From the NCBI GenBank assembly GCA_902576375.1, contig CACGUZ010000001.1, positions 124,001-188,000 on the forward strand: DNA of 64,000 bases, written 5' to 3'. The stretch comes from an uncultured Pelagibacteraceae bacterium (lineage in GTDB: Bacteria > Pseudomonadota > Alphaproteobacteria > Pelagibacterales > Pelagibacteraceae). Positions 1-64,000 of the stretch are shown piece after piece. How positions within the stretch are numbered: position 1 is the first letter of the stretch; the number at the start of each line of letters is the position of its first letter. A program made the position numbers and the translations under genes. The notes beneath the pieces were generated by a model, which worked only from the letters and a program-made list of their open reading frames with translations, was not told the DNA's origin and made no database searches.

Positions 1-283
1 TCCAATGAAGGGTCATAACGTTAGTCATGCTAACAATAAGACAAAAAGAAGATTCTTACCTAATTTGAAAAAAGTAAAATTTACAAGTGAACTTTTAAAA
101 AGAAGCTTAAAATTAACAGTGAGTAATGCAGGGGTTAGATCAGTAGATAAAAAAGGTAGTTTTGATGAATTTCTAAAATCTGTAAAAAATAAAAATTTAT
201 CTCCTAGATTAAAAAAACTAAAAAAAAGTTTATTAATTAAATCTCCATTTCAAAAAAAAACTGCACAATCTAAAACTGCTTAA
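1..283 (+). CDS. rpmB: 50S ribosomal protein L28, 5' end missing
   Basis: This is the large-subunit ribosomal protein L28, truncated by the left edge of the window. The reading frame is open from base 2, and the ATG at 5 is internal: the residues before and after it ([16 protein letters not shown]) match the middle of the conserved L28 N-terminal block, which normally follows a start like MSRRCELTGK. The rest is a very basic RNA-binding protein ending in a Lys-rich tail, as expected. Its stop codon overlaps the ATG of the next gene (TAATG), so the two genes are probably co-transcribed. Confidence 0.95.
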
Positions 284-837
284 TGAGTAAATCATTTTTA
301 CTTCTATCATTTTTGATGGGTGTTGTTGTCCTATCCTCTAATTATCTTGTTCAATTTCCAATTAATTATTATGGTTTAAATGAAATATTAACCTACGGAG
401 CTTTCTCTTATCCGATCGCTTTTTTAATTACAGATTTAGCTAATAGATCTTATGGAAAAAGAGTTGCAAGAAAAATTGTATATTTTGGCTTTGTACTAGG
501 AATTGGTTTTACAGTTTTATTTTCTACTGATTTTGCAGATCTTATATCTATTCGTATAGCTATTGGGTCTGGAATTGCATTTTTAACTGCACAATTATTA
601 GATGTCCAAATATTTGACAGATTAAGAAAGAAAGAATGGTTTGTTGCACCATTAACATCCTCAATGATAGGCTCAACTATTGATACATTTTTATTTTTTT
701 CAATATCATTTTATGGAACTGGTGTGCCATGGGTTACACTTTCAATTGGAGATTTGATTGTAAAAGTAATAGTAGCTTTAATCATGTTGATACCATTTAG
801 ATTGCTTTTAAAAACTTTTAAGCCAATCAAAGCTTAA
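283..837 (+). CDS. VUT-family queuosine precursor transporter (YhhQ-like)
   Basis: A 184-residue membrane protein with about six hydrophobic segments. It contains the family's characteristic stretch around residues 28-60 (YYGLNEILTYGAFSYPIAF followed by ITDLANRSYG). The VUT/YhhQ family imports queuosine precursors such as preQ0/preQ1 across the inner membrane for tRNA wobble modification. The assignment comes from family recognition; the transported precursor cannot be read from the sequence. It is coupled to rpmB by a one-base overlap. Its stop codon is shared head-on with the convergent ureohydrolase gene through the tetranucleotide TTAA at 834-837. Confidence 0.85.
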   Translation: MSKSFLLLSFLMGVVVLSSNYLVQFPINYYGLNEILTYGAFSYPIAFLITDLANRSYGKRVARKIVYFGFVLGIGFTVLFSTDFADLISIRIAIGSGIAFLTAQLLDVQIFDRLRKKEWFVAPLTSSMIGSTIDTFLFFSISFYGTGVPWVTLSIGDLIVKVIVALIMLIPFRLLLKTFKPIKA

Positions 838-1709
838 ATTAAAAATTTATAAGATAATATTTTATAAGCTAGTTTTGCAACAAGAAAGTTGTAAGAATTA
901 AAACCTTTTATAGGTGCTAATTCATTAATGTCAGCACCAACAATGTTTGAATTTTTTGCAGCTATTTTAATTATATTGAGTGTCTCATCCCATAATAATC
1001 CACCTGGTTCAGGAGTTCCGGTGGCCGGCATAATACTTGAGTCAAACCCATCGACATCAAATGTTAAATAAACTGTCTTATTTTTTATAAGTTTTTTAAA
1101 TTTTCTTAAATCCCACTTTGACTTATCTTTTGCCCAAAAAATATTTATTCTTGATTTATTTTTTTTTAAGAATGGAATTTCACTTTCTGATATATTTCTA
1201 ATTCCAAAAGATATTAATGATATATTTTTATGGTCTAAGCACCTTCTTATTGCTGATGCATGAGAGAATTTTTCTCCATTATAACTATTTCTTAAATCAG
1301 CATGCGCATCGAAATGTAAAAGACAAATTTTTTTATGTTTTTTAATAAATGGTTCAATACATCCCGGTGTAATTGAATGTTCTCCTCCAAACGTGAGTGG
1401 AAAAAGCTTTTTTGCTAAAATTTCTTTATTTATTTTTGACATTTTCCCGAGTGCTTTTTTGATGTTTTTGTTAATCTTAAAGGGCTTTAATGTTTTAATC
1501 CCAATTTTTTTATAAGGTTCACAATTTAGCTCTTCATCATATAATTCTACTTGATGAGAGGCTTTTATAATTTCTTTAGGTCCGTTTCTGGTGCCACCAC
1601 CGTAACTAACGGTTTTTTCAAGCCCAAATGGAACTACAACAACTTTTTCTTTAAAATTAAATTTATTGTCGACTCCTAAAAATCCATTTTTATTTGATAA
1701 ATATTTCAA
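834..1709 (-). CDS. speB: Agmatinase / ureohydrolase family enzyme
   Basis: A 291-residue member of the arginase/agmatinase superfamily, which hydrolyses guanidino groups to urea using a binuclear manganese centre. The metal-binding motifs are intact: GGEHS at about 108-112, DAHAD at 134-138 and FDVDGFD at 217-223, followed by the family block ATGTPEPGG. Agmatinase would give putrescine from agmatine. It is the last gene of a three-gene minus-strand operon with a PLP decarboxylase and a deoxyhypusine-synthase-like gene, three bases after the latter, which supports a polyamine role. No arginine decarboxylase is visible in the window, so the true substrate could be another guanidino compound. 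Confidence 0.85.
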   Translation of the reverse strand: MKYLSNKNGFLGVDNKFNFKEKVVVVPFGLEKTVSYGGGTRNGPKEIIKASHQVELYDEELNCEPYKKIGIKTLKPFKINKNIKKALGKMSKINKEILAKKLFPLTFGGEHSITPGCIEPFIKKHKKICLLHFDAHADLRNSYNGEKFSHASAIRRCLDHKNISLISFGIRNISESEIPFLKKNKSRINIFWAKDKSKWDLRKFKKLIKNKTVYLTFDVDGFDSSIMPATGTPEPGGLLWDETLNIIKIAAKNSNIVGADINELAPIKGFNSYNFLVAKLAYKILSYKFLI

Positions 1710-1712
1710 TTT

Positions 1713-2756
1713 TTACTCAAAAATTTTTGTGAATTTTTTCTTATCCCTATTTTTCCATTCACCTCTGTGATAAGCATCGCTAGCTATTAGGGGTAGTACA
1801 CTAGTGGCTTCAGCAAATACCATCTGTTCTTTGGTAACATCAACTTTACCCCACGAACTTGCTTCCTTTAATGTTGAACTACTACATGCACCATCTCGAG
1901 AGTCGGCAACTGTAATTTGCACAGCATATTTATGCATGTCGACTTCTTTGCCCAATAATTCAGCACAAATTACGGTGTCTTGAATAAAATTTTTTGGGAC
2001 ACCACCACCAATCATAAATAAACCAGAACCTTTTGAACGTATTTTAATTTCGGTTAATTCTCTAAATTCTCTTATAGAGTCGATAGTCATATGTTTTTTT
2101 GGATTTTTTTCTTGATGTATAACTAATCCAAATCCTGCACTAGAGTCGGTAAAAGCTGGGCAAAAAATTGGAACATCATTATCGTATGCTGTTTCAATCA
2201 AAGAGTCTTTTTTTATAGAATTTTTTTTTAAATATTTACCCATCTCTTTAATAAATTCTCTTGATGTATAGCTTCTAGGCTCCAAGGTATCTGCGATTTC
2301 ACATATTTTTTTATCACAAATTTGTAACTCATCTTCATCTATATATGTGTCGTAAATTCTATCTATATAATTTTTTCTTAATTCAGTATCATCTTGGAAT
2401 TGAGACCCTTGATAGTGTTTAAAACCAAGAGCTTCGAAAAAATCCATATCAATTATTGAAGCGCCGGTCGCTACTATTGCATCAACCATATTATATTTAA
2501 CTAAATCTTTATAAATATTCATACAACCTGCAGCAGATGTTGAACCTGCTAATGTTAAAAAAATTGTACATTCTTTGTCTTTCAACATTTCATTATAAAT
2601 ATTAGCTGCATTTGCTGTTTCTCTTGAAACAAAAGACATTTTTTCCATAGAAGAAATAATCTTTCTAGAGTCAAAAGATGTAATATCAATATGTTCTACA
2701 GGTTTTTTTAAGAAATCTTTTTTACTATTGTGACCAAGATTTTTATTTTCTGACAT
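1713..2756 (-). CDS. Deoxyhypusine synthase-like protein (probable polyamine aminobutyltransferase)
   Basis: A 347-residue protein of the deoxyhypusine synthase family. True deoxyhypusine synthase uses NAD to move the aminobutyl group of spermidine onto a lysine of eIF5A, a protein bacteria lack. The catalytic lysine is conserved, in the motif SSWGKVD near the C terminus (Lys304), and the Gly/Ser/Ala-rich segments (LTLAGSTSAAG, IVATGASIIDMDF) fit the NAD-binding fold. Bacterial relatives are thought to make homospermidine-type polyamines. It lies between the decarboxylase (one-base overlap) and the ureohydrolase (three-base gap), so its substrate is probably a polyamine. The precise reaction is inference. 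Confidence 0.8.
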   Translation of the reverse strand: MSENKNLGHNSKKDFLKKPVEHIDITSFDSRKIISSMEKMSFVSRETANAANIYNEMLKDKECTIFLTLAGSTSAAGCMNIYKDLVKYNMVDAIVATGASIIDMDFFEALGFKHYQGSQFQDDTELRKNYIDRIYDTYIDEDELQICDKKICEIADTLEPRSYTSREFIKEMGKYLKKNSIKKDSLIETAYDNDVPIFCPAFTDSSAGFGLVIHQEKNPKKHMTIDSIREFRELTEIKIRSKGSGLFMIGGGVPKNFIQDTVICAELLGKEVDMHKYAVQITVADSRDGACSSSTLKEASSWGKVDVTKEQMVFAEATSVLPLIASDAYHRGEWKNRDKKKFTKIFE

Positions 2757-3940
2757 TAAGCAACTAGAGTAGCTTTGTCTGAATTTTTATCATACATAGA
2801 CATTATTGGTGTATCCTCAACCTCATAAATTTCATTAGAGTAATAACCATTAAATTGAGTTCTAAAAGTTAAACCGTATGATCCTAGTTGACCAAGTTCA
2901 ATATAGTCATTTTCTTTAATATTATTTGGAAGTAGGAAAGGACCTTTCATATAATCCATACTATCACATGTTGGTCCATAAAAATCAAATGCAGTCATTT
3001 TTTTTGAAATAATTTTACTTGAAGTTTCTTTAATTAATTTTGATGGAAAAACTATATTAGGTGTTCCAGCATCAAAGAGTGTACCGTAAGTACCATCATT
3101 AATATAAAGTTTTTGTTTCTTCCTTAAATTAACTCTCACAATTGTTGATCCACTTTCTGCAACCAAAGCTCTACCAGGTTCACAAATAATTTGAGGCATA
3201 TTCTTTAAATCTAAATTTTCTAAACTCTTCTTAATTTCCTCCATATAATTATCTAAAGATTGTGGCACAAGATCAGGATAAACTGTCGGAAAGCCACCAC
3301 CGATATTAATGTAATCTGGTATTATTTTAGTTTTTTTAATTATATTTCCAACTTCTTCAATTCCTTTAGAATATGAAATCGGATGCATACATTGGGAACC
3401 AACATGAAAACTTAAACCAATTTTTTTTGAATGAAGTTTTGCAAGCCTTAGCAGTCCTGAAGCTTCAGAATTTAATGCACCAAATTTTTTTGATAAATCT
3501 ATTTCGGCATGTTCATTGGAAACAGCAATTCTAATAAATAATTCTAAATCTTTAGCATTACCTGTCGTTTCAATAATCTTAATTAATTCATCTTTAGTAT
3601 CTAATGCGAAAGATTTAATTCCAAAATTATAATAAGCCTCTTTTATACTTTCTCTACTTTTAACAGTATGCATAAAAGAACATTTTGCAGTATTATCAAA
3701 TTTCCTTACTGCTTTGATTTCTTCGATAGACGCAACATCAAATTGATTAATTCCACTTTTAATCAAAGTTTTTATTACTTCTGGGTGAGGATTAGTTTTA
3801 ACAGCGTATAGTATTTTACCTGGGAACTTATTTTGAAAGAATTTTGAAGCAGAAAGAATTGAATTCTTCCTTATACAATATACAGGTTTTTCCGGTTTCA
3901 GTTGATTAACTAATTCTTCAACTGACTTAAATTTTTGCAT
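2756..3940 (-). CDS. speC: Ornithine/lysine decarboxylase, alanine-racemase fold
   Basis: A 394-residue group III PLP-dependent decarboxylase of the eukaryotic ornithine decarboxylase type. The PLP lysine is in ILYAVKTNPHPEV (Lys48), the PLP phosphate-binding CEPGRALVAESGS block is present, and the active-site cysteine is in YGPTCDSMD (Cys325). It decarboxylates ornithine to putrescine; lysine to cadaverine is possible in this family and cannot be excluded by eye. It is the first gene of a minus-strand operon feeding a deoxyhypusine-synthase-like enzyme and a ureohydrolase. It is divergent from regA across an unusually A/T-tract-rich spacer. Confidence 0.88.
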   Translation of the reverse strand: MQKFKSVEELVNQLKPEKPVYCIRKNSILSASKFFQNKFPGKILYAVKTNPHPEVIKTLIKSGINQFDVASIEEIKAVRKFDNTAKCSFMHTVKSRESIKEAYYNFGIKSFALDTKDELIKIIETTGNAKDLELFIRIAVSNEHAEIDLSKKFGALNSEASGLLRLAKLHSKKIGLSFHVGSQCMHPISYSKGIEEVGNIIKKTKIIPDYINIGGGFPTVYPDLVPQSLDNYMEEIKKSLENLDLKNMPQIICEPGRALVAESGSTIVRVNLRKKQKLYINDGTYGTLFDAGTPNIVFPSKLIKETSSKIISKKMTAFDFYGPTCDSMDYMKGPFLLPNNIKENDYIELGQLGSYGLTFRTQFNGYYSNEIYEVEDTPIMSMYDKNSDKATLVA

Positions 3941-3966
3941 TTAAATGCCCCCAAAAAAAATTTAAC

Positions 3967-3996
3967 AAAAAAAAAGTTTTTTTTTAAAAAAACTTT
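3967..3996. repeat. A-tract/T-tract palindrome between divergent speC and regA
   Basis: The spacer contains a run of nine A, one G, nine T, seven A and then CTTT. AAAGTTTTTTT (3973-3983) is perfectly complementary to AAAAAAACTTT (3986-3996), and the nine A can also pair with the nine T. The genes point away from it on both sides, so it is not a terminator for a neighbour. It could be bent promoter DNA or an RNA leader hairpin of speC. Chance is a real alternative in such A/T-rich DNA. Confidence 0.45.
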
Positions 3997-4011
3997 AATA
4001 ATCGAGCAGTT

Positions 4012-4057
4012 AATTCAATAGTTATTCAATGTAAAGCAAATAATGGCCTATTGAATT
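4012..4057. promoter_or_regulatory. 10-bp perfect inverted repeat upstream of regA
   Basis: AATTCAATAG at 4012-4021 is repeated as its reverse complement CTATTGAATT at 4048-4057, with 26 bases between the arms. The right arm ends 27 bases before the chosen regA start. The arms could be a two-half operator for a dimeric regulator, possibly RegA itself, or the base of an RNA hairpin in the regA leader. Function is inference. Confidence 0.45.
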
Positions 4058-4084
4058 GTGGAAAAAAATATCCATATAGGACTT

Positions 4085-4648
4085 ATGAAAAACGAAGCTC
4101 AATTACAAAATCTCGCTGATTTCGACAATAAATCCTTATTAATTGTGGATGATGACAATCCCTTTAGAGAAAGATTAGCTAGGGCTATGGAAAAGAAGGG
4201 ATTTGAAGTCTTACAAGCTGAGAGTGTGCAAAAAGGAAAAGACATAGTTAAAGTTAAGAAACCAGGTTTTGCAGTAGTTGATCTTAGGTTAAATGATGGA
4301 AATGGATTGGAGGTTGTAAAAGAAATTCAATCATCAAATTCACTAAGCCGAATCATAATGCTAACTGGCTATGGAAATATTCCAACTGCTGTAGCTGCAA
4401 TCAAAGAAGGTGCTATTGACTATTTGGCTAAACCGGCTGATGCTGACGATGTAGAAAAAGCATTATTAGCAGATCCAACAAAAAAAGCTGCACCACCTGA
4501 AAACCCAATGTCTGCAGATCGGGTTAAATGGGAACATATCCATAGAGTATTTGAATTATGTAACAGAAATGTTTCTGAGACTGCAAGAAGGCTTAAAATG
4601 CATAGAAGAACTCTTCAAAGAATATTATCTAAAAGATCGCCTAAATAA
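4085..4648 (+). CDS. regA: Response regulator RegA/PrrA/ActR type
   Basis: A global redox-type response regulator. From the chosen start it has an N-terminal receiver domain with the acidic pocket VDDD and phospho-acceptor Asp66 (VVDLRLNDG), the conserved lysine in YLAKPAD, a proline-containing linker (PPENPMSADRVKWEHI) and a C-terminal Fis-like helix-turn-helix (ARRLKMHRRTLQRIL). This architecture is diagnostic of RegA/ActR. The ORF track starts at GTG 4058, but ATG 4085 is better: it follows an AGGA at good spacing and leaves the inverted repeat outside the gene. No RegB kinase is adjacent, so the partner must be elsewhere. The 3' end overlaps convergent bioY by eight bases. Confidence 0.9.
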   Translation: MKNEAQLQNLADFDNKSLLIVDDDNPFRERLARAMEKKGFEVLQAESVQKGKDIVKVKKPGFAVVDLRLNDGNGLEVVKEIQSSNSLSRIIMLTGYGNIPTAVAAIKEGAIDYLAKPADADDVEKALLADPTKKAAPPENPMSADRVKWEHIHRVFELCNRNVSETARRLKMHRRTLQRILSKRSPK

Positions 4649-5192
4649 ATTTTCTAAATTTTATAATTTTTTTTGTTATCAAAGTAAGTAGACAAATTTT
4701 GAAAATTTCAGCAACTAAAAATGGCATTACACCCAATTTAAAAATAGGTTTATCCCAACCAATTAGAGTACCTAGCCACATAATCCCCAAGATATAAATT
4801 GTTGAAACTGAAAATATTAATTTAAAAAAAATTAAAAAATAGTTATCATTATTTTTAACGAGCGAGGCTAAAAAACATGCTGATAAAAATCCAATTAAAT
4901 AACCCATTGTTGGACCTGTAAAATAAGATAATCCAACTCCTCTCTCAGGTGAATTAGAAAATACTGGTAAACCCAATATACCTTCTAATAAGTATAAACT
5001 CACAGTAGCTAGAGCTATTTTATAACCAAAGCTAATACCTAAAAATAAAACTATGAATGTTTGCATAGTCATTGGAACTGGATAAAAAGGTATCTTAATT
5101 TTAGCAGAAACTGTGAGAATTATTGAACCTATAAAGATAATCAATAATGATTTTACAAGCTGGCTTTGAGTATTTTCCTTTATTAGTTCCAT
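4641..5192 (-). CDS. bioY: Biotin transporter BioY
   Basis: A 183-residue integral membrane S-component of the ECF class, with about six hydrophobic segments. The BioY signature is visible near the N terminus (KIPFYPVPMTMQTFIVLFLG) and in the middle (GPTMGYLIGF). It imports biotin. No bioM or bioN energising subunits are next to it, so it may work alone, as solitary BioY proteins are reported to do, or with ECF subunits elsewhere. Its last bases overlap the convergent regA gene, and its start is 46 bases from divergent polA. Confidence 0.9.
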   Translation of the reverse strand: MELIKENTQSQLVKSLLIIFIGSIILTVSAKIKIPFYPVPMTMQTFIVLFLGISFGYKIALATVSLYLLEGILGLPVFSNSPERGVGLSYFTGPTMGYLIGFLSACFLASLVKNNDNYFLIFFKLIFSVSTIYILGIMWLGTLIGWDKPIFKLGVMPFLVAEIFKICLLTLITKKIIKFRKFI

Positions 5193-5238
5193 AAAAAATA
5201 ATACTCTTATTTCTATCTTTAATCTATATTAAATTTCA

Positions 5239-8013
5239 ATGAATAAGATTCAAAAAACAGATCATTTTTATCTAATTGATGGATCAGGTTATATATTTAG
5301 AGCATATTATGCTTTACCACCATTAACTCGAAAAAGTGATGGATTACCAACTGGAGCAGTAAGTGGTTTTTGCAGTATGTTGTTTAAACTTCTTGAAGAC
5401 TCGAAATCAAATGAAAATCTTCAGAAACCAACTCATTTTGCTGTCATTTTTGACTCGGCGAGAAAGACTTTTAGAAATGAAATTTATAGTGATTACAAAG
5501 CTAATCGATCTGAAGCCCCAGATGACTTGGCGCCACAATTTGAATACATAAGAAAATCAGTTTTGGCTTTCAATTTACCTTCTGTTGAATTGGTTAATTA
5601 TGAAGCAGATGACTTGATCGCAACTTATGTGGATCAGATTTTGAAAAAAGGGGCAAAGGTAACAATAGTTTCATCAGATAAAGATTTGATGCAATTGTAT
5701 AGAAAAGATGTTCGTATTTTTGATCCAATGAAAAATAAGTTCATCTCTAATGAGGATGTAAAAAACAAATTTGGAGTAGATCCAGATAAAGTTATAGATG
5801 TACAGGCTCTAGCTGGTGATAGCAGTGATAATGTTCCTGGTGTTCCTGGAATTGGTGTAAAAACTGCAGCAGAATTAATTAATAAGTATGGTGATTTAGA
5901 GACACTTTTAAAATCAGCAGATGAAATCAAACAAAATAAAAGAAGAGAGACTTTACTAAACAACAAAGATAAAGCTTTAATAAGTAAAAAATTAGTAACA
6001 TTAAAGCACGATGCTCCAATTGAAATGAAACTCAATGATTTTGAATTAAAAAAAGTTGATAAAGATAAACTTTATAAATTTCTTAGAGAAATGGAGTTTA
6101 ATAGGTTACTTAGCTCTGCTATTTCTGCTTATGGGGAGCCAGATTTTAATGGCGAAAAAAAGAATGTTCAGACAAAGGAAAAAAAAGTTGAAATTGATAA
6201 GAAAAATTATTTTTTAATAACAGAGCAAAGTAAAATTGATGAATGGATTAAGGAAGCTGAAGAAATAGGAGAAGTTGCAGTTGATACAGAAACAAATTCT
6301 TTAGATCCTCATCAAGCTGATTTAGTTGGAGTATCTTTGAGCTCTAAGATTGGAAAAGCTTGTTACATACCAATAGGACATAATTCAAACAAATGCATTG
6401 ATAAAGACATAGTGCTTAAAAAATTAAAACCTTTACTTGAAGATCCAAGTATTAAAAAAATAGGTCAGAACATTAAATTTGATTTTATTGTATTTTTTAA
6501 TCATGGGATAACGCTATCAGCGATGGAGGATACCATGCTCATGTCTTATGTTCTTGACGCTGGAAAAAATAGGCACAACATGGATACGTTATCAGAAATT
6601 CACCTAAATCATAAAACAATAAAATTTAAAGAATTAGTTGGTTCTGGAAAGAAACAAATAAATTTTAGTGAAGTTGATTTAGAAAAAGCAAAAGATTATG
6701 CCGCTGAGGACGCTGACATAACTTATAGACTATATAAAAAATTTTATAAAAGTTTGAAAGAAGAAAAAATGATAAATATTTATGAAATTTTTGAAAAGCC
6801 ATTACTTAGAATTTTAGCTGATATGGAAATACAAGGTATTAAAGTTGATAAAAAGTTTCTCAAAACATTATCTTCTAAATTTGAAAAAAAGATCGAAAAA
6901 ATTCAGAAAGAAGTTTTTAAACTCTCCAAGAAAGAGTTTAATATTGCTTCTCCAAAACAACTAGGTGAAATTTTATACAATGATCTTAAGATTGCAGACT
7001 TAAAAAAAACTAAAAAGGGAAGTTTTGCAACAAGTGCCACAGTGCTAGAAGATCTTGCTTTTAAAGGTCATAAATTTCCACAATTAGTCCTGGACTGGCG
7101 GCAAGTTTCAAAACTAAAAAATACCTATTCGGACTCATTACCCGAACATATTAATCCTTATACAAAAAAAGTTCATACTTCTTTTTTATTAGCAGCCACG
7201 ACTACAGGACGATTAGCCTCAAGTGATCCTAACTTGCAAAATATTCCAATTAAATCAGAAGATGGTAGAGATATTCGTAAAGCTTTTGTTGCTGAGAAGG
7301 ATAATATTTTGATTTCTGCAGACTATAATCAAATTGAAATGAGAATTTTAGCTGATTTGGCTGATGTTAAAGAATTAAAAAAAGCTTTTCAAAATAATGA
7401 GGATATACACTCTCTTACTGCTAGCCAAATATTTAATATTGATATTAATAAAGTGAATCAAGATCAAAGAAGAAAGGCTAAAGCCATAAACTTTGGAATA
7501 ATTTACGGAATTTCACAGTATGGATTAGCGAAGCAAATAAATGTCTCTAATTTTGAGGCTGAAGAGTTTTTAAATTCATATTTTTCAAAGTTCCCTGAAA
7601 TAAAAGTTTATATGGATCAAACAATTAAATTTTGTAGAAAAAGTGGTTATGTAAGTAATATTTTTGGTAGAAGATCTCATTTTATAAATATAAATGATAA
7701 AAATTATAATGTGAGAAACTTTCAAGAACGTGCAGCAATTAATGCTCCAATACAAGGGTCGGCTGCTGAAATAATGAGATTAGCAATGATAAGAATTGAT
7801 AAAAAATTAAAGGAGCAAAAACTAAATAAAACAAAGATGTTACTTCAAATCCATGATGAACTAATTTTTGAAAGTCCCAAAAATGAAGTAAAAAAAATAT
7901 CCAAAGTGATAATTGAAGAAATGTCTAGCGTTGCTGAGAGTGATCAACATTCTTTTTCAATACCTCTTACAGTAGATTTAAACACTGGAGAAAATTGGGG
8001 TACATTACATTAA
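5239..8013 (+). CDS. polA: DNA polymerase I
   Basis: Full-length 924-residue DNA polymerase I, used in Okazaki fragment maturation and repair. It has an N-terminal 5'-3' flap nuclease (start YLIDGSGYIFRAYYA, acidic motifs VNYEADD and ALAGDSSDNVPGVPGIG). The central 3'-5' proofreading domain keeps the metal ligands (Asp349 and Glu351 in VDTETNS, later AEDADITYRLY). The C-terminal polymerase domain carries motif A (SADYNQIEMR), the finger helix (RRKAKAINFGIIYG) and motif C (IHDELIFE). All three activities therefore look intact. It precedes chvI by 45 bases on the same strand. Confidence 0.97.
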   Translation: MNKIQKTDHFYLIDGSGYIFRAYYALPPLTRKSDGLPTGAVSGFCSMLFKLLEDSKSNENLQKPTHFAVIFDSARKTFRNEIYSDYKANRSEAPDDLAPQFEYIRKSVLAFNLPSVELVNYEADDLIATYVDQILKKGAKVTIVSSDKDLMQLYRKDVRIFDPMKNKFISNEDVKNKFGVDPDKVIDVQALAGDSSDNVPGVPGIGVKTAAELINKYGDLETLLKSADEIKQNKRRETLLNNKDKALISKKLVTLKHDAPIEMKLNDFELKKVDKDKLYKFLREMEFNRLLSSAISAYGEPDFNGEKKNVQTKEKKVEIDKKNYFLITEQSKIDEWIKEAEEIGEVAVDTETNSLDPHQADLVGVSLSSKIGKACYIPIGHNSNKCIDKDIVLKKLKPLLEDPSIKKIGQNIKFDFIVFFNHGITLSAMEDTMLMSYVLDAGKNRHNMDTLSEIHLNHKTIKFKELVGSGKKQINFSEVDLEKAKDYAAEDADITYRLYKKFYKSLKEEKMINIYEIFEKPLLRILADMEIQGIKVDKKFLKTLSSKFEKKIEKIQKEVFKLSKKEFNIASPKQLGEILYNDLKIADLKKTKKGSFATSATVLEDLAFKGHKFPQLVLDWRQVSKLKNTYSDSLPEHINPYTKKVHTSFLLAATTTGRLASSDPNLQNIPIKSEDGRDIRKAFVAEKDNILISADYNQIEMRILADLADVKELKKAFQNNEDIHSLTASQIFNIDINKVNQDQRRKAKAINFGIIYGISQYGLAKQINVSNFEAEEFLNSYFSKFPEIKVYMDQTIKFCRKSGYVSNIFGRRSHFININDKNYNVRNFQERAAINAPIQGSAAEIMRLAMIRIDKKLKEQKLNKTKMLLQIHDELIFESPKNEVKKISKVIIEEMSSVAESDQHSFSIPLTVDLNTGENWGTLH

Positions 8014-8058
8014 TTTATTTGCCCAAATTAGAACAATTTAGTATTTTTATAATTAAGT

Positions 8059-8766
8059 ATGCAAAAACAAACAATTGCCTTAGTAGATGATGACAGAAAT
8101 ATTCTTACCAGCTTAAGTATTGCTCTTGAAAAAGAAGGGTTTAAAGTTCAGACTTACATTGATGGAGAGAGTGCATTAATTGGATTAACCAGGACACCGC
8201 CAGATCTAGCTGTTGTTGATATAAAAATGCCAAAAATGGACGGTGAGGAATTGCTCAAGAAATTGAGAAAAAAAACCTCATTACCAGTTATTTTTTTGAC
8301 TTCTAAAGATGACGAAATTGACGAATTGCTGGGACTAAAATTAGGTGCTGATGATTTTGTAAAAAAATCAGGTGGTTTTTCAATTAAAGTTTTAATTGAA
8401 AGAATTAGAGTTCAACTTAGAAAAAAAGATTCCAAAGAAACTCTTGAGGAAAATAAAAGTATTATATCGCATGGAAAATTAAAACTTGATCCGTCCCAAT
8501 TAGAGTGCGAATGGAATGGGAAACAATTGCCTGATAAATTGACTACCACAGAATTTTTACTTGTAAAAGAGTTAGCCAAAAGACCAGGAATTATAAAAGA
8601 GAGAGCTCAATTGATGGACATAGCTTATAGAGAAGATACAGATATTGAGGATAGAACAATTGATAGTCACGTTAAAAGAATCAGAAAAAAATTCAAAAAA
8701 GTTGATCCTGAATTTTCAGCTATAGAAACTAGATATGGAAGCGGATATAGATGGAATGTTAGTTAA
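8059..8766 (+). CDS. chvI: Response regulator ChvI
   Basis: An OmpR-family response regulator of 235 residues. The receiver domain starts with ALVDDD and has phospho-acceptor Asp54 (VVDIKMPKMDG), the T/S in LTSKDDE and the conserved lysine in DDFVKK. A winged-helix DNA-binding domain follows (EFLLVKELAKRPG, DRTIDSHVKRIRKK, TRYGSGYRW). It overlaps the next gene by one base (TAATG), a histidine kinase of matching type, so the pair is ChvI/ChvG. In other Alphaproteobacteria this system senses envelope or acid stress. Confidence 0.9.
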   Translation: MQKQTIALVDDDRNILTSLSIALEKEGFKVQTYIDGESALIGLTRTPPDLAVVDIKMPKMDGEELLKKLRKKTSLPVIFLTSKDDEIDELLGLKLGADDFVKKSGGFSIKVLIERIRVQLRKKDSKETLEENKSIISHGKLKLDPSQLECEWNGKQLPDKLTTTEFLLVKELAKRPGIIKERAQLMDIAYREDTDIEDRTIDSHVKRIRKKFKKVDPEFSAIETRYGSGYRWNVS

Positions 8767-10307
8767 TGCTCAGCAATTTTCTTAAAAACTTATCAATTTT
8801 AAAAAAGTTTTTATTCATAAATTCTATTTTTTTCACAATAATAGGCCTGTTCACATTCGTTTATTTGAAAAATGTCCAACCAAATTTAATTAAAAAAAAA
8901 TCCTCAAATCATATTGAGGTTATCAATAATACAATTGATAATCTAACAAGATTAAATGTAAAATTTGTTGAAAAAGATATTAGAAAATTTTTGTTTTCAA
9001 CAAGATTTCTCTTTCAGAACTTAGATAGAGTAATATTTTTTGATAATAAACTTAATCTAATAGGAGACACTGATACATTAGACTTAGATCCAAGATCATT
9101 TTCACAAAGGTTAGATACTATTGAGTTAGAGGTGTTGGACTCAACAACAACAAAAAAAATCACTGAAGAAAAAAATATAGATATTGGAAATGAAAATAAT
9201 GTGTCTTTAAATGATGTTCTTTTAAATTACGCAACGTCTAAAAATTTTGGAATCCCTTTTACATTTACCGAGGAAGAATTTAACAAATTTAAATTGACTA
9301 CCATCAAAAACGTAATGAAGGATGGAGAAAATATAGGATATTTAGCAATAACAGAAAATGCCAATGATATAAAAGCTGCCATAGATGAAAGAAAAACTTT
9401 TGTAATTAGGACTGCAATTGCAGTTGGTATCGTAATATTGATATTTTCTTTTGTCTTAAATCGATATTTTTTAAAACCAATTAAAAATTTAGTCAGTTAT
9501 ACCAAAATCATAAAAAATAAAGATACAAAAAAAACAAATATAGATACATTAAAATTAAGAAATGATGAACTTGGTTTGCTCTCTAATTCTTTGGATGATA
9601 TGACTTTAGAATTACAAAAAAGAATTTCACATGCAGAAAATTTTTCTACTGATCTTGTACACGAAATTCGTAATCCATTAGCATCATTAAAAAGCGCATC
9701 AGAAATTTTACATGATGCACAAGACACTGAACAGAGACTTAAATTGATTAATATTTTAAGCCACGATGTACAAAGAATTGAAAGATTGATTACTGATTAC
9801 TCACAAATGTTAAAAGATGAAGTTGCATTAAGTAAAGAAAAAATAAAAAAAATAGATATTGAGCCAATAATTAAGTCAGTAGTAGATGATTTTAATAATA
9901 TTTATAAAGTAAAAAGAGGGATTAATATTTCTTATACAAATGATGGTAAAAATAAATATTTAATTTATGGAATCGAAAACAGAATTGAACAAATCATTGC
10001 AAACCTTTTAGATAATGCGATTTCTTTTAGTGATGATAATAAAGATGTAATTGTGCAAGTTTCGAAATCAGAGGATAATAAAGTATATATAAAGATATTA
10101 GATGAGGGACAGGGTTTTAAAGAAAAAGACACGAATAAAATATTTAAAAGATTCTACAGTAACAGACCAGATAAATTTGGACAGCATTCTGGTCTAGGGT
10201 TAAATATAGTAAAAAATTTAGTTGAATTACATAATGCCACAATCAAAGCAACAAATAGACAAGATAAAAAAGGAGCGAGTATGGAAATAGAATTTCCAAA
10301 AGTTTAA
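8766..10307 (+). CDS. chvG: Sensor histidine kinase ChvG
   Basis: A 513-residue membrane sensor kinase. Hydrophobic helices near residues 12-34 and 213-232 flank a periplasmic sensory domain. A HAMP linker follows, then the dimerisation/phospho-acceptor helix with His299 (LVHEIRNPLASLKSASE), the N box (ANLLDNAISFS), and glycine-rich ATP-lid motifs (LDEGQGFKEKD, GLGLNIVKNLV). It is translationally coupled to chvI. In many Alphaproteobacteria chvG is followed by hprK and PTS genes and then ahcY; here ahcY follows directly after a 45-base gap, suggesting loss of the PTS segment during genome reduction. Confidence 0.88.
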   Translation: MLSNFLKNLSILKKFLFINSIFFTIIGLFTFVYLKNVQPNLIKKKSSNHIEVINNTIDNLTRLNVKFVEKDIRKFLFSTRFLFQNLDRVIFFDNKLNLIGDTDTLDLDPRSFSQRLDTIELEVLDSTTTKKITEEKNIDIGNENNVSLNDVLLNYATSKNFGIPFTFTEEEFNKFKLTTIKNVMKDGENIGYLAITENANDIKAAIDERKTFVIRTAIAVGIVILIFSFVLNRYFLKPIKNLVSYTKIIKNKDTKKTNIDTLKLRNDELGLLSNSLDDMTLELQKRISHAENFSTDLVHEIRNPLASLKSASEILHDAQDTEQRLKLINILSHDVQRIERLITDYSQMLKDEVALSKEKIKKIDIEPIIKSVVDDFNNIYKVKRGINISYTNDGKNKYLIYGIENRIEQIIANLLDNAISFSDDNKDVIVQVSKSEDNKVYIKILDEGQGFKEKDTNKIFKRFYSNRPDKFGQHSGLGLNIVKNLVELHNATIKATNRQDKKGASMEIEFPKV

Positions 10308-10352
10308 AGAGTTTTATTGATTAATTAATTTTTAATTGTTAGAAGAGCCACG

Positions 10353-11639
10353 ATGGAAGATTATAAAGTAAGAGATTTATCACAAGCAGAATTTGGACGA
10401 AAAGAAATCTCAATTGCTGAAAGTGAAATGCCAGGACTTATGGCTTTAAGGGAGGAGTATGCTGGAAAATCTCCTTTAAAGGGTGCAAAAATTATAGGTT
10501 GTCTGCATATGACAATACAAACAGCAGTATTAATTGAAACCTTAGTAGATTTAGGTGCAGAAGTAAGATGGTCATCTTGTAACATTTTTTCTACTCAAGA
10601 CCATGCAGCAGCAGCAATAGCAAAAGCTGGTATTCCAGTTTATGCGTGGAAGGGAGAAACAGAAGAAGAGTATGTTTGGTGCATAAAACAAACCATTGAA
10701 GGTAAGAAAAGTTGGAAACCTAATATGCTTTTAGATGATGGTGGGGATTTAACAGCAATGATGCACAATGAATATAAAGATTTATTAAAAGATGTGAAAG
10801 GAGTTTCGGAAGAGACAACTACAGGGATAAAAGCTTTGAATAAAATGGAAAAAGAAAATTCTTTGTTGGTTCCAGCAATAAATGTGAATGATTCTGTTAC
10901 CAAATCAAAATTTGATAACTTATATGGGTGTAGAGAAAGTTTAGTTGATGGAATTAGAAGAGCCACAGATGTAATGATGTCAGGAAAAATTGCAATTGTT
11001 GCAGGCTTTGGTGATGTTGGAAAAGGAAGTGCTGCATCATTAAGGCAGAGTGGGGCTCGTGTGTTGGTTACCGAGGCAGATCCAATATGCGCATTGCAAG
11101 CTGCAATGGAAGGTTACGAAGTTGTTTTAATGGATGAAGCAATTAGTAAAGCAGATATAGTTGTAACTGCGACAGGTAATAAAGATATTGTTACAGCTGA
11201 CCACATGAGAGATATGAAGGATAGAGCAATCTTATGTAATATCGGACATTTCGATAATGAAATTCAGGTTGAAGCTTTGAAAAATTACAAATGGACTGAA
11301 GTAAAACCCCAAGTACATGAAATTGAACTACCTAGCAAAAAAAGAATAATTTTATTGGCAGAGGGTAGATTAGTAAATTTGGGTTGTGCTACAGGGCATC
11401 CAAGTTTTGTAATGAGCGCTTCTTTCACAAATCAAGTTATTGCTCAAATAGAACTATGGAATAATCATAAAAATTACGAAAACAAAGTTTATGTTTTACC
11501 AAAACATTTAGATGAGAAAGTAGCTACACTTCATCTTAAAAAAGTTGGTGCTAAATTAACTAAACTTTCTAAAGATCAAGCAGATTATATCAGTGTAGGG
11601 GTAGAGGGACCTTTCAAACCTAATGCCTATCGCTACTAA
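10353..11639 (+). CDS. ahcY: Adenosylhomocysteinase (SAH hydrolase)
   Basis: A 428-residue S-adenosylhomocysteine hydrolase, which splits SAH into adenosine and homocysteine and recycles the product of methyltransferases. The catalytic and NAD-binding blocks are clear: [30 protein letters not shown], the Rossmann segment [22 protein letters not shown], and the C-terminal tail ending KPNAYRY, where the conserved Lys-Tyr reaches into the partner subunit's NAD site. The 45-base upstream gap is too short for the known SAH riboswitches and I see no such fold. Its last 17 bases overlap tsaE. Confidence 0.97.
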
Positions 11640-12078
11640 AAGTGACTTTATCAATTTATCTTCAGAAAAAAAAACAGAGGAATTAGCTAAGAAGATTTCA
11701 AAGAAATTGAAATTAGGACATGTAGTTTTTTTTGTTGGTGAGATGGGTGTTGGAAAAACTACTTTTATTAGATATCTAATCAACAATTTTCAAAAACAAA
11801 ATGGACTTAAAATTACGGAAGTAACAAGTCCTACATTCAATTTATTAAATGAGTATCAAATTAAACAAATCAAAATTAATCATTATGATTTATTTAGAAT
11901 AAATAGTTTAGATGAAATTCACAATCTAGGATTATTTGATGATATTACTAATGCTATTACATTAATTGAATGGCCACAAAAAATAAAACCAAAACCAAAA
12001 AATTTGATAGAATTAAATTTTGAATATGGAAATGATTACAAGAAACGAATATTAAAAATTAAGGGTTTAAATTTGTAA
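11623..12078 (+). CDS. tsaE: tRNA t6A biosynthesis ATPase TsaE
   Basis: A 151-residue ATPase of the TsaE/YjeE family. It works with TsaB, TsaC and TsaD to put threonylcarbamoyl on A37 of ANN-decoding tRNAs. The Walker A motif [10 protein letters not shown] is at about residues 39-48, followed by the family markers [12 protein letters not shown] and the HYDLFRI block. Length is typical. Its start overlaps the end of ahcY by 17 bases, implying translational coupling. It precedes the cell-wall recycling pair amgK-murU, an order conserved in many Alphaproteobacteria. Confidence 0.92.
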
Positions 12079-12088
12079 TTATAGATAA

Positions 12089-13027
12089 ATGCAAAATCTT
12101 AAAAAATTAAAAGGAGACGCGTCACATAGAAAGTTTTTTAGAAAAAAATCCAATTATGGTAATTCTATTGTAATTCAAGCAAAAAGGGACAAATTTAAAA
12201 ATCTCCTTGTTTATGATGCTATTAGCAAGATTTTAAATAAAAACAAAGTTCTAGCTCCAAAATTATATCAAGAGAATTATAAGAATAATTATATTGAAGT
12301 TGAGGATTTTGGAAATAAGACAATTTTTCAAATTTTAAAGAAAAGTAAAAATAAAAAATTATTATATTTTAAAGATATAATAAAATTGCTTAATCAAATA
12401 CAGTCAATAAAAGATAAAAAAATAAGAAATTTTAGAAATAAATATTATCGAATACCTGATTATAAAAATGAAATATTAATTCAGGAGGCTAATTTATTTT
12501 GTGAGTGGTATGTGAAAAAAAATTTGTCAAAAAATAATAGACAAGACTTTAATAAAAAGTTTAAAAAAATAATTAAAACTTTATCTTTATGTCTTAAGAT
12601 GAAAAAAAATGTATTTGTACATAGGGATTTTCATGTATCAAATTTAATGCTTGTTAATAACAGAATAGGTGTAATTGATAGTCAAGATGCTTTGATAGGA
12701 AATAGAGCTTATGATTTAGCTTCTTTAGTCGATGATGTAAGATTTAAAACTTCAAAAGTTTTAAAAAAAAAGATTTTTAATTTTTATATACGTACTCAAA
12801 AAAAAATTGATAAAAAAAAAATAAAAAATGATTTTGAAATTTTATCTATTTTAAGAAACCTGAAAATAATTGGAATATTTACACGTCTGGCAATAAGAGA
12901 TAAAAAAAAGGTTTATTTAAAATTAATACCATATGCGTGGGAATTAATTTCTTTAAGAATCAATGAAAATGAAATTTTCTTAGATTTAAAAAAATTACTA
13001 AATAATTATTTTAAAAAAAATTTATGA
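12089..13027 (+). CDS. amgK: Probable N-acetylmuramate/GlcNAc 1-kinase (AmgK-like)
   Basis: A 312-residue kinase of the aminoglycoside phosphotransferase fold, with the catalytic loop FVHRDFHVSNLM and the metal-binding IGVIDSQDAL segment. By itself the fold does not fix the substrate, but the next gene, overlapping by four bases, encodes a MurU-like nucleotidyltransferase. AmgK and MurU together salvage N-acetylmuramic acid from recycled peptidoglycan by 1-phosphorylation and UDP transfer, bypassing MurA. The start is MQNLKKLKGDASHRKF, where the DASHRKF segment is typical of this family's nucleotide-binding loop. Confidence 0.8.
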   Translation: MQNLKKLKGDASHRKFFRKKSNYGNSIVIQAKRDKFKNLLVYDAISKILNKNKVLAPKLYQENYKNNYIEVEDFGNKTIFQILKKSKNKKLLYFKDIIKLLNQIQSIKDKKIRNFRNKYYRIPDYKNEILIQEANLFCEWYVKKNLSKNNRQDFNKKFKKIIKTLSLCLKMKKNVFVHRDFHVSNLMLVNNRIGVIDSQDALIGNRAYDLASLVDDVRFKTSKVLKKKIFNFYIRTQKKIDKKKIKNDFEILSILRNLKIIGIFTRLAIRDKKKVYLKLIPYAWELISLRINENEIFLDLKKLLNNYFKKNL

Positions 13028-13713
13028 AAATTAATAACGCTTTTATTCTATGCGCTGGATTTGGCAAAAGACTAAATCCTTTAACACTTGAAAAACCCAA
13101 ACCATTACTTCAAATCAAAAATCAAACAATTTTAGAGGATTGTATTAATACTGTAATAAAACTCAAAGTCGAAAATATTTTTTTAAATACTTTTTATTTA
13201 AGTGAGCAAATTATTGACTTTTTTAAAAATAAAAATTTTTCAGTAAAAATAAAAATTATAGAGGACGGTAAAGAAATTTTAGATACTGGTGGAGGAATTT
13301 TAAATTTGATCAAACACTCAGATTGTGAAGATTTTTTTGTTTTTAATCCTGATACTATTTGGAATGAAAATCATGTGAGTGAAATTAATGATATGCAAAA
13401 ATATTATTTTCAAAATAAATTAAATAATATTCTTTTATTGGTTAATAAAAAACTAAGTTTTGACAATAACCTTAAGGGCGATTTTGATTTAGAAGATAAT
13501 TTAATTAAAAAAAGTTTTGAAAAAAATTTTATATATACTGGTTGTCAAATTTTGAATAAAAACTTATTTACTGAATATGAAGTAGAAAACTTCTCAGTTG
13601 CTAAAATTTGGAATAAATTATTAATGAAACAACAGTTAAATGGATTTGAGAGCACCAATAAATTTCACCATTTAACAAACTTAGAAATTTTTAGAAAACT
13701 AAAAGGTTCTTAG
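13024..13713 (+). CDS. murU: N-acetylmuramate-1-phosphate uridylyltransferase (MurU-like)
   Basis: A 229-residue sugar-1-phosphate nucleotidyltransferase. The N-terminal nucleotide-binding signature LCAGFGKRLNPLTLEKPKPLL is at about residues 9-29, followed by DTGGGIL and the metal-binding FNPDTIW. Paired with the upstream kinase, the likely product is UDP-MurNAc from MurNAc-1-phosphate. Glucose-1-phosphate or mannose-1-phosphate transferases share the fold, so the assignment depends on context. The last 23 bases overlap the convergent gpmA gene, one of the longest overlaps in the window. Confidence 0.82.
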   Translation: MKINNAFILCAGFGKRLNPLTLEKPKPLLQIKNQTILEDCINTVIKLKVENIFLNTFYLSEQIIDFFKNKNFSVKIKIIEDGKEILDTGGGILNLIKHSDCEDFFVFNPDTIWNENHVSEINDMQKYYFQNKLNNILLLVNKKLSFDNNLKGDFDLEDNLIKKSFEKNFIYTGCQILNKNLFTEYEVENFSVAKIWNKLLMKQQLNGFESTNKFHHLTNLEIFRKLKGS

Positions 13714-14404
13714 ATCTCTCTTTATCGAGATATTTACATTCATTTATTTTCAAATTTTCACCGAAATTAATTATTAAGGGATTTCCTGTTGGAATTTCTA
13801 AACTTGTGATTTGATTGTTATCTAAATTGAGCAGATATTTACATAAAGCTCTTATTGAATTTCCATGTGCTGTAATTAATATATTTTTATTTATTAGTTT
13901 AGGTTGTATTTCTTTTTTGAAATACTCCAAAACTCTGTTGTATGTATCTTTTAAAGACTCTGTGTCAGGGATGAACTCTTTGGGTATTTTTTTATATGTT
14001 TCGATATTTAGTGGATGATAAGAGCTTTCTCTACTTAGTTTTCCAGGTTTGATATCCCAAGATCTTCGAAATTCAAAAACTTTATCTTCACCAATTTTAT
14101 TTGCAGTCTCAATCTTATTCAACCCTGTAAGTTCACCATAGTGTCTTTCGTTTAGCTCCCACGCTCTTACAAAATCTTTTTTTAATTTTAATACTTTTTG
14201 TATTATTTTAAGAGTATGGTTTGCCCTCACTTGAAATGAGGAATAATAAAAATCTATATTTATATTTTGATTTTTGATAAGTAAACCAGCTTTCTCAGCT
14301 TCAATTTTACCTTGATCTGTAAGATCAACATCAACCCAACCAGTGAATCTTTTTTCAAGATTCCAAGTACTCTGACCATGTCTTACTAATATTAAAAAAC
14401 TCAT
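13691..14404 (-). CDS. gpmA: 2,3-bisphosphoglycerate-dependent phosphoglycerate mutase
   Basis: A 237-residue cofactor-dependent phosphoglycerate mutase, which interconverts 3- and 2-phosphoglycerate. The catalytic histidine lies in VRHGQSTWN (His9), followed by FTGWVDVDLTDQG, the second-site ELNERHYGELTGLNK and the C-terminal ITAHGNSIRAL. These motifs separate it from general histidine phosphatases. It overlaps murU tail to tail and is divergent from the next lipoprotein gene across 33 bases. Confidence 0.95.
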   Translation of the reverse strand: MSFLILVRHGQSTWNLEKRFTGWVDVDLTDQGKIEAEKAGLLIKNQNINIDFYYSSFQVRANHTLKIIQKVLKLKKDFVRAWELNERHYGELTGLNKIETANKIGEDKVFEFRRSWDIKPGKLSRESSYHPLNIETYKKIPKEFIPDTESLKDTYNRVLEYFKKEIQPKLINKNILITAHGNSIRALCKYLLNLDNNQITSLEIPTGNPLIINFGENLKINECKYLDKERSKNLLVF

Positions 14405-14437
14405 CTTGTCATATCTAAAAATAATTTATAAATAAAT

Positions 14438-15037
14438 ATGGGAGATTTAAAAAGTAAATTATTAATTTTTATTTATTTTTTTACAGTTGGTTGCTCATCA
14501 ATTCCTTCAAATACCTCTAATAGTTGTTCGATTTTTAGTGAAAGATATTTGTGGTATAAACATTCAAAAAAAGTTGAGCAAAAGTGGGGCACACCTATTT
14601 ATATTCAATTAGCGATAATTAAAATGGAGTCCGATTTTGATTGGCTCGCTAAACCGGCACGAAAAAAAATTTTTAAAGTAATACCTTATAAGCGACCTTC
14701 TAGCTCTTTTGGTTATTCGCAAGCTGTCAAAGGAACTTGGGAGCAATATAAAAAAGAAACTGGTAATAAATTAGCAACAAGAGCAAGATTTAAAGATAGT
14801 GTTGACTTCATTGGATGGTATACAAATAAATCAGAAAACATTTTAAAGATATCAAAGAAAGATGCTTTCAGACAGTATCTTGCATATCACGAAGGATGGG
14901 GAAATTATAAAAATTATAAAAAAAATAAAAAAGTAATTGGACTAGCTAAAAAAGTTGAGAGACAATCTGATAAATACAAAAATCAATTATTGAAATGTAA
15001 AAGTAAATTAAATAGAAAAAAATATATTATTTTTTAG
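14438..15037 (+). CDS. Lytic transglycosylase (SLT)-like lipoprotein
   Basis: A 199-residue exported protein with a hydrophobic signal and a lipobox-like FTVGC, so it is probably lipid-anchored in the envelope. The body resembles a degenerate SLT lytic transglycosylase or lysozyme-like domain: IQLAIIKMESDFDW carries the expected catalytic glutamate followed by Ser-type spacing. SFGYSQAVKGTWEQYKKETGN and YLAYHEGWGNY match the later conserved segments. It would cut peptidoglycan glycan strands. It overlaps the convergent RND gene by 11 bases. Confidence 0.7.
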   Translation: MGDLKSKLLIFIYFFTVGCSSIPSNTSNSCSIFSERYLWYKHSKKVEQKWGTPIYIQLAIIKMESDFDWLAKPARKKIFKVIPYKRPSSSFGYSQAVKGTWEQYKKETGNKLATRARFKDSVDFIGWYTNKSENILKISKKDAFRQYLAYHEGWGNYKNYKKNKKVIGLAKKVERQSDKYKNQLLKCKSKLNRKKYIIF

Positions 15038-18000
15038 ATAATTCTTTTTTTAGTTCTAAGTCAACTATATCAATCCTTTTAGTATTTTTCGCTAATGCGA
15101 GATACATTGAAGGAGTGACATATAAAGTAAAGAAAGTTGAAATAATCATTCCTCCTAATATTGTAGAACCAACTGCTAATCTTGAACCCTCTCCTGCACC
15201 AGGGCCAAAATTTCCAATCACTAAAGGCATCATTGCAATCATCGTGCTCAGTGATGTCATTATAATTGGTCTAAATCGAACAGCACAAGCTTCTTTAACA
15301 GCTAATTCAATAGTTTTTCCACTAGATCTAATTTGGTTTGCGTAATCTACAATTAAAATACTATTCTTAGTTGAGATACCTATTAGTATAATTAATGCAA
15401 TTTGAGAAAAAATATTTACTGAGCTATTTAAAAATAAAATAAAGACCAATCCCCCAAAAATAGCTAAAGGCACAGTTAAGATTATAACAAATGGATGAAC
15501 GAATGAGTTGAATGTTGCAGCCATAACCAAATAAGCAGTTAGTAAAGCTAAAGCAAAAATTATAAATAATTCATTACTTGTTTCTTTAATTTCCTCGGAT
15601 TTTCCTTTCCAAGTAATTTGATTTTCTGGTGCTAAATCAACCATGACATTTTCGAAGTATTTAATTGCTTCTGTTAATGTATACCCCTCACTAGTATTTG
15701 CAGAAATTGTTACAGCCCGTTGTCTATTGTATCTAGCAAGTTCTTTTGCTGAACCTTCTTCCTTAAAACTAACAAGATTTGCTAAAGATATTAATTTTCC
15801 ATTAGTTTCAGAGCGAACAAATATTTTTGAAACACCCTCTTTATTTCGTCGATCAGATAAATATTGTTGAACAATTATTGGATATTCTTTGCCTAGTTTA
15901 TTAAAAGTTGTTATTTTTTTACCCCCGTAAAGTGTTTCAAGTGTTTCCCCAATTGATTTAGTTGAGACACCTAGATCTTTGGCTTTATTTTTATTTATTA
16001 TTAATTTCACCTCTGGTTTGTTTCGATTGTAATCAGTCTCAATTCTTGAGAGATTTTTATTAGATCTTAGTGTTTTTATAACTTTTTTTTGTATCGCCTC
16101 AAGTTCCTCATAAGTATTCCCATAAATGACCATTTGGACTGGTTTGTTGTAATTTGATACTCTAATAGATTGAGGAGATATAGGAAAAGCTAGAGCTTGG
16201 GGTAAAGTCACTATTTTCCCAATTGCTTCTCTAAGAACAACTTGTTGACCTTTTTTACGATTTTTCCAATCATCAAGTAGAGCGATTATTATAAAACTAT
16301 TATATGAATTAGCTGAATTTCCAAAACCTGGAACACGCATTATAAATCTTGAATATGGACTATCCTCAGCTTGTAGCAAAGGAATAAGTCTTGCTTCTAC
16401 TTTTTGGGCTTGTTCTTGAGTATATTCAAAAGAACTTCCTTCATCAGTTGAACCAATTATTAGATATGCTCCCCGATCCTCCATAGGCAAAAGTTCTTTT
16501 TTTGAAAAACTAAATAAAAGCACTGAAGCAATTATTATAAAAACAATAAAAAAACCTACACTTTTAGTTTTATTAATAACATTAACTAAAGTTTCCTCAT
16601 AAAATTTTGCGAAGTTAGAAAAAATTTTTTCAAATTTTTGAATATAAATTTTTTTTGATTTTTTTTTGTATAAAAATTTACTTGCAAGCATTGGTGATAA
16701 AGTTAATGCAACAAAAGAAGAAACTACAATTGAAAAAGATAATGCAATTGCAGTTTCTCTAAATAATGTTCCAGAAATTCCTTCAATAAATATTAACGGT
16801 AAGAAAACTGCTACTAAAATTAGTGTTGTAGCAACGATAGCAAAAGAAATTTGTTTAGAGCCTTTATAAGCTGCAACGAGTGGGGTTTCGCCATTCTCTA
16901 TTCTTCTATATATTGCATCTGTCATAATGACTGAGTCATCTGTGATTATACCAATTGCTAAAATAAAACTTAAAAGGACAAATATATTAATAGAGAGGCC
17001 AAATATGTATAAGCCCAGAAAGGATGCTATTAAACTCACCGGAAGTGCAATAGCAGGTACAATAACTGCCTTTAAATTCCCTAAAAATAAATAAATTATC
17101 AATACTACTAAAATAAAAGCAATGATCAAAGTTTTATAAACTTCTTCTATTGCGGCCTCAACATAGTTAGCTCTATTGAACGAAACCCTTAAATCTAATT
17201 CTTCTGGTAAAGATTTCTTTACTTCAACAATTTTTTTTTTGATATCATTTGAAAGTTCTACTGTTGAAGCACCACTTCTTGCATAGATTCCTATTCCTAC
17301 AGTTTTTAAATTTATTTGATCTTTAGTTTGAGCTTTGAAAAGAGTTTTCTCTGATACTGGGCCAAACTCAACGTTTGCTACATCTGATAACAGAATCACA
17401 CGATTACTAGTTTTTTTGATGGGTATTTGCTTAATAGTATCAATATCATTGTATGATTTATCTAGATTAAGTGTTAAATCAATATTATCTGCTTCTAACG
17501 TTCCTGCAGGCAAACTTACATTCTCTCCACGAATTGCAAATTCAACTTCTTTAATAGTTAAATCATTAGCTGCAAGTTTAATAGGATCAATCCAAACTCT
17601 AATGCTTAATTCTCTTAATCCACCAACCCTTATTCTTCCAACATTTTTAACACTTGAAAATTGGTCTACAAGATATCTCTCCGCGTAATCTCCTAATTCA
17701 AGGTCGCTCCATGAGGATGAGGATAAAGACAGCCACATAGTTGTTGTAAATCCTGCAGCTCGTTTAAGTATTTGTGGTGGATCTGATTCGGTTGGCAAGT
17801 TATCCACAACTCTTGCAACTCTTTCTCTTATATCATTGGCAGCATTATCTAGATCAATACTCGTATCAAACTCGATATTGATTGTGCTTCTTCCATTTTC
17901 AGATTTTGAGTCTATATTTTTTATACCTTCAGCCCCACCAATAACATCCTCAACAACTTGCGTAACTTCTTGATCTACTATCGAAGCTGATGCAGACTTG

Positions 18001-18155
18001 TAGTCTACTTGAACTTGAACAACAGGTGGTTGAATTCCATTGGGCAATTCTCTAACGGGCAATTTCCAAAAAACAAATAAACCAAAAATGATCAGTATTA
18101 AGGACATAACCCAAGATACCGTTGGTCTTTTAATACTTAATTCAGTAATAAACAT
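15027..18155 (-). CDS. RND-family efflux transporter, inner-membrane pump subunit
   Basis: A 1042-residue AcrB/MexB-superfamily permease. It starts with FITELSIKRPTVSWVMSLIL, has the two large periplasmic loops and about twelve membrane helices, and shows the proton-relay segment GIITDDSVIMTDAIYRRIE with adjacent acidic residues. The second-half counterpart is GISTKNSILIVDYANQIR. It exports hydrophobic or amphiphilic compounds by proton antiport. It follows the adaptor gene directly (one-base overlap at 18155), giving a two-gene operon. No TolC-like channel gene is nearby. Substrate cannot be inferred. Confidence 0.93.
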   Translation of the reverse strand: MFITELSIKRPTVSWVMSLILIIFGLFVFWKLPVRELPNGIQPPVVQVQVDYKSASASIVDQEVTQVVEDVIGGAEGIKNIDSKSENGRSTINIEFDTSIDLDNAANDIRERVARVVDNLPTESDPPQILKRAAGFTTTMWLSLSSSSWSDLELGDYAERYLVDQFSSVKNVGRIRVGGLRELSIRVWIDPIKLAANDLTIKEVEFAIRGENVSLPAGTLEADNIDLTLNLDKSYNDIDTIKQIPIKKTSNRVILLSDVANVEFGPVSEKTLFKAQTKDQINLKTVGIGIYARSGASTVELSNDIKKKIVEVKKSLPEELDLRVSFNRANYVEAAIEEVYKTLIIAFILVVLIIYLFLGNLKAVIVPAIALPVSLIASFLGLYIFGLSINIFVLLSFILAIGIITDDSVIMTDAIYRRIENGETPLVAAYKGSKQISFAIVATTLILVAVFLPLIFIEGISGTLFRETAIALSFSIVVSSFVALTLSPMLASKFLYKKKSKKIYIQKFEKIFSNFAKFYEETLVNVINKTKSVGFFIVFIIIASVLLFSFSKKELLPMEDRGAYLIIGSTDEGSSFEYTQEQAQKVEARLIPLLQAEDSPYSRFIMRVPGFGNSANSYNSFIIIALLDDWKNRKKGQQVVLREAIGKIVTLPQALAFPISPQSIRVSNYNKPVQMVIYGNTYEELEAIQKKVIKTLRSNKNLSRIETDYNRNKPEVKLIINKNKAKDLGVSTKSIGETLETLYGGKKITTFNKLGKEYPIIVQQYLSDRRNKEGVSKIFVRSETNGKLISLANLVSFKEEGSAKELARYNRQRAVTISANTSEGYTLTEAIKYFENVMVDLAPENQITWKGKSEEIKETSNELFIIFALALLTAYLVMAATFNSFVHPFVIILTVPLAIFGGLVFILFLNSSVNIFSQIALIILIGISTKNSILIVDYANQIRSSGKTIELAVKEACAVRFRPIIMTSLSTMIAMMPLVIGNFGPGAGEGSRLAVGSTILGGMIISTFFTLYVTPSMYLALAKNTKRIDIVDLELKKELSKK

Positions 18156-19024
18156 TATTTATTTATAGGTTTTATTTTTCCACGAGGCCTTACCTTTTTT
18201 AGACCCTCAGCTACAATTATATCGCCTGCAGTTAAGCCTGAAATTATTTCAATGTTACTATCGCCTCTAAGGCCAGTTTTTACCTCAGTTTTATTTGCAA
18301 TATTTTCTGTATTAATTTTGTAAACATATGATTTGTCGCCCTCTATCATCACACTCGTGTCAGGTACACTTAAAGAATTTCTCAAATCAAATTTAACTCT
18401 TACCTCTAAAAGTGAACCTGAAATTAATTCTAAATTTTCATTTTTCACTTTTATTCTTGATAATAAACTTCTGGTATCCGCATTTATTCTGCTCGAAACA
18501 AAATCTATTTCACCTAAAAAAATTTTATCTTTAAAACTAGATAAGGTAACCTCGACTGGAAGGCCTTTTTTTATAAATGTAGAGTAGCTTTCTGGAATTT
18601 TAATATCTGAGTAAATTATTGAGTTATCATCAAGTGTAATAATAAATATGTTATTTGAAACAAGAATGTCTTCAGTTAAACCTGTGTAGCCAAGAACTCC
18701 ACTAAATGGAGCCAATATATCCCCACTTTTTAATTTAATTAAAACATCTCCTTTTTTAACAAAATTCTTAAGTTTTAAATCCTCAAAAAGATCATCCTTT
18801 TTAATCTTAAAAGTTTTTGATTTTTTTGAAATTGCCGTACCATAAGTTTCTATTTGTTCAGAGAATTCTTTTTCAATAACTTCAGTCACAATTATTCCTG
18901 GCGGTGGTCTCTTACTGAATTTTTTTTTAAAATGATTGCCAATCATTGATCTTCCAATAATTACAATTGTAATTATTAAAAAAAATACAAATATTATTGA
19001 AATCGTTTTTGTAGATCTTTTCAT
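18155..19024 (-). CDS. RND efflux periplasmic adaptor (membrane fusion protein), hairpin-less
   Basis: A 289-residue adaptor with one N-terminal membrane helix (about residues 8-25). The lipoyl-like domain is unusual: its first half (VKKGDVLIKLKS, about 89-100) runs straight into its second half (GDILAPFSGVLG, about 101-112). The long coiled-coil hairpin of AcrA-type adaptors, which docks to TolC, is therefore missing. The beta-barrel and membrane-proximal domains follow (VTLSSFKDKIFLGEIDFVS, VPDTSVMIEGDKSYVY, TGLRGDSNIEIISGL). Total length is about 80-100 residues below AcrA, consistent with the missing hairpin. It is first in the operon with the pump. Confidence 0.88.
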   Translation of the reverse strand: MKRSTKTISIIFVFFLIITIVIIGRSMIGNHFKKKFSKRPPPGIIVTEVIEKEFSEQIETYGTAISKKSKTFKIKKDDLFEDLKLKNFVKKGDVLIKLKSGDILAPFSGVLGYTGLTEDILVSNNIFIITLDDNSIIYSDIKIPESYSTFIKKGLPVEVTLSSFKDKIFLGEIDFVSSRINADTRSLLSRIKVKNENLELISGSLLEVRVKFDLRNSLSVPDTSVMIEGDKSYVYKINTENIANKTEVKTGLRGDSNIEIISGLTAGDIIVAEGLKKVRPRGKIKPINK

Positions 19025-19031
19025 ATAAAAT

Positions 19032-19847
19032 TTAAATTAATCCGTATTCGGCCCAAGAACCATCATAAATACAAGGAAGATATTTATCATTAATTAAAGA
19101 ATAAGCTAGTGCCAAAACACACGCTGTAACACCCGAACCACATGAAAAAACAATATTTTTTTGTTCTAAATTTTCAATATTTGCTTTAAAAATTTTTTTT
19201 AGCTCATCTTTATTTTTAAAAGTTTTATCGTCATTTAGACAGTCATTAAACGGTATACAAAAAGAATTTTTTATACATCCGCTTCTTAGACCTTTTCTGG
19301 GCTCAGGGATTTTACCTTCAAATCTTTCTCTACTTCGAGCATCAATCAATGTGAATATTCTTTCTTCTATATTTTTATCAATTGCTTGTTTATTCTTAAC
19401 AAGAACTTTTTTTTCACTACTTTTATAATCTGATTTATCTATATTTGAAATTTCATCAGTCACTTTCCTTTTTTCTTTAAGCCATTTTTTTAAACCACCA
19501 TTTAAAACATTTATTAATTTTGGATCATGTCCGTAATAGATAAAATTAAACCAACCACGACATGAGCTTATAACATCTGAATTATCATAAATGACTATTT
19601 CATCATTTTTTTTAATTCCCATATTTGAAACAATTTTATCCCAACTTATTTGGTCAACTAACATGTGTGGTAAAGCAGTATCTTTTCTTGAATTTTCATC
19701 TATATCAAAAAAAATTGCGCCAGGTATATGAAGAGATTTATATTCCTTGAATCCACTTCTCTGTGTTTGAGGCATATGCCAAGAGCAATCAATAATTTTC
19801 ACTTTAGTTAAGTTTTTTTCTAACCAATCAGTTTCAACTAAAGACAT
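19032..19847 (-). CDS. sseA: 3-mercaptopyruvate/thiosulfate sulfurtransferase
   Basis: A 271-residue two-domain rhodanese. The N-terminal rhodanese domain opens with SLVETDWLEKNL and has no catalytic cysteine. The C-terminal domain carries the active-site loop CGSGVTAC starting at Cys236. CGSGVTAC is the mercaptopyruvate-sulfurtransferase type rather than the CRKGVT of thiosulfate sulfurtransferases, so mercaptopyruvate is the likelier donor. It may supply sulfane sulfur in the cytoplasm. It starts one base before the msrA stop codon on the same strand, linking sulfur handling with methionine sulfoxide repair. Confidence 0.88.
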   Translation of the reverse strand: MSLVETDWLEKNLTKVKIIDCSWHMPQTQRSGFKEYKSLHIPGAIFFDIDENSRKDTALPHMLVDQISWDKIVSNMGIKKNDEIVIYDNSDVISSCRGWFNFIYYGHDPKLINVLNGGLKKWLKEKRKVTDEISNIDKSDYKSSEKKVLVKNKQAIDKNIEERIFTLIDARSRERFEGKIPEPRKGLRSGCIKNSFCIPFNDCLNDDKTFKNKDELKKIFKANIENLEQKNIVFSCGSGVTACVLALAYSLINDKYLPCIYDGSWAEYGLI

Positions 19848-19848
19848 G

Positions 19849-20292
19849 TTATCGCTTTTCTAAATATTTTTGATGATATTCCTCAGCTGGACAGTAATTT
19901 TTTAGTAAAGATATTTTTGTTACAACGTTACCAGATAAACGTTCGTTTACCTCATTTAATACCTTCTCAGCAATCATTTTTTGAGCGTCATTCAGATAAA
20001 ATATTTCACTCCTATACTGAGTTCCAAAATCTGGTCCTTGAGAATTTAAAGTAGTTGGATCATGAATCTGAAAAAATATTTTTAAAATTTTTTCGTAAGT
20101 GATAATTTTTTCATCAAAATCTAGCTTTACCACCTCAGCATGGTTTGTATTGCCAGTACAAACTTCTTTATATGTGGTGATAGAGCTATTACCTCCACAG
20201 TAGCCAACTTCAGTTTTGATTATGCCATCTATTTTACTGAATTTAATTTCAGGTCCCCAAAAACATCCAAGTGCTAAAACAGCTATTTCCAT
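19849..20292 (-). CDS. msrA: Peptide-methionine (S)-S-oxide reductase
   Basis: A 147-residue MsrA, which reduces the S-epimer of methionine sulfoxide in proteins. The catalytic motif GCFWG is at residues 9-13 (Cys10), with the typical TEVGYCGG, YKEVCTGNTNHAEVV and FFQIHDPTTLNSQGPDFGTQYRS compressed into a short form. The C-terminal CPAEEYHQKYL is complete. It is at the short end for the family because the N- and C-terminal extensions are missing. It is first in a minus-strand pair with sseA and divergent from a DMT transporter across 35 bases. Confidence 0.95.
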   Translation of the reverse strand: MEIAVLALGCFWGPEIKFSKIDGIIKTEVGYCGGNSSITTYKEVCTGNTNHAEVVKLDFDEKIITYEKILKIFFQIHDPTTLNSQGPDFGTQYRSEIFYLNDAQKMIAEKVLNEVNERLSGNVVTKISLLKNYCPAEEYHQKYLEKR

Positions 20293-20327
20293 TGAATAAG
20301 ATTTAATTTAATTTACAAATTATTCAT

Positions 20328-21212
20328 ATGCTAAGTAAAAATCAATTGGGATTTTTGTACATGTTTTTGTCAATATGTGCATTTTCATTAATGGATTTAA
20401 TTGTAAAGTGGTCTGTTGATTATCCTATTGGGCAAGTTTTGTTTTTTAGAGGCTTTTTTGGAATAATCTTTTATTTTTTTATAATTCCAAAAGAAAGATT
20501 TCATAATTTTTACAAAACTCAACGACCAGGATTACATGCTTTACGTTGTGGTTCAGGATTAATAGCTCTAATTGCAATATTTATTGCTTTAAGACAGCTG
20601 CCTTTAGCAACTGTTGTGAGCATATCTTTTGCTGCACCAATTTTTACAACAATATTATCTATTTTTCTACTAAATGAAAAAGTTGGAATTTTCAGGTGGC
20701 TAGCAGTGATCATAGGCTTTGTTGGAATTCTTATAATTACAGAGCCTGGGATCACTGAATTAAATATTTATTATATTTTTCCGATTATATTTTGTCTAGG
20801 TCTCTCCTATGTAGCAATAACTATTAGACAATTATCAACAACTGAACCAGTGTGGTTAATTTCATTTTATTTTTCCTTAGCAATTACATTATTAAGTTTT
20901 TTAACTATCCCCCAGGGTTGGGTTATGCCTACTTTAAATCATCTAATACTTTTATCTTTGATAGGTATTTTTGGAGGTGTTGCAAACTTGTGGTTAAGTC
21001 AATCATATAAATTTTCTGAAGTTTCCTTAGTAACACCCCTTAAATATTTGGCTTTAGTTTTCGCCATTATATTTGGATATTTCATTTGGGACGAGATACC
21101 CACATTTAAAACATTAATAGGGTCATTATTGGTAATTGTTTCAACGCTTATAATTTTTAGAAGGGAGATTTATAAGAAAAAAATTATAACATCTAGGTCA
21201 ATTAATGACTAA
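20328..21212 (+). CDS. DMT-family (EamA) transporter
   Basis: A 294-residue inner-membrane protein with about ten hydrophobic helices arranged as two EamA repeats. Segments such as VKWSVDYPIGQVLFFRGFFG, LPLATVVSISFAAPIFTTI and VSLVTPLKYLALVFAIIFGY are typical of the drug/metabolite transporter superfamily. The substrate cannot be assigned: related proteins export amino acids or carry nucleotide derivatives such as S-adenosylmethionine. Its 3' end overlaps the start of the DNA glycosylase gene by eight bases, suggesting co-translation. Confidence 0.85.
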   Translation: MLSKNQLGFLYMFLSICAFSLMDLIVKWSVDYPIGQVLFFRGFFGIIFYFFIIPKERFHNFYKTQRPGLHALRCGSGLIALIAIFIALRQLPLATVVSISFAAPIFTTILSIFLLNEKVGIFRWLAVIIGFVGILIITEPGITELNIYYIFPIIFCLGLSYVAITIRQLSTTEPVWLISFYFSLAITLLSFLTIPQGWVMPTLNHLILLSLIGIFGGVANLWLSQSYKFSEVSLVTPLKYLALVFAIIFGYFIWDEIPTFKTLIGSLLVIVSTLIIFRREIYKKKIITSRSIND

Positions 21213-21840
21213 AGTACCTAAATATTGGAATAAGGCAAAAAAATATTTATCTAAAAAAGATCAAACACTTTCTAAGTTAATCAAAAGTTACGAAAGTCCC
21301 TCAGAGACTATTTTGACTTCAAGGAGAGATATTTTTTTTTCGTTATGTAAAAGTATAATTGGACAACAAATTAGCGTTGCAGCAGCAAACTCTGTTTTCT
21401 CAAAATTTAAAAAAAAATGTAAAAATAAAATTACTGCAAAAACAGTATCTAATCTGACTTTTGCTCAATTAAAAAGTTGTGGACTTAGCAGACAGAAAGT
21501 TTTGGGAATAAAGAGTTTAGCCAAACAAACAGTAGAAAAAACTTTTAATCCTAAATTGATTGATAAAATGTCAGATGAGGAGGCTATAAATTATTTATCT
21601 CAATTAAGACAAATAGGGAGATGGTCAGCTGAAATGATCTTATTATTTACATATAACAGATCAAATATTTGGCCAATTCAGGATATTGGCCTTCTGAGAG
21701 CTATTTCAAAAAATTATAAAAAAAAATACTTACCACCTGACAGATTTGTATCATTATTAAAAAAAAGGTTTAGTCCTTATTGCTCTGTTGCTACGTGGTA
21801 TTTATGGAGAAGCATAGATCCTGAGCCTATTCAGTATTAA
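21205..21840 (+). CDS. alkA: DNA-3-methyladenine glycosylase II (AlkA-type)
   Basis: A 211-residue helix-hairpin-helix GPD glycosylase that removes alkylated purines. It shows SLCKSIIGQQISVAAANSV, the hairpin region LRQIGRWSAEMILLF, and the catalytic aspartate in NIWPIQDIGLLRAI. It lacks the N-terminal domain of E. coli AlkA and has no iron-sulfur cysteine cluster, so it is the compact bacterial/Mag1-like type. The start ATG lies inside the end of the DMT transporter gene. The final 14 bases overlap the convergent DUF1330 gene. Confidence 0.88.
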   Translation: MTKVPKYWNKAKKYLSKKDQTLSKLIKSYESPSETILTSRRDIFFSLCKSIIGQQISVAAANSVFSKFKKKCKNKITAKTVSNLTFAQLKSCGLSRQKVLGIKSLAKQTVEKTFNPKLIDKMSDEEAINYLSQLRQIGRWSAEMILLFTYNRSNIWPIQDIGLLRAISKNYKKKYLPPDRFVSLLKKRFSPYCSVATWYLWRSIDPEPIQY

Positions 21841-22126
21841 ATCCCTCAACTACTTGCATATGTCTTTTTGTAGTTTTTTTTGCTACTGCCCAACTATCTT
21901 GATATTCTTTTGAGGAGTGACATTCTAATGCTTTAACATAACTTGGAAATTCCCATACAACAGTCCTACTAAAATCATCACCATTAAATGTATCGTGCTT
22001 ACCACCTCTTATTAATGGCACACCTCCGTAACTTTTGATGATTGGTGTAGCTAACTCGGAATATTTTTTTAGATTCTCTTGATTATCTATTTTATAATAT
22101 AAACTAACCCAATACCCTTTTTTCAT
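21827..22126 (-). CDS. DUF1330 domain protein
   Basis: A 99-residue protein of the DUF1330 family, a small ferredoxin-like alpha/beta fold of the dimeric barrel type. It starts MKKGYWVSLYYKID and has the family's YSELATPIIKSYGG and VWEFPSYVKALECHSSKEYQ segments. Its function is not established; related barrels bind small ligands or act as monooxygenases. The gene follows the GT17 gene with one base between stop and start on the minus strand. Confidence 0.85.
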   Translation of the reverse strand: MKKGYWVSLYYKIDNQENLKKYSELATPIIKSYGGVPLIRGGKHDTFNGDDFSRTVVWEFPSYVKALECHSSKEYQDSWAVAKKTTKRHMQVVEGFNTE

Positions 22127-22127
22127 T

Positions 22128-23018
22128 TCAATCTATCCATTCTTGATAGTTAACAATGTTATTTTGTAAAAATTTGGGCAATTTTTCTAAAGAATATTTT
22201 TGAAGTTTTTTTCCATGTCCGATTTTTTGTGTTCTTTTATCTAAAGATAAATCGTAGATAGCAATTTTATCATTCATGATTCTTTTAATTTCATCGGATG
22301 AAATTGGATTAACATCAAATTCTCTATGATGCAAATATGATTTAAGCTTATATTCAATTTCTTTTGCATTTTTTAAATTTGTAAAATGCCAACCACCATT
22401 TTCTATTATCTTTATATTCATATATTTCGTCTTTGAAAAAAAAGTATCAAATCGAAAAAAATTGTATTTTCTATCTTTTATATTTCTTAACCATTGAGGT
22501 GATATAAAGTCTCTTTTTTTACAACCTTTTGTTCCTGTCCAAGAAAAGTTAGGTAGATTAAGGTTAAATTTGTAATAAAACATATCTTGTCTAAACAATA
22601 ATATTTTTTGATTAATCTTAGAAAAATCCACATCTTCTAGATTTGGAATTTCGTCTACATCAGAAACTAGTACATAGTCATCATCGTCTGCATCTTTTAA
22701 ACCATTTATAATGAAATTTCTTTGACCATTTTCTCTTAAAAGAGCATTAATTATTAATTTATTGGATATTTCAGGCTCTATGTCATTTTTAAGTATTTCT
22801 TTTATATCTTTTGGCTTTTCATCATAAACAAGATAAATAATTTTATTTTCAAATTTTTCGAACCGTTTATAATTAAAATGTAATTTTCTTTCTTCACCTT
22901 TGTGGGTGAATGTGCTCTCAACAATTACAAAATAATCCACATATTTATCAAGAATATTCATTCTTAAATCCAAAAGGATTTCTTCATCAAAATACATAAA
23001 ACAATCAAAAATTTTCAT
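22128..23018 (-). CDS. GT17 family glycosyltransferase
   Basis: A 296-residue protein resembling glycosyltransferase family 17, named for eukaryotic beta-1,4-mannosyl-glycoprotein N-acetylglucosaminyltransferase. The N terminus (KIFDCFMYFDEEILLDLRMN, then VIVESTFTHKGEERKL) and the acidic nucleotide-sugar motif VSDVDEIPN near the middle are recognisable. NGGWHFTNL lies toward the C terminus. There is no signal peptide, so it probably acts on the cytoplasmic side on surface glycans. The acceptor is unknown. It is first in a two-gene unit with DUF1330 and divergent from a phosphoribosyltransferase. Confidence 0.8.
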   Translation of the reverse strand: MKIFDCFMYFDEEILLDLRMNILDKYVDYFVIVESTFTHKGEERKLHFNYKRFEKFENKIIYLVYDEKPKDIKEILKNDIEPEISNKLIINALLRENGQRNFIINGLKDADDDDYVLVSDVDEIPNLEDVDFSKINQKILLFRQDMFYYKFNLNLPNFSWTGTKGCKKRDFISPQWLRNIKDRKYNFFRFDTFFSKTKYMNIKIIENGGWHFTNLKNAKEIEYKLKSYLHHREFDVNPISSDEIKRIMNDKIAIYDLSLDKRTQKIGHGKKLQKYSLEKLPKFLQNNIVNYQEWID

Positions 23019-23066
23019 AATTACTTTTTAATCTTTTTTAATTTTTTTTATATGATAAAAAAATCT

Positions 23067-23585
23067 ATGGCAGATAAATTAGTAGTTAGTTTTGAAGAAT
23101 ATATCAAAATAGTCGAAAAATTAGCTATAGAAATTCATAATAATTACAAGCCTACAGTTTTAGTTGGAATAATGAGAGGAGCAGCACCTATAATTGATAT
23201 TCTCTCAAGGATACTAAAACTCCCAATAGCTTACATTGTCATCCAAAGTTATACTGGAAAAGGATTAGAAGACCAACAAGGCAAACTAATGTTTGCTAGA
23301 GAAATAAGTTCATTAGCAAAAGAAAAAGATTTTGAAAAAACTCTATTAATCGATGATTTATCAGACACAGGACTAACACTTAATAAAAGTATCGAATGGT
23401 TGAAAGGTTACGAACCGACAAAAAGATTTATTAAAGAAATAAAAACCGCTTGTTTATGGAAAAAAAAATCATCTTCTTTTGAACCAGACTTTTGTCCAAT
23501 TAAATTAGATTCAGATCCTTGGATTGTTCAGCCCACAGAACATTATGAAGAACTTTCTATTGAAGAAATTATAAAAAGAAACTAG
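23067..23585 (+). CDS. Purine phosphoribosyltransferase
   Basis: A type I phosphoribosyltransferase of 172 residues from the second ATG (the ORF track begins five codons earlier at 23052; neither has a clear ribosome binding site). The PRPP-binding loop LLIDDLSDTGLTL is intact, and LVGIMRGAAPIIDILSR matches the substrate-side segment of hypoxanthine, guanine or xanthine phosphoribosyltransferases. It would convert a free purine base to its nucleotide. It is convergent with a purine permease, so import and salvage lie side by side. Xanthine-guanine specificity is my guess, not read from sequence. Confidence 0.75.
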   Translation: MADKLVVSFEEYIKIVEKLAIEIHNNYKPTVLVGIMRGAAPIIDILSRILKLPIAYIVIQSYTGKGLEDQQGKLMFAREISSLAKEKDFEKTLLIDDLSDTGLTLNKSIEWLKGYEPTKRFIKEIKTACLWKKKSSSFEPDFCPIKLDSDPWIVQPTEHYEELSIEEIIKRN

Positions 23586-23624
23586 TTAACGGAGCTAGCA
23601 AACTAGCCCCGTTAAATTTTATTT
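23586..23624 (+). terminator. Terminator between phosphoribosyltransferase and purine permease
   Basis: TTAACGGAGCTAG and CTAGCCCCGTTAA form a stem with one A-C mismatch around a four-base loop CAAA, followed on the plus strand by ATTTTATTT. It lies right after the stop codon of the phosphoribosyltransferase. Its GC-rich stem stands out sharply in this A/T-rich DNA. It may also act weakly on the convergent permease. Confidence 0.8.
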
Positions 23625-24933
23625 AGCTTACAGCAAAACTTACAACACTAAGCACTGCAATCACCCATATAGCTGGAGAAGTGCTCGAAAATTTTCCAGT
23701 AAATATTTTTATCAAAGCGTATGAGACAAATGCTAAAGCAATTCCATTACTGATACTATAAGTTAATGGCATAGCAATCATTGCTAAAATTGCTGGAGCT
23801 GACTCAGAGATATCATTCCATTCAATGTCTGTAATATTTCTTATAAATAAAACAGAGACAAATAGTAAGGCAGCACCATCAATTTGTTTAGGTAAACTAG
23901 TTGCAAGTGGCGCAAAAAATATACATGCTAAAAACAATATACCTATCACAAGGGAAGTCATTCCAGTTTTACCACCAGCTTTTACACCAGCACCAGACTC
24001 TACATAACTAGTAACAGTTGTTGTTCCCATCATTGCTCCTGCAACAGTACCAACACTGTCAGACAGCATTGCCTTGTTAATGTCTTGAACTTTTCCTTGT
24101 TTATCAACTTTGCCCGCAACATTTGCAACAGAAGTTAGTGTTCCAGCTGTATCGAAGAAATCTATAAATAATAAAGTAAATATTACTGTAGACATCCCAG
24201 CAGTCATAGCAGCGGACAAGTCAAATTCAAAAAGGTAAGTCATCGGAGGAGGCGCACTTGCTAATCCATTAAATTTAGCCAGACCAGTTGCCCAAGCAAT
24301 AACACTAAAAAACAAAATACCTATAATGATATTTCCTTTTACATTCATTTTTTCGAGTACAATAATTGCAATAAAAGTTGCACATCCAAGAAGAACTAAT
24401 GGGTCACTTAAGTTTCCAAGTTGTACTAGTGTTACAGGATTATCAACTACAACTTCCATAATTTGTAGTCCAATAATTGCAAGAAACAATCCAATACCTG
24501 CACCTATTCCTAGTTTTAAACTTTTTGGAATTGAGTTAATTAACCAGGCTCTAATAGGAGTAAGTGATATAATTAAAAACAATACCCCTGCAACCAAAAC
24601 TGCACCAAGAGCTTGTTGTGGCGTATAACCCATTCCAGCACAAACTCCAAAAGCAACAAATGCATTTATACCCATACCTGGGGCTAGTCCAATTGGCCAT
24701 GTTTTTCCGTAAAAAGCCATTATAAAACAAGCTAAAGCTGTTGCCAAAATAGTTGCTGTGTACACTGCGCCGAAATCAAAGAAACCTTTTTCAGGACCGG
24801 CGAACTCTCCTGATAAGATGAATGGATTTAAAAACATTATGTAAGCCATTGTTAAGAACGTAGTTGTTCCAGCAATTACTTCAGTTTTAAAATCTGTTTT
24901 ATGTTTTTTATATTCAAAATATTTTTCAAGCAT
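23623..24933 (-). CDS. NCS2-family purine (adenine/guanine/hypoxanthine) permease
   Basis: A 436-residue transporter of the AzgA/PbuG branch of NCS2, with about twelve to fourteen helices. It starts MLEKYFEYKKHKTDFKTEVIAG, then TTFLTMAYIMFLNPFIL, and has the substrate-site segments GLAPGMGINAFVAFGV, FTLLFIDFFDTAGTLTSVA and TTTVTSYVESGAGVKAGGKTG. It imports purine bases by proton symport. It has an unusually strong ribosome binding site for this genome (AGGAGG six bases before ATG). A possible sigma-70 promoter is TTGACG (24980-24985, minus) with a 17-base spacer and TCAAAT (24957-24962). I see no purine riboswitch. Confidence 0.92.
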   Translation of the reverse strand: MLEKYFEYKKHKTDFKTEVIAGTTTFLTMAYIMFLNPFILSGEFAGPEKGFFDFGAVYTATILATALACFIMAFYGKTWPIGLAPGMGINAFVAFGVCAGMGYTPQQALGAVLVAGVLFLIISLTPIRAWLINSIPKSLKLGIGAGIGLFLAIIGLQIMEVVVDNPVTLVQLGNLSDPLVLLGCATFIAIIVLEKMNVKGNIIIGILFFSVIAWATGLAKFNGLASAPPPMTYLFEFDLSAAMTAGMSTVIFTLLFIDFFDTAGTLTSVANVAGKVDKQGKVQDINKAMLSDSVGTVAGAMMGTTTVTSYVESGAGVKAGGKTGMTSLVIGILFLACIFFAPLATSLPKQIDGAALLFVSVLFIRNITDIEWNDISESAPAILAMIAMPLTYSISNGIALAFVSYALIKIFTGKFSSTSPAIWVIAVLSVVSFAVS

Positions 24934-25058
24934 TTATCCTCCTATAATCGCAAAATATTTGATTCTTTCCTGTATTACCCGTCAAAACTAATTCTTATTA
25001 ACAATTTTCAACTCACAAGTTTATATTTATGCCATAATTAGGTTGTTATTATTAAATT

Positions 25059-25364
25059 ATGAAAAAAATTAAGGTCTCAATTCTAAGTGTATTTATAATA
25101 TTTTCTTTATTAGGTTGTCAGACAATTAAGCAAAAAACTGATGCTATTGTTGAGAAGGAAAATAAAAAATTAAGTGCATTTATAGGTAAGTCCGCTCAGG
25201 ATTTAAAAAGCAGCTTAGGTAGTCCAGATGAAGATTTTAAAAATGAAAAAGGAAATTTAGTTTTAGTTTATAACACAAAAAAATACGGAATACCTTGCGA
25301 AAGAAGGTTTGAGGTAAACACAAAATTGATTGTTATTGGATTTGTTTCTAACGGTTGCTTTTGA
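25059..25364 (+). CDS. Small lipoprotein of unknown function
   Basis: A 101-residue exported lipoprotein: a Lys-rich start, hydrophobic core and lipobox LLGC with the lipidated cysteine at about residue 20. The mature part has LSAFIGKSAQDLKSSLGSPDED, reminiscent of the BamE/SmpA-like fold in which a short helix precedes a G-x-P turn, and a pair of cysteines (GIPCERR and SNGCF) that could form a disulfide. I do not recognise a specific family. It stands alone between divergent and convergent neighbours. Confidence 0.7.
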   Translation: MKKIKVSILSVFIIFSLLGCQTIKQKTDAIVEKENKKLSAFIGKSAQDLKSSLGSPDEDFKNEKGNLVLVYNTKKYGIPCERRFEVNTKLIVIGFVSNGCF

Positions 25365-25395
25365 TTACCTGCGGAGAATTTATCTCCGCAAGCAA
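25355..25395. terminator. Hairpin between lipoprotein gene and convergent hsp20
   Basis: TGCGGAGA (25370-25377) and TCTCCGCA (25383-25390) form a perfect eight-base-pair stem around ATTTA. An outer TTGCT (25355-25359) can pair with AGCAA (25391-25395). It sits between the 3' ends of two convergent genes, the place for a shared terminator, but has no long T tract. Its GC-rich stem is unlike the surroundings. Confidence 0.6.
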
Positions 25396-25402
25396 GGTGT
25401 AC

Positions 25403-25849
25403 TTATTTAATTTCAATAAGTTTTCTTTTTTTATGCTCAGGAACAATTCTTTCACAAGATATTGTTAAAAGACCATCTTTTAACTCAGCACCATTAACTT
25501 TCACATCGTCAGCTATAGTAAATGATCTGGCAAATTGTCTTTGAGAAATACCTTTGTGAATTATTTCTCCATCAGCATTATTATTTTCAGATTTATTAAC
25601 TTGTTTAGTTCTTACAGTTAATAAATTATCTTCAAACTCAACTTCAACATCATTTTTATTAAAACCAGCTAAAGCAACTTCGATTGCATAATTATCCTTA
25701 CCAGTTTTTCTGATGTTATAAGGCGGGTAGTTTGACTGCATAGTCAAAGAACCATTACCAAGCATATTTTCAAATTGGTCAAACATATCGTCAAAACCAA
25801 TTGAAAAAGGTCTCAGTGAGTTGAATATAGATAAATCCTTACTTGTCAT
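25403..25849 (-). CDS. ibpA: Small heat shock protein, Hsp20/IbpA family
   Basis: A 148-residue alpha-crystallin-type chaperone that holds unfolding proteins during heat stress. It has the N-terminal DLSIFNSLRPFSIGFDDMFDQ typical of IbpA-like proteins, the crystallin core (YNIRKTGKDNYAIEVALAGF, VEVEFEDNLLTVRTKQ), the motif IHKGISQRQFARSFTIAD, and AELKDGLLTISCERIVPE before a basic tail. It is preceded by AGGAGG. Upstream lie a sigma-32-type promoter and a ROSE-like leader, which indicates heat induction at both the transcriptional and translational level. Confidence 0.93.
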   Translation of the reverse strand: MTSKDLSIFNSLRPFSIGFDDMFDQFENMLGNGSLTMQSNYPPYNIRKTGKDNYAIEVALAGFNKNDVEVEFEDNLLTVRTKQVNKSENNNADGEIIHKGISQRQFARSFTIADDVKVNGAELKDGLLTISCERIVPEHKKRKLIEIK

Positions 25850-25908
25850 AATATCCTCCTTTGTTAAGCAAGTTTATTTATTGTTAGCCCCATTAGGCGA
25901 CTAACAAT
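25850..25908 (-). promoter_or_regulatory. Candidate ROSE-like RNA thermometer in the hsp20 leader
   Basis: Read on the minus strand, the leader begins with a hairpin ATTGTTAG...CTAACAAT (25901-25908 with 25880-25887). It then carries CUUGCU (25867-25872) seven bases before the Shine-Dalgarno AGGAGG (25855-25860). In ROSE elements a conserved U-U/C-G-C-U motif masks AGGA through an imperfect pairing with a bulged G; the same pairing is possible here and can extend by one C-G pair. At about 57 bases and two hairpins it would be much shorter than rhizobial ROSE elements. Structure is inferred by eye. Confidence 0.65.
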
Positions 25909-25910
25909 AT

Positions 25911-25940
25911 TTATATGGGAATTATTTGTTTTTTTTCAAG
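25911..25940 (-). promoter_or_regulatory. Sigma-32 (RpoH) promoter of hsp20
   Basis: On the minus strand, CTTGAAA (25934-25940) is followed after a 14-base spacer by CCCATAT (25913-25919), continuing AA. Both boxes match the proteobacterial heat-shock consensus CTTGAAA and CCCATNT exactly, with a normal spacer. Transcription should start near 25906, giving a leader of about 57 bases. The promoter lies in the 100-base gap after ptrB, so hsp20 need not be read from it. Confidence 0.85.
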
Positions 25941-25949
25941 ATATCAAAT

Positions 25950-28025
25950 TTAAATTTTCTCGGAGATCTTTAAAATAAATGCGTAGTCAAAAGCTATTTC
26001 TTCAATTGCACCATCTCTACCTGACTTACCTCCGTGACCTGCGTTCATTTCAGTTTTCAACAAAAGCAATTTATTATCAGTTTTTAAATCTCTAAGTTTA
26101 GCTGTAAATTTTGCTGGTTCGTCGAATAGCACTCTATTATCACTTAAGCTTGTAGTAATTAACATGTGAGGGTAATCCATTTTTTTAATATTATTATATG
26201 GAGCATAAGAATAAATATAATCAAAATGGTCTTTTTTATCTTTTGCATTTCCGAATTCATCAAATTCTCCAACAGTAAGAGGCAAAGAATGATCCAAGTT
26301 AGTTGTTAACGAGTCAACAAACGGTACTGCCATAACAATTCCAAGAAATAATTCTGGAGATTGATTGACTACAGCTCCCATCAACAAACCACCAGCAGAT
26401 CCACCCATACCAATAATTTTTCCTTTCGATGAATATCCTTTTTCAATCAAAAACTTTGCTACGTGTATATAATCTTCAAATGTATTTTTTTTATTAAGAA
26501 GCTTTCCCTCCTTCCACCATTTCATTCCTTTTTCCATTCCCCCTCTAATATGAGCAGTTACCCAAATAATATCTCTGTCAATTAAACTCAATCTAGTTGA
26601 GGAAAAATCTGGAGTCATTGAACTTCCATATGACCCATAGCCATATAAAAGTAAATTTGCTGAACCATTAATTTTTGTTTTTTTGTGTCTGGTAATTGTA
26701 AGTGGAACTAATCTTCCATCATGAGAAGGGCACTCTAGTCTTTCGACTATATAATCATCTGGATTATGACCAGACGGTATTTCTTGTTCTTTTACTAATT
26801 TTTTTTCTTTTGTTTTTAGATTGTATAAATAAGTTTTACCTGGTGTTTTAGGAGACGAATATGACAAGTAAACGGAGTCAGTATTTTTACTTCTTTGTAT
26901 CAACGAAACACTGGGCACAATCACAGATTCATCAGTAAATTTTAATTCTTCCTCGATTCCTGTTTGTTTATTTCTTACGAATAATTTTCCTAATGCATTT
27001 GATTTTTCTCCTCTGATAATCCAATCATTCAAAAATATTAATCCTCCAATTAAAACCTCCTCTTTAGCAGCTATATAAATTTCCCACTTTTGATTTGATA
27101 AATCATCACATCTTTCGATTTTGAAATCCTCTGCATCATCATTAGTATGACAATAAAAATATCCACTCCAAGAATTAACTGAATAAATTACACCCTTTTT
27201 CCTTTTTTTAATTAATTTTGGTTTTGGTTTTTTTTCTGTTACCTCAAAGTAATATTGTTCGGAAGTATTATGATCTGATGTTGTTATAAAAAAATATTTT
27301 TCGTCTGAACTCAAACTTATGCCCACAGTAAACGCTTCACTTTTCTCTTCAAAAATAAGCTCATCATCTTTGACTGATGATCCAATTTTATGTCTAAATA
27401 TTTTTCTTGGCCTATGAAATTCATCAAGCTTTGAATAAAAAAAATATTGGTCGTCTAAACTAAAAGTAATACTTCCACTTGTTTCTTCTATTTTCTCAGT
27501 GACTAATTTTTCTGAGGCAATATTTCTTATGTAAATTGTATAATATTCCGATCCTTTTAAGTCTAAAGAATAACCTAAAAGTTTGTCATTATAACTTACC
27601 TCTAAATCACCTACCCCGAAGTATTCAGTTTTTAATTTTTCTTTTTCTACATCACCGTTCCAAAATTCTTCAACTGTATTACTTCCAATTTTCTTTCTAA
27701 GTTTTATGGAATAATTTCCTACTGCAGTTGTTTTAGTCCAATATTCATATTCTTTGTCTTTAAATTTTAATGATTCATCATCTAACTTTATTCTACCTTT
27801 AATTTCATCAAATAAGATTTTCTGACATTTTTTTGTGTCTTTTAAATTATGTTCTGTAAAATTGTTTTCTTCTTCAAGATATTTCCTTACATCTGGAAGT
27901 AGCTTGGAACTATCTTTTAAAACCTCGAGAATATTATCCTGGTGGATCCAACTATAATTATCTTCCCACGTGGTATTGTGACAAGATTTAAGCTCTGGTT
28001 TTTTTTTAAGTTGTGGTATTTTCAT
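25950..28025 (-). CDS. ptrB: Oligopeptidase B (prolyl oligopeptidase family, S9A)
   Basis: A 691-residue serine peptidase that cleaves short peptides after basic residues. The N-terminal half is the seven-bladed propeller; the C-terminal alpha/beta-hydrolase domain has LLYGYGSYGSSM, HIRGGMEKGMKWW and the nucleophile elbow GGSAGG with Ser543. The later acid and histidine regions (TTSLSDNRVLFDEPAKF, MNAGHGGKSGR) are present. No signal peptide is visible, so it acts in the cytoplasm on peptides, consistent with peptide use as nutrients. It is divergent from the J-domain gene with only 14 bases between ATG codons. Confidence 0.93.
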   Translation of the reverse strand: MKIPQLKKKPELKSCHNTTWEDNYSWIHQDNILEVLKDSSKLLPDVRKYLEEENNFTEHNLKDTKKCQKILFDEIKGRIKLDDESLKFKDKEYEYWTKTTAVGNYSIKLRKKIGSNTVEEFWNGDVEKEKLKTEYFGVGDLEVSYNDKLLGYSLDLKGSEYYTIYIRNIASEKLVTEKIEETSGSITFSLDDQYFFYSKLDEFHRPRKIFRHKIGSSVKDDELIFEEKSEAFTVGISLSSDEKYFFITTSDHNTSEQYYFEVTEKKPKPKLIKKRKKGVIYSVNSWSGYFYCHTNDDAEDFKIERCDDLSNQKWEIYIAAKEEVLIGGLIFLNDWIIRGEKSNALGKLFVRNKQTGIEEELKFTDESVIVPSVSLIQRSKNTDSVYLSYSSPKTPGKTYLYNLKTKEKKLVKEQEIPSGHNPDDYIVERLECPSHDGRLVPLTITRHKKTKINGSANLLLYGYGSYGSSMTPDFSSTRLSLIDRDIIWVTAHIRGGMEKGMKWWKEGKLLNKKNTFEDYIHVAKFLIEKGYSSKGKIIGMGGSAGGLLMGAVVNQSPELFLGIVMAVPFVDSLTTNLDHSLPLTVGEFDEFGNAKDKKDHFDYIYSYAPYNNIKKMDYPHMLITTSLSDNRVLFDEPAKFTAKLRDLKTDNKLLLLKTEMNAGHGGKSGRDGAIEEIAFDYAFILKISEKI

Positions 28026-28039
28026 CAGATCAAAAATAT

Positions 28040-28543
28040 ATGAATATAATAATTTATACAGTGGTTATATTAACCATTTTTTATTTTCTATTACGTTTAA
28101 TAACCAACATTTCATCTAGGAAAATTTCAAAAGGCCTAAGATTTTTTATTATATTGGGATTATTTGCTTTAGCAGTCTTGTTTGCAATCGGTGGAAAATT
28201 TTTATTAACCTTACCTCTTACTTTAGCAAGTTTAGCTTTGTTAAAATTAAAAGGTTTATCTATTTTCCAATTAATTTCTCTTTTTAGACTTATTCAGACA
28301 TTAAGAAGATCTGGTCGCTTTTCTTTTAACCAAGCAGGTACCAATAACGTTTCGTCTATATCAGTTTCAGAGGCATACAAAATTTTAAATTTAGATATGA
28401 GTAAAAAAGTTACCAAAGAAGATGTCAATAAAGCATATATAAAAATCCAAAAAAAAATTCACCCTGACATATCTCCTGAAACTTCAAGATTATCCTCAAT
28501 TGTTAATGAGGCTAAAGATATTGTGTTAAACGATATTTCTTAA
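28040..28543 (+). CDS. Membrane-anchored DnaJ-domain protein
   Basis: A 167-residue protein from ATG 28040; the ORF track's GTG start at 28013 would overlap ptrB and adds nothing conserved. It has hydrophobic helices near the N terminus (IIIYTVVILTIFYFLL) and in residues 45-75, then a C-terminal J domain with the HPD motif in KKIHPDISPE. This resembles the TIM14/Pam18-like J proteins of Alphaproteobacteria, where the J domain stimulates DnaK at the membrane. The J domain is compact. Its stop codon is shared with the convergent GT9 gene (TTAA 28540-28543). Confidence 0.82.
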   Translation: MNIIIYTVVILTIFYFLLRLITNISSRKISKGLRFFIILGLFALAVLFAIGGKFLLTLPLTLASLALLKLKGLSIFQLISLFRLIQTLRRSGRFSFNQAGTNNVSSISVSEAYKILNLDMSKKVTKEDVNKAYIKIQKKIHPDISPETSRLSSIVNEAKDIVLNDIS

Positions 28544-29502
28544 GAAATAATTTCTAAAAATCTCTCAAAAATTCTTTGTGGATCAATTTTATCTTTACCT
28601 AAAGTATTATGTGTGACTGTGCTTTCACCTTCTGGAATTATTGGAAACATTTTTGAGCTATAATTTCCATAAATTAAGGGAGTATCAGCCATTAAAGTAA
28701 TCGTTTTAATACCTAAAGCTGAGGATAAATGACTAAAACTCGTGTCATTACAAATGGATACATTACAATTCTTAATTAATGGTAAAATTTCACTGATGGT
28801 AAAATTATCTAATCGAGTACAAAAATTCTTAAATTTAGATTGTAAAATTTCGTTTAATACCTCCTGTTCTTCTTTCGCCTTACCTGTTGCAAGAAAAAAT
28901 CTGCAATTTTTCATATTTGATATTTTATCAATTACGCTTAAGAAAGTTTTTGCAGGAATTCTTTTTGTAGGTCCAGAACCACCTATGCCCAAGAGAATAT
29001 TTGTAGTTTTTTTATCTATTTGAAATTTTTGTGCTGCTTTCGAAATTGAATCGTTATCGATTTGCACTTCAGGATCTTCGTTAATGTCTAAATCTAAATT
29101 TTCTTTTAAAAATTTTTTAGGAGCCTCAATTATGTGCTGTTTATTTTTTGCGAACAATGGATATTGGTAAATTTTTGGAATACCTGATATTTTAGCAATT
29201 AAATTAAATCTTAGAGATGAATTAAATATAAAAATTTTATCGAACTTATATTTTTTTAAATCGGTTGCTAATTTGAAAATACCAAAAAAACCACTATGTC
29301 TATTATTCATTTTATTATCTCTCTCTAGGATGAGAATTTTATCAATATATTTTGTTTGGTGTAAATATTGATTAGCTTTTGAATTTTCTTTTACCAATAT
29401 ATTTATTGGTGAATTAAATTTTTTGGACAAAGCCTTTATAAATGGTAAGAAAATTATGGTATCTCCAATACCCATTCTGCTCTGAATTGCTAATATTTTC
29501 AT
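28540..29502 (-). CDS. Glycosyltransferase family 9 (heptosyltransferase-like)
   Basis: A 320-residue GT9 protein. The start ILAIQSRMGIGDTIIFLPFI and the C-terminal donor-site block (CNVSICNDTSFSHLSSALGIKTITLMA) match ADP-heptose:LPS heptosyltransferases, as does the LLGIGGSGPTKRIPAKTF segment. It would add a sugar, possibly heptose, to lipopolysaccharide core or another surface glycan. It stands apart from the lpx/waa cluster at 51-57 kb. It is divergent from a DapA-like gene across 48 bases. Sugar donor is unresolved. Confidence 0.85.
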   Translation of the reverse strand: MKILAIQSRMGIGDTIIFLPFIKALSKKFNSPINILVKENSKANQYLHQTKYIDKILILERDNKMNNRHSGFFGIFKLATDLKKYKFDKIFIFNSSLRFNLIAKISGIPKIYQYPLFAKNKQHIIEAPKKFLKENLDLDINEDPEVQIDNDSISKAAQKFQIDKKTTNILLGIGGSGPTKRIPAKTFLSVIDKISNMKNCRFFLATGKAKEEQEVLNEILQSKFKNFCTRLDNFTISEILPLIKNCNVSICNDTSFSHLSSALGIKTITLMADTPLIYGNYSSKMFPIIPEGESTVTHNTLGKDKIDPQRIFERFLEIIS

Positions 29503-29550
29503 ATAGTATTTATAAACTTTACTGAGTATATTTTTATATAAATATTTATT

Positions 29551-30435
29551 ATGACAAAAATAAGTGGAATTTTTGCTGCTTCGATGTCAGTGCTTAACAA
29601 TGATTTAAGCCTGAATGTTGAAAAAACAATAATGCATGCTGAGAAACTTATCGATCAAGGCTGTCATGGTACGGTAATATTTGGAAGTACAGGTCAGTCT
29701 CAATTAATACCTATTTCAGAAAAAATTGATTTACTTAACAATCTCTCAAAAAGCAAATATCCGAATAAACATATAATTGGCACAGGTCTAAACTCTTTAG
29801 GCGAAACAATAAATTTTATGAAGATAGCAATTTCATTGGATCTAAATAAATTTTTAATCATGCCTCCCGCTTATTATAATTATGGTGATACAGAGGTTTT
29901 GGATTTTTATTCTAGAATAATTAATTCAGTGCCAGATTGTAAAATTATTCTTTATAATTTTGAAAAACTTAGTGGTTATAAATTTAGTTTAAGGTGTGTG
30001 GAGACACTTGTTACTAAATTTCCAGAACAAATAGTTGGAGTAAAAGATAGCTCTTACAATTTATACGAAAATTTAAAACTTAAAAATTTTTCAATTTTAC
30101 CTGGTTCAGAAATTAAATTGTTAAAAGGTTTGGAAATAGGATGTTCTGGTATAATAACTGCAACATGCAACGTTACAGCAGAATTATCTAGGCAAGTTTA
30201 TGATGATTTTTTTGCAGGAAAAAAGCAGTTACATAATGATAAGTTATGTGATGTTAGAAGCACTTTTGATAAATATAATCTAATTTCAGGTTTACATACT
30301 TATTGTGCTCAAAATGACAAAATATATAAAAATATTTTACCACCACTAAGTCTTTTAAATCGAAATGATGAGGAAGAATTAATGAATAGATTAAAAGATT
30401 TGGAATTTTATAACAAATCAACCTTGGCGGCATAA
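29551..30435 (+). CDS. Dihydrodipicolinate synthase/N-acetylneuraminate lyase family enzyme
   Basis: A 294-residue class I aldolase of the DapA superfamily. The Schiff-base lysine sits in IVGVKDSSYNL, the phosphate or carboxylate site resembles VIFGSTGQSQLI in place of GTTGE, and the tyrosine is in ILYNFEKLSGYKF. These differences from true DapA (GTTGES and YNVPGRT) make lysine biosynthesis unlikely; a pyruvate-dependent or dehydratase role on a small oxo acid is likelier. It is one base before the start of cfa on the same strand, but a functional link is not obvious. Confidence 0.8.
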   Translation: MTKISGIFAASMSVLNNDLSLNVEKTIMHAEKLIDQGCHGTVIFGSTGQSQLIPISEKIDLLNNLSKSKYPNKHIIGTGLNSLGETINFMKIAISLDLNKFLIMPPAYYNYGDTEVLDFYSRIINSVPDCKIILYNFEKLSGYKFSLRCVETLVTKFPEQIVGVKDSSYNLYENLKLKNFSILPGSEIKLLKGLEIGCSGIITATCNVTAELSRQVYDDFFAGKKQLHNDKLCDVRSTFDKYNLISGLHTYCAQNDKIYKNILPPLSLLNRNDEEELMNRLKDLEFYNKSTLAA

Positions 30436-30436
30436 A

Positions 30437-31624
30437 ATGCAATTAGCAAGATTTCTTAATAAAATTTTCAAAAAAGGCGGTTTTGTGTTAACTGATGCTA
30501 ATTCTAAAGATTATATTATTGGAGAACCAGACAATAACCCTATTAAGTTAAAAATTTTAAATAAAAATCTTCATTATAAGTTGCTATTTCATCCTGATTT
30601 ATATTTTGGTGAGGCATATACTAATGGTGAAATTGTAATTGAAAATGGAACACTTACAGATTTTTTAGATCTTGCCTTAATGAATTTTGGAAGGGGAGAA
30701 TTAAACTTTTTTAGTTATTTAATAAATAGATTAAGGGGATCATATAGATATTTGACTAACTTTAATTTTATTAAAAAATCAAAAATGAATGTATCTCACC
30801 ATTATGATATTAAGGACGACTTATATGACTTATTTTTAGATCCAAAAAGACAATATTCTTGTGCATATTTTAAAAATGAAAATGATAGTTTAGAAACAGC
30901 TCAAAATAATAAAATTCAACATATAATTAAAAAATTAAATATAAAACCTAACCAAAAAGTTTTAGATATTGGATGTGGCTGGGGTTCACTTGCAATCGAT
31001 ATAGCTAAAAGTGCTCAATGTGAAGTAACAGGCATTACTTTATCAGAGAACCAACTTAATTATTGTACCCAAAAAGCTAAAGAATTGAATTTAGAAAATC
31101 AAGTAAAGTTTAAACTAATGGATTATAGAGAATTAAATGAAAAATTTGATAGAATAGTAAGCGTTGGGATGTTTGAACATGTTGGAAGGAAATTTTATAA
31201 AAAATTTTTTAAACAAATCGAAAAAATGTTGAAAGAGGATGGGGTTTCACTGATACACACCATTGGATCTGTAAATCCTCCAAGAGATCCTCATCCATGG
31301 ATTACGAAGTATATTTTTCCTGGTGGTTATACTCCGAGTTTAAGCGAGGTAACCAACCCTATTGAAAAAGCTGGCTTAATAGTGACAGATATTGAGGTTT
31401 TAAGGCTACATTATGCCCACACGTTGAGACATTGGAAAGAAAATTGCTTTAAAAATAAAGATAAAATTATCCAAATGTTTGATGAAAAATTTTTTAGAAT
31501 GTGGGAGTTTTATCTTGCTGGTTGTGAAATGGCATTCAAGTGGGGAGATCAAGTTGTATATCAATTTCAACTTACAAAAAATTATAGATCAACACCTGTG
31601 ACTAGAGACTATATTTATCAATAA
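30437..31624 (+). CDS. cfa: Cyclopropane-fatty-acyl-phospholipid synthase family
   Basis: A 395-residue SAM-dependent methyltransferase that converts unsaturated acyl chains of membrane phospholipids to cyclopropane forms. The SAM-binding motif VLDIGCGWGSLAIDIA is preceded by MNVSHHYDIKDDLYDLFLDP and RQYSCAYF, the diagnostic Cfa signature. MFEHVGRKFYKKFF follows. It is full length. Its stop codon lies inside a nine-base inverted repeat. Related uncharacterised Cfa-like enzymes make other methyl-branched lipids, so the exact product is not fixed. Confidence 0.9.
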   Translation: MQLARFLNKIFKKGGFVLTDANSKDYIIGEPDNNPIKLKILNKNLHYKLLFHPDLYFGEAYTNGEIVIENGTLTDFLDLALMNFGRGELNFFSYLINRLRGSYRYLTNFNFIKKSKMNVSHHYDIKDDLYDLFLDPKRQYSCAYFKNENDSLETAQNNKIQHIIKKLNIKPNQKVLDIGCGWGSLAIDIAKSAQCEVTGITLSENQLNYCTQKAKELNLENQVKFKLMDYRELNEKFDRIVSVGMFEHVGRKFYKKFFKQIEKMLKEDGVSLIHTIGSVNPPRDPHPWITKYIFPGGYTPSLSEVTNPIEKAGLIVTDIEVLRLHYAHTLRHWKENCFKNKDKIIQMFDEKFFRMWEFYLAGCEMAFKWGDQVVYQFQLTKNYRSTPVTRDYIYQ

Positions 31625-31634
31625 ATTATTGATA
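31616..31634. repeat. Short perfect inverted repeat over the cfa stop codon
   Basis: TATCAATAA and TTATTGATA flank a single A and overlap the TAA stop of cfa. A stem-loop of seven or eight A/T pairs is possible. No T tract follows, so a terminator role is weak, and chance is plausible. Confidence 0.3.
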
Positions 31635-31653
31635 GGGTCATTTCTTCTTAGAA

Positions 31654-32853
31654 ATGAAAAAAAAACAAAAAAAATCAAAAAAAAAGCCAAAAACTAAAAA
31701 GAAAAATAAAGTAAACAGAGCTAAAAGAAAAATAAATAAAATTAGAAAAAGCTCTAAAAAACAAAGAAAAAACAAGTTTGTTAAAAAAAAGAAAAAAAAT
31801 AAGTCTAAAAAACTCAAAAAAATAAATTACCAGCCAAAAATAAAAAAAAAACAGAAAGATAGTCTAGTCTTGAAACTAGTTAAATTTCAATTATCTCTCA
31901 AACCTCAATTTAATTTCAAATTTAATTTTGGTTTGGAAAAAAGCATTCAAAGTTTTTTTGATAAGATTTCAGAGACAATTTCTAATTACAAGGTGTTAAA
32001 AACCTTTGAAAAAAGAAGAATAAAAATAGAAAAAATCGAAAGAGAAAGAAAAGAAAAAATCGAAGAAGCAGAGAAGAAAAAAGAAGAAGAAAATTTAAGA
32101 TTAAAGCTGAGGGAGCAAACGCTAAGAGAAGAAGAAAGATTAGAAAAACAGAGGACGAAAGATATAAAATTATTTTTAAGAAAAGAACAAGCGCTTTTAA
32201 GAATCGAACAAGCAGAAAAGCAAAAACAATTTTTAAAACAATTAAGATTAGATAAACAAATTGAAAAATTCAGAATAAGAGAAGTAAAAGAACTAGAAAA
32301 ACTTGAGAAAATTTCCCTAAAAGAAAAAAGAGAAGATTATTCTGGGCTACAAGAGAGAATCGACAAACTTAAAGAAAAATACAGATTACTCAGAGATCAA
32401 AAAATCAAAGAAAGAGTTGAGGCGCTAGGTGTTAAACTTCAAGGTGACGAAGACAGAGAAACCTTATTAGAAAAAGAAAAAGAATATACATTAGCAAGAC
32501 AAAAAGTTGAATTTGCACTTGAGAGCTTTTATAGAAGTGCAAGTAGTTTAGTATTTCAACTCAATAAAAGACATATTACCCGAGATATGTCTATTTTTCG
32601 ATGCATAGATAGACGATTTGAAACTGGAGAGGTTTTTATTAAATGGGACGAGTCATCAGATGATGAGTGGTTATTATTAATTTATATCAAAAATAATTCT
32701 CCAGATGAAGGAATTGTCATTGAGGATAAAACAAACCCTGAAAAAAATCTTTCCCATGAGTTTAGAAGTGTGGACATCTTTAAAGCTTCAGACACCATGG
32801 TTGACTCTTTAACACAGCTCATTGCAAGGAAAAGAGCTAAAAATAATAATTAA
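31654..32853 (+). CDS. Lys-rich coiled-coil protein of unknown function
   Basis: A 399-residue protein in three parts. Residues 1-70 are almost wholly Lys/Arg/Asn/Ser, like a histone tail. Residues about 110-290 are a long charged coiled coil rich in Glu, Lys and Arg (segments such as ERKEKIEEAEKKKEEE). Residues about 300-399 are a more ordinary mixed domain (ITRDMSIFRCIDRRFETGEVF, FIKWDESSDDEWLLLIYI). No signal peptide or membrane helix is seen. I do not recognise a family. The basic head could bind nucleic acid, polyphosphate or acidic membrane surfaces. A small membrane protein gene follows 30 bases later. Confidence 0.75.
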   Translation: MKKKQKKSKKKPKTKKKNKVNRAKRKINKIRKSSKKQRKNKFVKKKKKNKSKKLKKINYQPKIKKKQKDSLVLKLVKFQLSLKPQFNFKFNFGLEKSIQSFFDKISETISNYKVLKTFEKRRIKIEKIERERKEKIEEAEKKKEEENLRLKLREQTLREEERLEKQRTKDIKLFLRKEQALLRIEQAEKQKQFLKQLRLDKQIEKFRIREVKELEKLEKISLKEKREDYSGLQERIDKLKEKYRLLRDQKIKERVEALGVKLQGDEDRETLLEKEKEYTLARQKVEFALESFYRSASSLVFQLNKRHITRDMSIFRCIDRRFETGEVFIKWDESSDDEWLLLIYIKNNSPDEGIVIEDKTNPEKNLSHEFRSVDIFKASDTMVDSLTQLIARKRAKNNN

Positions 32854-32883
32854 ACATTTATATTTAATTAGATATTATCTTAT

Positions 32884-33177
32884 ATGATTTTAGGATCTGC
32901 CTTTTTAATAATATTATATTTAATTTTCAGATACATTATTGCGTGGATCACATATTATAATAATTTAGACCCAAGACTTGGTGAAAGCACGTGGCGATTT
33001 ACTTATGATTATCCAGTAGTCGGTGAGAGAGATATTTCTGATTTGGATGATAAGGATTTTGTTAGATTAAGAAGAAAAAAAAATAAAATTATATTACTAA
33101 TGTACTCAATAGTCTTAGTAATGTTTGTATCCTCCATGTCTTTATTAAGTAAATTTTTATTATTTTTCACAAGTTAG
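32884..33177 (+). CDS. Small membrane protein, unknown function
   Basis: A 97-residue protein with two hydrophobic helices, at about residues 2-22 and 69-94, joined by a polar loop containing RLGESTWRFTYDYPVVGERD. It follows the coiled-coil gene on the same strand by 30 bases, so the two probably form a unit and the coiled coil may be tethered to the membrane through it. No family is recognised. Its end overlaps the convergent DCC gene by 11 bases. Confidence 0.65.
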   Translation: MILGSAFLIILYLIFRYIIAWITYYNNLDPRLGESTWRFTYDYPVVGERDISDLDDKDFVRLRRKKNKIILLMYSIVLVMFVSSMSLLSKFLLFFTS

Positions 33178-33523
33178 ATTTTTTTAGTTGCTTTTTATTT
33201 TTTAAGTAAAGAAAAAAGGCTACTATTTCATATGTAGCTGAAAATATATTAAAGATGATTGGTAATTTAAAAAATTTATAGAGAAATTTATATTTGGGCA
33301 TTTTTTTCCATAATAATAAAAATGCCTCTGCACCTCCTAAAACTTTCTCACCATCTTTGATATGAAGCCTTCTTAAAAGTTGCTTACTGTCTTTAGAAGT
33401 TTCCTTTTCAGCCAACTCATTATCTGTAATATCAACCCAATCGATTTCATCTATCTTTTCTTTTTTATAAAGATCAATTTCGGCCTTACAAATTTTACAA
33501 GAATTATTAAAATAAACTTTCAT
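33167..33523 (-). CDS. DCC-family (DUF393) thiol-disulfide protein
   Basis: A 118-residue protein of the DUF393 'DCC' family, a thioredoxin-like group. The expected N-terminal cysteine pair is in FNNSCKICKAE (CxxC) and the family's DITDNEL and RRLHIKDGEKVLGGAEAFLLLW segments follow. Here the motif is S-C-K-I-C rather than the usual D-x-x-CxxC start. Its role is probably electron or thiol transfer in the cytoplasm; substrates are unknown. It is convergent with the small membrane protein gene and divergent from tldD. Confidence 0.85.
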   Translation of the reverse strand: MKVYFNNSCKICKAEIDLYKKEKIDEIDWVDITDNELAEKETSKDSKQLLRRLHIKDGEKVLGGAEAFLLLWKKMPKYKFLYKFFKLPIIFNIFSATYEIVAFFLYLKNKKQLKKSNL

Positions 33524-33545
33524 AATAAGTGAATTTATTACTAAT

Positions 33546-33573
33546 TTGTCTCAGATATGTACATGTGTAAAAT
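33546..33573 (+). promoter_or_regulatory. Candidate sigma-70 promoter for tldD
   Basis: TTGTCT (33546-33551) and TAAAAT (33568-33573) are separated by 16 bases and lie about 36 bases before tldD. The -10 box differs from TATAAT by one base. In an A/T-rich spacer such matches arise by chance, so this is a moderate call. Confidence 0.4.
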
Positions 33574-33608
33574 ACTCTAGTTGAAAATTTTATGAAACAA
33601 TCTATTTA

Positions 33609-35030
33609 ATGTCTTATATGAGTAATTTCTTTGAAAAATCTGACGTATCTAGAAAAGAGGCTGAAAGTATTATTTCTGACACTTTGCAAAAATGTGATGA
33701 TGGAGAATTGTATCTGGAAAATTCAAAATCTGAATCGATATTATTAGATGATAACAAAATTAAAAATTCCAGTTATAATTCAGATTTAGGATTTGGTTTT
33801 AGAGCTATATCTGATGAAGTAGTCGCTTATTCTCATTCTAATGAGATTTCTAAGAACTCTTTAAAACAATCTTCAGAAAATTTAAAGTCAACTTTAAAAT
33901 CTGTCAAAGGTACTTACAATCATGAAATTCCTAAATCGAATAAAAAGCATTATGACAATATTAATCCTATTGAGCAAAAATCTCTTAATGAAAAAATTAA
34001 AATATTGAACGATGTAAATGATTATTTACGATCTAAAGGTGATAAGGTTAAACAAGTTACAGCTAATTTTTTGGGAGAGCAAAAGTCTGTAGAAATAATT
34101 AGATCTGGTGGAGAGACTTTATCGGATGTCCGTCCTTTAGTAAGATTTAATGTGTCAGTTATGGTGGAGAAAGATGGCAGAAAAGAAACAGGCGTATACG
34201 GTGTTGGTGGAAGACAATCTTATGATTCATATTTAAAAGATGAAAATTGGAAAAGTGTTTGTGACGAAGCTTTAAGGATAGCATCAGTAAATTTAGAGAG
34301 TAAACCCGCGCCAGCAGGTGAGATGAAGGTTGTACTCGGACCTGGGTGGCCAGCAATATTAATTCACGAGGCTGTTGGTCATGGTTTAGAGGGAGATTTC
34401 AATAGAAAGAAAACTTCAGCATTCCATAATCTGATGGGCCAAAAAGTTGCAAGTGAAGGAGTTACAATTATTGACGATGGTACCATTGATAATAGAAGAG
34501 GCAGTCTTACAATTGACGATGAGGGAACACCAACAGAAAGAACTGTTTTAATTGAAAATGGAATTTTAAAAAATTTTATGCAAGACAGGCTCAATGCACG
34601 TTTGATGAAAACAAGATCTACTGGTAGTGGCAGAAGAGAAAACTATAGACATATAGTTCTACCAAGAATGAGAAATACGATGATGTTAAGTGGTAAGCAA
34701 ACCCAAGAAGAAATGATTAAGGCAGTCGACAAAGGTATTTTCGCAGTAAGTTTTGGTGGTGGACAAGTTGATATTACCTCTGGAAAATTTGTATTTAATT
34801 GCACTGAAGCTTATGAAATTGTTAATGGCAAAATTGGATCACCAATTAAGGGCGCAACATTAATTGGAGATGGTCCTTCAATTTTAAAAGAAGTTTCTAT
34901 GGTAGGTAATGATATGATGATGGACCCTGGAATTGGAACATGTGGTAAAGCTGGACAGGGTGTCCCAGTAGGTGTAGCGCAGCCATCTATATTAATAAAT
35001 AAGATGACTGTGGGTGGTACGAAACTTTAA
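33609..35030 (+). CDS. tldD: TldD metalloprotease subunit
   Basis: A 473-residue TldD. The zinc-binding HEAVGHGLEGD begins at His253 and gives the HExxxH motif, followed by DDGTIDNRRGSLTIDDEGTP and the C-terminal ILKEVSMVGNDMMMDPGIG(T)CGK block. TldD pairs with TldE/PmbA as a heterodimeric zinc protease that degrades unfolded peptides and, in some bacteria, trims ribosomally made peptide natural products. The next gene is its partner, starting immediately after the stop. A start at 33618 is equally possible (MSNFFEKS). Confidence 0.95.
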   Translation: MSYMSNFFEKSDVSRKEAESIISDTLQKCDDGELYLENSKSESILLDDNKIKNSSYNSDLGFGFRAISDEVVAYSHSNEISKNSLKQSSENLKSTLKSVKGTYNHEIPKSNKKHYDNINPIEQKSLNEKIKILNDVNDYLRSKGDKVKQVTANFLGEQKSVEIIRSGGETLSDVRPLVRFNVSVMVEKDGRKETGVYGVGGRQSYDSYLKDENWKSVCDEALRIASVNLESKPAPAGEMKVVLGPGWPAILIHEAVGHGLEGDFNRKKTSAFHNLMGQKVASEGVTIIDDGTIDNRRGSLTIDDEGTPTERTVLIENGILKNFMQDRLNARLMKTRSTGSGRRENYRHIVLPRMRNTMMLSGKQTQEEMIKAVDKGIFAVSFGGGQVDITSGKFVFNCTEAYEIVNGKIGSPIKGATLIGDGPSILKEVSMVGNDMMMDPGIGTCGKAGQGVPVGVAQPSILINKMTVGGTKL

Positions 35031-36347
35031 ATGGTTAAAGATCAAGAATTTTTAGAAACAAAAGCATCATATTGTTTAAGTTTAGCAAAGAAATTAGGTG
35101 CAACAGACTCAAGTGTGATTGTAAAGAATTCGATTTCTGAAACTGTAAATTTTAGAAATAAAAAATTAGATGAGTCAAATAGATCAGATGATCTAGGCCT
35201 AAGCATCACGACGTACATTGGTAAAAAAAAATCATCAATATCCTCCTCTAATTTGCTTAATGACAATTTAAATATTTTGATTGAAAAATGTATTGAGACA
35301 ACAAAAAATACACCTGAGGATGAATTTAATTCTTTACCGGACAGAGATTTATTTGCAAAAGAAGTTAAAGACCTAAATCTTTATGATGAAACTCATATAG
35401 AAAATAATCAAAAAATAGATTATCTAAAAAAATTAGAGGCTGCAGCTTCCAACGATAAAAAAATTGTTAATACTGAGTCTAGTTTTACTCAAAATAAATC
35501 TAATTTTGTTTTAGCTAACAGCGAAGGTTTTTGTGATGGTTACAAAACATCTTCATTTACAGCATCAAGTGTAACAGTTGCAAAAGATGAAAAAAGCATG
35601 GAAAGAGATTATGAATATTCTAGTAAATGTTTTCTTAAAGACCTAGATGATGCAGATGAATTAGGCAAATTAGCTGCTAGTCAAACCATTAGAAAATTAA
35701 GTCCAAAAAAAATTGGGAGCGAGAAAATTGCTATAATTTTTGATAAAAGAATAGCTAAGGGAGTATTAAGTACTTTTGCAAGCGCTATTTCTTCATCAGC
35801 AATATCAAGAGGAACTTCTTTTTTAAAGGATAAAGTTAATCAAAAAATATTCTCAGATAAAATTAATGTATTTGACAAACCAGATATGCTCAAAGGATTA
35901 GGCTCAAGAAATTTTGATAGTGAAGGGGTAAAAACCGACACACTTAGATTAGTGGATCAAGGAATTTTGAAACATTATCTGATTGATACTTACAATGGAA
36001 AAAAATTAAATCTTAAATCTAATGGAAGATGTGGAGGAACAAGTAATCTTTATTTTGAAAATGGAAATATTAGTTTTAAAGATTTACTTAATTTAAATTC
36101 AAAAAGTCTTTATATTACAGAAACCATAGGACATGGAAGTAATATTGTGACTGGAGATTATTCAGTTGGAGCAACCGGGTTTTTAATTGAAAATGGTGAG
36201 TTTAAATATCCAATAAATGAAATTACTATAGCAGGTAATTTTAAAGACATGTTTCAAAATATTACCTTAGCAAATGATTTGGAGTTCAAATATGCAACTA
36301 ACTCACCAACCATGTTAATAGAGGGAATGGTTGTTGCTGGTAAATGA
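35031..36347 (+). CDS. pmbA: TldE/PmbA protease partner subunit
   Basis: A 438-residue TldE (PmbA), the non-zinc partner of TldD. It has the paralogous fold but no HExxxH at the corresponding position (AKGVLSTFASAISSSAISRG instead), as expected. Family blocks include RDYEYSSKCFLKDLDDA, FDSEGVKTDTLRLVDQG and GDYSVGATGFLIENG. Direct abutment with tldD (TAAATG) makes a stoichiometric two-gene unit; in E. coli the two lie apart. Its stop overlaps the ATG of the next gene (TGATG region), so an FAD enzyme is co-translated. Confidence 0.93.
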   Translation: MVKDQEFLETKASYCLSLAKKLGATDSSVIVKNSISETVNFRNKKLDESNRSDDLGLSITTYIGKKKSSISSSNLLNDNLNILIEKCIETTKNTPEDEFNSLPDRDLFAKEVKDLNLYDETHIENNQKIDYLKKLEAAASNDKKIVNTESSFTQNKSNFVLANSEGFCDGYKTSSFTASSVTVAKDEKSMERDYEYSSKCFLKDLDDADELGKLAASQTIRKLSPKKIGSEKIAIIFDKRIAKGVLSTFASAISSSAISRGTSFLKDKVNQKIFSDKINVFDKPDMLKGLGSRNFDSEGVKTDTLRLVDQGILKHYLIDTYNGKKLNLKSNGRCGGTSNLYFENGNISFKDLLNLNSKSLYITETIGHGSNIVTGDYSVGATGFLIENGEFKYPINEITIAGNFKDMFQNITLANDLEFKYATNSPTMLIEGMVVAGK

Positions 36348-37324
36348 GTGAATTTTGTATAATTGGTTCTGGAATATCTGGATCCACAATTGCAAATCTT
36401 CTTAATAAAAAATATTCAGTAATTTTGTTCGATAAAGCAAGAGGTCCTGGGGGTCGTGCATCTTTTAAAAGAATAAAAGGCAAAACAGGTTTTGATCATG
36501 GTACTCAGTATATTTCACCAAAAACTAAGGAATTTAAAAAATTTACTAAAGATTTAATAAGAAAAAGAATTTTAAAAGTATGGAGAGGCAAACATGTTTT
36601 TCTTAATTCAAAAAAAAAAGAGGATAAAAAACATTTAAAAATAATTGGTAAAAATGGAAATAATGATATTAGCAAACATTTACTAAAGAAAATTAATTGC
36701 AACTATCACAGTGAATTAAAAAAAATCTATTATAAAAATAAACTCTGGTATTTATTATTTGACGATGGAAAATTAAGATCCTTTAAAAACTTAATTTTGA
36801 CTTGTCCTTTTCCACAATTAAAAAAACTTTCTAAGAAATTTATTAATAACTCTTTTTTAAGAAAATCAATAAAAATGGATGCAAATATTACTACTATGAT
36901 TGCAATAAAAAAAAACAAGAATTCAAATAGTAGCTATCTTTTTGAAGACTCAATTCTTGGCTGGGCAGGAAATGAAAACTCAAAAAAAAGATTTAAATCA
37001 AAATATGATTTATGGACTCTTCAAAGTACATTTAAATGGGCAAATAAAAAGATTAATAAAAACAAGAATAACAAAAATGAAAATTCACAAATTATGATCG
37101 ATAAATTTTTTAAACTTTCAAATATCAAAAAAACAAAGATTTATTATTCACTCAATCACGGTTGGCGATACTCTTCAAATTCGAGACCATTTAAAATTAA
37201 GAGTTTTTGGGATCCTAGGAAAAGATTGGGTGTTTGTGCCGATTGGTTTGTAGGACCTAGATTAGAGTCAGGATGGATAAGTGCACATGATTTATTTAGA
37301 AAAATCTCAAGAGAAATCAATTAA
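36344..37324 (+). CDS. FAD-dependent amine-oxidase-like (renalase-like) oxidoreductase
   Basis: A 326-residue flavoprotein. The Rossmann dinucleotide motif IIGSGISGSTIANLL is at the N terminus with a Glu/Asp-ended second strand (VILFDKARGPGGRAS), and TGFDHGTQYISP follows, matching renalase-like NAD(P)/FAD oxidoreductases. The C-terminal FAD block is near RLGVCADWFVGPRLESGW. The substrate is unknown. It overlaps pmbA by four bases and overlaps the convergent DUF6134 gene by eight bases. Confidence 0.83.
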   Translation: MSEFCIIGSGISGSTIANLLNKKYSVILFDKARGPGGRASFKRIKGKTGFDHGTQYISPKTKEFKKFTKDLIRKRILKVWRGKHVFLNSKKKEDKKHLKIIGKNGNNDISKHLLKKINCNYHSELKKIYYKNKLWYLLFDDGKLRSFKNLILTCPFPQLKKLSKKFINNSFLRKSIKMDANITTMIAIKKNKNSNSSYLFEDSILGWAGNENSKKRFKSKYDLWTLQSTFKWANKKINKNKNNKNENSQIMIDKFFKLSNIKKTKIYYSLNHGWRYSSNSRPFKIKSFWDPRKRLGVCADWFVGPRLESGWISAHDLFRKISREIN

Positions 37325-37997
37325 AATTCTTTAATTTATACTCCCAGTTACCCATTCTTGAATAGGAAACTTTTAATATCATTAAATTTTCACGATCATA
37401 CCAAATGTCAAAATCTAATCTTTTATCTTTCGGTATACTCATGTCTTTAGACTTCAATGTAAAATGATCAACATCATAAACTTTTCCATAAAGATCTATT
37501 TTTTCTTTACCTAAAAAAGTTACAACTTGATCCTTAATACTCCCTGAGATAGGACTTATTTGAGATCTTGCTTGTAAAATTTTGTGATTCCACCAATTTC
37601 CAATCACGTTATCAGCTGGGGCTTCACCATTATATGAAGAGCCTTTGATATCAAATTTTTTATTTTTTTGGTCAAATGTTAAATTAACAAACTTCTTTTT
37701 GTCATTTTGTAAAGTTTTAGAATTATAAGAAACTAATTGATCTTTGAAATATTTTTCCTCGCTATAACCCTCAACCTGGAAAACTGTTGCTCCCAAAAGT
37801 TTAACTACAAACTTAATTTGATTAGTAACAATAGTTTCTGATCCATTTCTATTGAAAAAATAATGATTATAGCCAATAAGTTCACCATTTAGAAAAATCT
37901 CCATCTCAATTTTGTTGTATTTAATGTAATGTCCAATATGAGCGATTGAATTTGCTGGATAAATAAAAAGAAATAAAATGACTATAATTTTTTTCAT
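37317..37997 (-). CDS. DUF6134 family exported protein
   Basis: A 226-residue protein with a clear signal peptide (MKKIIVILFLFIYPANSIA), so it is exported to the periplasm. The mature part is beta-rich with repeats of IEMEIFLNGELIGYNHYFF-type strands and the segment ADNVIGNWWNHKILQA, which I recognise as the DUF6134 family. Function is unknown; the strand pattern resembles lipid-binding or outer-membrane-associated proteins. It is divergent from the YczE-like gene across 50 bases. Confidence 0.78.
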   Translation of the reverse strand: MKKIIVILFLFIYPANSIAHIGHYIKYNKIEMEIFLNGELIGYNHYFFNRNGSETIVTNQIKFVVKLLGATVFQVEGYSEEKYFKDQLVSYNSKTLQNDKKKFVNLTFDQKNKKFDIKGSSYNGEAPADNVIGNWWNHKILQARSQISPISGSIKDQVVTFLGKEKIDLYGKVYDVDHFTLKSKDMSIPKDKRLDFDIWYDRENLMILKVSYSRMGNWEYKLKNFN

Positions 37998-38047
37998 TTA
38001 ACAATTAGTTTAATAGACTTTATTAACAATAGAAATAACTTATTAAG

Positions 38048-38695
38048 ATGTTTTTAAAAATTAAGAAAATACCAAGGGTCAATTGGAGTTCAGATAAGCC
38101 TTATAATTTTAAACCAAAATTCTCTACATTCTTTTTTTTATGTTTTGGCTTGATGTTATTTGGTCTTGGAGAAGGTCTATTAATTGTATCTTTTACTGGT
38201 GCTTCTCCATGGAGTGTTTTAGCTCAAGGTATTTCTTTAAATGTCAATTTGAGTATAGGAACAATAACATTTTTGATAAGTGTTGCGGTTTTAATTTTGT
38301 GGATACCGCTTGGTCAAAAACCAGGGATGGGAACAATACTTAATGCAATTATTATTGCGATGATGATTGATCTTTGCATAAAATTTGTTCCAACCCCATC
38401 TAATTACTTTTATCAATTAATTCTAGCAATAATTTCAGTAATAACCGTTGGGATTGGTGGAGGTATTTATCTAGTATCTAATCTTGGAGCTGGACCAAGA
38501 GATGGTTTAATGATTGGTCTCCAAAAAAAAACAAATTTACCAGTTGCTGCCGTAAGAGCATTCTTAGAAATTTCTGTTGTAAGTATTGGATGGTACTTAG
38601 GTGGAACTGTGGGAGTAGGAACTTTATTATTTGCTTTTGGAATTGGTCCTTGTGTTGCTTTAGGCCTGTATTTAGTTGATAAAATTTTCGATTAG
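38048..38695 (+). CDS. YczE/YitT-like membrane protein
   Basis: A 215-residue integral membrane protein with about five helices. Segments GLGEGLLIVSFTGASPWSVLAQG, GGGIYLVSNLGAGPRDGLMIGLQ and GTLLFAFGIGPCVALGLY are typical of the YczE family. Transport function is likely but the substrate is unknown. Family members often sit beside a regulator gene; none is here. Its TAG stop is shared with the convergent typA stop through TTAG at 38692-38695. Confidence 0.78.
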   Translation: MFLKIKKIPRVNWSSDKPYNFKPKFSTFFFLCFGLMLFGLGEGLLIVSFTGASPWSVLAQGISLNVNLSIGTITFLISVAVLILWIPLGQKPGMGTILNAIIIAMMIDLCIKFVPTPSNYFYQLILAIISVITVGIGGGIYLVSNLGAGPRDGLMIGLQKKTNLPVAAVRAFLEISVVSIGWYLGGTVGVGTLLFAFGIGPCVALGLYLVDKIFD

Positions 38696-40518
38696 GCTGC
38701 AGCGCCTGATTTTTCACTTCTCTTTCTCTCGTGCGGATCGAGAATGGCTTTTCTTAGTCTGCAAGAGTCCGGAGTGATTTCTAAAGCCTCATCAGTATTT
38801 AACATGCTTAATTGCTCTGCGATGGACATTTTTCTTACTGGTGTTAGAACGACATTTTCATCTGTACCTTGTGTTCTCATGTTAGTTAATTTTTTGCCTT
38901 TCATAACGTTAATAATCATATCTCCAGGCTTAGGAGATAATCCCACAATCATACCTGGATAAACAGGATCGTTATGAGTTACAAACATCTCTCCTCTAGC
39001 CTGTAAATTAAATATTGCAAATGCAACTGCTTTTCCTTGTTCCATTGAAATAAGTGCACCATTTCTTCTACCCTCCATTTCACCCTCAAATGGTCCATAC
39101 GCGTGAAAAATTCTGTTTATTACGCCATTACCTTTTGTAAGTGTTAGAAACCGGCTTGTGTATCCCATTAAACCTCTTGTTGGTGCATGAAAGATTAATC
39201 TTTTTTTATTTTTACCAGTATCTTTTAATTCTATTAATTTGCCTTTTCTTCTATTCATGGAGTCAATAATTTTTGATGAATGTTCTTCATCTAGGTCCAT
39301 AGTTATTTCTTCTATTGGCTCAAGTTTGCTACCATTTTCATCTTTTTTATAGAGAACTTTCGGGGGACTAACTGTCATTTCAAAACCTTCTCTTCTCATC
39401 TGAGTGAGTAAAATTTCTAACATTAATTCACCTCGACCGCTTACAACAAAAGAATCGTTACCTTCATTTTCTGTAAAAGTAATTCCAACATTATTCTGCG
39501 CTTCTTGAAGCAACCTATCTCTTATTTGAGTGCTTGTAAGTTTTTTTCCCTCAGTTCCTGCAAGAGGAGATGTGTTTACAGTAATGGTAATAGACATTGT
39601 TGGTGGATCGATTGGAGTAGCTTTGATAGGATCATTAACCTCAAGATCACAAATTGTGTCAGCAACATTTGCTTTTTCTAAACCAGCGACAACTACAATA
39701 TCTCCCGCCTCACCGATTTCGATTGGTACTTTTTTTGTGCCCTCATATCTAAAAATTTTAGTAAGTCTTCCTTCATCTACTTTTTCACCCTTTAGATTTA
39801 TTGCTTTGATCGATTGATTAGCTTTTGCAGTGCCTTGAGCAATTCTTCCAACTAAGCTTCTGCCTAAGAAATTGTCTGCATAAAGAAGAGTAGACAGCAT
39901 TGCAAAAGGTTTTGATTTATCAAGTTCAGCTGGTTTTACATGATCAATAATTTGATCTAATAAAGGATTTAAATTTTCTCTTGGACCATCAATTTCTTTA
40001 TCAGCCCAACCGGATCTTCCACTTGCATATAAAACAGGAAAGTCTAGTTGATCTTCATTTGCATCTAAACTTACAAATAAGTCAAAAGTCTCATCTAAAA
40101 CTTCATTAGCTCTTTGATCTGATTTGTCTAATTTATTTATTACAACAATCGGTTTTAAGCCTTGTTTTAAAGCTTTAGATAATACGAATTTTGTTTGAGG
40201 CATAACTCCTTCAGCAGAATCTATTAAAAGTAATGCGCCATCTGCCATGCTTAAAACTCTTTCAACCTCTGCTGCAAAATCTCGGTGACCTGGGGTATCA
40301 ATAATATTTATTCTTGAGTCTTTCCAATTTATAGATGCAGGTTTTGCTAAAATTGTTATTCCTCTTTCTTTCTCAAGCTCACCTGAATCCATTAGTCTTT
40401 CGTCAACAACCTCATTTTCTCTAAATGAGCCGCTCTGCTTCATTAAATTGTCAATTAGGGTAGTTTTTCCGTGATCAACGTGTGCGATTATGGTGATGTT
40501 TCTAATATCTTTGCTCAT
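38692..40518 (-). CDS. typA: Translational GTPase TypA/BipA
   Basis: A 608-residue ribosome-binding GTPase used in stress and in 50S assembly at low temperature. G-domain motifs are intact: G1 AHVDHGKTTL, G3 DTPGHRDF, G4 NKLD, plus ERGITILAK. The C-terminal EF-G-like domains and the TypA-specific end (PTRGLMGYTSRF, RMSIAEQL, ELTPD-like region, RRKAILDPHERKR) are complete. It is transcribed away from groEL's small downstream neighbour. No heat-shock box is seen in its 85-base upstream gap. Confidence 0.96.
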   Translation of the reverse strand: MSKDIRNITIIAHVDHGKTTLIDNLMKQSGSFRENEVVDERLMDSGELEKERGITILAKPASINWKDSRINIIDTPGHRDFAAEVERVLSMADGALLLIDSAEGVMPQTKFVLSKALKQGLKPIVVINKLDKSDQRANEVLDETFDLFVSLDANEDQLDFPVLYASGRSGWADKEIDGPRENLNPLLDQIIDHVKPAELDKSKPFAMLSTLLYADNFLGRSLVGRIAQGTAKANQSIKAINLKGEKVDEGRLTKIFRYEGTKKVPIEIGEAGDIVVVAGLEKANVADTICDLEVNDPIKATPIDPPTMSITITVNTSPLAGTEGKKLTSTQIRDRLLQEAQNNVGITFTENEGNDSFVVSGRGELMLEILLTQMRREGFEMTVSPPKVLYKKDENGSKLEPIEEITMDLDEEHSSKIIDSMNRRKGKLIELKDTGKNKKRLIFHAPTRGLMGYTSRFLTLTKGNGVINRIFHAYGPFEGEMEGRRNGALISMEQGKAVAFAIFNLQARGEMFVTHNDPVYPGMIVGLSPKPGDMIINVMKGKKLTNMRTQGTDENVVLTPVRKMSIAEQLSMLNTDEALEITPDSCRLRKAILDPHERKRSEKSGAAA

Positions 40519-40603
40519 AAATCCTGGCTCTTATACCTTAAAAATTTTTTTTGAAAACTTTAAAAAAACCAATAAACATTGGGATTTTGATCAAAAAATG
40601 TCG

Positions 40604-40720
40604 TTATTTCGTTTTTTTTGCCTTTTCTCTTTTTAATCTTCTTTTTTCTTTTAGAGTTAATTTTGGTTTTTTATTAAGACTTGAGTCCTTGAACGATTTC
40701 CCACTGTATCTTTTTGACAT
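40604..40720 (-). CDS. Small basic protein, 38 residues, missing from the ORF track
   Basis: The minus strand reads ATG at 40718-40720 to TAA at 40604-40606, giving MSKRYSGKSFKDSSLNKKP followed by KLTLKEKRRLKREKAKKTK. The protein is about 45 percent Lys/Arg, which fits an RNA- or ribosome-associated peptide. It lies between the groEL terminator and typA, in the same direction. The plus-strand ORF over it is low-complexity and unlikely. I have no family name for it; the composition and the clean gene-sized frame support it only moderately. Confidence 0.6.
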   Translation of the reverse strand: MSKRYSGKSFKDSSLNKKPKLTLKEKRRLKREKAKKTK

Positions 40721-40740
40721 TGTATTATTTTAATATTTCC

Positions 40741-40770
40741 AAAAAAAAAGGCCATCAAAAGATGGCCTTT
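40741..40770 (-). terminator. Rho-independent terminator of groESL
   Basis: AAAGGCCATC and GATGGCCTTT form a perfect ten-base-pair stem around AAAA. On the minus strand the hairpin is followed by a run of nine T, the classic intrinsic terminator. It lies 26 bases after the groEL stop. Confidence 0.95.
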
Positions 40771-40795
40771 AAAATTACTTATATTTGAGATTGGG

Positions 40796-42475
<1,680 letters not shown>

Positions 42476-42480
42476 TTAAA

Positions 42481-42771
42481 TTATTTGCTTGAAATTCCCA
42501 TAATGTCTGACTCTTTCATTATGCTGTATTCCTTGCCATCAATTTTAACTTCAGTTCCTGACCATTTGCCAAATAAAACTTTATCTCCAACTTTTACATC
42601 CATTGGTATCGTTTTACCGTCCTCAGTTTTTGCACCACCACCAACTGCAACTACTTTACCTTCTTGAGGTTTTTCCTGTGCTGTATCAGGTATGATTATT
42701 CCACCAGCAGTTTTTTCACTGCTATCTAAAACTTCTATTAAAACTCTATCGTGTAACGGTCTAAATTTCAT
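42481..42771 (-). CDS. groES: 10 kDa co-chaperonin GroES
   Basis: A 96-residue co-chaperonin that caps GroEL. It has [27 protein letters not shown], including the mobile loop, then [13 protein letters not shown] and the C-terminal [23 protein letters not shown] ribosome binding site lies nine bases upstream. It is first in the groES-groEL operon. Confidence 0.98.
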
Positions 42772-42797
42772 AAATTCTCCTTATTGATATGATCCTC

Positions 42798-42825
42798 ATA
42801 TAGATATTGGCCTTACTATTTCAAG
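42798..42825 (-). promoter_or_regulatory. Sigma-32 promoter of groES-groEL
   Basis: On the minus strand, CTTGAAA (42819-42825, exact) is followed after 14 bases by TCTATAT (42798-42804), a five-of-seven match to CCCATNT. The spacer equals that of the hsp20 promoter in this window. The -10 box lies 26 bases before the groES ATG. No CIRCE repeat (TTAGCACTC-N9-GAGTGCTAA) is present, so HrcA control is not supported. Confidence 0.7.
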
Positions 42826-42894
42826 ATATACTTAAAAATTAGTTGGTTAAAAAATATAGGAATTTGTGGGTTTTATGGTTTATAGATTATTTTG

Positions 42895-43713
42895 ATGACT
42901 AAAAATTTAGATAAGGAGGGTTTGAGCTCTATTGTAGACAATTATCAACTTTTTTACATTGATTTATGGGGAGTGGTCCATAATGGGGTTACACTACACA
43001 TTGAAGCGATAAAAGCTCTAAAAGAAATCAATAAAAAAAGGAAGGACTATATTTTACTCACAAATGCACCCAGACCTAATCATACAGTTAAATCTTTTTT
43101 AGAGAGACTAGGCATGGAAAAAGAAATCAGAGACCATGTTTTTACCTCTGGTGAAGCAGCCCTCATTTATTTAAAGAAAAATTTAATCAACAAAACTTTT
43201 TTTCACGTGGGGCCACCAAGAGATTTTGATTTATTTAAAGATTTCAAAAAGATGAAATTAAATAATATAGATAAATCTGATTATATTTTATGCACTGGAT
43301 TATTTGATGATCATAATGAAGATTTAAAATATTATAAAAATTTGTTCGAAAAAAATATCAAAAAAAAAATGATTTGCACAAATCCCGACTTGATCGTTGA
43401 TAGAGGAAACAACAGAGAATTTTGTGCTGGTTCTATTGCAATGGTTTTTGAAAAAATGGGTGGAGAGGTTGTTTACTTTGGAAAACCTTATCCCGAGGTT
43501 TACAATCAATCTACGGATAATAAGAATAAAAAGATTCTCTCTATAGGTGATAATTTAAATACTGATATAAAAGGAGCAAACCTTTTAAATTATGATTCTT
43601 TAATTATATCAAATGGAATTCATAAGGATGAGATTAAAGAAAGAGGAATTGAAAAAGTTGCAAAATCTTACGAAGCAATTTGTAATTATATTCAATCAGA
43701 GTTGAAATGGTAA
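42895..43713 (+). CDS. HAD-superfamily subfamily IIA hydrolase (TIGR01459-type)
   Basis: A 272-residue phosphatase of the HAD IIA group. The nucleophile loop is FYIDLWGVVHNG, motif II is in LLTNAPRP, and the motif III/IV region is FGKPYPEVYNQS with ILSIGDNLNTDIKGAN. The ATG at 42895 is preferred over the TTG one codon before. It opens a six-gene operon and overlaps ribF by seven bases. The substrate is unknown; the position before the FMN/FAD-forming enzyme hints at a flavin precursor phosphatase, but this is only an inference. Confidence 0.85.
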   Translation: MTKNLDKEGLSSIVDNYQLFYIDLWGVVHNGVTLHIEAIKALKEINKKRKDYILLTNAPRPNHTVKSFLERLGMEKEIRDHVFTSGEAALIYLKKNLINKTFFHVGPPRDFDLFKDFKKMKLNNIDKSDYILCTGLFDDHNEDLKYYKNLFEKNIKKKMICTNPDLIVDRGNNREFCAGSIAMVFEKMGGEVVYFGKPYPEVYNQSTDNKNKKILSIGDNLNTDIKGANLLNYDSLIISNGIHKDEIKERGIEKVAKSYEAICNYIQSELKW

Positions 43714-44633
43714 ATTCAAAAAATATATATAAAAATTTTAATATCGATAATAGATACAAAAATTCAATTATCTTAATTGGTAATTTCGATGGAGTTCATA
43801 AAGGACATCAAAAATTATTTTCACTAGCTAAAAAATATAAAAAAAGATATTCCACAAAAATTGGTGTCTTAACTTTTGAGCCTATGCCAAAAATGTTTTT
43901 TAATAATAATTTAAATAATTTCAGAATTTCTAGTTTGCAGCAAAAAATTGATAATCTTAAAGATCTTAATGTAGACTTTTTAATTATAAAAAAATTTGAT
44001 CGAAAATTTTCAAAAATAAAATCTTTAGCTTTCATTAAAGAAATATTAGGCAAAAAGTTAAAACCAAAATTCATTTTTGTAAGCAACAACTTTAGATTTG
44101 GTAATAAAAGAGAAGGTAACGTTACACAGTTGATTAAATTTGAGAGAATGTGTGGTTACAAGGTGGTTAAACCACAACCATTATTAACCAATAAGAAAAT
44201 AGCATCTTCATCGTTGGTAAGAAAACTTTTACAAAAAGGAAAATTAGAAAAAGCCAATAAAATTTTGAATAGAAATTGGTCAATTGTTGGAAAGGTTCAA
44301 AAGGGAAGACAACTAGGAAAAAAAATTGGTTTCCCAACCGCAAACATTGATATCAAAAATTATATTTTAGCCTGCCCAGGCGTATATGCAGTAAAAGTAA
44401 AAATGAATGATAAAAATAATTACTTAAAAGGAATTGCTAATTTAGGCTATCGCCCAACATTTAATGGAAAAAAAATATTATTAGAGGTTCATCTATTTAA
44501 TTTTTCTGGAAATCTTTATAATAAGTACTTAACAGTAGAGTTTAAAAAATTTATTAGAAAAGAAAAAAAATTTAGAAATGTTGAACAGCTTAGAGGACAA
44601 ATTAAAACTGATTTATTGATAGCAAAAAAATAA
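43707..44633 (+). CDS. ribF: Bifunctional riboflavin kinase / FAD synthetase
   Basis: A 308-residue RibF that makes FMN and then FAD. The N-terminal nucleotidyltransferase domain shows ILIGNFDGVHKGHQKLF and FVSNNFRFGNKREGN. The C-terminal flavokinase domain has GRQLGKKIGFPTANI, YAVKV, GIANLGYRPTF and the family end with VEFKKFIRKEKKF. It overlaps the upstream HAD gene by seven bases, and ileS starts two bases after it. Confidence 0.95.
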   Translation: MVNSKNIYKNFNIDNRYKNSIILIGNFDGVHKGHQKLFSLAKKYKKRYSTKIGVLTFEPMPKMFFNNNLNNFRISSLQQKIDNLKDLNVDFLIIKKFDRKFSKIKSLAFIKEILGKKLKPKFIFVSNNFRFGNKREGNVTQLIKFERMCGYKVVKPQPLLTNKKIASSSLVRKLLQKGKLEKANKILNRNWSIVGKVQKGRQLGKKIGFPTANIDIKNYILACPGVYAVKVKMNDKNNYLKGIANLGYRPTFNGKKILLEVHLFNFSGNLYNKYLTVEFKKFIRKEKKFRNVEQLRGQIKTDLLIAKK

Positions 44634-44634
44634 A

Positions 44635-47352
44635 ATGAACAAATCCCAAATTAATCTCCCTAAAACTGCTTTTTCGATGAAAGCAAATTTGCCAACACGG
44701 GAACCAGAAATTTTGAAACTTTGGCAAAAAATAAATCTTTATGATGAATTAAGAAAATCGAGACAAGGAAAAGAAAAATTCGTTCTTCACGATGGCCCTC
44801 CCTATGCGAATGGCAATATACACATGGGAACAGCTTTAAATAAAATTTTGAAGGATATAATTGTGAGATTTCATCAGATGGATGGTAAAGACTCTGTCTA
44901 TGTTCCAGGATGGGACTGTCATGGATTACCAATAGAATGGAAAATTGAAGAACAATACAAAAAAAATAAAAAAAACAAAAATGAAGTTCCGATCGTTGAA
45001 TTTAGAAAAGAATGCAGGGCCTTTGCAGAAAAATGGATAGATATTCATAAAGATCAATTCAAAAGGTTAGGAGTTGTAGGAGATTGGAATAATTATTACT
45101 CTACTATGAGTTTTGATGCAGAAGCTCAAATAGTAAGAGAATTAGGTAAATTTTTAAAAGAAGGAAGTTTGTATAGAGGTTTTAAACCTGTTTTGTGGTC
45201 AACTGTTGAAAAAACAGCTTTAGCAGATGCAGAAGTTGAATACCAAGATCATAAGTCAGACACTATATATGCATCTTTTCCTGTCAAATCTTCAAATATT
45301 AAAGAATTAAATGATAGTGAAATTGTAATTTGGACAACTACCCCATGGACTATTCCAGCCAATAAAGCCCTAGCTTACAATGAAAGCTTAGATTATTTAT
45401 TAATTGAAGTAAATGACGATGGAGATTTTAATAATAAAAAAATTGTTATTGCAGACGCATTAACAGACTCAGTTGTAAAAGACACTAAAATTCAAAGTTT
45501 TAAAAAAATAAAAAATTTTAAAGGTAAAGATTTGAAAGGAACAATATGTAATCACCCCTTTGTAAAACTTGGGTATGAATATGACATACCTATGTTAGAG
45601 GCACGTTTCGTTACTACTGAACAAGGGACCGGAATTGTTCATTGTGCGCCAAGCCATGGTCCTGATGATTTTAATTTGTGTATGAATAATGGAATTAAAG
45701 CAATTGAAACAGTTGATGGCGATGGAAAATATACAAAAAATGTAGCCCTTTTTGAAGGGATACATATTTTTAAATCTAATTCAATTGTCATTGAAAAATT
45801 AAAAGAACAAAAAAAATTATTATCGAGCGGTGAACTTGTTCATTCTTATCCTCATTCATGGAGGTCAAAAGCACCATTAGTTCACAGAGCAACTCCGCAA
45901 TGGTTTATTTCTATGGATAGTCATAAACTTAGAAACAAAGCTTTAAAAGCAATTGATGAAACAACCTTTTATCCTAGCAAAGGAAAAGAAAGATTAAAAT
46001 CGATGATTGAAACAAGACCTGATTGGTGTGTTTCAAGACAAAGAGTATGGGGAGTTCCATTACCTATTTTTATTAACAAGAAGACAGGTGAAATTTTGGT
46101 TGATGATGAGGTTTTTGATAATATTGCAAAAATTTATGAGAAAGAGGGATCTGATTGTTGGTTTTCGGATGATCCACAAAAATTTCTTGGAAAAAAATAT
46201 AAAGCCGAGGATTTTGAAAAGCTAAGTGATATTGTAGAGGTATGGTTTGATAGTGGATCTACACATTCATTTGTATTGGAAAAAAGAAAAGATTTAAAGT
46301 GGCCTGCATCTATGTATCTCGAGGGCTCTGACCAACATAGAGGCTGGTTTCATTCGTCTCTTTTAGAGTCTTGTGGAACAAGAGATCGTGCGCCTTTCGA
46401 GTCTATACTCTCTCATGGTTTTGTAGTTGATGGAAAAGGTTTGAAAATGTCCAAATCTCTAGGAAACGTAATTGCACCTGAGGATATTCTAAAAAAATAC
46501 GGAGCTGATATACTAAGAATTTGGGTTGCTTCCTCAAATTATGCTGAGGATCTTCGAATAGACTATTCCATATTAGATCAGCATGCTGAGTCTTATAGAA
46601 AAATAAGAAATACATTTAGATATTTGCTTGGAAATCTTAATGATAATTTTGAACAAATAAATCTAGAAAAAATTAAAATTGAGGATTTACCCGAATTAGA
46701 GCAGTTTATGCTTCATAAAATTTACAATTTAAATTCTAAATTTAACAAGTATTTCAAAGATTATGATTTTCATAATTTATATAAAGAATTATTAAATTTT
46801 TGCACTGTAGACTTATCTGCTTTTTATTTTGATATAAGAAAAGATACTTTGTATTGTGATCCAATAAATTCTGAAAAAAGAAAATCTACACTTATATTGT
46901 TAAATGTTATACTTAATTCTTTAATAAGATGGTTTGCACCAATATTATCTTTCACAACAGAAGAAATTTATCAACTTATTTCAAAAAATAAAAAAAGTAT
47001 TCATCTTGAAAAATTTTTAAATTTTCCTAAAAAATTTAATAATTTAAATCTAAATTCTAAATGGGAACAATTAATCAAAATAAGGGATATTTGTAATTTG
47101 AGTATTGAGCAAAAACGAGCAAGTAAAGATATAGGATCTAGTTTAGAGGCAGCATTAATTGTGAAATTAAATAATGAAAACCAGAAATTTTTGAAAAATA
47201 TTGACCTTTCAGAACTTTGCATAACTTCCTCAGTCAAAATTGAGAATGTTGATACAGATGAAGTAATTGTAGAAACAATAAAAGCAACAGGTGAAAAATG
47301 TCCAGTATGTTGGAAAATTAGCAGCACACCCTGTGAAAGACATAAATTATAA
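44635..47352 (+). CDS. ileS: Isoleucyl-tRNA synthetase
   Basis: A 905-residue class Ia synthetase. The HIGH-type site is GPPYANGNIHMGTALNK (His63) and the KMSKS loop is at 604-608 in GLKMSKSLGN. The editing domain (IWTTTPWTIPANKALAY, TGIVHCAPSHGPDDF) is present and looks complete, as does the tRNA-binding domain. The C-terminal zinc knuckle is shortened to CPVCWK...CERHKL with three cysteines and a histidine visible. It is the third gene of the operon with ribF upstream and lspA downstream. Confidence 0.97.
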   Translation: MNKSQINLPKTAFSMKANLPTREPEILKLWQKINLYDELRKSRQGKEKFVLHDGPPYANGNIHMGTALNKILKDIIVRFHQMDGKDSVYVPGWDCHGLPIEWKIEEQYKKNKKNKNEVPIVEFRKECRAFAEKWIDIHKDQFKRLGVVGDWNNYYSTMSFDAEAQIVRELGKFLKEGSLYRGFKPVLWSTVEKTALADAEVEYQDHKSDTIYASFPVKSSNIKELNDSEIVIWTTTPWTIPANKALAYNESLDYLLIEVNDDGDFNNKKIVIADALTDSVVKDTKIQSFKKIKNFKGKDLKGTICNHPFVKLGYEYDIPMLEARFVTTEQGTGIVHCAPSHGPDDFNLCMNNGIKAIETVDGDGKYTKNVALFEGIHIFKSNSIVIEKLKEQKKLLSSGELVHSYPHSWRSKAPLVHRATPQWFISMDSHKLRNKALKAIDETTFYPSKGKERLKSMIETRPDWCVSRQRVWGVPLPIFINKKTGEILVDDEVFDNIAKIYEKEGSDCWFSDDPQKFLGKKYKAEDFEKLSDIVEVWFDSGSTHSFVLEKRKDLKWPASMYLEGSDQHRGWFHSSLLESCGTRDRAPFESILSHGFVVDGKGLKMSKSLGNVIAPEDILKKYGADILRIWVASSNYAEDLRIDYSILDQHAESYRKIRNTFRYLLGNLNDNFEQINLEKIKIEDLPELEQFMLHKIYNLNSKFNKYFKDYDFHNLYKELLNFCTVDLSAFYFDIRKDTLYCDPINSEKRKSTLILLNVILNSLIRWFAPILSFTTEEIYQLISKNKKSIHLEKFLNFPKKFNNLNLNSKWEQLIKIRDICNLSIEQKRASKDIGSSLEAALIVKLNNENQKFLKNIDLSELCITSSVKIENVDTDEVIVETIKATGEKCPVCWKISSTPCERHKL

Positions 47353-47357
47353 ATAAA

Positions 47358-47843
47358 ATGTTAAAAAAACGTTTAGTAGATTTTTCTATAATTATTTTTA
47401 TTTTTTTAATTGATCGAGTAAGTAAATTATTGATCATTGACTCTCCAGAAACTTATGAACAATATGGTATCGGCATTACATCTTTTTTAAATTTTAATTT
47501 GATTTGGAATGAAGGAATTGCTTTTGGATTATTCTCTTTTACCGAAAAAATATATTATAATTTGCTTACCATTTTGATTTGTTTAATAATAGCTGTTTTA
47601 ATCTGGTTTATGCTCAGATCTGAGGGATTTGAGAAATTAAGTTATATTATGATTATAGGAGGTTCTTTTGGAAATGTTTTCGATAGAATATTTTATTCTG
47701 CAGTGCCAGATTTTATAGATATACACTTTAATAATTTCCATTGGTTTATATTTAATGTTGCTGATATATTTGTAACTTTAGGTATATTTTGTCTTATAGG
47801 TATTGAAATATTTAGTAAAAAAATAAATGAAAATTATAAATAA
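47358..47843 (+). CDS. lspA: Lipoprotein signal peptidase (signal peptidase II)
   Basis: A 161-residue inner-membrane aspartyl protease with four helices that removes signal peptides from lipidated prolipoproteins. The conserved IDRVSKLL and NFNLIWNEGIAFGLFS blocks are at the N terminus, and the two catalytic aspartates lie in GGSFGNVFDRIFY and FNVADIFVTLG. Order ileS-lspA is conserved across Proteobacteria. It overlaps the following lipoprotein gene by 17 bases. Confidence 0.95.
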   Translation: MLKKRLVDFSIIIFIFLIDRVSKLLIIDSPETYEQYGIGITSFLNFNLIWNEGIAFGLFSFTEKIYYNLLTILICLIIAVLIWFMLRSEGFEKLSYIMIIGGSFGNVFDRIFYSAVPDFIDIHFNNFHWFIFNVADIFVTLGIFCLIGIEIFSKKINENYK

Positions 47844-48141
47844 AACTTTTTTAATTATTATTACAATTTTATTATTAAGTTCTTGTTCTGGATTCAAACT
47901 AAAGAAAAAATCTACATCAGGAGAAGAATTTTTAATTGAAAAAAAAGATCCCCTAATTTTACCACCAGACTATTCTGAATTACCAAAACCAAACGAACAA
48001 AACAATCAATCTAATGAAGAAGATGATCAAATAAAATTAGAAACTATTTTTGATGGTGATAGCTCAAATAATGATAGTGACATCAAAGAAACAGAATCTG
48101 GACTTAAAGAAAGTGTGCTGAAAAAAATTCAAAAACAATAA
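47827..48141 (+). CDS. BamF-like lipoprotein (DUF3035)
   Basis: A 104-residue lipoprotein with a signal peptide and lipobox LSSC (LLLSSCSG). The diagnostic DUF3035 segment is GEEFLIEKKDPLILPPDY, after which the protein becomes acidic and repetitive. In Caulobacter a member called BamF is a subunit of the outer-membrane barrel assembly machine, found only in Alphaproteobacteria. The neighbouring lspA processes such lipoproteins. It overlaps lspA by 17 bases and its stop overlaps pgi by one base (TAATG). Confidence 0.8.
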   Translation: MKIINKTFLIIITILLLSSCSGFKLKKKSTSGEEFLIEKKDPLILPPDYSELPKPNEQNNQSNEEDDQIKLETIFDGDSSNNDSDIKETESGLKESVLKKIQKQ

Positions 48142-49289
48142 TGTTCACAAAAAATTTTTTATATAAAGATTTCATCAATAAAAAAAAAAATAAAATATTA
48201 ATAAAAAATTTAAAAGAAATAATTAATAATAAAAACGAAATTATTAGATCTTTAGGTAATAATTATAAATATAGTTATTCAAAAAATCTTATTAAAAATC
48301 TTAAAAAATATAAGGATATAAGAATTTTTGGAATGGGAGGTTCATCGTTAGGATCTAATGCTATCTATGATTTTTTAAAAAATAAGATAAATAAAAATTT
48401 TTATTTTTTATCTAATTTAAATAAAAAAACCTTCTCGAATAAAAATTATTTAAATTTGATAATTTCTAAATCTGGTAATACTTTAGAAACAATCGTTAAT
48501 TCAAATATTTTTATAAAAAAAAGGGATAAGAACATTTTAATTACGGAAAATAAAAAGAACATTTTAAGAGAACTTAGTCAAAAACTTAAAGCAGAAATTA
48601 TTGATCATAATAATTATATTGGCGGTAGATACTCTGTTTTGTCTGAAGTGGGCATGTTACCTGCAGAGTTAATGGGCTTGCAAGCTAATAAATTTAAACA
48701 ATTTAATATTTTAGTAAAAAATAAGTCTTTTCTAAGCACTATGGTAAGTAATGTTTCTAACATTCTATCACTGATCAATAAGAAAAAATTTAATTCTGTA
48801 ATTCTTAATTATGATGAAACTGCTGATAATTTTTTGAAATGGTATCAGCAACTTGTAGCAGAAAGCACTGGAAAAAAAGGTAATGGTATTTTTCCGATAA
48901 TCTCAACAATGCCTAAAGATAATCATAGTTTGATGCAATTATATCTTGATGGAAAGAATTCCAATTTTTATACCTTTTTCCAAACTAAAGAAAATTTTTC
49001 TCCTAAAATCACTAAAGCAACAATTTTACCCTCTCAAAGATTTTTAAAAGGAAAGAGTTTAGATAATATTGTCTCTTCGCAGATTTTAGCTACGAAAAAA
49101 GTATTCTTAAAAAAAAAAATACCATTTAGAAGTTTCTATCTAAAAACAAGAAGTGAAGAAACGTTAGGTGAGTTATTCACTTTTTTTATAATTGAAACTA
49201 TACTATTAGCAAAAGCACTGAAAATTAACCCATACGATCAACCTGCTGTTGAGCTGATTAAGCTAGAAACAAAAAAAATTTTAACTTAA
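48141..49289 (+). CDS. pgi: Glucose-6-phosphate isomerase, short divergent form
   Basis: A 382-residue phosphoglucose isomerase, well below the usual 430-550. The sugar-phosphate site is FGMGGSSLGSNAIYDFL, the second SIS domain starts IISKSGNTLETIVNS, and GGRYSVLSEVGMLPAELMG and the QQLVAESTGKKGNGIFPI block contain the conserved catalytic glutamate and Gly-rich loop. The C-terminal NPYDQPAVELIK is intact. It interconverts glucose-6-phosphate and fructose-6-phosphate. It is last in the operon and its start overlaps the bamF-like stop. Confidence 0.88.
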   Translation: MFTKNFLYKDFINKKKNKILIKNLKEIINNKNEIIRSLGNNYKYSYSKNLIKNLKKYKDIRIFGMGGSSLGSNAIYDFLKNKINKNFYFLSNLNKKTFSNKNYLNLIISKSGNTLETIVNSNIFIKKRDKNILITENKKNILRELSQKLKAEIIDHNNYIGGRYSVLSEVGMLPAELMGLQANKFKQFNILVKNKSFLSTMVSNVSNILSLINKKKFNSVILNYDETADNFLKWYQQLVAESTGKKGNGIFPIISTMPKDNHSLMQLYLDGKNSNFYTFFQTKENFSPKITKATILPSQRFLKGKSLDNIVSSQILATKKVFLKKKIPFRSFYLKTRSEETLGELFTFFIIETILLAKALKINPYDQPAVELIKLETKKILT

Positions 49290-49291
49290 TA

Positions 49292-49852
49292 TTAAATTCC
49301 AAAATATACTTTTGAAATACCATAATTCCGAATATCTAAAATTTTAATTTTTTCAGTAATTTTTAATTCATCTTTTTTATGTCTATGAATAATTATGATG
49401 CCTTTTTTATTCAATATTTTTTTTTCAATTATATTTTCTATTAATCTATTTATTTTTGATTCTTTATAAGGTGGATCCATAAAAATTATATCGAATCTTT
49501 TATCTAAAATATTTTGTGAGTCAAAATAATCAAAACAGTCTTTCTCAAATATTTTGTAATTATTTATTTGACTCAGTAATTGAACATTTTTTTTTAATAT
49601 TTTAATTGCAACACTATAATTTTCAAAAAAATATACCTCTTGAGATCCCCTAGAAATACACTCTAATCCAAAGGATCCAGAGCCAGAAAATAAATCTAAT
49701 ACTGAGGCACTTTCAATTTTTTTTTTTATTTGAGCTGAATGTTCTAAAAGATTAAAAATTGACTCTTTAACTAAATCTTTTAAAGGTCTTGTATTTTTAT
49801 CTTGAGGTAAAAATAATTTTTTACCTTTAAATTTTCCTGAAATTATTCTCAT
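49292..49852 (-). CDS. rsmD: 16S rRNA (guanine(966)-N(2))-methyltransferase
   Basis: A 186-residue SAM-dependent methyltransferase that modifies G966 of 16S rRNA. It starts MRIISGKFKGKKLFLP and has RPLKDLVKESIFNLLEH, the SAM motif VLDLFSGSGSFGLECISRG, and the catalytic motif FMDPPYKES. It overlaps purD by four bases (ATGA) on the minus strand, so it is translated with it. Confidence 0.95.
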   Translation of the reverse strand: MRIISGKFKGKKLFLPQDKNTRPLKDLVKESIFNLLEHSAQIKKKIESASVLDLFSGSGSFGLECISRGSQEVYFFENYSVAIKILKKNVQLLSQINNYKIFEKDCFDYFDSQNILDKRFDIIFMDPPYKESKINRLIENIIEKKILNKKGIIIIHRHKKDELKITEKIKILDIRNYGISKVYFGI

Positions 49853-51114
49853 GCCTTGATTATTTTGTAACCAATATCTTTTCTAAAGAAACCATTTTCC
49901 CAATTTAGCTCATTTATCAAATCTATCGCGTGCTCTCTTGCATCTTTCAAATTTTTAGATTTAACGACAAAATTTAGAACTCTTCCTCCATTTGAATAAA
50001 CTTTAGAATTATCAATCTCTGTTCCAGCATGAAAAATATAATCATTTTCTTCAAGCTTAATATTTTTGATATTTTTAAGCTCTAAATTTTTATCATATTT
50101 GTCAGGATATCCTTTTGAGCACAATACTATACACAAGCTTTTTTCTTCAAACCATTCAAGTTTTATGGACTCCAATTTTTTATTTACACAAGCGTCGATA
50201 ATCTCAAAAAGGTCTGTTTTTAGTCTTGGTAGTATCGTTTGACATTCGGGATCACCCATTCTCACATTGTATTCAATTAAAAGGGGCTCATTATCAACAA
50301 TCATTAATCCAGCATATAAAAAACCATTAAAATTTGTTTTTAAATCTTTTAAGCCTTGAAGCGTGGGTTCTATTATTTTTTTTAATATTTTTTTCTCTAA
50401 TTCTTTGTCTTCAAGACGAGATGGTGAATATGCACCCATGCCACCTGTATTTTTACCCTGATCACCCTCAAGAACTCTTTTATGATCTTGTGCTGTACCA
50501 AATTTTTTATAACTTACTCCATCCGAAATTATAAAAAAACTCATTTCCTCACCTTTCAAAAACTCTTCAATAAGGATTTCTTTAGCATCTCCAAACTTTC
50601 CATTGAAAATTTCCTCTATCGCATTTTTTGATTCTTGATATGTCTCACAAATATAAACACCTTTTCCAGCAGCTAAACCATCTGCTTTTACAACTAAAGG
50701 AAATTTACACTCATTTAAAAAAATAATACTTTTCTCTATGCTGTTAAAAACACCAAAATTCGCTGTAGGGATTTTGTATTTTTTGCACAAATTTTTGGTG
50801 AAAATTTTTGATCCCTCAAGTTGGGAGGCAATTTTACTTGGACCAAAAACTTTAATTTTGTTTTTTTCTAGGAAATTTACCATTCCGTCGACCAATGGTT
50901 TCTCAGGACCGATTACAATTAGTTCTATTTGAAGTTTAAATATAAGCTCTTTTAATTTTTCAAAATCACTTAGATCAATTTTAATGTTATCAGCCAATGA
51001 ACTGGTACCACCGTTTCCAGGAAAGCAATAAATTTTATTAATTTTGTCTGATTTCTTAAGAAAAGCACATAGGGCATGTTCCCTTCCACCACTTCCAATT
51101 ATTCCTACATTCAT
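49849..51114 (-). CDS. purD: Phosphoribosylamine-glycine ligase
   Basis: A 421-residue ATP-grasp enzyme catalysing the second step of purine synthesis. The N terminus MNVGIIGSGGREHALCAFLK and VIGPEKPLVDGMVNFL are typical, the ATP-binding loop is VVKADGLAAGKGVYI, and QDHKRVLEGDQGKNTGGMGAYSPS and EYNVRMGDPECQTILPRL carry metal and substrate contacts. Its start is six bases from the divergent DUF2093 start (51121), so promoters must overlap coding sequence. Confidence 0.97.
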   Translation of the reverse strand: MNVGIIGSGGREHALCAFLKKSDKINKIYCFPGNGGTSSLADNIKIDLSDFEKLKELIFKLQIELIVIGPEKPLVDGMVNFLEKNKIKVFGPSKIASQLEGSKIFTKNLCKKYKIPTANFGVFNSIEKSIIFLNECKFPLVVKADGLAAGKGVYICETYQESKNAIEEIFNGKFGDAKEILIEEFLKGEEMSFFIISDGVSYKKFGTAQDHKRVLEGDQGKNTGGMGAYSPSRLEDKELEKKILKKIIEPTLQGLKDLKTNFNGFLYAGLMIVDNEPLLIEYNVRMGDPECQTILPRLKTDLFEIIDACVNKKLESIKLEWFEEKSLCIVLCSKGYPDKYDKNLELKNIKNIKLEENDYIFHAGTEIDNSKVYSNGGRVLNFVVKSKNLKDAREHAIDLINELNWENGFFRKDIGYKIIKA

Positions 51115-51120
51115 ATAAAT

Positions 51121-51324
51121 ATGTATAAACTAAAAATGTTAAAAAAATTAGCAAAAATAAAATATTTACCAAATAATTTTAAGATTATTGAGAACGGAGA
51201 TCATGTTTTGTGTGCTGTATCGGGTAAAAAAATTTCTTTAGATAAATTAAACTATTGGAATGTAGACACTCAAGAAGCATATTATTCTTATAAAGAAGTT
51301 CAGATACAAAAAGAAAAGTTATAG
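51121..51324 (+). CDS. DUF2093 domain protein
   Basis: A 67-residue protein of the DUF2093 family, found in Alphaproteobacteria, with unknown function. The core LPNNFKIIENGDHVLCAVSGKK followed by ISLDKLNYWNVDTQEAYYS matches the family. I choose ATG 51121 over the ORF track's 51076, which would lie inside divergent purD; ATG 51136 is also possible. A single cysteine is present rather than a zinc set. Confidence 0.85.
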   Translation: MYKLKMLKKLAKIKYLPNNFKIIENGDHVLCAVSGKKISLDKLNYWNVDTQEAYYSYKEVQIQKEKL

Positions 51325-51328
51325 AATA

Positions 51329-52195
51329 TTAAATTTTCCATCTATTATGTGTCCAGATCCATTGATCTGGATTAGATTTAATCATTTTTTCTAAAACCTC
51401 ATTAAGTTGTTTTGTTATCTCGAAAATAGAAGTTTCTCCTGGAAATTTTATTTCTTTTAAAATTTTAAGTTTGAAATTATCATTTTCTAATCTTTCAATA
51501 TAGATAGGAACAACAGAGGCATCAAATTTTTTGATAAATTGTGCGGGAATAGTTGTAGTGAGTGCTGTTTTTCCAAATAAATTGGATATTATACCCTCAG
51601 AGACTCTTTGATCAATCATAAGCGCAATAGAGGTTCCATTTTTAAATTCTTTTAAAATTTCTTTAGTGCCTGAAATTCCTTTTTTAATTTGTTTTTTACA
51701 GATATATTTTTTTCTAATATTTTCCATAATTGGATTTAGAAAGTTGTTATTTAATGGTCTATATATAGCAGCAAGATCTATTTCAGATTTTTCAATGTGC
51801 ATCGCCATCAACTCGAAATTATTAAAATGACCAGATATAAATATTACCGGCTTACCATGACTTTTAATTTTTTCAATTTCTTCTTGATTTTCGACTTGGA
51901 TTTTATTTGAGAATTCTAAATTTTTTCTAAATTTTTTTATAAACATATACTCAGAAAAAATTTTTCCATAATTCACCCACATTTTTTCTACAATTTCTTT
52001 TTTTCTATTTTCATCTAAATTTGGAAAAGCAATAGACAAATTCTCGAGAGAAATATTATTTGATCTAAAGAAAGAACCTAGTCTTTTAAAAACGAAAGAT
52101 GAGAATATACGAGAATTTTTTAATCCTATGAGTCTAAAGATTAAGAATAAGAAAATAATAATTATAAATTGGATAAAATATTTAATGTGTTTCAT
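51329..52195 (-). CDS. lpxL: Lipid A late acyltransferase (LpxL/HtrB family)
   Basis: A 288-residue inner-membrane acyltransferase with one N-terminal helix. The catalytic HX4D/E motif is GHFNNFELMA, preceded by FISG, and the AIYRPLNN and ALMIDQRVSEGI blocks of the family follow. It adds a secondary acyl chain to Kdo2-lipid IVA. It is last in the cluster ubiA-msbA-waaA-lpxK-lpxL and overlaps lpxK by 14 bases. Which position it acylates is not readable. Confidence 0.88.
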   Translation of the reverse strand: MKHIKYFIQFIIIIFLFLIFRLIGLKNSRIFSSFVFKRLGSFFRSNNISLENLSIAFPNLDENRKKEIVEKMWVNYGKIFSEYMFIKKFRKNLEFSNKIQVENQEEIEKIKSHGKPVIFISGHFNNFELMAMHIEKSEIDLAAIYRPLNNNFLNPIMENIRKKYICKKQIKKGISGTKEILKEFKNGTSIALMIDQRVSEGIISNLFGKTALTTTIPAQFIKKFDASVVPIYIERLENDNFKLKILKEIKFPGETSIFEITKQLNEVLEKMIKSNPDQWIWTHNRWKI

Positions 52196-53138
52196 TAATT
52201 TTAGTTTTTATTAGATTAATAAGTTTATCATTTTCTTCAATTTCTAAATCTATTTCTATGTAATTAATTTTATCTTTTAAATTTTTGGGGATTTTTACAT
52301 AGTCTTTTTCTGTTGTTAAAATTTTAGCTTTTTCTTTTTTAGCTAAATCTAAAATCTTTGAGATTTCTTCTAATTTAAACTCATGATGATCTGGAAAAAT
52401 AATTTCTTTAGTTATATTAAAATTATTATTTACTAAAGTTTCTTTAAAATTGGATGCATTTCCAATGCCTGAAAAAATTATAAATTTATCAGAAAGATCA
52501 AATTTATTTATATTCTTAATTAAGACATAGGAATTAAATATTTCAATTTCTGGATTGATATTTTTAATTTTCGAAGATATTTCTGTAGAGTTAAAGTCTT
52601 TAATTGAAGATTTGAGAAAAACTCCATCATATTTCATTAAACTTTTAATTTTCTCTCTTAGTGGACCAGATGGTATTAAAAAGCCATTTCCAATCCAACT
52701 TTTGCAATCAAAACAAACAAATTTAACGTCGTAATCAACTTTCTTTTCTTGTAATCCATCATCAAAAATTACTAGGTCAATTCCTTTTTTTATTGCTTTA
52801 GCAATTATATCACTTCTTTTTTTTGAGATGATGAGATTAGATTTTTTTTTGAGCAAGATTTCCTCATCTCGCTGATAAGAATAATTTTTTTTTGCAGTAG
52901 CAATTTTTAAATTTAAACCCTTAAGAAGCTCAAATAATTTTAAAGTAGTTGGTGTTTTTCCTGTGCCCCCTAAATAAATATTACCCACACAAATTGTTTT
53001 AATTTTATTAAATTTTTTCTTTGGATAGATTTTTAATAAAAGATTATTCAATGTAACCAATAAAGTGATTGGGAATAGTAAATAAGCAATAAAATTTGGT
53101 TTTTTATAATCCCAAAATTTTGGTTTTTTAAAATTCAT
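52182..53138 (-). CDS. lpxK: Tetraacyldisaccharide 4'-kinase
   Basis: A 318-residue membrane-bound kinase that phosphorylates the 4' position of lipid A disaccharide. The Walker A motif is in VGNIYLGGTGKTPTTLKL, and LVIFDDGLQEKKVD supplies the catalytic DDG(M/L)Q segment. The end holds ILTTEKDYVKIP. There is an N-terminal hydrophobic helix. It follows waaA by five bases and overlaps lpxL by 14 bases. Confidence 0.92.
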   Translation of the reverse strand: MNFKKPKFWDYKKPNFIAYLLFPITLLVTLNNLLLKIYPKKKFNKIKTICVGNIYLGGTGKTPTTLKLFELLKGLNLKIATAKKNYSYQRDEEILLKKKSNLIISKKRSDIIAKAIKKGIDLVIFDDGLQEKKVDYDVKFVCFDCKSWIGNGFLIPSGPLREKIKSLMKYDGVFLKSSIKDFNSTEISSKIKNINPEIEIFNSYVLIKNINKFDLSDKFIIFSGIGNASNFKETLVNNNFNITKEIIFPDHHEFKLEEISKILDLAKKEKAKILTTEKDYVKIPKNLKDKINYIEIDLEIEENDKLINLIKTKINETH

Positions 53139-53143
53139 TTTAT

Positions 53144-54379
53144 TTATTTACAAATTTCTTTATAAGTTTTGTGTAAGATATCTACCCCTACAAAATGTAA
53201 ATTTTGAATTATTTTTTTGGATACGTTTTTTTTCTTTAAAGTTTTGTTAAGCACAGAAGCCAGTTGTTTTTGATCAATTATTTTGTTAGTTACATTTTTT
53301 TTTTTAAGAAATTCATAGATCTCTTTAAAATTTGAAACATTTGGACCATGCATTATGTTACATCCATACCTTACTGCTTCCAGAGGGTTTTGTCCGCCAT
53401 GTTTTATTAATGAACCTCCAAGAAATACATTTTTACATACTTTATAAAATGATTTAGTTTTTCCGTATGAGTTTACTAAATACACGTCAGTATTCGGGCT
53501 TATTCTTTTTTTAGGCTCATCTAAATGAACATTAAGGTTCATTTTAATAAGTTGGTCTTTAATTGATGAAACTCTATTAATATGCCTTGGTATAATTATA
53601 GTTAAAAGATTTTTGTGTTTTTTCATTAATAATAAATGAGTTTTTCCGCAAATTTCTTCCTCATAATTATGCGTGCTTGATGCACACCATGAACTTCTTG
53701 AAAATATAAATTTTTTTAAATTTTTGTTTAAATTCATACCTTCATTTTCTGATTGACTATATTTAAGATTACCGATTAGTTTTACATTTTTAGCTCCAAG
53801 TCTTTTTAAAAAGTTTTTAGACTCTTTGCTGGATGATAAGCACAAACTAAATTTACCAAATATTGACTTAGCAAACTCTGGAAAAATTAACCACCTATCA
53901 AAAGTTTTTTTGGTTATTCGACCATTCAACAAAATAATTGGAATATTCATTTCATAAAGATTATTTAAAGTATTAGGCCATATTTCTGAGTCAATAAAAA
54001 AAACTTTTGAAGGTTTCCAGTAACTGATAAATTTTTTTGATATAAAATTACAATCAATTGGAAAAAATTGATGTATTGTTTTTTTGAATTTAAATTTCTT
54101 AATAATATAAGAAGAACTTTTAGTATTAGAGGTAATCAAAATTTGACTAACTTTTTTATTTTTTTCAAATTTTTCTATTAATGGTATTATACTCTGAATT
54201 TCTCCTACACTCGCACCATGAAACCAGATTAACTTCCCATCATTTCTTTTTTTTGAAAAAAACCCAAATTTTTCTTTAAATCTTTTGTAATCCTCTTTAC
54301 CTTTAATCAATCTTATAATGAGAATTATTGGCGATAATAATAATAAAAAATTTATTAAAATTTTATAAAAAAAAAACAT
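53144..54379 (-). CDS. waaA: Kdo transferase (3-deoxy-D-manno-octulosonic acid transferase)
   Basis: A 411-residue GT-B glycosyltransferase that adds Kdo to lipid IVA on the cytoplasmic face. It has an N-terminal helix, WFHGASVGEIQSIIPLIEKF with the catalytic glutamate, FIDSEIWPN, LLNGRITKKTF, IIPRHINRVSSI and FLGGSLIKHGGQNPLEAVRYG. It begins at the last base of the msbA stop and is followed by lpxK after five bases. Confidence 0.93.
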   Translation of the reverse strand: MFFFYKILINFLLLLSPIILIIRLIKGKEDYKRFKEKFGFFSKKRNDGKLIWFHGASVGEIQSIIPLIEKFEKNKKVSQILITSNTKSSSYIIKKFKFKKTIHQFFPIDCNFISKKFISYWKPSKVFFIDSEIWPNTLNNLYEMNIPIILLNGRITKKTFDRWLIFPEFAKSIFGKFSLCLSSSKESKNFLKRLGAKNVKLIGNLKYSQSENEGMNLNKNLKKFIFSRSSWCASSTHNYEEEICGKTHLLLMKKHKNLLTIIIPRHINRVSSIKDQLIKMNLNVHLDEPKKRISPNTDVYLVNSYGKTKSFYKVCKNVFLGGSLIKHGGQNPLEAVRYGCNIMHGPNVSNFKEIYEFLKKKNVTNKIIDQKQLASVLNKTLKKKNVSKKIIQNLHFVGVDILHKTYKEICK

Positions 54380-56130
54380 TATGTTTTTATTTGTTTATTA
54401 TAAAAATTTTTATAAATTGATGATTTTGTCATTAAATCTTCATGATTTCCCTCCGCAACAACATGGCCCGAGTCGATAACATAGATTTTATCTGAATTTA
54501 AAATTGTTGAAAGTCTATGCGCTATAACGATGGTAGTTCTATTTTTAGTTAGATAATTTATTGCCTTTTGTATTTTATCTTCTGTTTCTGCATCAAGAGA
54601 AGAAGTAGCTTCATCAAGCAATATAATTTTACTTTTTTTTAATATTGCTCTAGCAATAGATAGTCTCTGTTTTTCCCCTCCAGACAATCTTATGCCATTT
54701 TCTCCAATCTTCGTGTCGTATTTATCTTTAAGTTTTTCAATAAATTCTGAAGCAAAAGATAATTTCGCTGCATTATATATTTCATCGTCTGTTGCATCCA
54801 TATCAGCATAAGCAATATTATTTTTAATAGTATCATCGAATAAATTTGTATCTTGACTAACAAATGATATATTTTCTCTCAAGGAAACTAACTTAGTTTT
54901 ATAAATTGATTGATTATCTATTGTAATATCACCATTTTCAGCATCATATATTCTTGGTATTAAATTTAATATTGTTGATTTTCCACTTCCACTATAACCA
55001 ACCAAGGCAGTCATCTTTCCGCCTTGCATTTCTAAATTTATATTTTTCAAAGTTGTTTTTTTTGTAATTTCATCACTTATATTATCATATGAAAATTCTA
55101 TATTTTTGAATTTGATATTTCCCTCGTTTAAATCCAAGTTTTTATCATCAATGTTTTTTTTTAATTTTGATTTTTCATCAATAATTGGCAATATTCTTTT
55201 TGCTGAAACAAGACCATTATTAATTACTATATTTAGAGTAGCTAAGGATCGAACTGGTTGATAAGCAAGCATCATAGCAGCTAAAAAAGAGAAAAAATTA
55301 CTAATATCAATCTGATCTTTCATAATAAGTCTTCCAGCATAATAAATTAAAATAGCTATTACTATTCCAGTCATTGTTTCCATAATTGGTGAAGCTCTAA
55401 CGAAAACAATTCCCATTTTTTTTGTTTTTTCTTTAACATTATTTAAAAAAACACTCGCTCTATTCTTTTCATACATTTCTTTTTGAAATATTTTAATTAA
55501 TTTATGATTTTTAAAAACTTCGATAAGGTAAGAGCTTAAAACACCTGCCCATTCCATTTGCTGAAAAGAAACTTTAGTTATTCTTTTTCCAAGAGATCTA
55601 GCGGCTAAATAAGCTAAGGGTATCATTATAATTGCTATTAAAGATAGTTCCCAGTTTTGATAAAACATAACACTTAATAAACCAATTAATGTGAGAGTAT
55701 CTTTAAAAACATTTAAAATTGCGGTACTAATTAAGTTTGTCAGGTGAGCTACATCGTTTGTTAAATTAGAAATAAATTTTCCACTGTGTTTATTGTCAAT
55801 TAGTTTTGTATCTGCATCTATTAAATTATTAAGCATATTAACTTGAACATCTTTTCTTACTTCTTCAGATACACCAATCATTATTACCTTAGCGATGTAA
55901 AGCGATAGTCCTTTCACAGCAAAAGCAACTACAATCAATATCGGTATGATAATTATCAAAGTTTGATCCTTGTTCATAAAAATCTGTTTAATTGCAGGGT
56001 CTAAAAGATATGCTATAGAGGAGGTGCTCCCAGCAACAGCTACAGAAAGTAATAAGGCAATGATAATTTTTTTTAAATGTTTCTTTGTGTAATCATGGTA
56101 AAGTCTTTTTAATATCTGAATATCTGTCAT
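54379..56130 (-). CDS. msbA: Lipid A export ABC transporter MsbA-like
   Basis: A 583-residue half transporter with six membrane helices followed by a nucleotide-binding domain: Walker A VGYSGSGKSTIL, Q loop SFVSQDTNLF, signature LSGGEKQRLSIARA, Walker B IILLDEATSSLD and switch AHRLSTI. Placement directly before waaA and lpxK makes MsbA the likely role, flipping lipid A core across the inner membrane. Other exporters share the fold. It overlaps ubiA by one base. Confidence 0.9.
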   Translation of the reverse strand: MTDIQILKRLYHDYTKKHLKKIIIALLLSVAVAGSTSSIAYLLDPAIKQIFMNKDQTLIIIIPILIVVAFAVKGLSLYIAKVIMIGVSEEVRKDVQVNMLNNLIDADTKLIDNKHSGKFISNLTNDVAHLTNLISTAILNVFKDTLTLIGLLSVMFYQNWELSLIAIIMIPLAYLAARSLGKRITKVSFQQMEWAGVLSSYLIEVFKNHKLIKIFQKEMYEKNRASVFLNNVKEKTKKMGIVFVRASPIMETMTGIVIAILIYYAGRLIMKDQIDISNFFSFLAAMMLAYQPVRSLATLNIVINNGLVSAKRILPIIDEKSKLKKNIDDKNLDLNEGNIKFKNIEFSYDNISDEITKKTTLKNINLEMQGGKMTALVGYSGSGKSTILNLIPRIYDAENGDITIDNQSIYKTKLVSLRENISFVSQDTNLFDDTIKNNIAYADMDATDDEIYNAAKLSFASEFIEKLKDKYDTKIGENGIRLSGGEKQRLSIARAILKKSKIILLDEATSSLDAETEDKIQKAINYLTKNRTTIVIAHRLSTILNSDKIYVIDSGHVVAEGNHEDLMTKSSIYKNFYNKQIKT

Positions 56131-56996
56131 TAAAGTAACTTTCCAATAAGAAGTATTAAGAAAACTAAGATTCCTAAAAAATTATTAGATTTAAATATTT
56201 CTAAACAAGCTGAGGGTGAATTTTGTCTAAACTTTTTTAATTGTAAATAGTACATCTGTAAAAAAATCATAATTAATGAAACAAAATATAATTTACTAAA
56301 CTCCTCTAAAAATCCTACTAAAATTAAACTTGAGAGAAATATTGTGTAACATAAATATAAAAATATGATTGGGTTAGATTTAAATTTTATTGATGTTGAT
56401 TTAATTCCTATTATTTCGTCATCTTTTATGTCTTGAAATCCGTAAATTGTATCGTACCCAAGTGTCCAAAATATGGCTCCAAAATAAAATATAATTGGTA
56501 TTAAATTAATTTCAGCGTTAATTGAGGTCCAACCTAAAATTAAACCATAATTAAATGTAATTCCTAAAAAAAGTTGTGGCCAATATGTAAATCTTTTCAT
56601 TAAGGGATAGGTAAAAGCTAGTGGCATGGAAGCTAATGCAATAATTATTGTAAATAGATTAAAATTAATAAGTACAAAAAAAGCCATGATACACAAAAAT
56701 CCTGAATAAAATATCGCAAGTTCAACAGATATTCTTCCTGAAGCTATTGGTCTATCCTTAGTTCTTAAAACTCTTTTATCAAATTTTCTATCGAGTATGT
56801 CATTAACGATGCATCCTGCTGAACGCATCAATACTGAACCTAAAAAAAATAATAATAGATAAAAAAAATAATCATATTTATTTAATGAAAAATCGTAAGC
56901 TATCGTAAGACCCCATGCACATGGCCAAAATAATAGCATGTATCCAATCGGCTTTTTTAGTCTAGTAAGTTCTACGAAAAGATTTAATTGGTTCAT
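56130..56996 (-). CDS. ubiA: 4-hydroxybenzoate polyprenyltransferase
   Basis: A 288-residue membrane prenyltransferase of ubiquinone synthesis, with about eight helices. The first Asp-rich substrate motif is NDILDRKFDKRVLRTKDRP and the second is YDTIYGFQDIKDDEIIG, both binding magnesium-diphosphate. It is first in the minus-strand envelope cluster; co-transcription with msbA is likely although the pathways differ. A 52-base gap separates it from the divergent DUF2721 gene. Confidence 0.93.
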   Translation of the reverse strand: MNQLNLFVELTRLKKPIGYMLLFWPCAWGLTIAYDFSLNKYDYFFYLLLFFLGSVLMRSAGCIVNDILDRKFDKRVLRTKDRPIASGRISVELAIFYSGFLCIMAFFVLINFNLFTIIIALASMPLAFTYPLMKRFTYWPQLFLGITFNYGLILGWTSINAEINLIPIIFYFGAIFWTLGYDTIYGFQDIKDDEIIGIKSTSIKFKSNPIIFLYLCYTIFLSSLILVGFLEEFSKLYFVSLIMIFLQMYYLQLKKFRQNSPSACLEIFKSNNFLGILVFLILLIGKLL

Positions 56997-57048
56997 AAGA
57001 TTTTACTTGTAAATAACAAAGGCAAGATTGATAATCAAACTGATTCGT

Positions 57049-57453
57049 ATGAATATTGATTATACTGTAACTGCATTAATGTTTCCTGCAATACCATTGA
57101 TGATGGCAGTCTATAGTAATAGATTTCACTCATTAAGTATCCTTATTAGACAACTTCATGATGAACATGTGTATGAGAAGCACATACCACCTGAGTGGAA
57201 AAAACAGTTTATAAATTTAAGTGGAAGGATAACTCTTTTAAGATGGACAATTTTATTTGCGTCTTTTGGCTTTCTGTTTAACATGTTAACTGTTTTCGCC
57301 TTATACTTTGATGAAGTTTTTATAGCGAGGATTATTTTCGGGTCGTGTTGTTTGTCGATGATTATTTCAATAATATTTTTTATTAGAGAAATCCATATCT
57401 CAACGAATGCTCTTAAGTTACATATGTCCGATATGGATGTAAATTTAGATTAA
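57049..57453 (+). CDS. DUF2721 membrane protein
   Basis: A 134-residue membrane protein of the DUF2721 family from ATG 57049 (the ORF track's TTG start at 57028 adds seven unlikely residues). Helices are at the N terminus (ALMFPAIPLMMAVYSN, then SILIRQLH) and in the C-terminal half (LRWTILFASFGFLFNMLTVF and IIFGSCCLSMIISIIFFI). Function is unknown. Its stop is shared with the convergent quinone oxidoreductase through TTAA at 57450-57453. Confidence 0.8.
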   Translation: MNIDYTVTALMFPAIPLMMAVYSNRFHSLSILIRQLHDEHVYEKHIPPEWKKQFINLSGRITLLRWTILFASFGFLFNMLTVFALYFDEVFIARIIFGSCCLSMIISIIFFIREIHISTNALKLHMSDMDVNLD

Positions 57454-58421
57454 GGAACTATAACTGCTGGACCAGTTAAAATTCTTGCTTCTAAATCTTT
57501 ATGAGCTTGAGCAGCATCCTGAAGTGAATACTTCTTTGAAATTTCAACATTAAATTTTTTTGATATGAGAGCATCAAAAACTTTCTTTGCAGACTCTACA
57601 AGCTCTTCTCTTTTTATAGTGTAATGAGCAATAGATGGTCTTGTAAAAAAAAGACCTTTTGCATTTATATCTTTTTTAACATCTATGGTATCAACATAAC
57701 CTGATGCATTCCCAAAAGCTACCATCATTCCTCTAATCTTTAATGTTTCGATTGATCCTTTGAAAGTTTTGATACCAACACCATCGTAAACAACATCAAT
57801 AGCGTTTTTACCAACAATTTTTTCAACCTCATTAACAAAATTTTTTTCAGAATAATTAATTACATGATGGCAACCATTTTTTTTAGCAATCTCCTCTTTG
57901 GCTTTTGAGCCCACAGTTCCAATAACTTCAGCACCTAATGCATTAGCCCATGGACATAAAATCTGGCCAAGTCCACCTGCAGCGGCATGATATAAAACTT
58001 TATCACCCTTTTTTAATGGATATGCTCTATGTAATAAGTACTCTGCAGTAATTCCTTTTAATGTAATGCAAGATGCTACCTCGTCGGAGACTTCATCTGG
58101 AACAGATACTAATTTTTCCTCAGACATTATTTGTTTTTCTGAATAAGCACCGATAGGCATTGATGCATGAGTAACTCTATCACCAACTTTAAATAATTTT
58201 ACCTCAGATCCAACTTCTTCAATTACTCCGCAAGCTTCAAGTCCTATACCGCTAGGCAATGGGATTGGATAAAGACCTGTTCGATGATAAATATCTATAA
58301 AATTTAGACCAATTGATAAATTTTTAATCAACACCTCTTTTGGTCCAGGCTTCCCTAATTCTACATCTTTAATAATTAAAACTTCTGGTCCACCAAATTT
58401 ATCTATTTGAACTGATTTCAT
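57450..58421 (-). CDS. qor: Quinone oxidoreductase, MDR family
   Basis: A 323-residue zinc-free medium-chain dehydrogenase/reductase. IDIYHRTGLYPIPLPSGIGLEACG is the diagnostic quinone reductase start, and the nucleotide-binding loop is LYHAAAGGLGQILCPWANALGA. It probably reduces quinones or enals with NADPH. It starts three bases after the pirin gene on the minus strand, forming a small operon with pirin. Confidence 0.9.
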   Translation of the reverse strand: MKSVQIDKFGGPEVLIIKDVELGKPGPKEVLIKNLSIGLNFIDIYHRTGLYPIPLPSGIGLEACGVIEEVGSEVKLFKVGDRVTHASMPIGAYSEKQIMSEEKLVSVPDEVSDEVASCITLKGITAEYLLHRAYPLKKGDKVLYHAAAGGLGQILCPWANALGAEVIGTVGSKAKEEIAKKNGCHHVINYSEKNFVNEVEKIVGKNAIDVVYDGVGIKTFKGSIETLKIRGMMVAFGNASGYVDTIDVKKDINAKGLFFTRPSIAHYTIKREELVESAKKVFDALISKKFNVEISKKYSLQDAAQAHKDLEARILTGPAVIVP

Positions 58422-58424
58422 TAT

Positions 58425-59261
58425 CTACTTTACAAATGTACCATTATGATAATCTTGAACAGCCTGCAAGATTTCTGCTTTAGTGTTCATTACAAATGGT
58501 CCACCTCTAGCTATTTCCTCATTTATAGGTTTACCTGAAATAACTAAGAATTTTGCATCAGATTGTGCTTTGACTTTTAAATCCTCACCTCTCGATAGTA
58601 AGATCAAAGTACTATCCTTGACTTTTTCATGTTCTTTTTCACCAATTTTTATTTCACCTTTTATGAGATAGATAAATGTATTGTGCGTAGATGGAAGGCT
58701 AAATTTAAAATTTTTGTTTTTATTTAGTTTAACATCAAAATAAACAGGTTCGACATTATGACCTTTAACTGGACCATCAGCTTTTTCAAATTTACCCGCA
58801 ATAACTTTTACTTGCTTATCATTATCTTTGTGAACACTCATTTTATCTGCATCAATATAAATATATTCTGGTTTACTCATTTTTAATTTTGCTGGCATAT
58901 TTATCCATAATTGAAACCCATGAAGTTTTCCCTCTTTCATAGCAGGCATTTCAGAATGAATAATTCCACTTCCTGTTTTCATCCATTGAACATCCCCAGC
59001 AGTCATTCTACCTTTTCCGCCAGTACTGTCTTCATGCTCAAAATCACCAGCAAGCATATAAGTGACAGTTTCAATTCCTCTATGTGGATGTGGAGGAAAT
59101 CCTGCAATATAATCTTCACTATTCTCTGAACCAAATTCATCTAGCATTAAAAAAGGATCAAAATAATTTGGTTCAATACCAATACTTCTTTTTAATTTAA
59201 CTCCAGCTCCATCTGATGCTGGAATAGGATCAATAATTTTATTTACTTCAATATTTTTCAT
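58425..59261 (-). CDS. Pirin family protein
   Basis: A 278-residue double-cupin protein. The N-terminal cupin holds the metal ligands in FPPHPHRGIETVTYMLAGD and the GSGIIHSEMP motif, and the C-terminal cupin is degenerate, as in pirins. Some bacterial pirins are quercetin dioxygenases; others affect redox metabolism. It is preceded by a 36-base gap to the CDGSH gene on the same strand. Confidence 0.93.
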   Translation of the reverse strand: MKNIEVNKIIDPIPASDGAGVKLKRSIGIEPNYFDPFLMLDEFGSENSEDYIAGFPPHPHRGIETVTYMLAGDFEHEDSTGGKGRMTAGDVQWMKTGSGIIHSEMPAMKEGKLHGFQLWINMPAKLKMSKPEYIYIDADKMSVHKDNDKQVKVIAGKFEKADGPVKGHNVEPVYFDVKLNKNKNFKFSLPSTHNTFIYLIKGEIKIGEKEHEKVKDSTLILLSRGEDLKVKAQSDAKFLVISGKPINEEIARGGPFVMNTKAEILQAVQDYHNGTFVK

Positions 59262-59297
59262 AAGATTAAAATAGTTATTCTATTTCGATTTGCAATA

Positions 59298-59537
59298 TTA
59301 CTTTTTGTTATGCGAGCCATCACAAAAAGGTTGATCGTTTGTTTGTTTGCATACACAAAAGAACACTCTTTTTGTTAATTCAGCTTTATAAGCCAAGGGT
59401 TTGAATTCTGTCCCTTTATGCGAACCATCACAAAATGGCTGCTTAGAACTTTTACCACAGCTACACCAGAAATAAGATTTTCCCTGTTCAACTTCTATAG
59501 CTAATGCGTTATCTCCAGCTCTTTGTCCTTTATTCAT
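59298..59537 (-). CDS. Tandem CDGSH iron-sulfur protein
   Basis: A 79-residue protein with two CDGSH motifs: CSCGKSSKQPFCDGSH and CVCKQTNDQPFCDGSH. Each supplies the three-cysteine, one-histidine set for a [2Fe-2S] cluster, so the protein should carry two clusters. It could transfer electrons or clusters, or sense redox state. It lies 17 bases after the dehalogenase-like gene, upstream of pirin and quinone oxidoreductase; together they look like a redox operon. Confidence 0.9.
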   Translation of the reverse strand: MNKGQRAGDNALAIEVEQGKSYFWCSCGKSSKQPFCDGSHKGTEFKPLAYKAELTKRVFFCVCKQTNDQPFCDGSHNKK

Positions 59538-59554
59538 ATTATCTGCATTTTAAT

Positions 59555-60217
59555 TTAAATTAAATTAACAAGCTCGCTTAAATTTTTAACTTGATTTTTA
59601 GGTTTGTAATCAAGATTGTCAAAGATATTATTATTACGGTTTACCCAAATAGAATGATAACCATAATTTCCACCTCCTGAAACATCCCAAGTGTTTGCAC
59701 TTAAGAAAGCTATTTCATTGCTTTTAATTTTGTACTTTTTGATAGGCAATTCATAAACTTTAGAGTCTGGTTTATAAATTCCAACTTCCTCTATTGAAAA
59801 TAAATCATCGAATAGATTATCTAAATTATTACTCTCAACTAACTCTTTTAAAAGAGATGGGGTTCCATTTGAAAGTATAGCTAATTTAAAATTCTTTTCT
59901 TTTAATTTTTTAAGAGTTTCTGGAACCTCCTTAAAAGGTGAAAGAACTTTATATAAATTCAATAATTCACTTTTCATTGAAGAGTCAATATCAAAAGTTT
60001 TCATTGATTTATTTAAACTATCCTCTGTAATTTGCCAAAAATCCTTGTGTCTTCCCATAAGACTTCTAAGCCAGGTGTATTCTAGCTGAGTTGTTCTCCA
60101 AAAATTTGCAAAACCTTCCCACTTAGCTCCAATCTTGTCTTTACATTTTTCAGCAGCTGAATTGACATCAAACAATGTGCCATAAGCATCAAAAATTATT
60201 GCTTTAATATTTTTCAT
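59555..60217 (-). CDS. Haloacid dehalogenase type II-like HAD hydrolase
   Basis: A 220-residue HAD protein of the L-2-haloacid dehalogenase group. The nucleophile Asp is in FDAYGTLFDV, RTTQLEYTWLRSLMGRH and LSNGTPSLL are the family's substrate-side motifs, motif III is in KPDSKVYELP, and AFLSANTWDVSGG is the dehalogenase-type C-terminal loop. Whether it removes halide from organic acids or acts as a phosphatase cannot be told by eye. Its ATG is 17 bases from divergent rsmE. Confidence 0.83.
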   Translation of the reverse strand: MKNIKAIIFDAYGTLFDVNSAAEKCKDKIGAKWEGFANFWRTTQLEYTWLRSLMGRHKDFWQITEDSLNKSMKTFDIDSSMKSELLNLYKVLSPFKEVPETLKKLKEKNFKLAILSNGTPSLLKELVESNNLDNLFDDLFSIEEVGIYKPDSKVYELPIKKYKIKSNEIAFLSANTWDVSGGGNYGYHSIWVNRNNNIFDNLDYKPKNQVKNLSELVNLI

Positions 60218-60234
60218 AAATTAACTTAACACAA

Positions 60235-60936
60235 ATGAGTAATATTAGATTATTTTTTTCAGATACTATATCAGTAAACATGATTGATAAACTCGATAAA
60301 GGTCAATCACATTATTTAAGCAAAGTAATGAGAGTAAAAGAAAATGAGGTTTTCTCATTATTTAATAAAGAGGGAGAGTGGGAGGCAAAAGTTTTAGGAA
60401 TATTCAAAAATATTGTTGAATTTAAAATAATAAAACAACTAAGACAAAAAGAGATAACCAAAGAATTATGGTTAGCATTTTCTCCTATAAAATCAAACTA
60501 TCAGAATTTTATGCTGCAAAAAGCAACAGAGCTTGGAGTATCAAAATTTTTACCAATTATTTTTGATAGAACAGTTGTTAGAAAAATTAACAAAGATCGC
60601 ATCAAAAAAATTGTAATTGAGGCAAGTGAACAATCAAACCGTATTAATGTGCCAACAATTGAAGAGGCTCAAGATTTAAATAGTTTTTTAAAAAAAAATA
60701 TAATGGATCTAATTTTTACAGATTTAAATTCAAGTATTAAAAAAATTGATAAATCGAAATTTACAGATAAGCCTATTTGTATAATCATAGGTCCTGAGGG
60801 AGATTTTTCAGAGACTGAAAGAGAGAAGATTCTCTCTTTTAAGGGCGCTCAACCTATTAAAATAAATGAGAATATTTTAAGGTCAGAAACCGCAGTCATA
60901 TCTGCAATTTCGATCGTAAATTATGTGATTAATTGA
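60235..60936 (+). CDS. rsmE: 16S rRNA (uracil(1498)-N(3))-methyltransferase
   Basis: A 233-residue SPOUT methyltransferase. The N-terminal PUA-like part has GQSHYLSKVMRVKENEVF, the body has FSPIKSNYQNFMLQKATELGV and EASEQSNRINVP, and the SAM knot is CIIIGPEGDFSETERE followed by ENILRSETAVISAISI. It methylates U1498 in the small-subunit rRNA. It is separate from the cox operon by 60 bases. Confidence 0.93.
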   Translation: MSNIRLFFSDTISVNMIDKLDKGQSHYLSKVMRVKENEVFSLFNKEGEWEAKVLGIFKNIVEFKIIKQLRQKEITKELWLAFSPIKSNYQNFMLQKATELGVSKFLPIIFDRTVVRKINKDRIKKIVIEASEQSNRINVPTIEEAQDLNSFLKKNIMDLIFTDLNSSIKKIDKSKFTDKPICIIIGPEGDFSETEREKILSFKGAQPIKINENILRSETAVISAISIVNYVIN

Positions 60937-60996
60937 TAAATTGTCGCGAAAACTAAAGTGTAATTTTTATAAAAGAGCTTTATATAGCTATTTAAA

Positions 60997-63446
<2,450 letters not shown>

Positions 63447-63466
63447 GAATAAAAGCTTTAAAATTG

Positions 63467-64000
63467 ATGAGTAGTTCAAAATTAAAAAAAGATAATCTGT
63501 CTCAAGAAGACTTACTAAATTTTTCTGAATTATTTAAATTGATGAAACCAAGAGTAATGTCGCTTGTGATATTTACTTGTGCGGTTGGATTATTAACAGC
63601 CCCAATTATGGTTTCAACTCAAGATGCAATAATTGGAATATTACTAGTTTCAATGGGCGCAGGAGCAGCAGGAGCATTAAACATGTGGTATGAGTCTGAT
63701 CTTGATGCTTTAATGAGTAGAACTTGCCTAAGACCAATACCAACAGGTAAAGTTAATAAAAATCAGGCTCTTATATTTGGAATAACTTTATCGGTTATTT
63801 CAGTAGTTGCACTAGATTATTTTACAAATCGAGTATCTGCAGGAATATTACTTTTTACTATTATATTTTATGTTTTAATTTATACAATTTGGCTGAAAAA
63901 AAGAACCTCACAGAATATTGTTATTGGTGGTGCGGCTGGAGCTCTTCCTCCTGTCATAGGCTGGACTATTGCTACAGGATCTTTATCTCTTGAACCTCTT
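63467..64000 (+). CDS. ctaB: Heme O synthase (protoheme farnesyltransferase), 3' end missing
   Basis: The frame is open from ATG 63467 to the right edge; the ORF track misses it because there is no stop. It starts [19 protein letters not shown] and then [20 protein letters not shown], typical of CtaB/CyoE. The Asp-rich prenyl-diphosphate motif is present as [19 protein letters not shown], with a Glu-Ser in place of the usual Asp-Arg, and [14 protein letters not shown] follows. It farnesylates heme b for oxidase assembly, in the cox operon as expected. Confidence 0.93.

Follow-up and report, generated by a model that had tools for sequence, protein, structure and literature searches.

What controls hsp20, a small heat-shock gene, in an uncultured bacterium of the SAR11 family Pelagibacteraceae? 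Regulators are few in SAR11 bacteria; an RNA thermometer conserved among them, if real, would place a heat-shock chaperone under translational control in one of the ocean's most abundant cells. The locus lies in a stretch of 64,000 nucleotides (hereafter the window), where the intergenic span runs from the stop codon of the gene for a prolyl oligopeptidase (25950–28025) to hsp20 (25849–25403), and where hsp20, its promoter and its leader are all on the minus strand. An initial annotation, made from the sequence, proposed a heat-shock promoter followed by a minimal thermometer of the ROSE type. The features discussed below are:

25934–25940, minus strand: −35 element CTTGAAA of the sigma-32 promoter, identical in 172 of the 208 distinct leaders from SAR11
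25913–25919, minus strand: −10 element CCCATAT of the sigma-32 promoter, 14 bases from the −35 element
25880–25908, minus strand: hairpin 1, located where the mRNA is predicted to begin, with stem AUUGUUAG/CUAACAAU and head UCGCC-UAAU-GGGG
25866–25872, minus strand: anti-Shine-Dalgarno (anti-SD) strand CUUGCUU, containing the ROSE motif UUGCU
25855–25861, minus strand: Shine-Dalgarno (SD) sequence AAGGAGG, predicted to pair with CUUGCUU, with an internal G opposite G or a bulged G
25847–25849, minus strand: ATG start codon of hsp20
25838–25846, minus strand: codons 2–4, ACA AGT AAG, whose AAGUAAG is complementary to CUUGCUU (7 pairs, one of them G-U) and could compete with the SD for it
25403–25849, minus strand: hsp20, 148 amino acids, Hsp20/alpha-crystallin family (PF00011, 64 bits, E = 1.5e-17)

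A sigma-32 promoter ahead of SAR11 hsp20 is well supported by sequence comparison. The window promoter fits the sigma-32 (RpoH) consensus, CTTGAAA and CCCATNT separated by 13 to 15 bases, exactly, as first annotated, and CTTGAAA-N14-CCCATAT occurs once in the 64 kb against 0.02 occurrences expected by chance. It is also conserved: with up to three mismatches the promoter is found in 199 of the 208 distinct SAR11 leaders, and the spacer is 14 bases long in 193 of those 199. The hsp20 mRNA would start at the foot of hairpin 1, at about position 25906.

The leader that directly follows the promoter is about 57 nt long (25906–25850) and folds, by prediction, into two hairpins. The GC-containing 5' hairpin that had been proposed is located at 25908–25880, with a predicted stability of −13.4 kcal/mol at 37 °C, while hairpin 2 (CUUGCUU-AACA-AAGGAGG) reaches −3.1 kcal/mol (ViennaRNA). 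The core of hairpin 2 is flanked below by a C-G pair (25872–25855) and above by a U-A pair (25866–25861), and a stable stem across the start codon is absent from the predicted fold of the window leader. The placement of CUUGCU upstream of AGGAGG holds as described, with the gap corrected from seven bases to six (CTTGCT at 25872–25867, AGGAGG at 25860–25855); CTTGCT-N3-10-AGGAG occurs once in the window, where 0.12 occurrences are expected.

Very probably, the translation of hsp20 mRNA transcribed from the sigma-32 promoter is controlled by this leader, acting as an RNA thermometer of the ROSE-like, two-hairpin type. Hairpin 1, a stable 5' stem, would leave the ribosome site free and, if it works as in Pseudomonas, would aid folding or protect the mRNA. 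In hairpin 2, U(U/C)GCU and the SD would form a weak helix broken at a G, which would keep translation low at normal temperatures and come apart in warmer conditions. Folding at several temperatures, which had been suggested as a check, gave melting in the expected direction: the predicted opening of the SD rises from 0.15 at 5 °C to 0.26 at 45 °C (ViennaRNA), a weak response with no sharp switch, computed with standard folding parameters that are poor for the G-G or bulged-G core of hairpin 2.

The closest precedent is ibpA of Pseudomonas, whose two-hairpin ROSE-like thermometer has a hairpin II that melts and a hairpin I that does not (PMC3669281). The SAR11 element shares with it a sigma-32 promoter, a leader of about 60 nt, a stable hairpin at the 5' start of the mRNA, another hairpin in which U(U/C)GCU faces the SD, and a small heat-shock gene downstream. 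Unlike all the Pseudomonas elements, SAR11 hairpin 2 has no upper G-C clamp (a feature that is not general to ROSE), and its predicted stability is lower (−3.1 vs −4.1 to −7.6 kcal/mol). The SAR11 leader is a real candidate for a short ROSE-like thermometer, of a two-hairpin kind already known from Pseudomonas, and the initial view of such a form as a novelty of open-ocean streamlining does not stand. Nor is its tie to a narrow temperature range supported, the same short form being present in phages of cyanobacteria, OM43 bacteria and Pseudomonas (see below).

Comparison with the Rfam models points the same way. The best Rfam match, ROSE_3 (RF02523), which like the SAR11 element has two hairpins (69 positions), aligns end to end with 22.9 bits (E = 0.0039), and ROSE (RF00435) does so with 21.4 bits (E = 0.14). 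The proposed ROSE covariance search thus yielded full-length alignments with scores under the gathering cut-offs (43 and 45 bits, respectively), and at the gathering threshold Rfam has no match anywhere in the window. Both alignments cover hairpin 1 and the SD hairpin. With RF00435 the SAR11 element shares the head GYCGCC-UNAU-GGGGC, the SAR11 version of which fits the Rfam consensus GccGCCuuauGGggC, as well as the UUGCU/AGGA core. Unlike this rhizobial ROSE, which has three to four hairpins, the SAR11 element lacks about 30 internal positions and a lower stem spanning the start codon. RF00435 alone found nothing in this genome; this silence says little, since the model matches only 5 of 190 alphaproteobacterial genomes, none of them above the cut-off. 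The same UUGCU core with a bulged G is described for ROSE-like elements that lie upstream of ABC transporter genes, a different set of genes (PMC11342760).

Conservation was assessed in 234 hsp20 starts, taken from 80 named Pelagibacteraceae loci and further genomes. Whether UUGCU opposite AGGA is kept in related genomes had been named as decisive, and U(U/C)GCU faces the SD in all 199 distinct SAR11 leaders (197 UUGCU, 2 UCGCU), 5–9 bases 5' of it. Conservation throughout SAR11 establishes that the element is not chance. In hairpin 1, five pairs carry changes on both sides, clearly above shuffled and slid controls. The compensatory changes sought in SAR11 leaders are accordingly present in hairpin 1, while hairpin 2 is near-invariant and, because it hardly varies, gives no covariation signal, which is uninformative either way. 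The ROSE-like reading therefore gains from conservation, hairpin-1 covariation and the sub-threshold Rfam alignments; masking of the SD at low temperature, like temperature sensing by the leader as a whole, is something that we infer from the ROSE family. A covariance model built solely from SAR11 leaders has matches in 229 of 297 Pelagibacterales genomes, usually a single one in each, and several of the genomes without the element are also without a detectable hsp20.

The head of hairpin 1 has the form UYGCC-N4-GGGR, in which Y1-R4 and Y2-R3 pair around a bulged G in 199 of 199 leaders. Since both pairs form throughout, including in UUGCC/GGAG, the bulge in the head is a G, as in the Rfam model, and we discarded the idea that hairpin 1 contains a further ROSE core whose bulged base is a pyrimidine. 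The head is conserved beyond the needs of a plain stem, which would suit control by protein, whereby translation is repressed by Hsp20 bound to the leader of its own mRNA, the head of hairpin 1 and the early codons serve as protein contacts, and temperature is read via the protein. Such self-regulation through the ibpA 5' UTR has been reported for IbpA of gamma-proteobacteria, including E. coli (PMC10474464). The precedent is limited to that class, however, and hairpin II of Pseudomonas suffices by itself for thermoregulation, both in vitro and in vivo (PMC3669281), so that we regard control by Hsp20 as quite unlikely and retain the RNA thermometer as the preferred reading.

The sequence under selection probably reaches past the start codon into hsp20 itself. 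Codons 2–4, ACA AGT AAG, are identical in 135 of 135 distinct full SAR11 hsp20 coding sequences (a raw count, uncorrected for shared ancestry) and occur in 226 of the 228 SAR11 loci whose protein starts MTSKD, the other two having AAA. Elsewhere in hsp20 these codons account for much smaller shares of their own amino acids (AAG, 20%; AGT, 6%; ACA, 44%), and their KL ranks are 2, 1 and 6 of 130 codons. In the neighbouring permease the early lysine codons are all AAA, unlike the AAG of hsp20. We take the invariance as real selection at the nucleotide level, one that sets SAR11 apart from Pseudomonas ibpA. Pairing of the codons with the 3' arm of hairpin 1 (CUUAC) was rejected, as the arm varies and the codons do not.

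A tentative explanation of the frozen codons, which we consider possible although not the probable one, is a bistable variant of the thermometer, in which the anti-SD CUUGCUU has two rival partners, the SD and AAGUAAG in codons 2–4. Pairing with the codons would free the SD, and the frozen codons would set the balance of the switch; such an arrangement would add to the thermometer and not replace it. Besides the invariance itself and the contrast with the permease, the complementarity of the codons to the anti-SD favors this idea, and ViennaRNA prefers the codon:anti-SD fold when the window leader is extended by 15 nt of coding sequence, whereas with more coding sequence at 20 °C that fold is a minority (0.12). 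Type 2 leaders, in which the anti-SD is off by one base, can still keep 7 pairs (CCUUGCU:AGUAAGG); yet ACA is fixed there too (CCTTGCTAA), where its last A no longer pairs. AGC, which would pair perfectly, is never used, and the native codons rank only 4th–12th of 48 for predicted pairing, so thermodynamics do not single them out. Outside the close genera the N-terminus differs and the pairing is weak or absent, and the figure for AGT overstates the case, since the serine AGY and TCN boxes are more than one step apart.

The frozen codons might instead act on the ribosome, independently of the anti-SD, through the SD-like UAAGGA of codons 3–5 (as a standby or pausing site). UAAGGA is complementary to the 3' end of 16S rRNA, and almost every member retains AAG plus GAY; but this reading, which we find improbable, needs neither ACA nor the AG of AGT, and the g4 relative L243 keeps AGTAAG without a following GA. 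Two variant forms of the leader occur within the order. Type 2 SAR11 leaders (L232–L242, L252–L278 and others) have the anti-SD moved by one base (AACCTTGCTAACAAAGGAGG) and the same SD and codons 2–4, while in more distant Pelagibacterales from a second family of the order (L248–L250) the leader is longer, with UCGCUUAAGGAGGA, and the codons are not frozen.

More surprisingly, what looks, from its sequence, like the same sensor is carried as a rule by marine phages ahead of hsp20 (viral-contig loci, L082–L201 and L385–L576; named-phage loci, L369–L384). Among the matches listed, at least 123 sites of CTTGCTTAA-N0-8-AAGGAG lie in viral contigs, at least 91 of them before an ORF with a clear Hsp20 signature and at least 7 before DnaK; most incomplete or unclassified ORFs after the listed sites also resemble Hsp20. 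We also gathered viral hsp20 genes by protein and not by motif, as an unbiased set. Here T[TC]GC[TG]-N2-14-SD is present in 98 of 104 distinct hsp20 leaders and in 8 of 180 starts that have an SD but belong to other genes at the same loci (94% vs 4%), counts that are not independent events, as many viral contigs are closely related. Five of the six leaders without the motif have CTGTCTAAACAAGGAGG, and the sixth belongs to an incomplete gene. Hairpin 1 (GCY...RGG core, stem of at least 5 pairs) forms in 69% of viral leaders vs 0.3% of shuffles, and its own arms pair at 5.28 of 6 positions vs 2.87 for swapped arms.

This specificity for hsp20 bears on the simplest alternative, that there is no regulation and the AT-rich leader with its strong SD is complementary by chance. 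The weak predicted stability of hairpin 2 would fit that view, but it is contradicted by the universal conservation in SAR11 and by the phages, where the motif marks hsp20 leaders and not their neighbours, and we give it almost no credence beside the thermometer.

A two-hairpin leader precedes hsp20 in all 16 named phage isolates examined: the Pelagibacter phages HTVC008M, Mosig, HTVC103P and HTVC115P; the OM43 phage Methylophilales phage Melnitz-3; Pseudomonas phage 30-2; and the cyanophages S-PM2, S-ShM2, S-SSM4, S-CAM1, Bellamy, P-SSM3, P-SSM4, P-TIM40, P-RSM1 and MED4-213. The SAR11-only model matches this leader in 15 of the 16 loci, most weakly in Bellamy, 30-2 and P-RSM1 (E = 0.045–0.12); the sixteenth, that of MED4-213, is matched by ROSE_3, as is the Melnitz-3 leader. 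HTVC115P has the least typical hairpin 1 of the named phages. PF00011 was found in 7 of 7 phage proteins tested, and Hsp20 relatives are present in 507 phage records; one 40-aa phage query returned no matches. In five phage leaders (L480, L481, L482, L485 and L487) UUGCU is replaced (ACTGTCTAAACAAGGAGG); four of them, all except L481, plainly keep the GCC...GG head of hairpin 1, and a different thermometer core is possible in these leaders.

The open-access literature that we searched holds no report of a phage-borne ROSE element (subscription papers lay outside the search). No relevant mention of a thermometer was found in the main text of earlier work on SAR11 structured RNAs (PMC2704228) or on cyanophage small heat-shock proteins (PMC3827213), nor is phage carriage described in the accessible part of the report on ABC transporter elements (PMC11342760). 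The phage side weighs more in significance, as hsp20 is common in marine phages, including the long-studied S-PM2 and P-SSM4. Its leader appears to hold a temperature sensor that does not depend on the host and that follows a promoter of the phage; if this is true, one could test directly whether temperature controls a phage chaperone in the course of infection.

In 66 of 84 viral leaders a TAAATA motif stands about 10 nt upstream of hairpin 1 (3.7% in shuffles), in agreement with the late promoter of T4 and cyanophages, NATAAATA (PMC2984593). HTVC103P and HTVC115P (L380, L381) have, by eye, a consensus sigma-70 promoter, TTGACA-N17-TATAAT, and then a ROSE-like leader with UCGCU. One RNA module is thus found behind three kinds of promoter (sigma-32, T4-type late and sigma-70): the RNA would be the constant, portable part of the control, and the promoter the changing part. 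The phage and bacterial elements may share a common descent, by transfer along with the gene, or the module may have been gained repeatedly. A bolder conjecture, which we think unlikely as a whole, makes the two-hairpin ROSE module a mobile thermosensor: together with hsp20 it would move between phages of SAR11, OM43 and cyanobacteria and the hosts of these phages, with one promoter exchanged for another, and in SAR11 it would have become a bistable switch, with the anti-SD choosing the SD or frozen codons 2–4.

A ROSE-type leader also stands before dnaK in seven viral contigs (L094, L154, L178, L180, L186, L193 and L195). No terminase was found in these seven contigs with the ROSE-dnaK pair, and it is the classification of IMG/VR that makes them viral. 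On L094, genes for DnaK, Hsp20, ClpS, heme oxygenase and bilin reductase are consecutive, and dnaK and hsp20 each have a ROSE-type leader.
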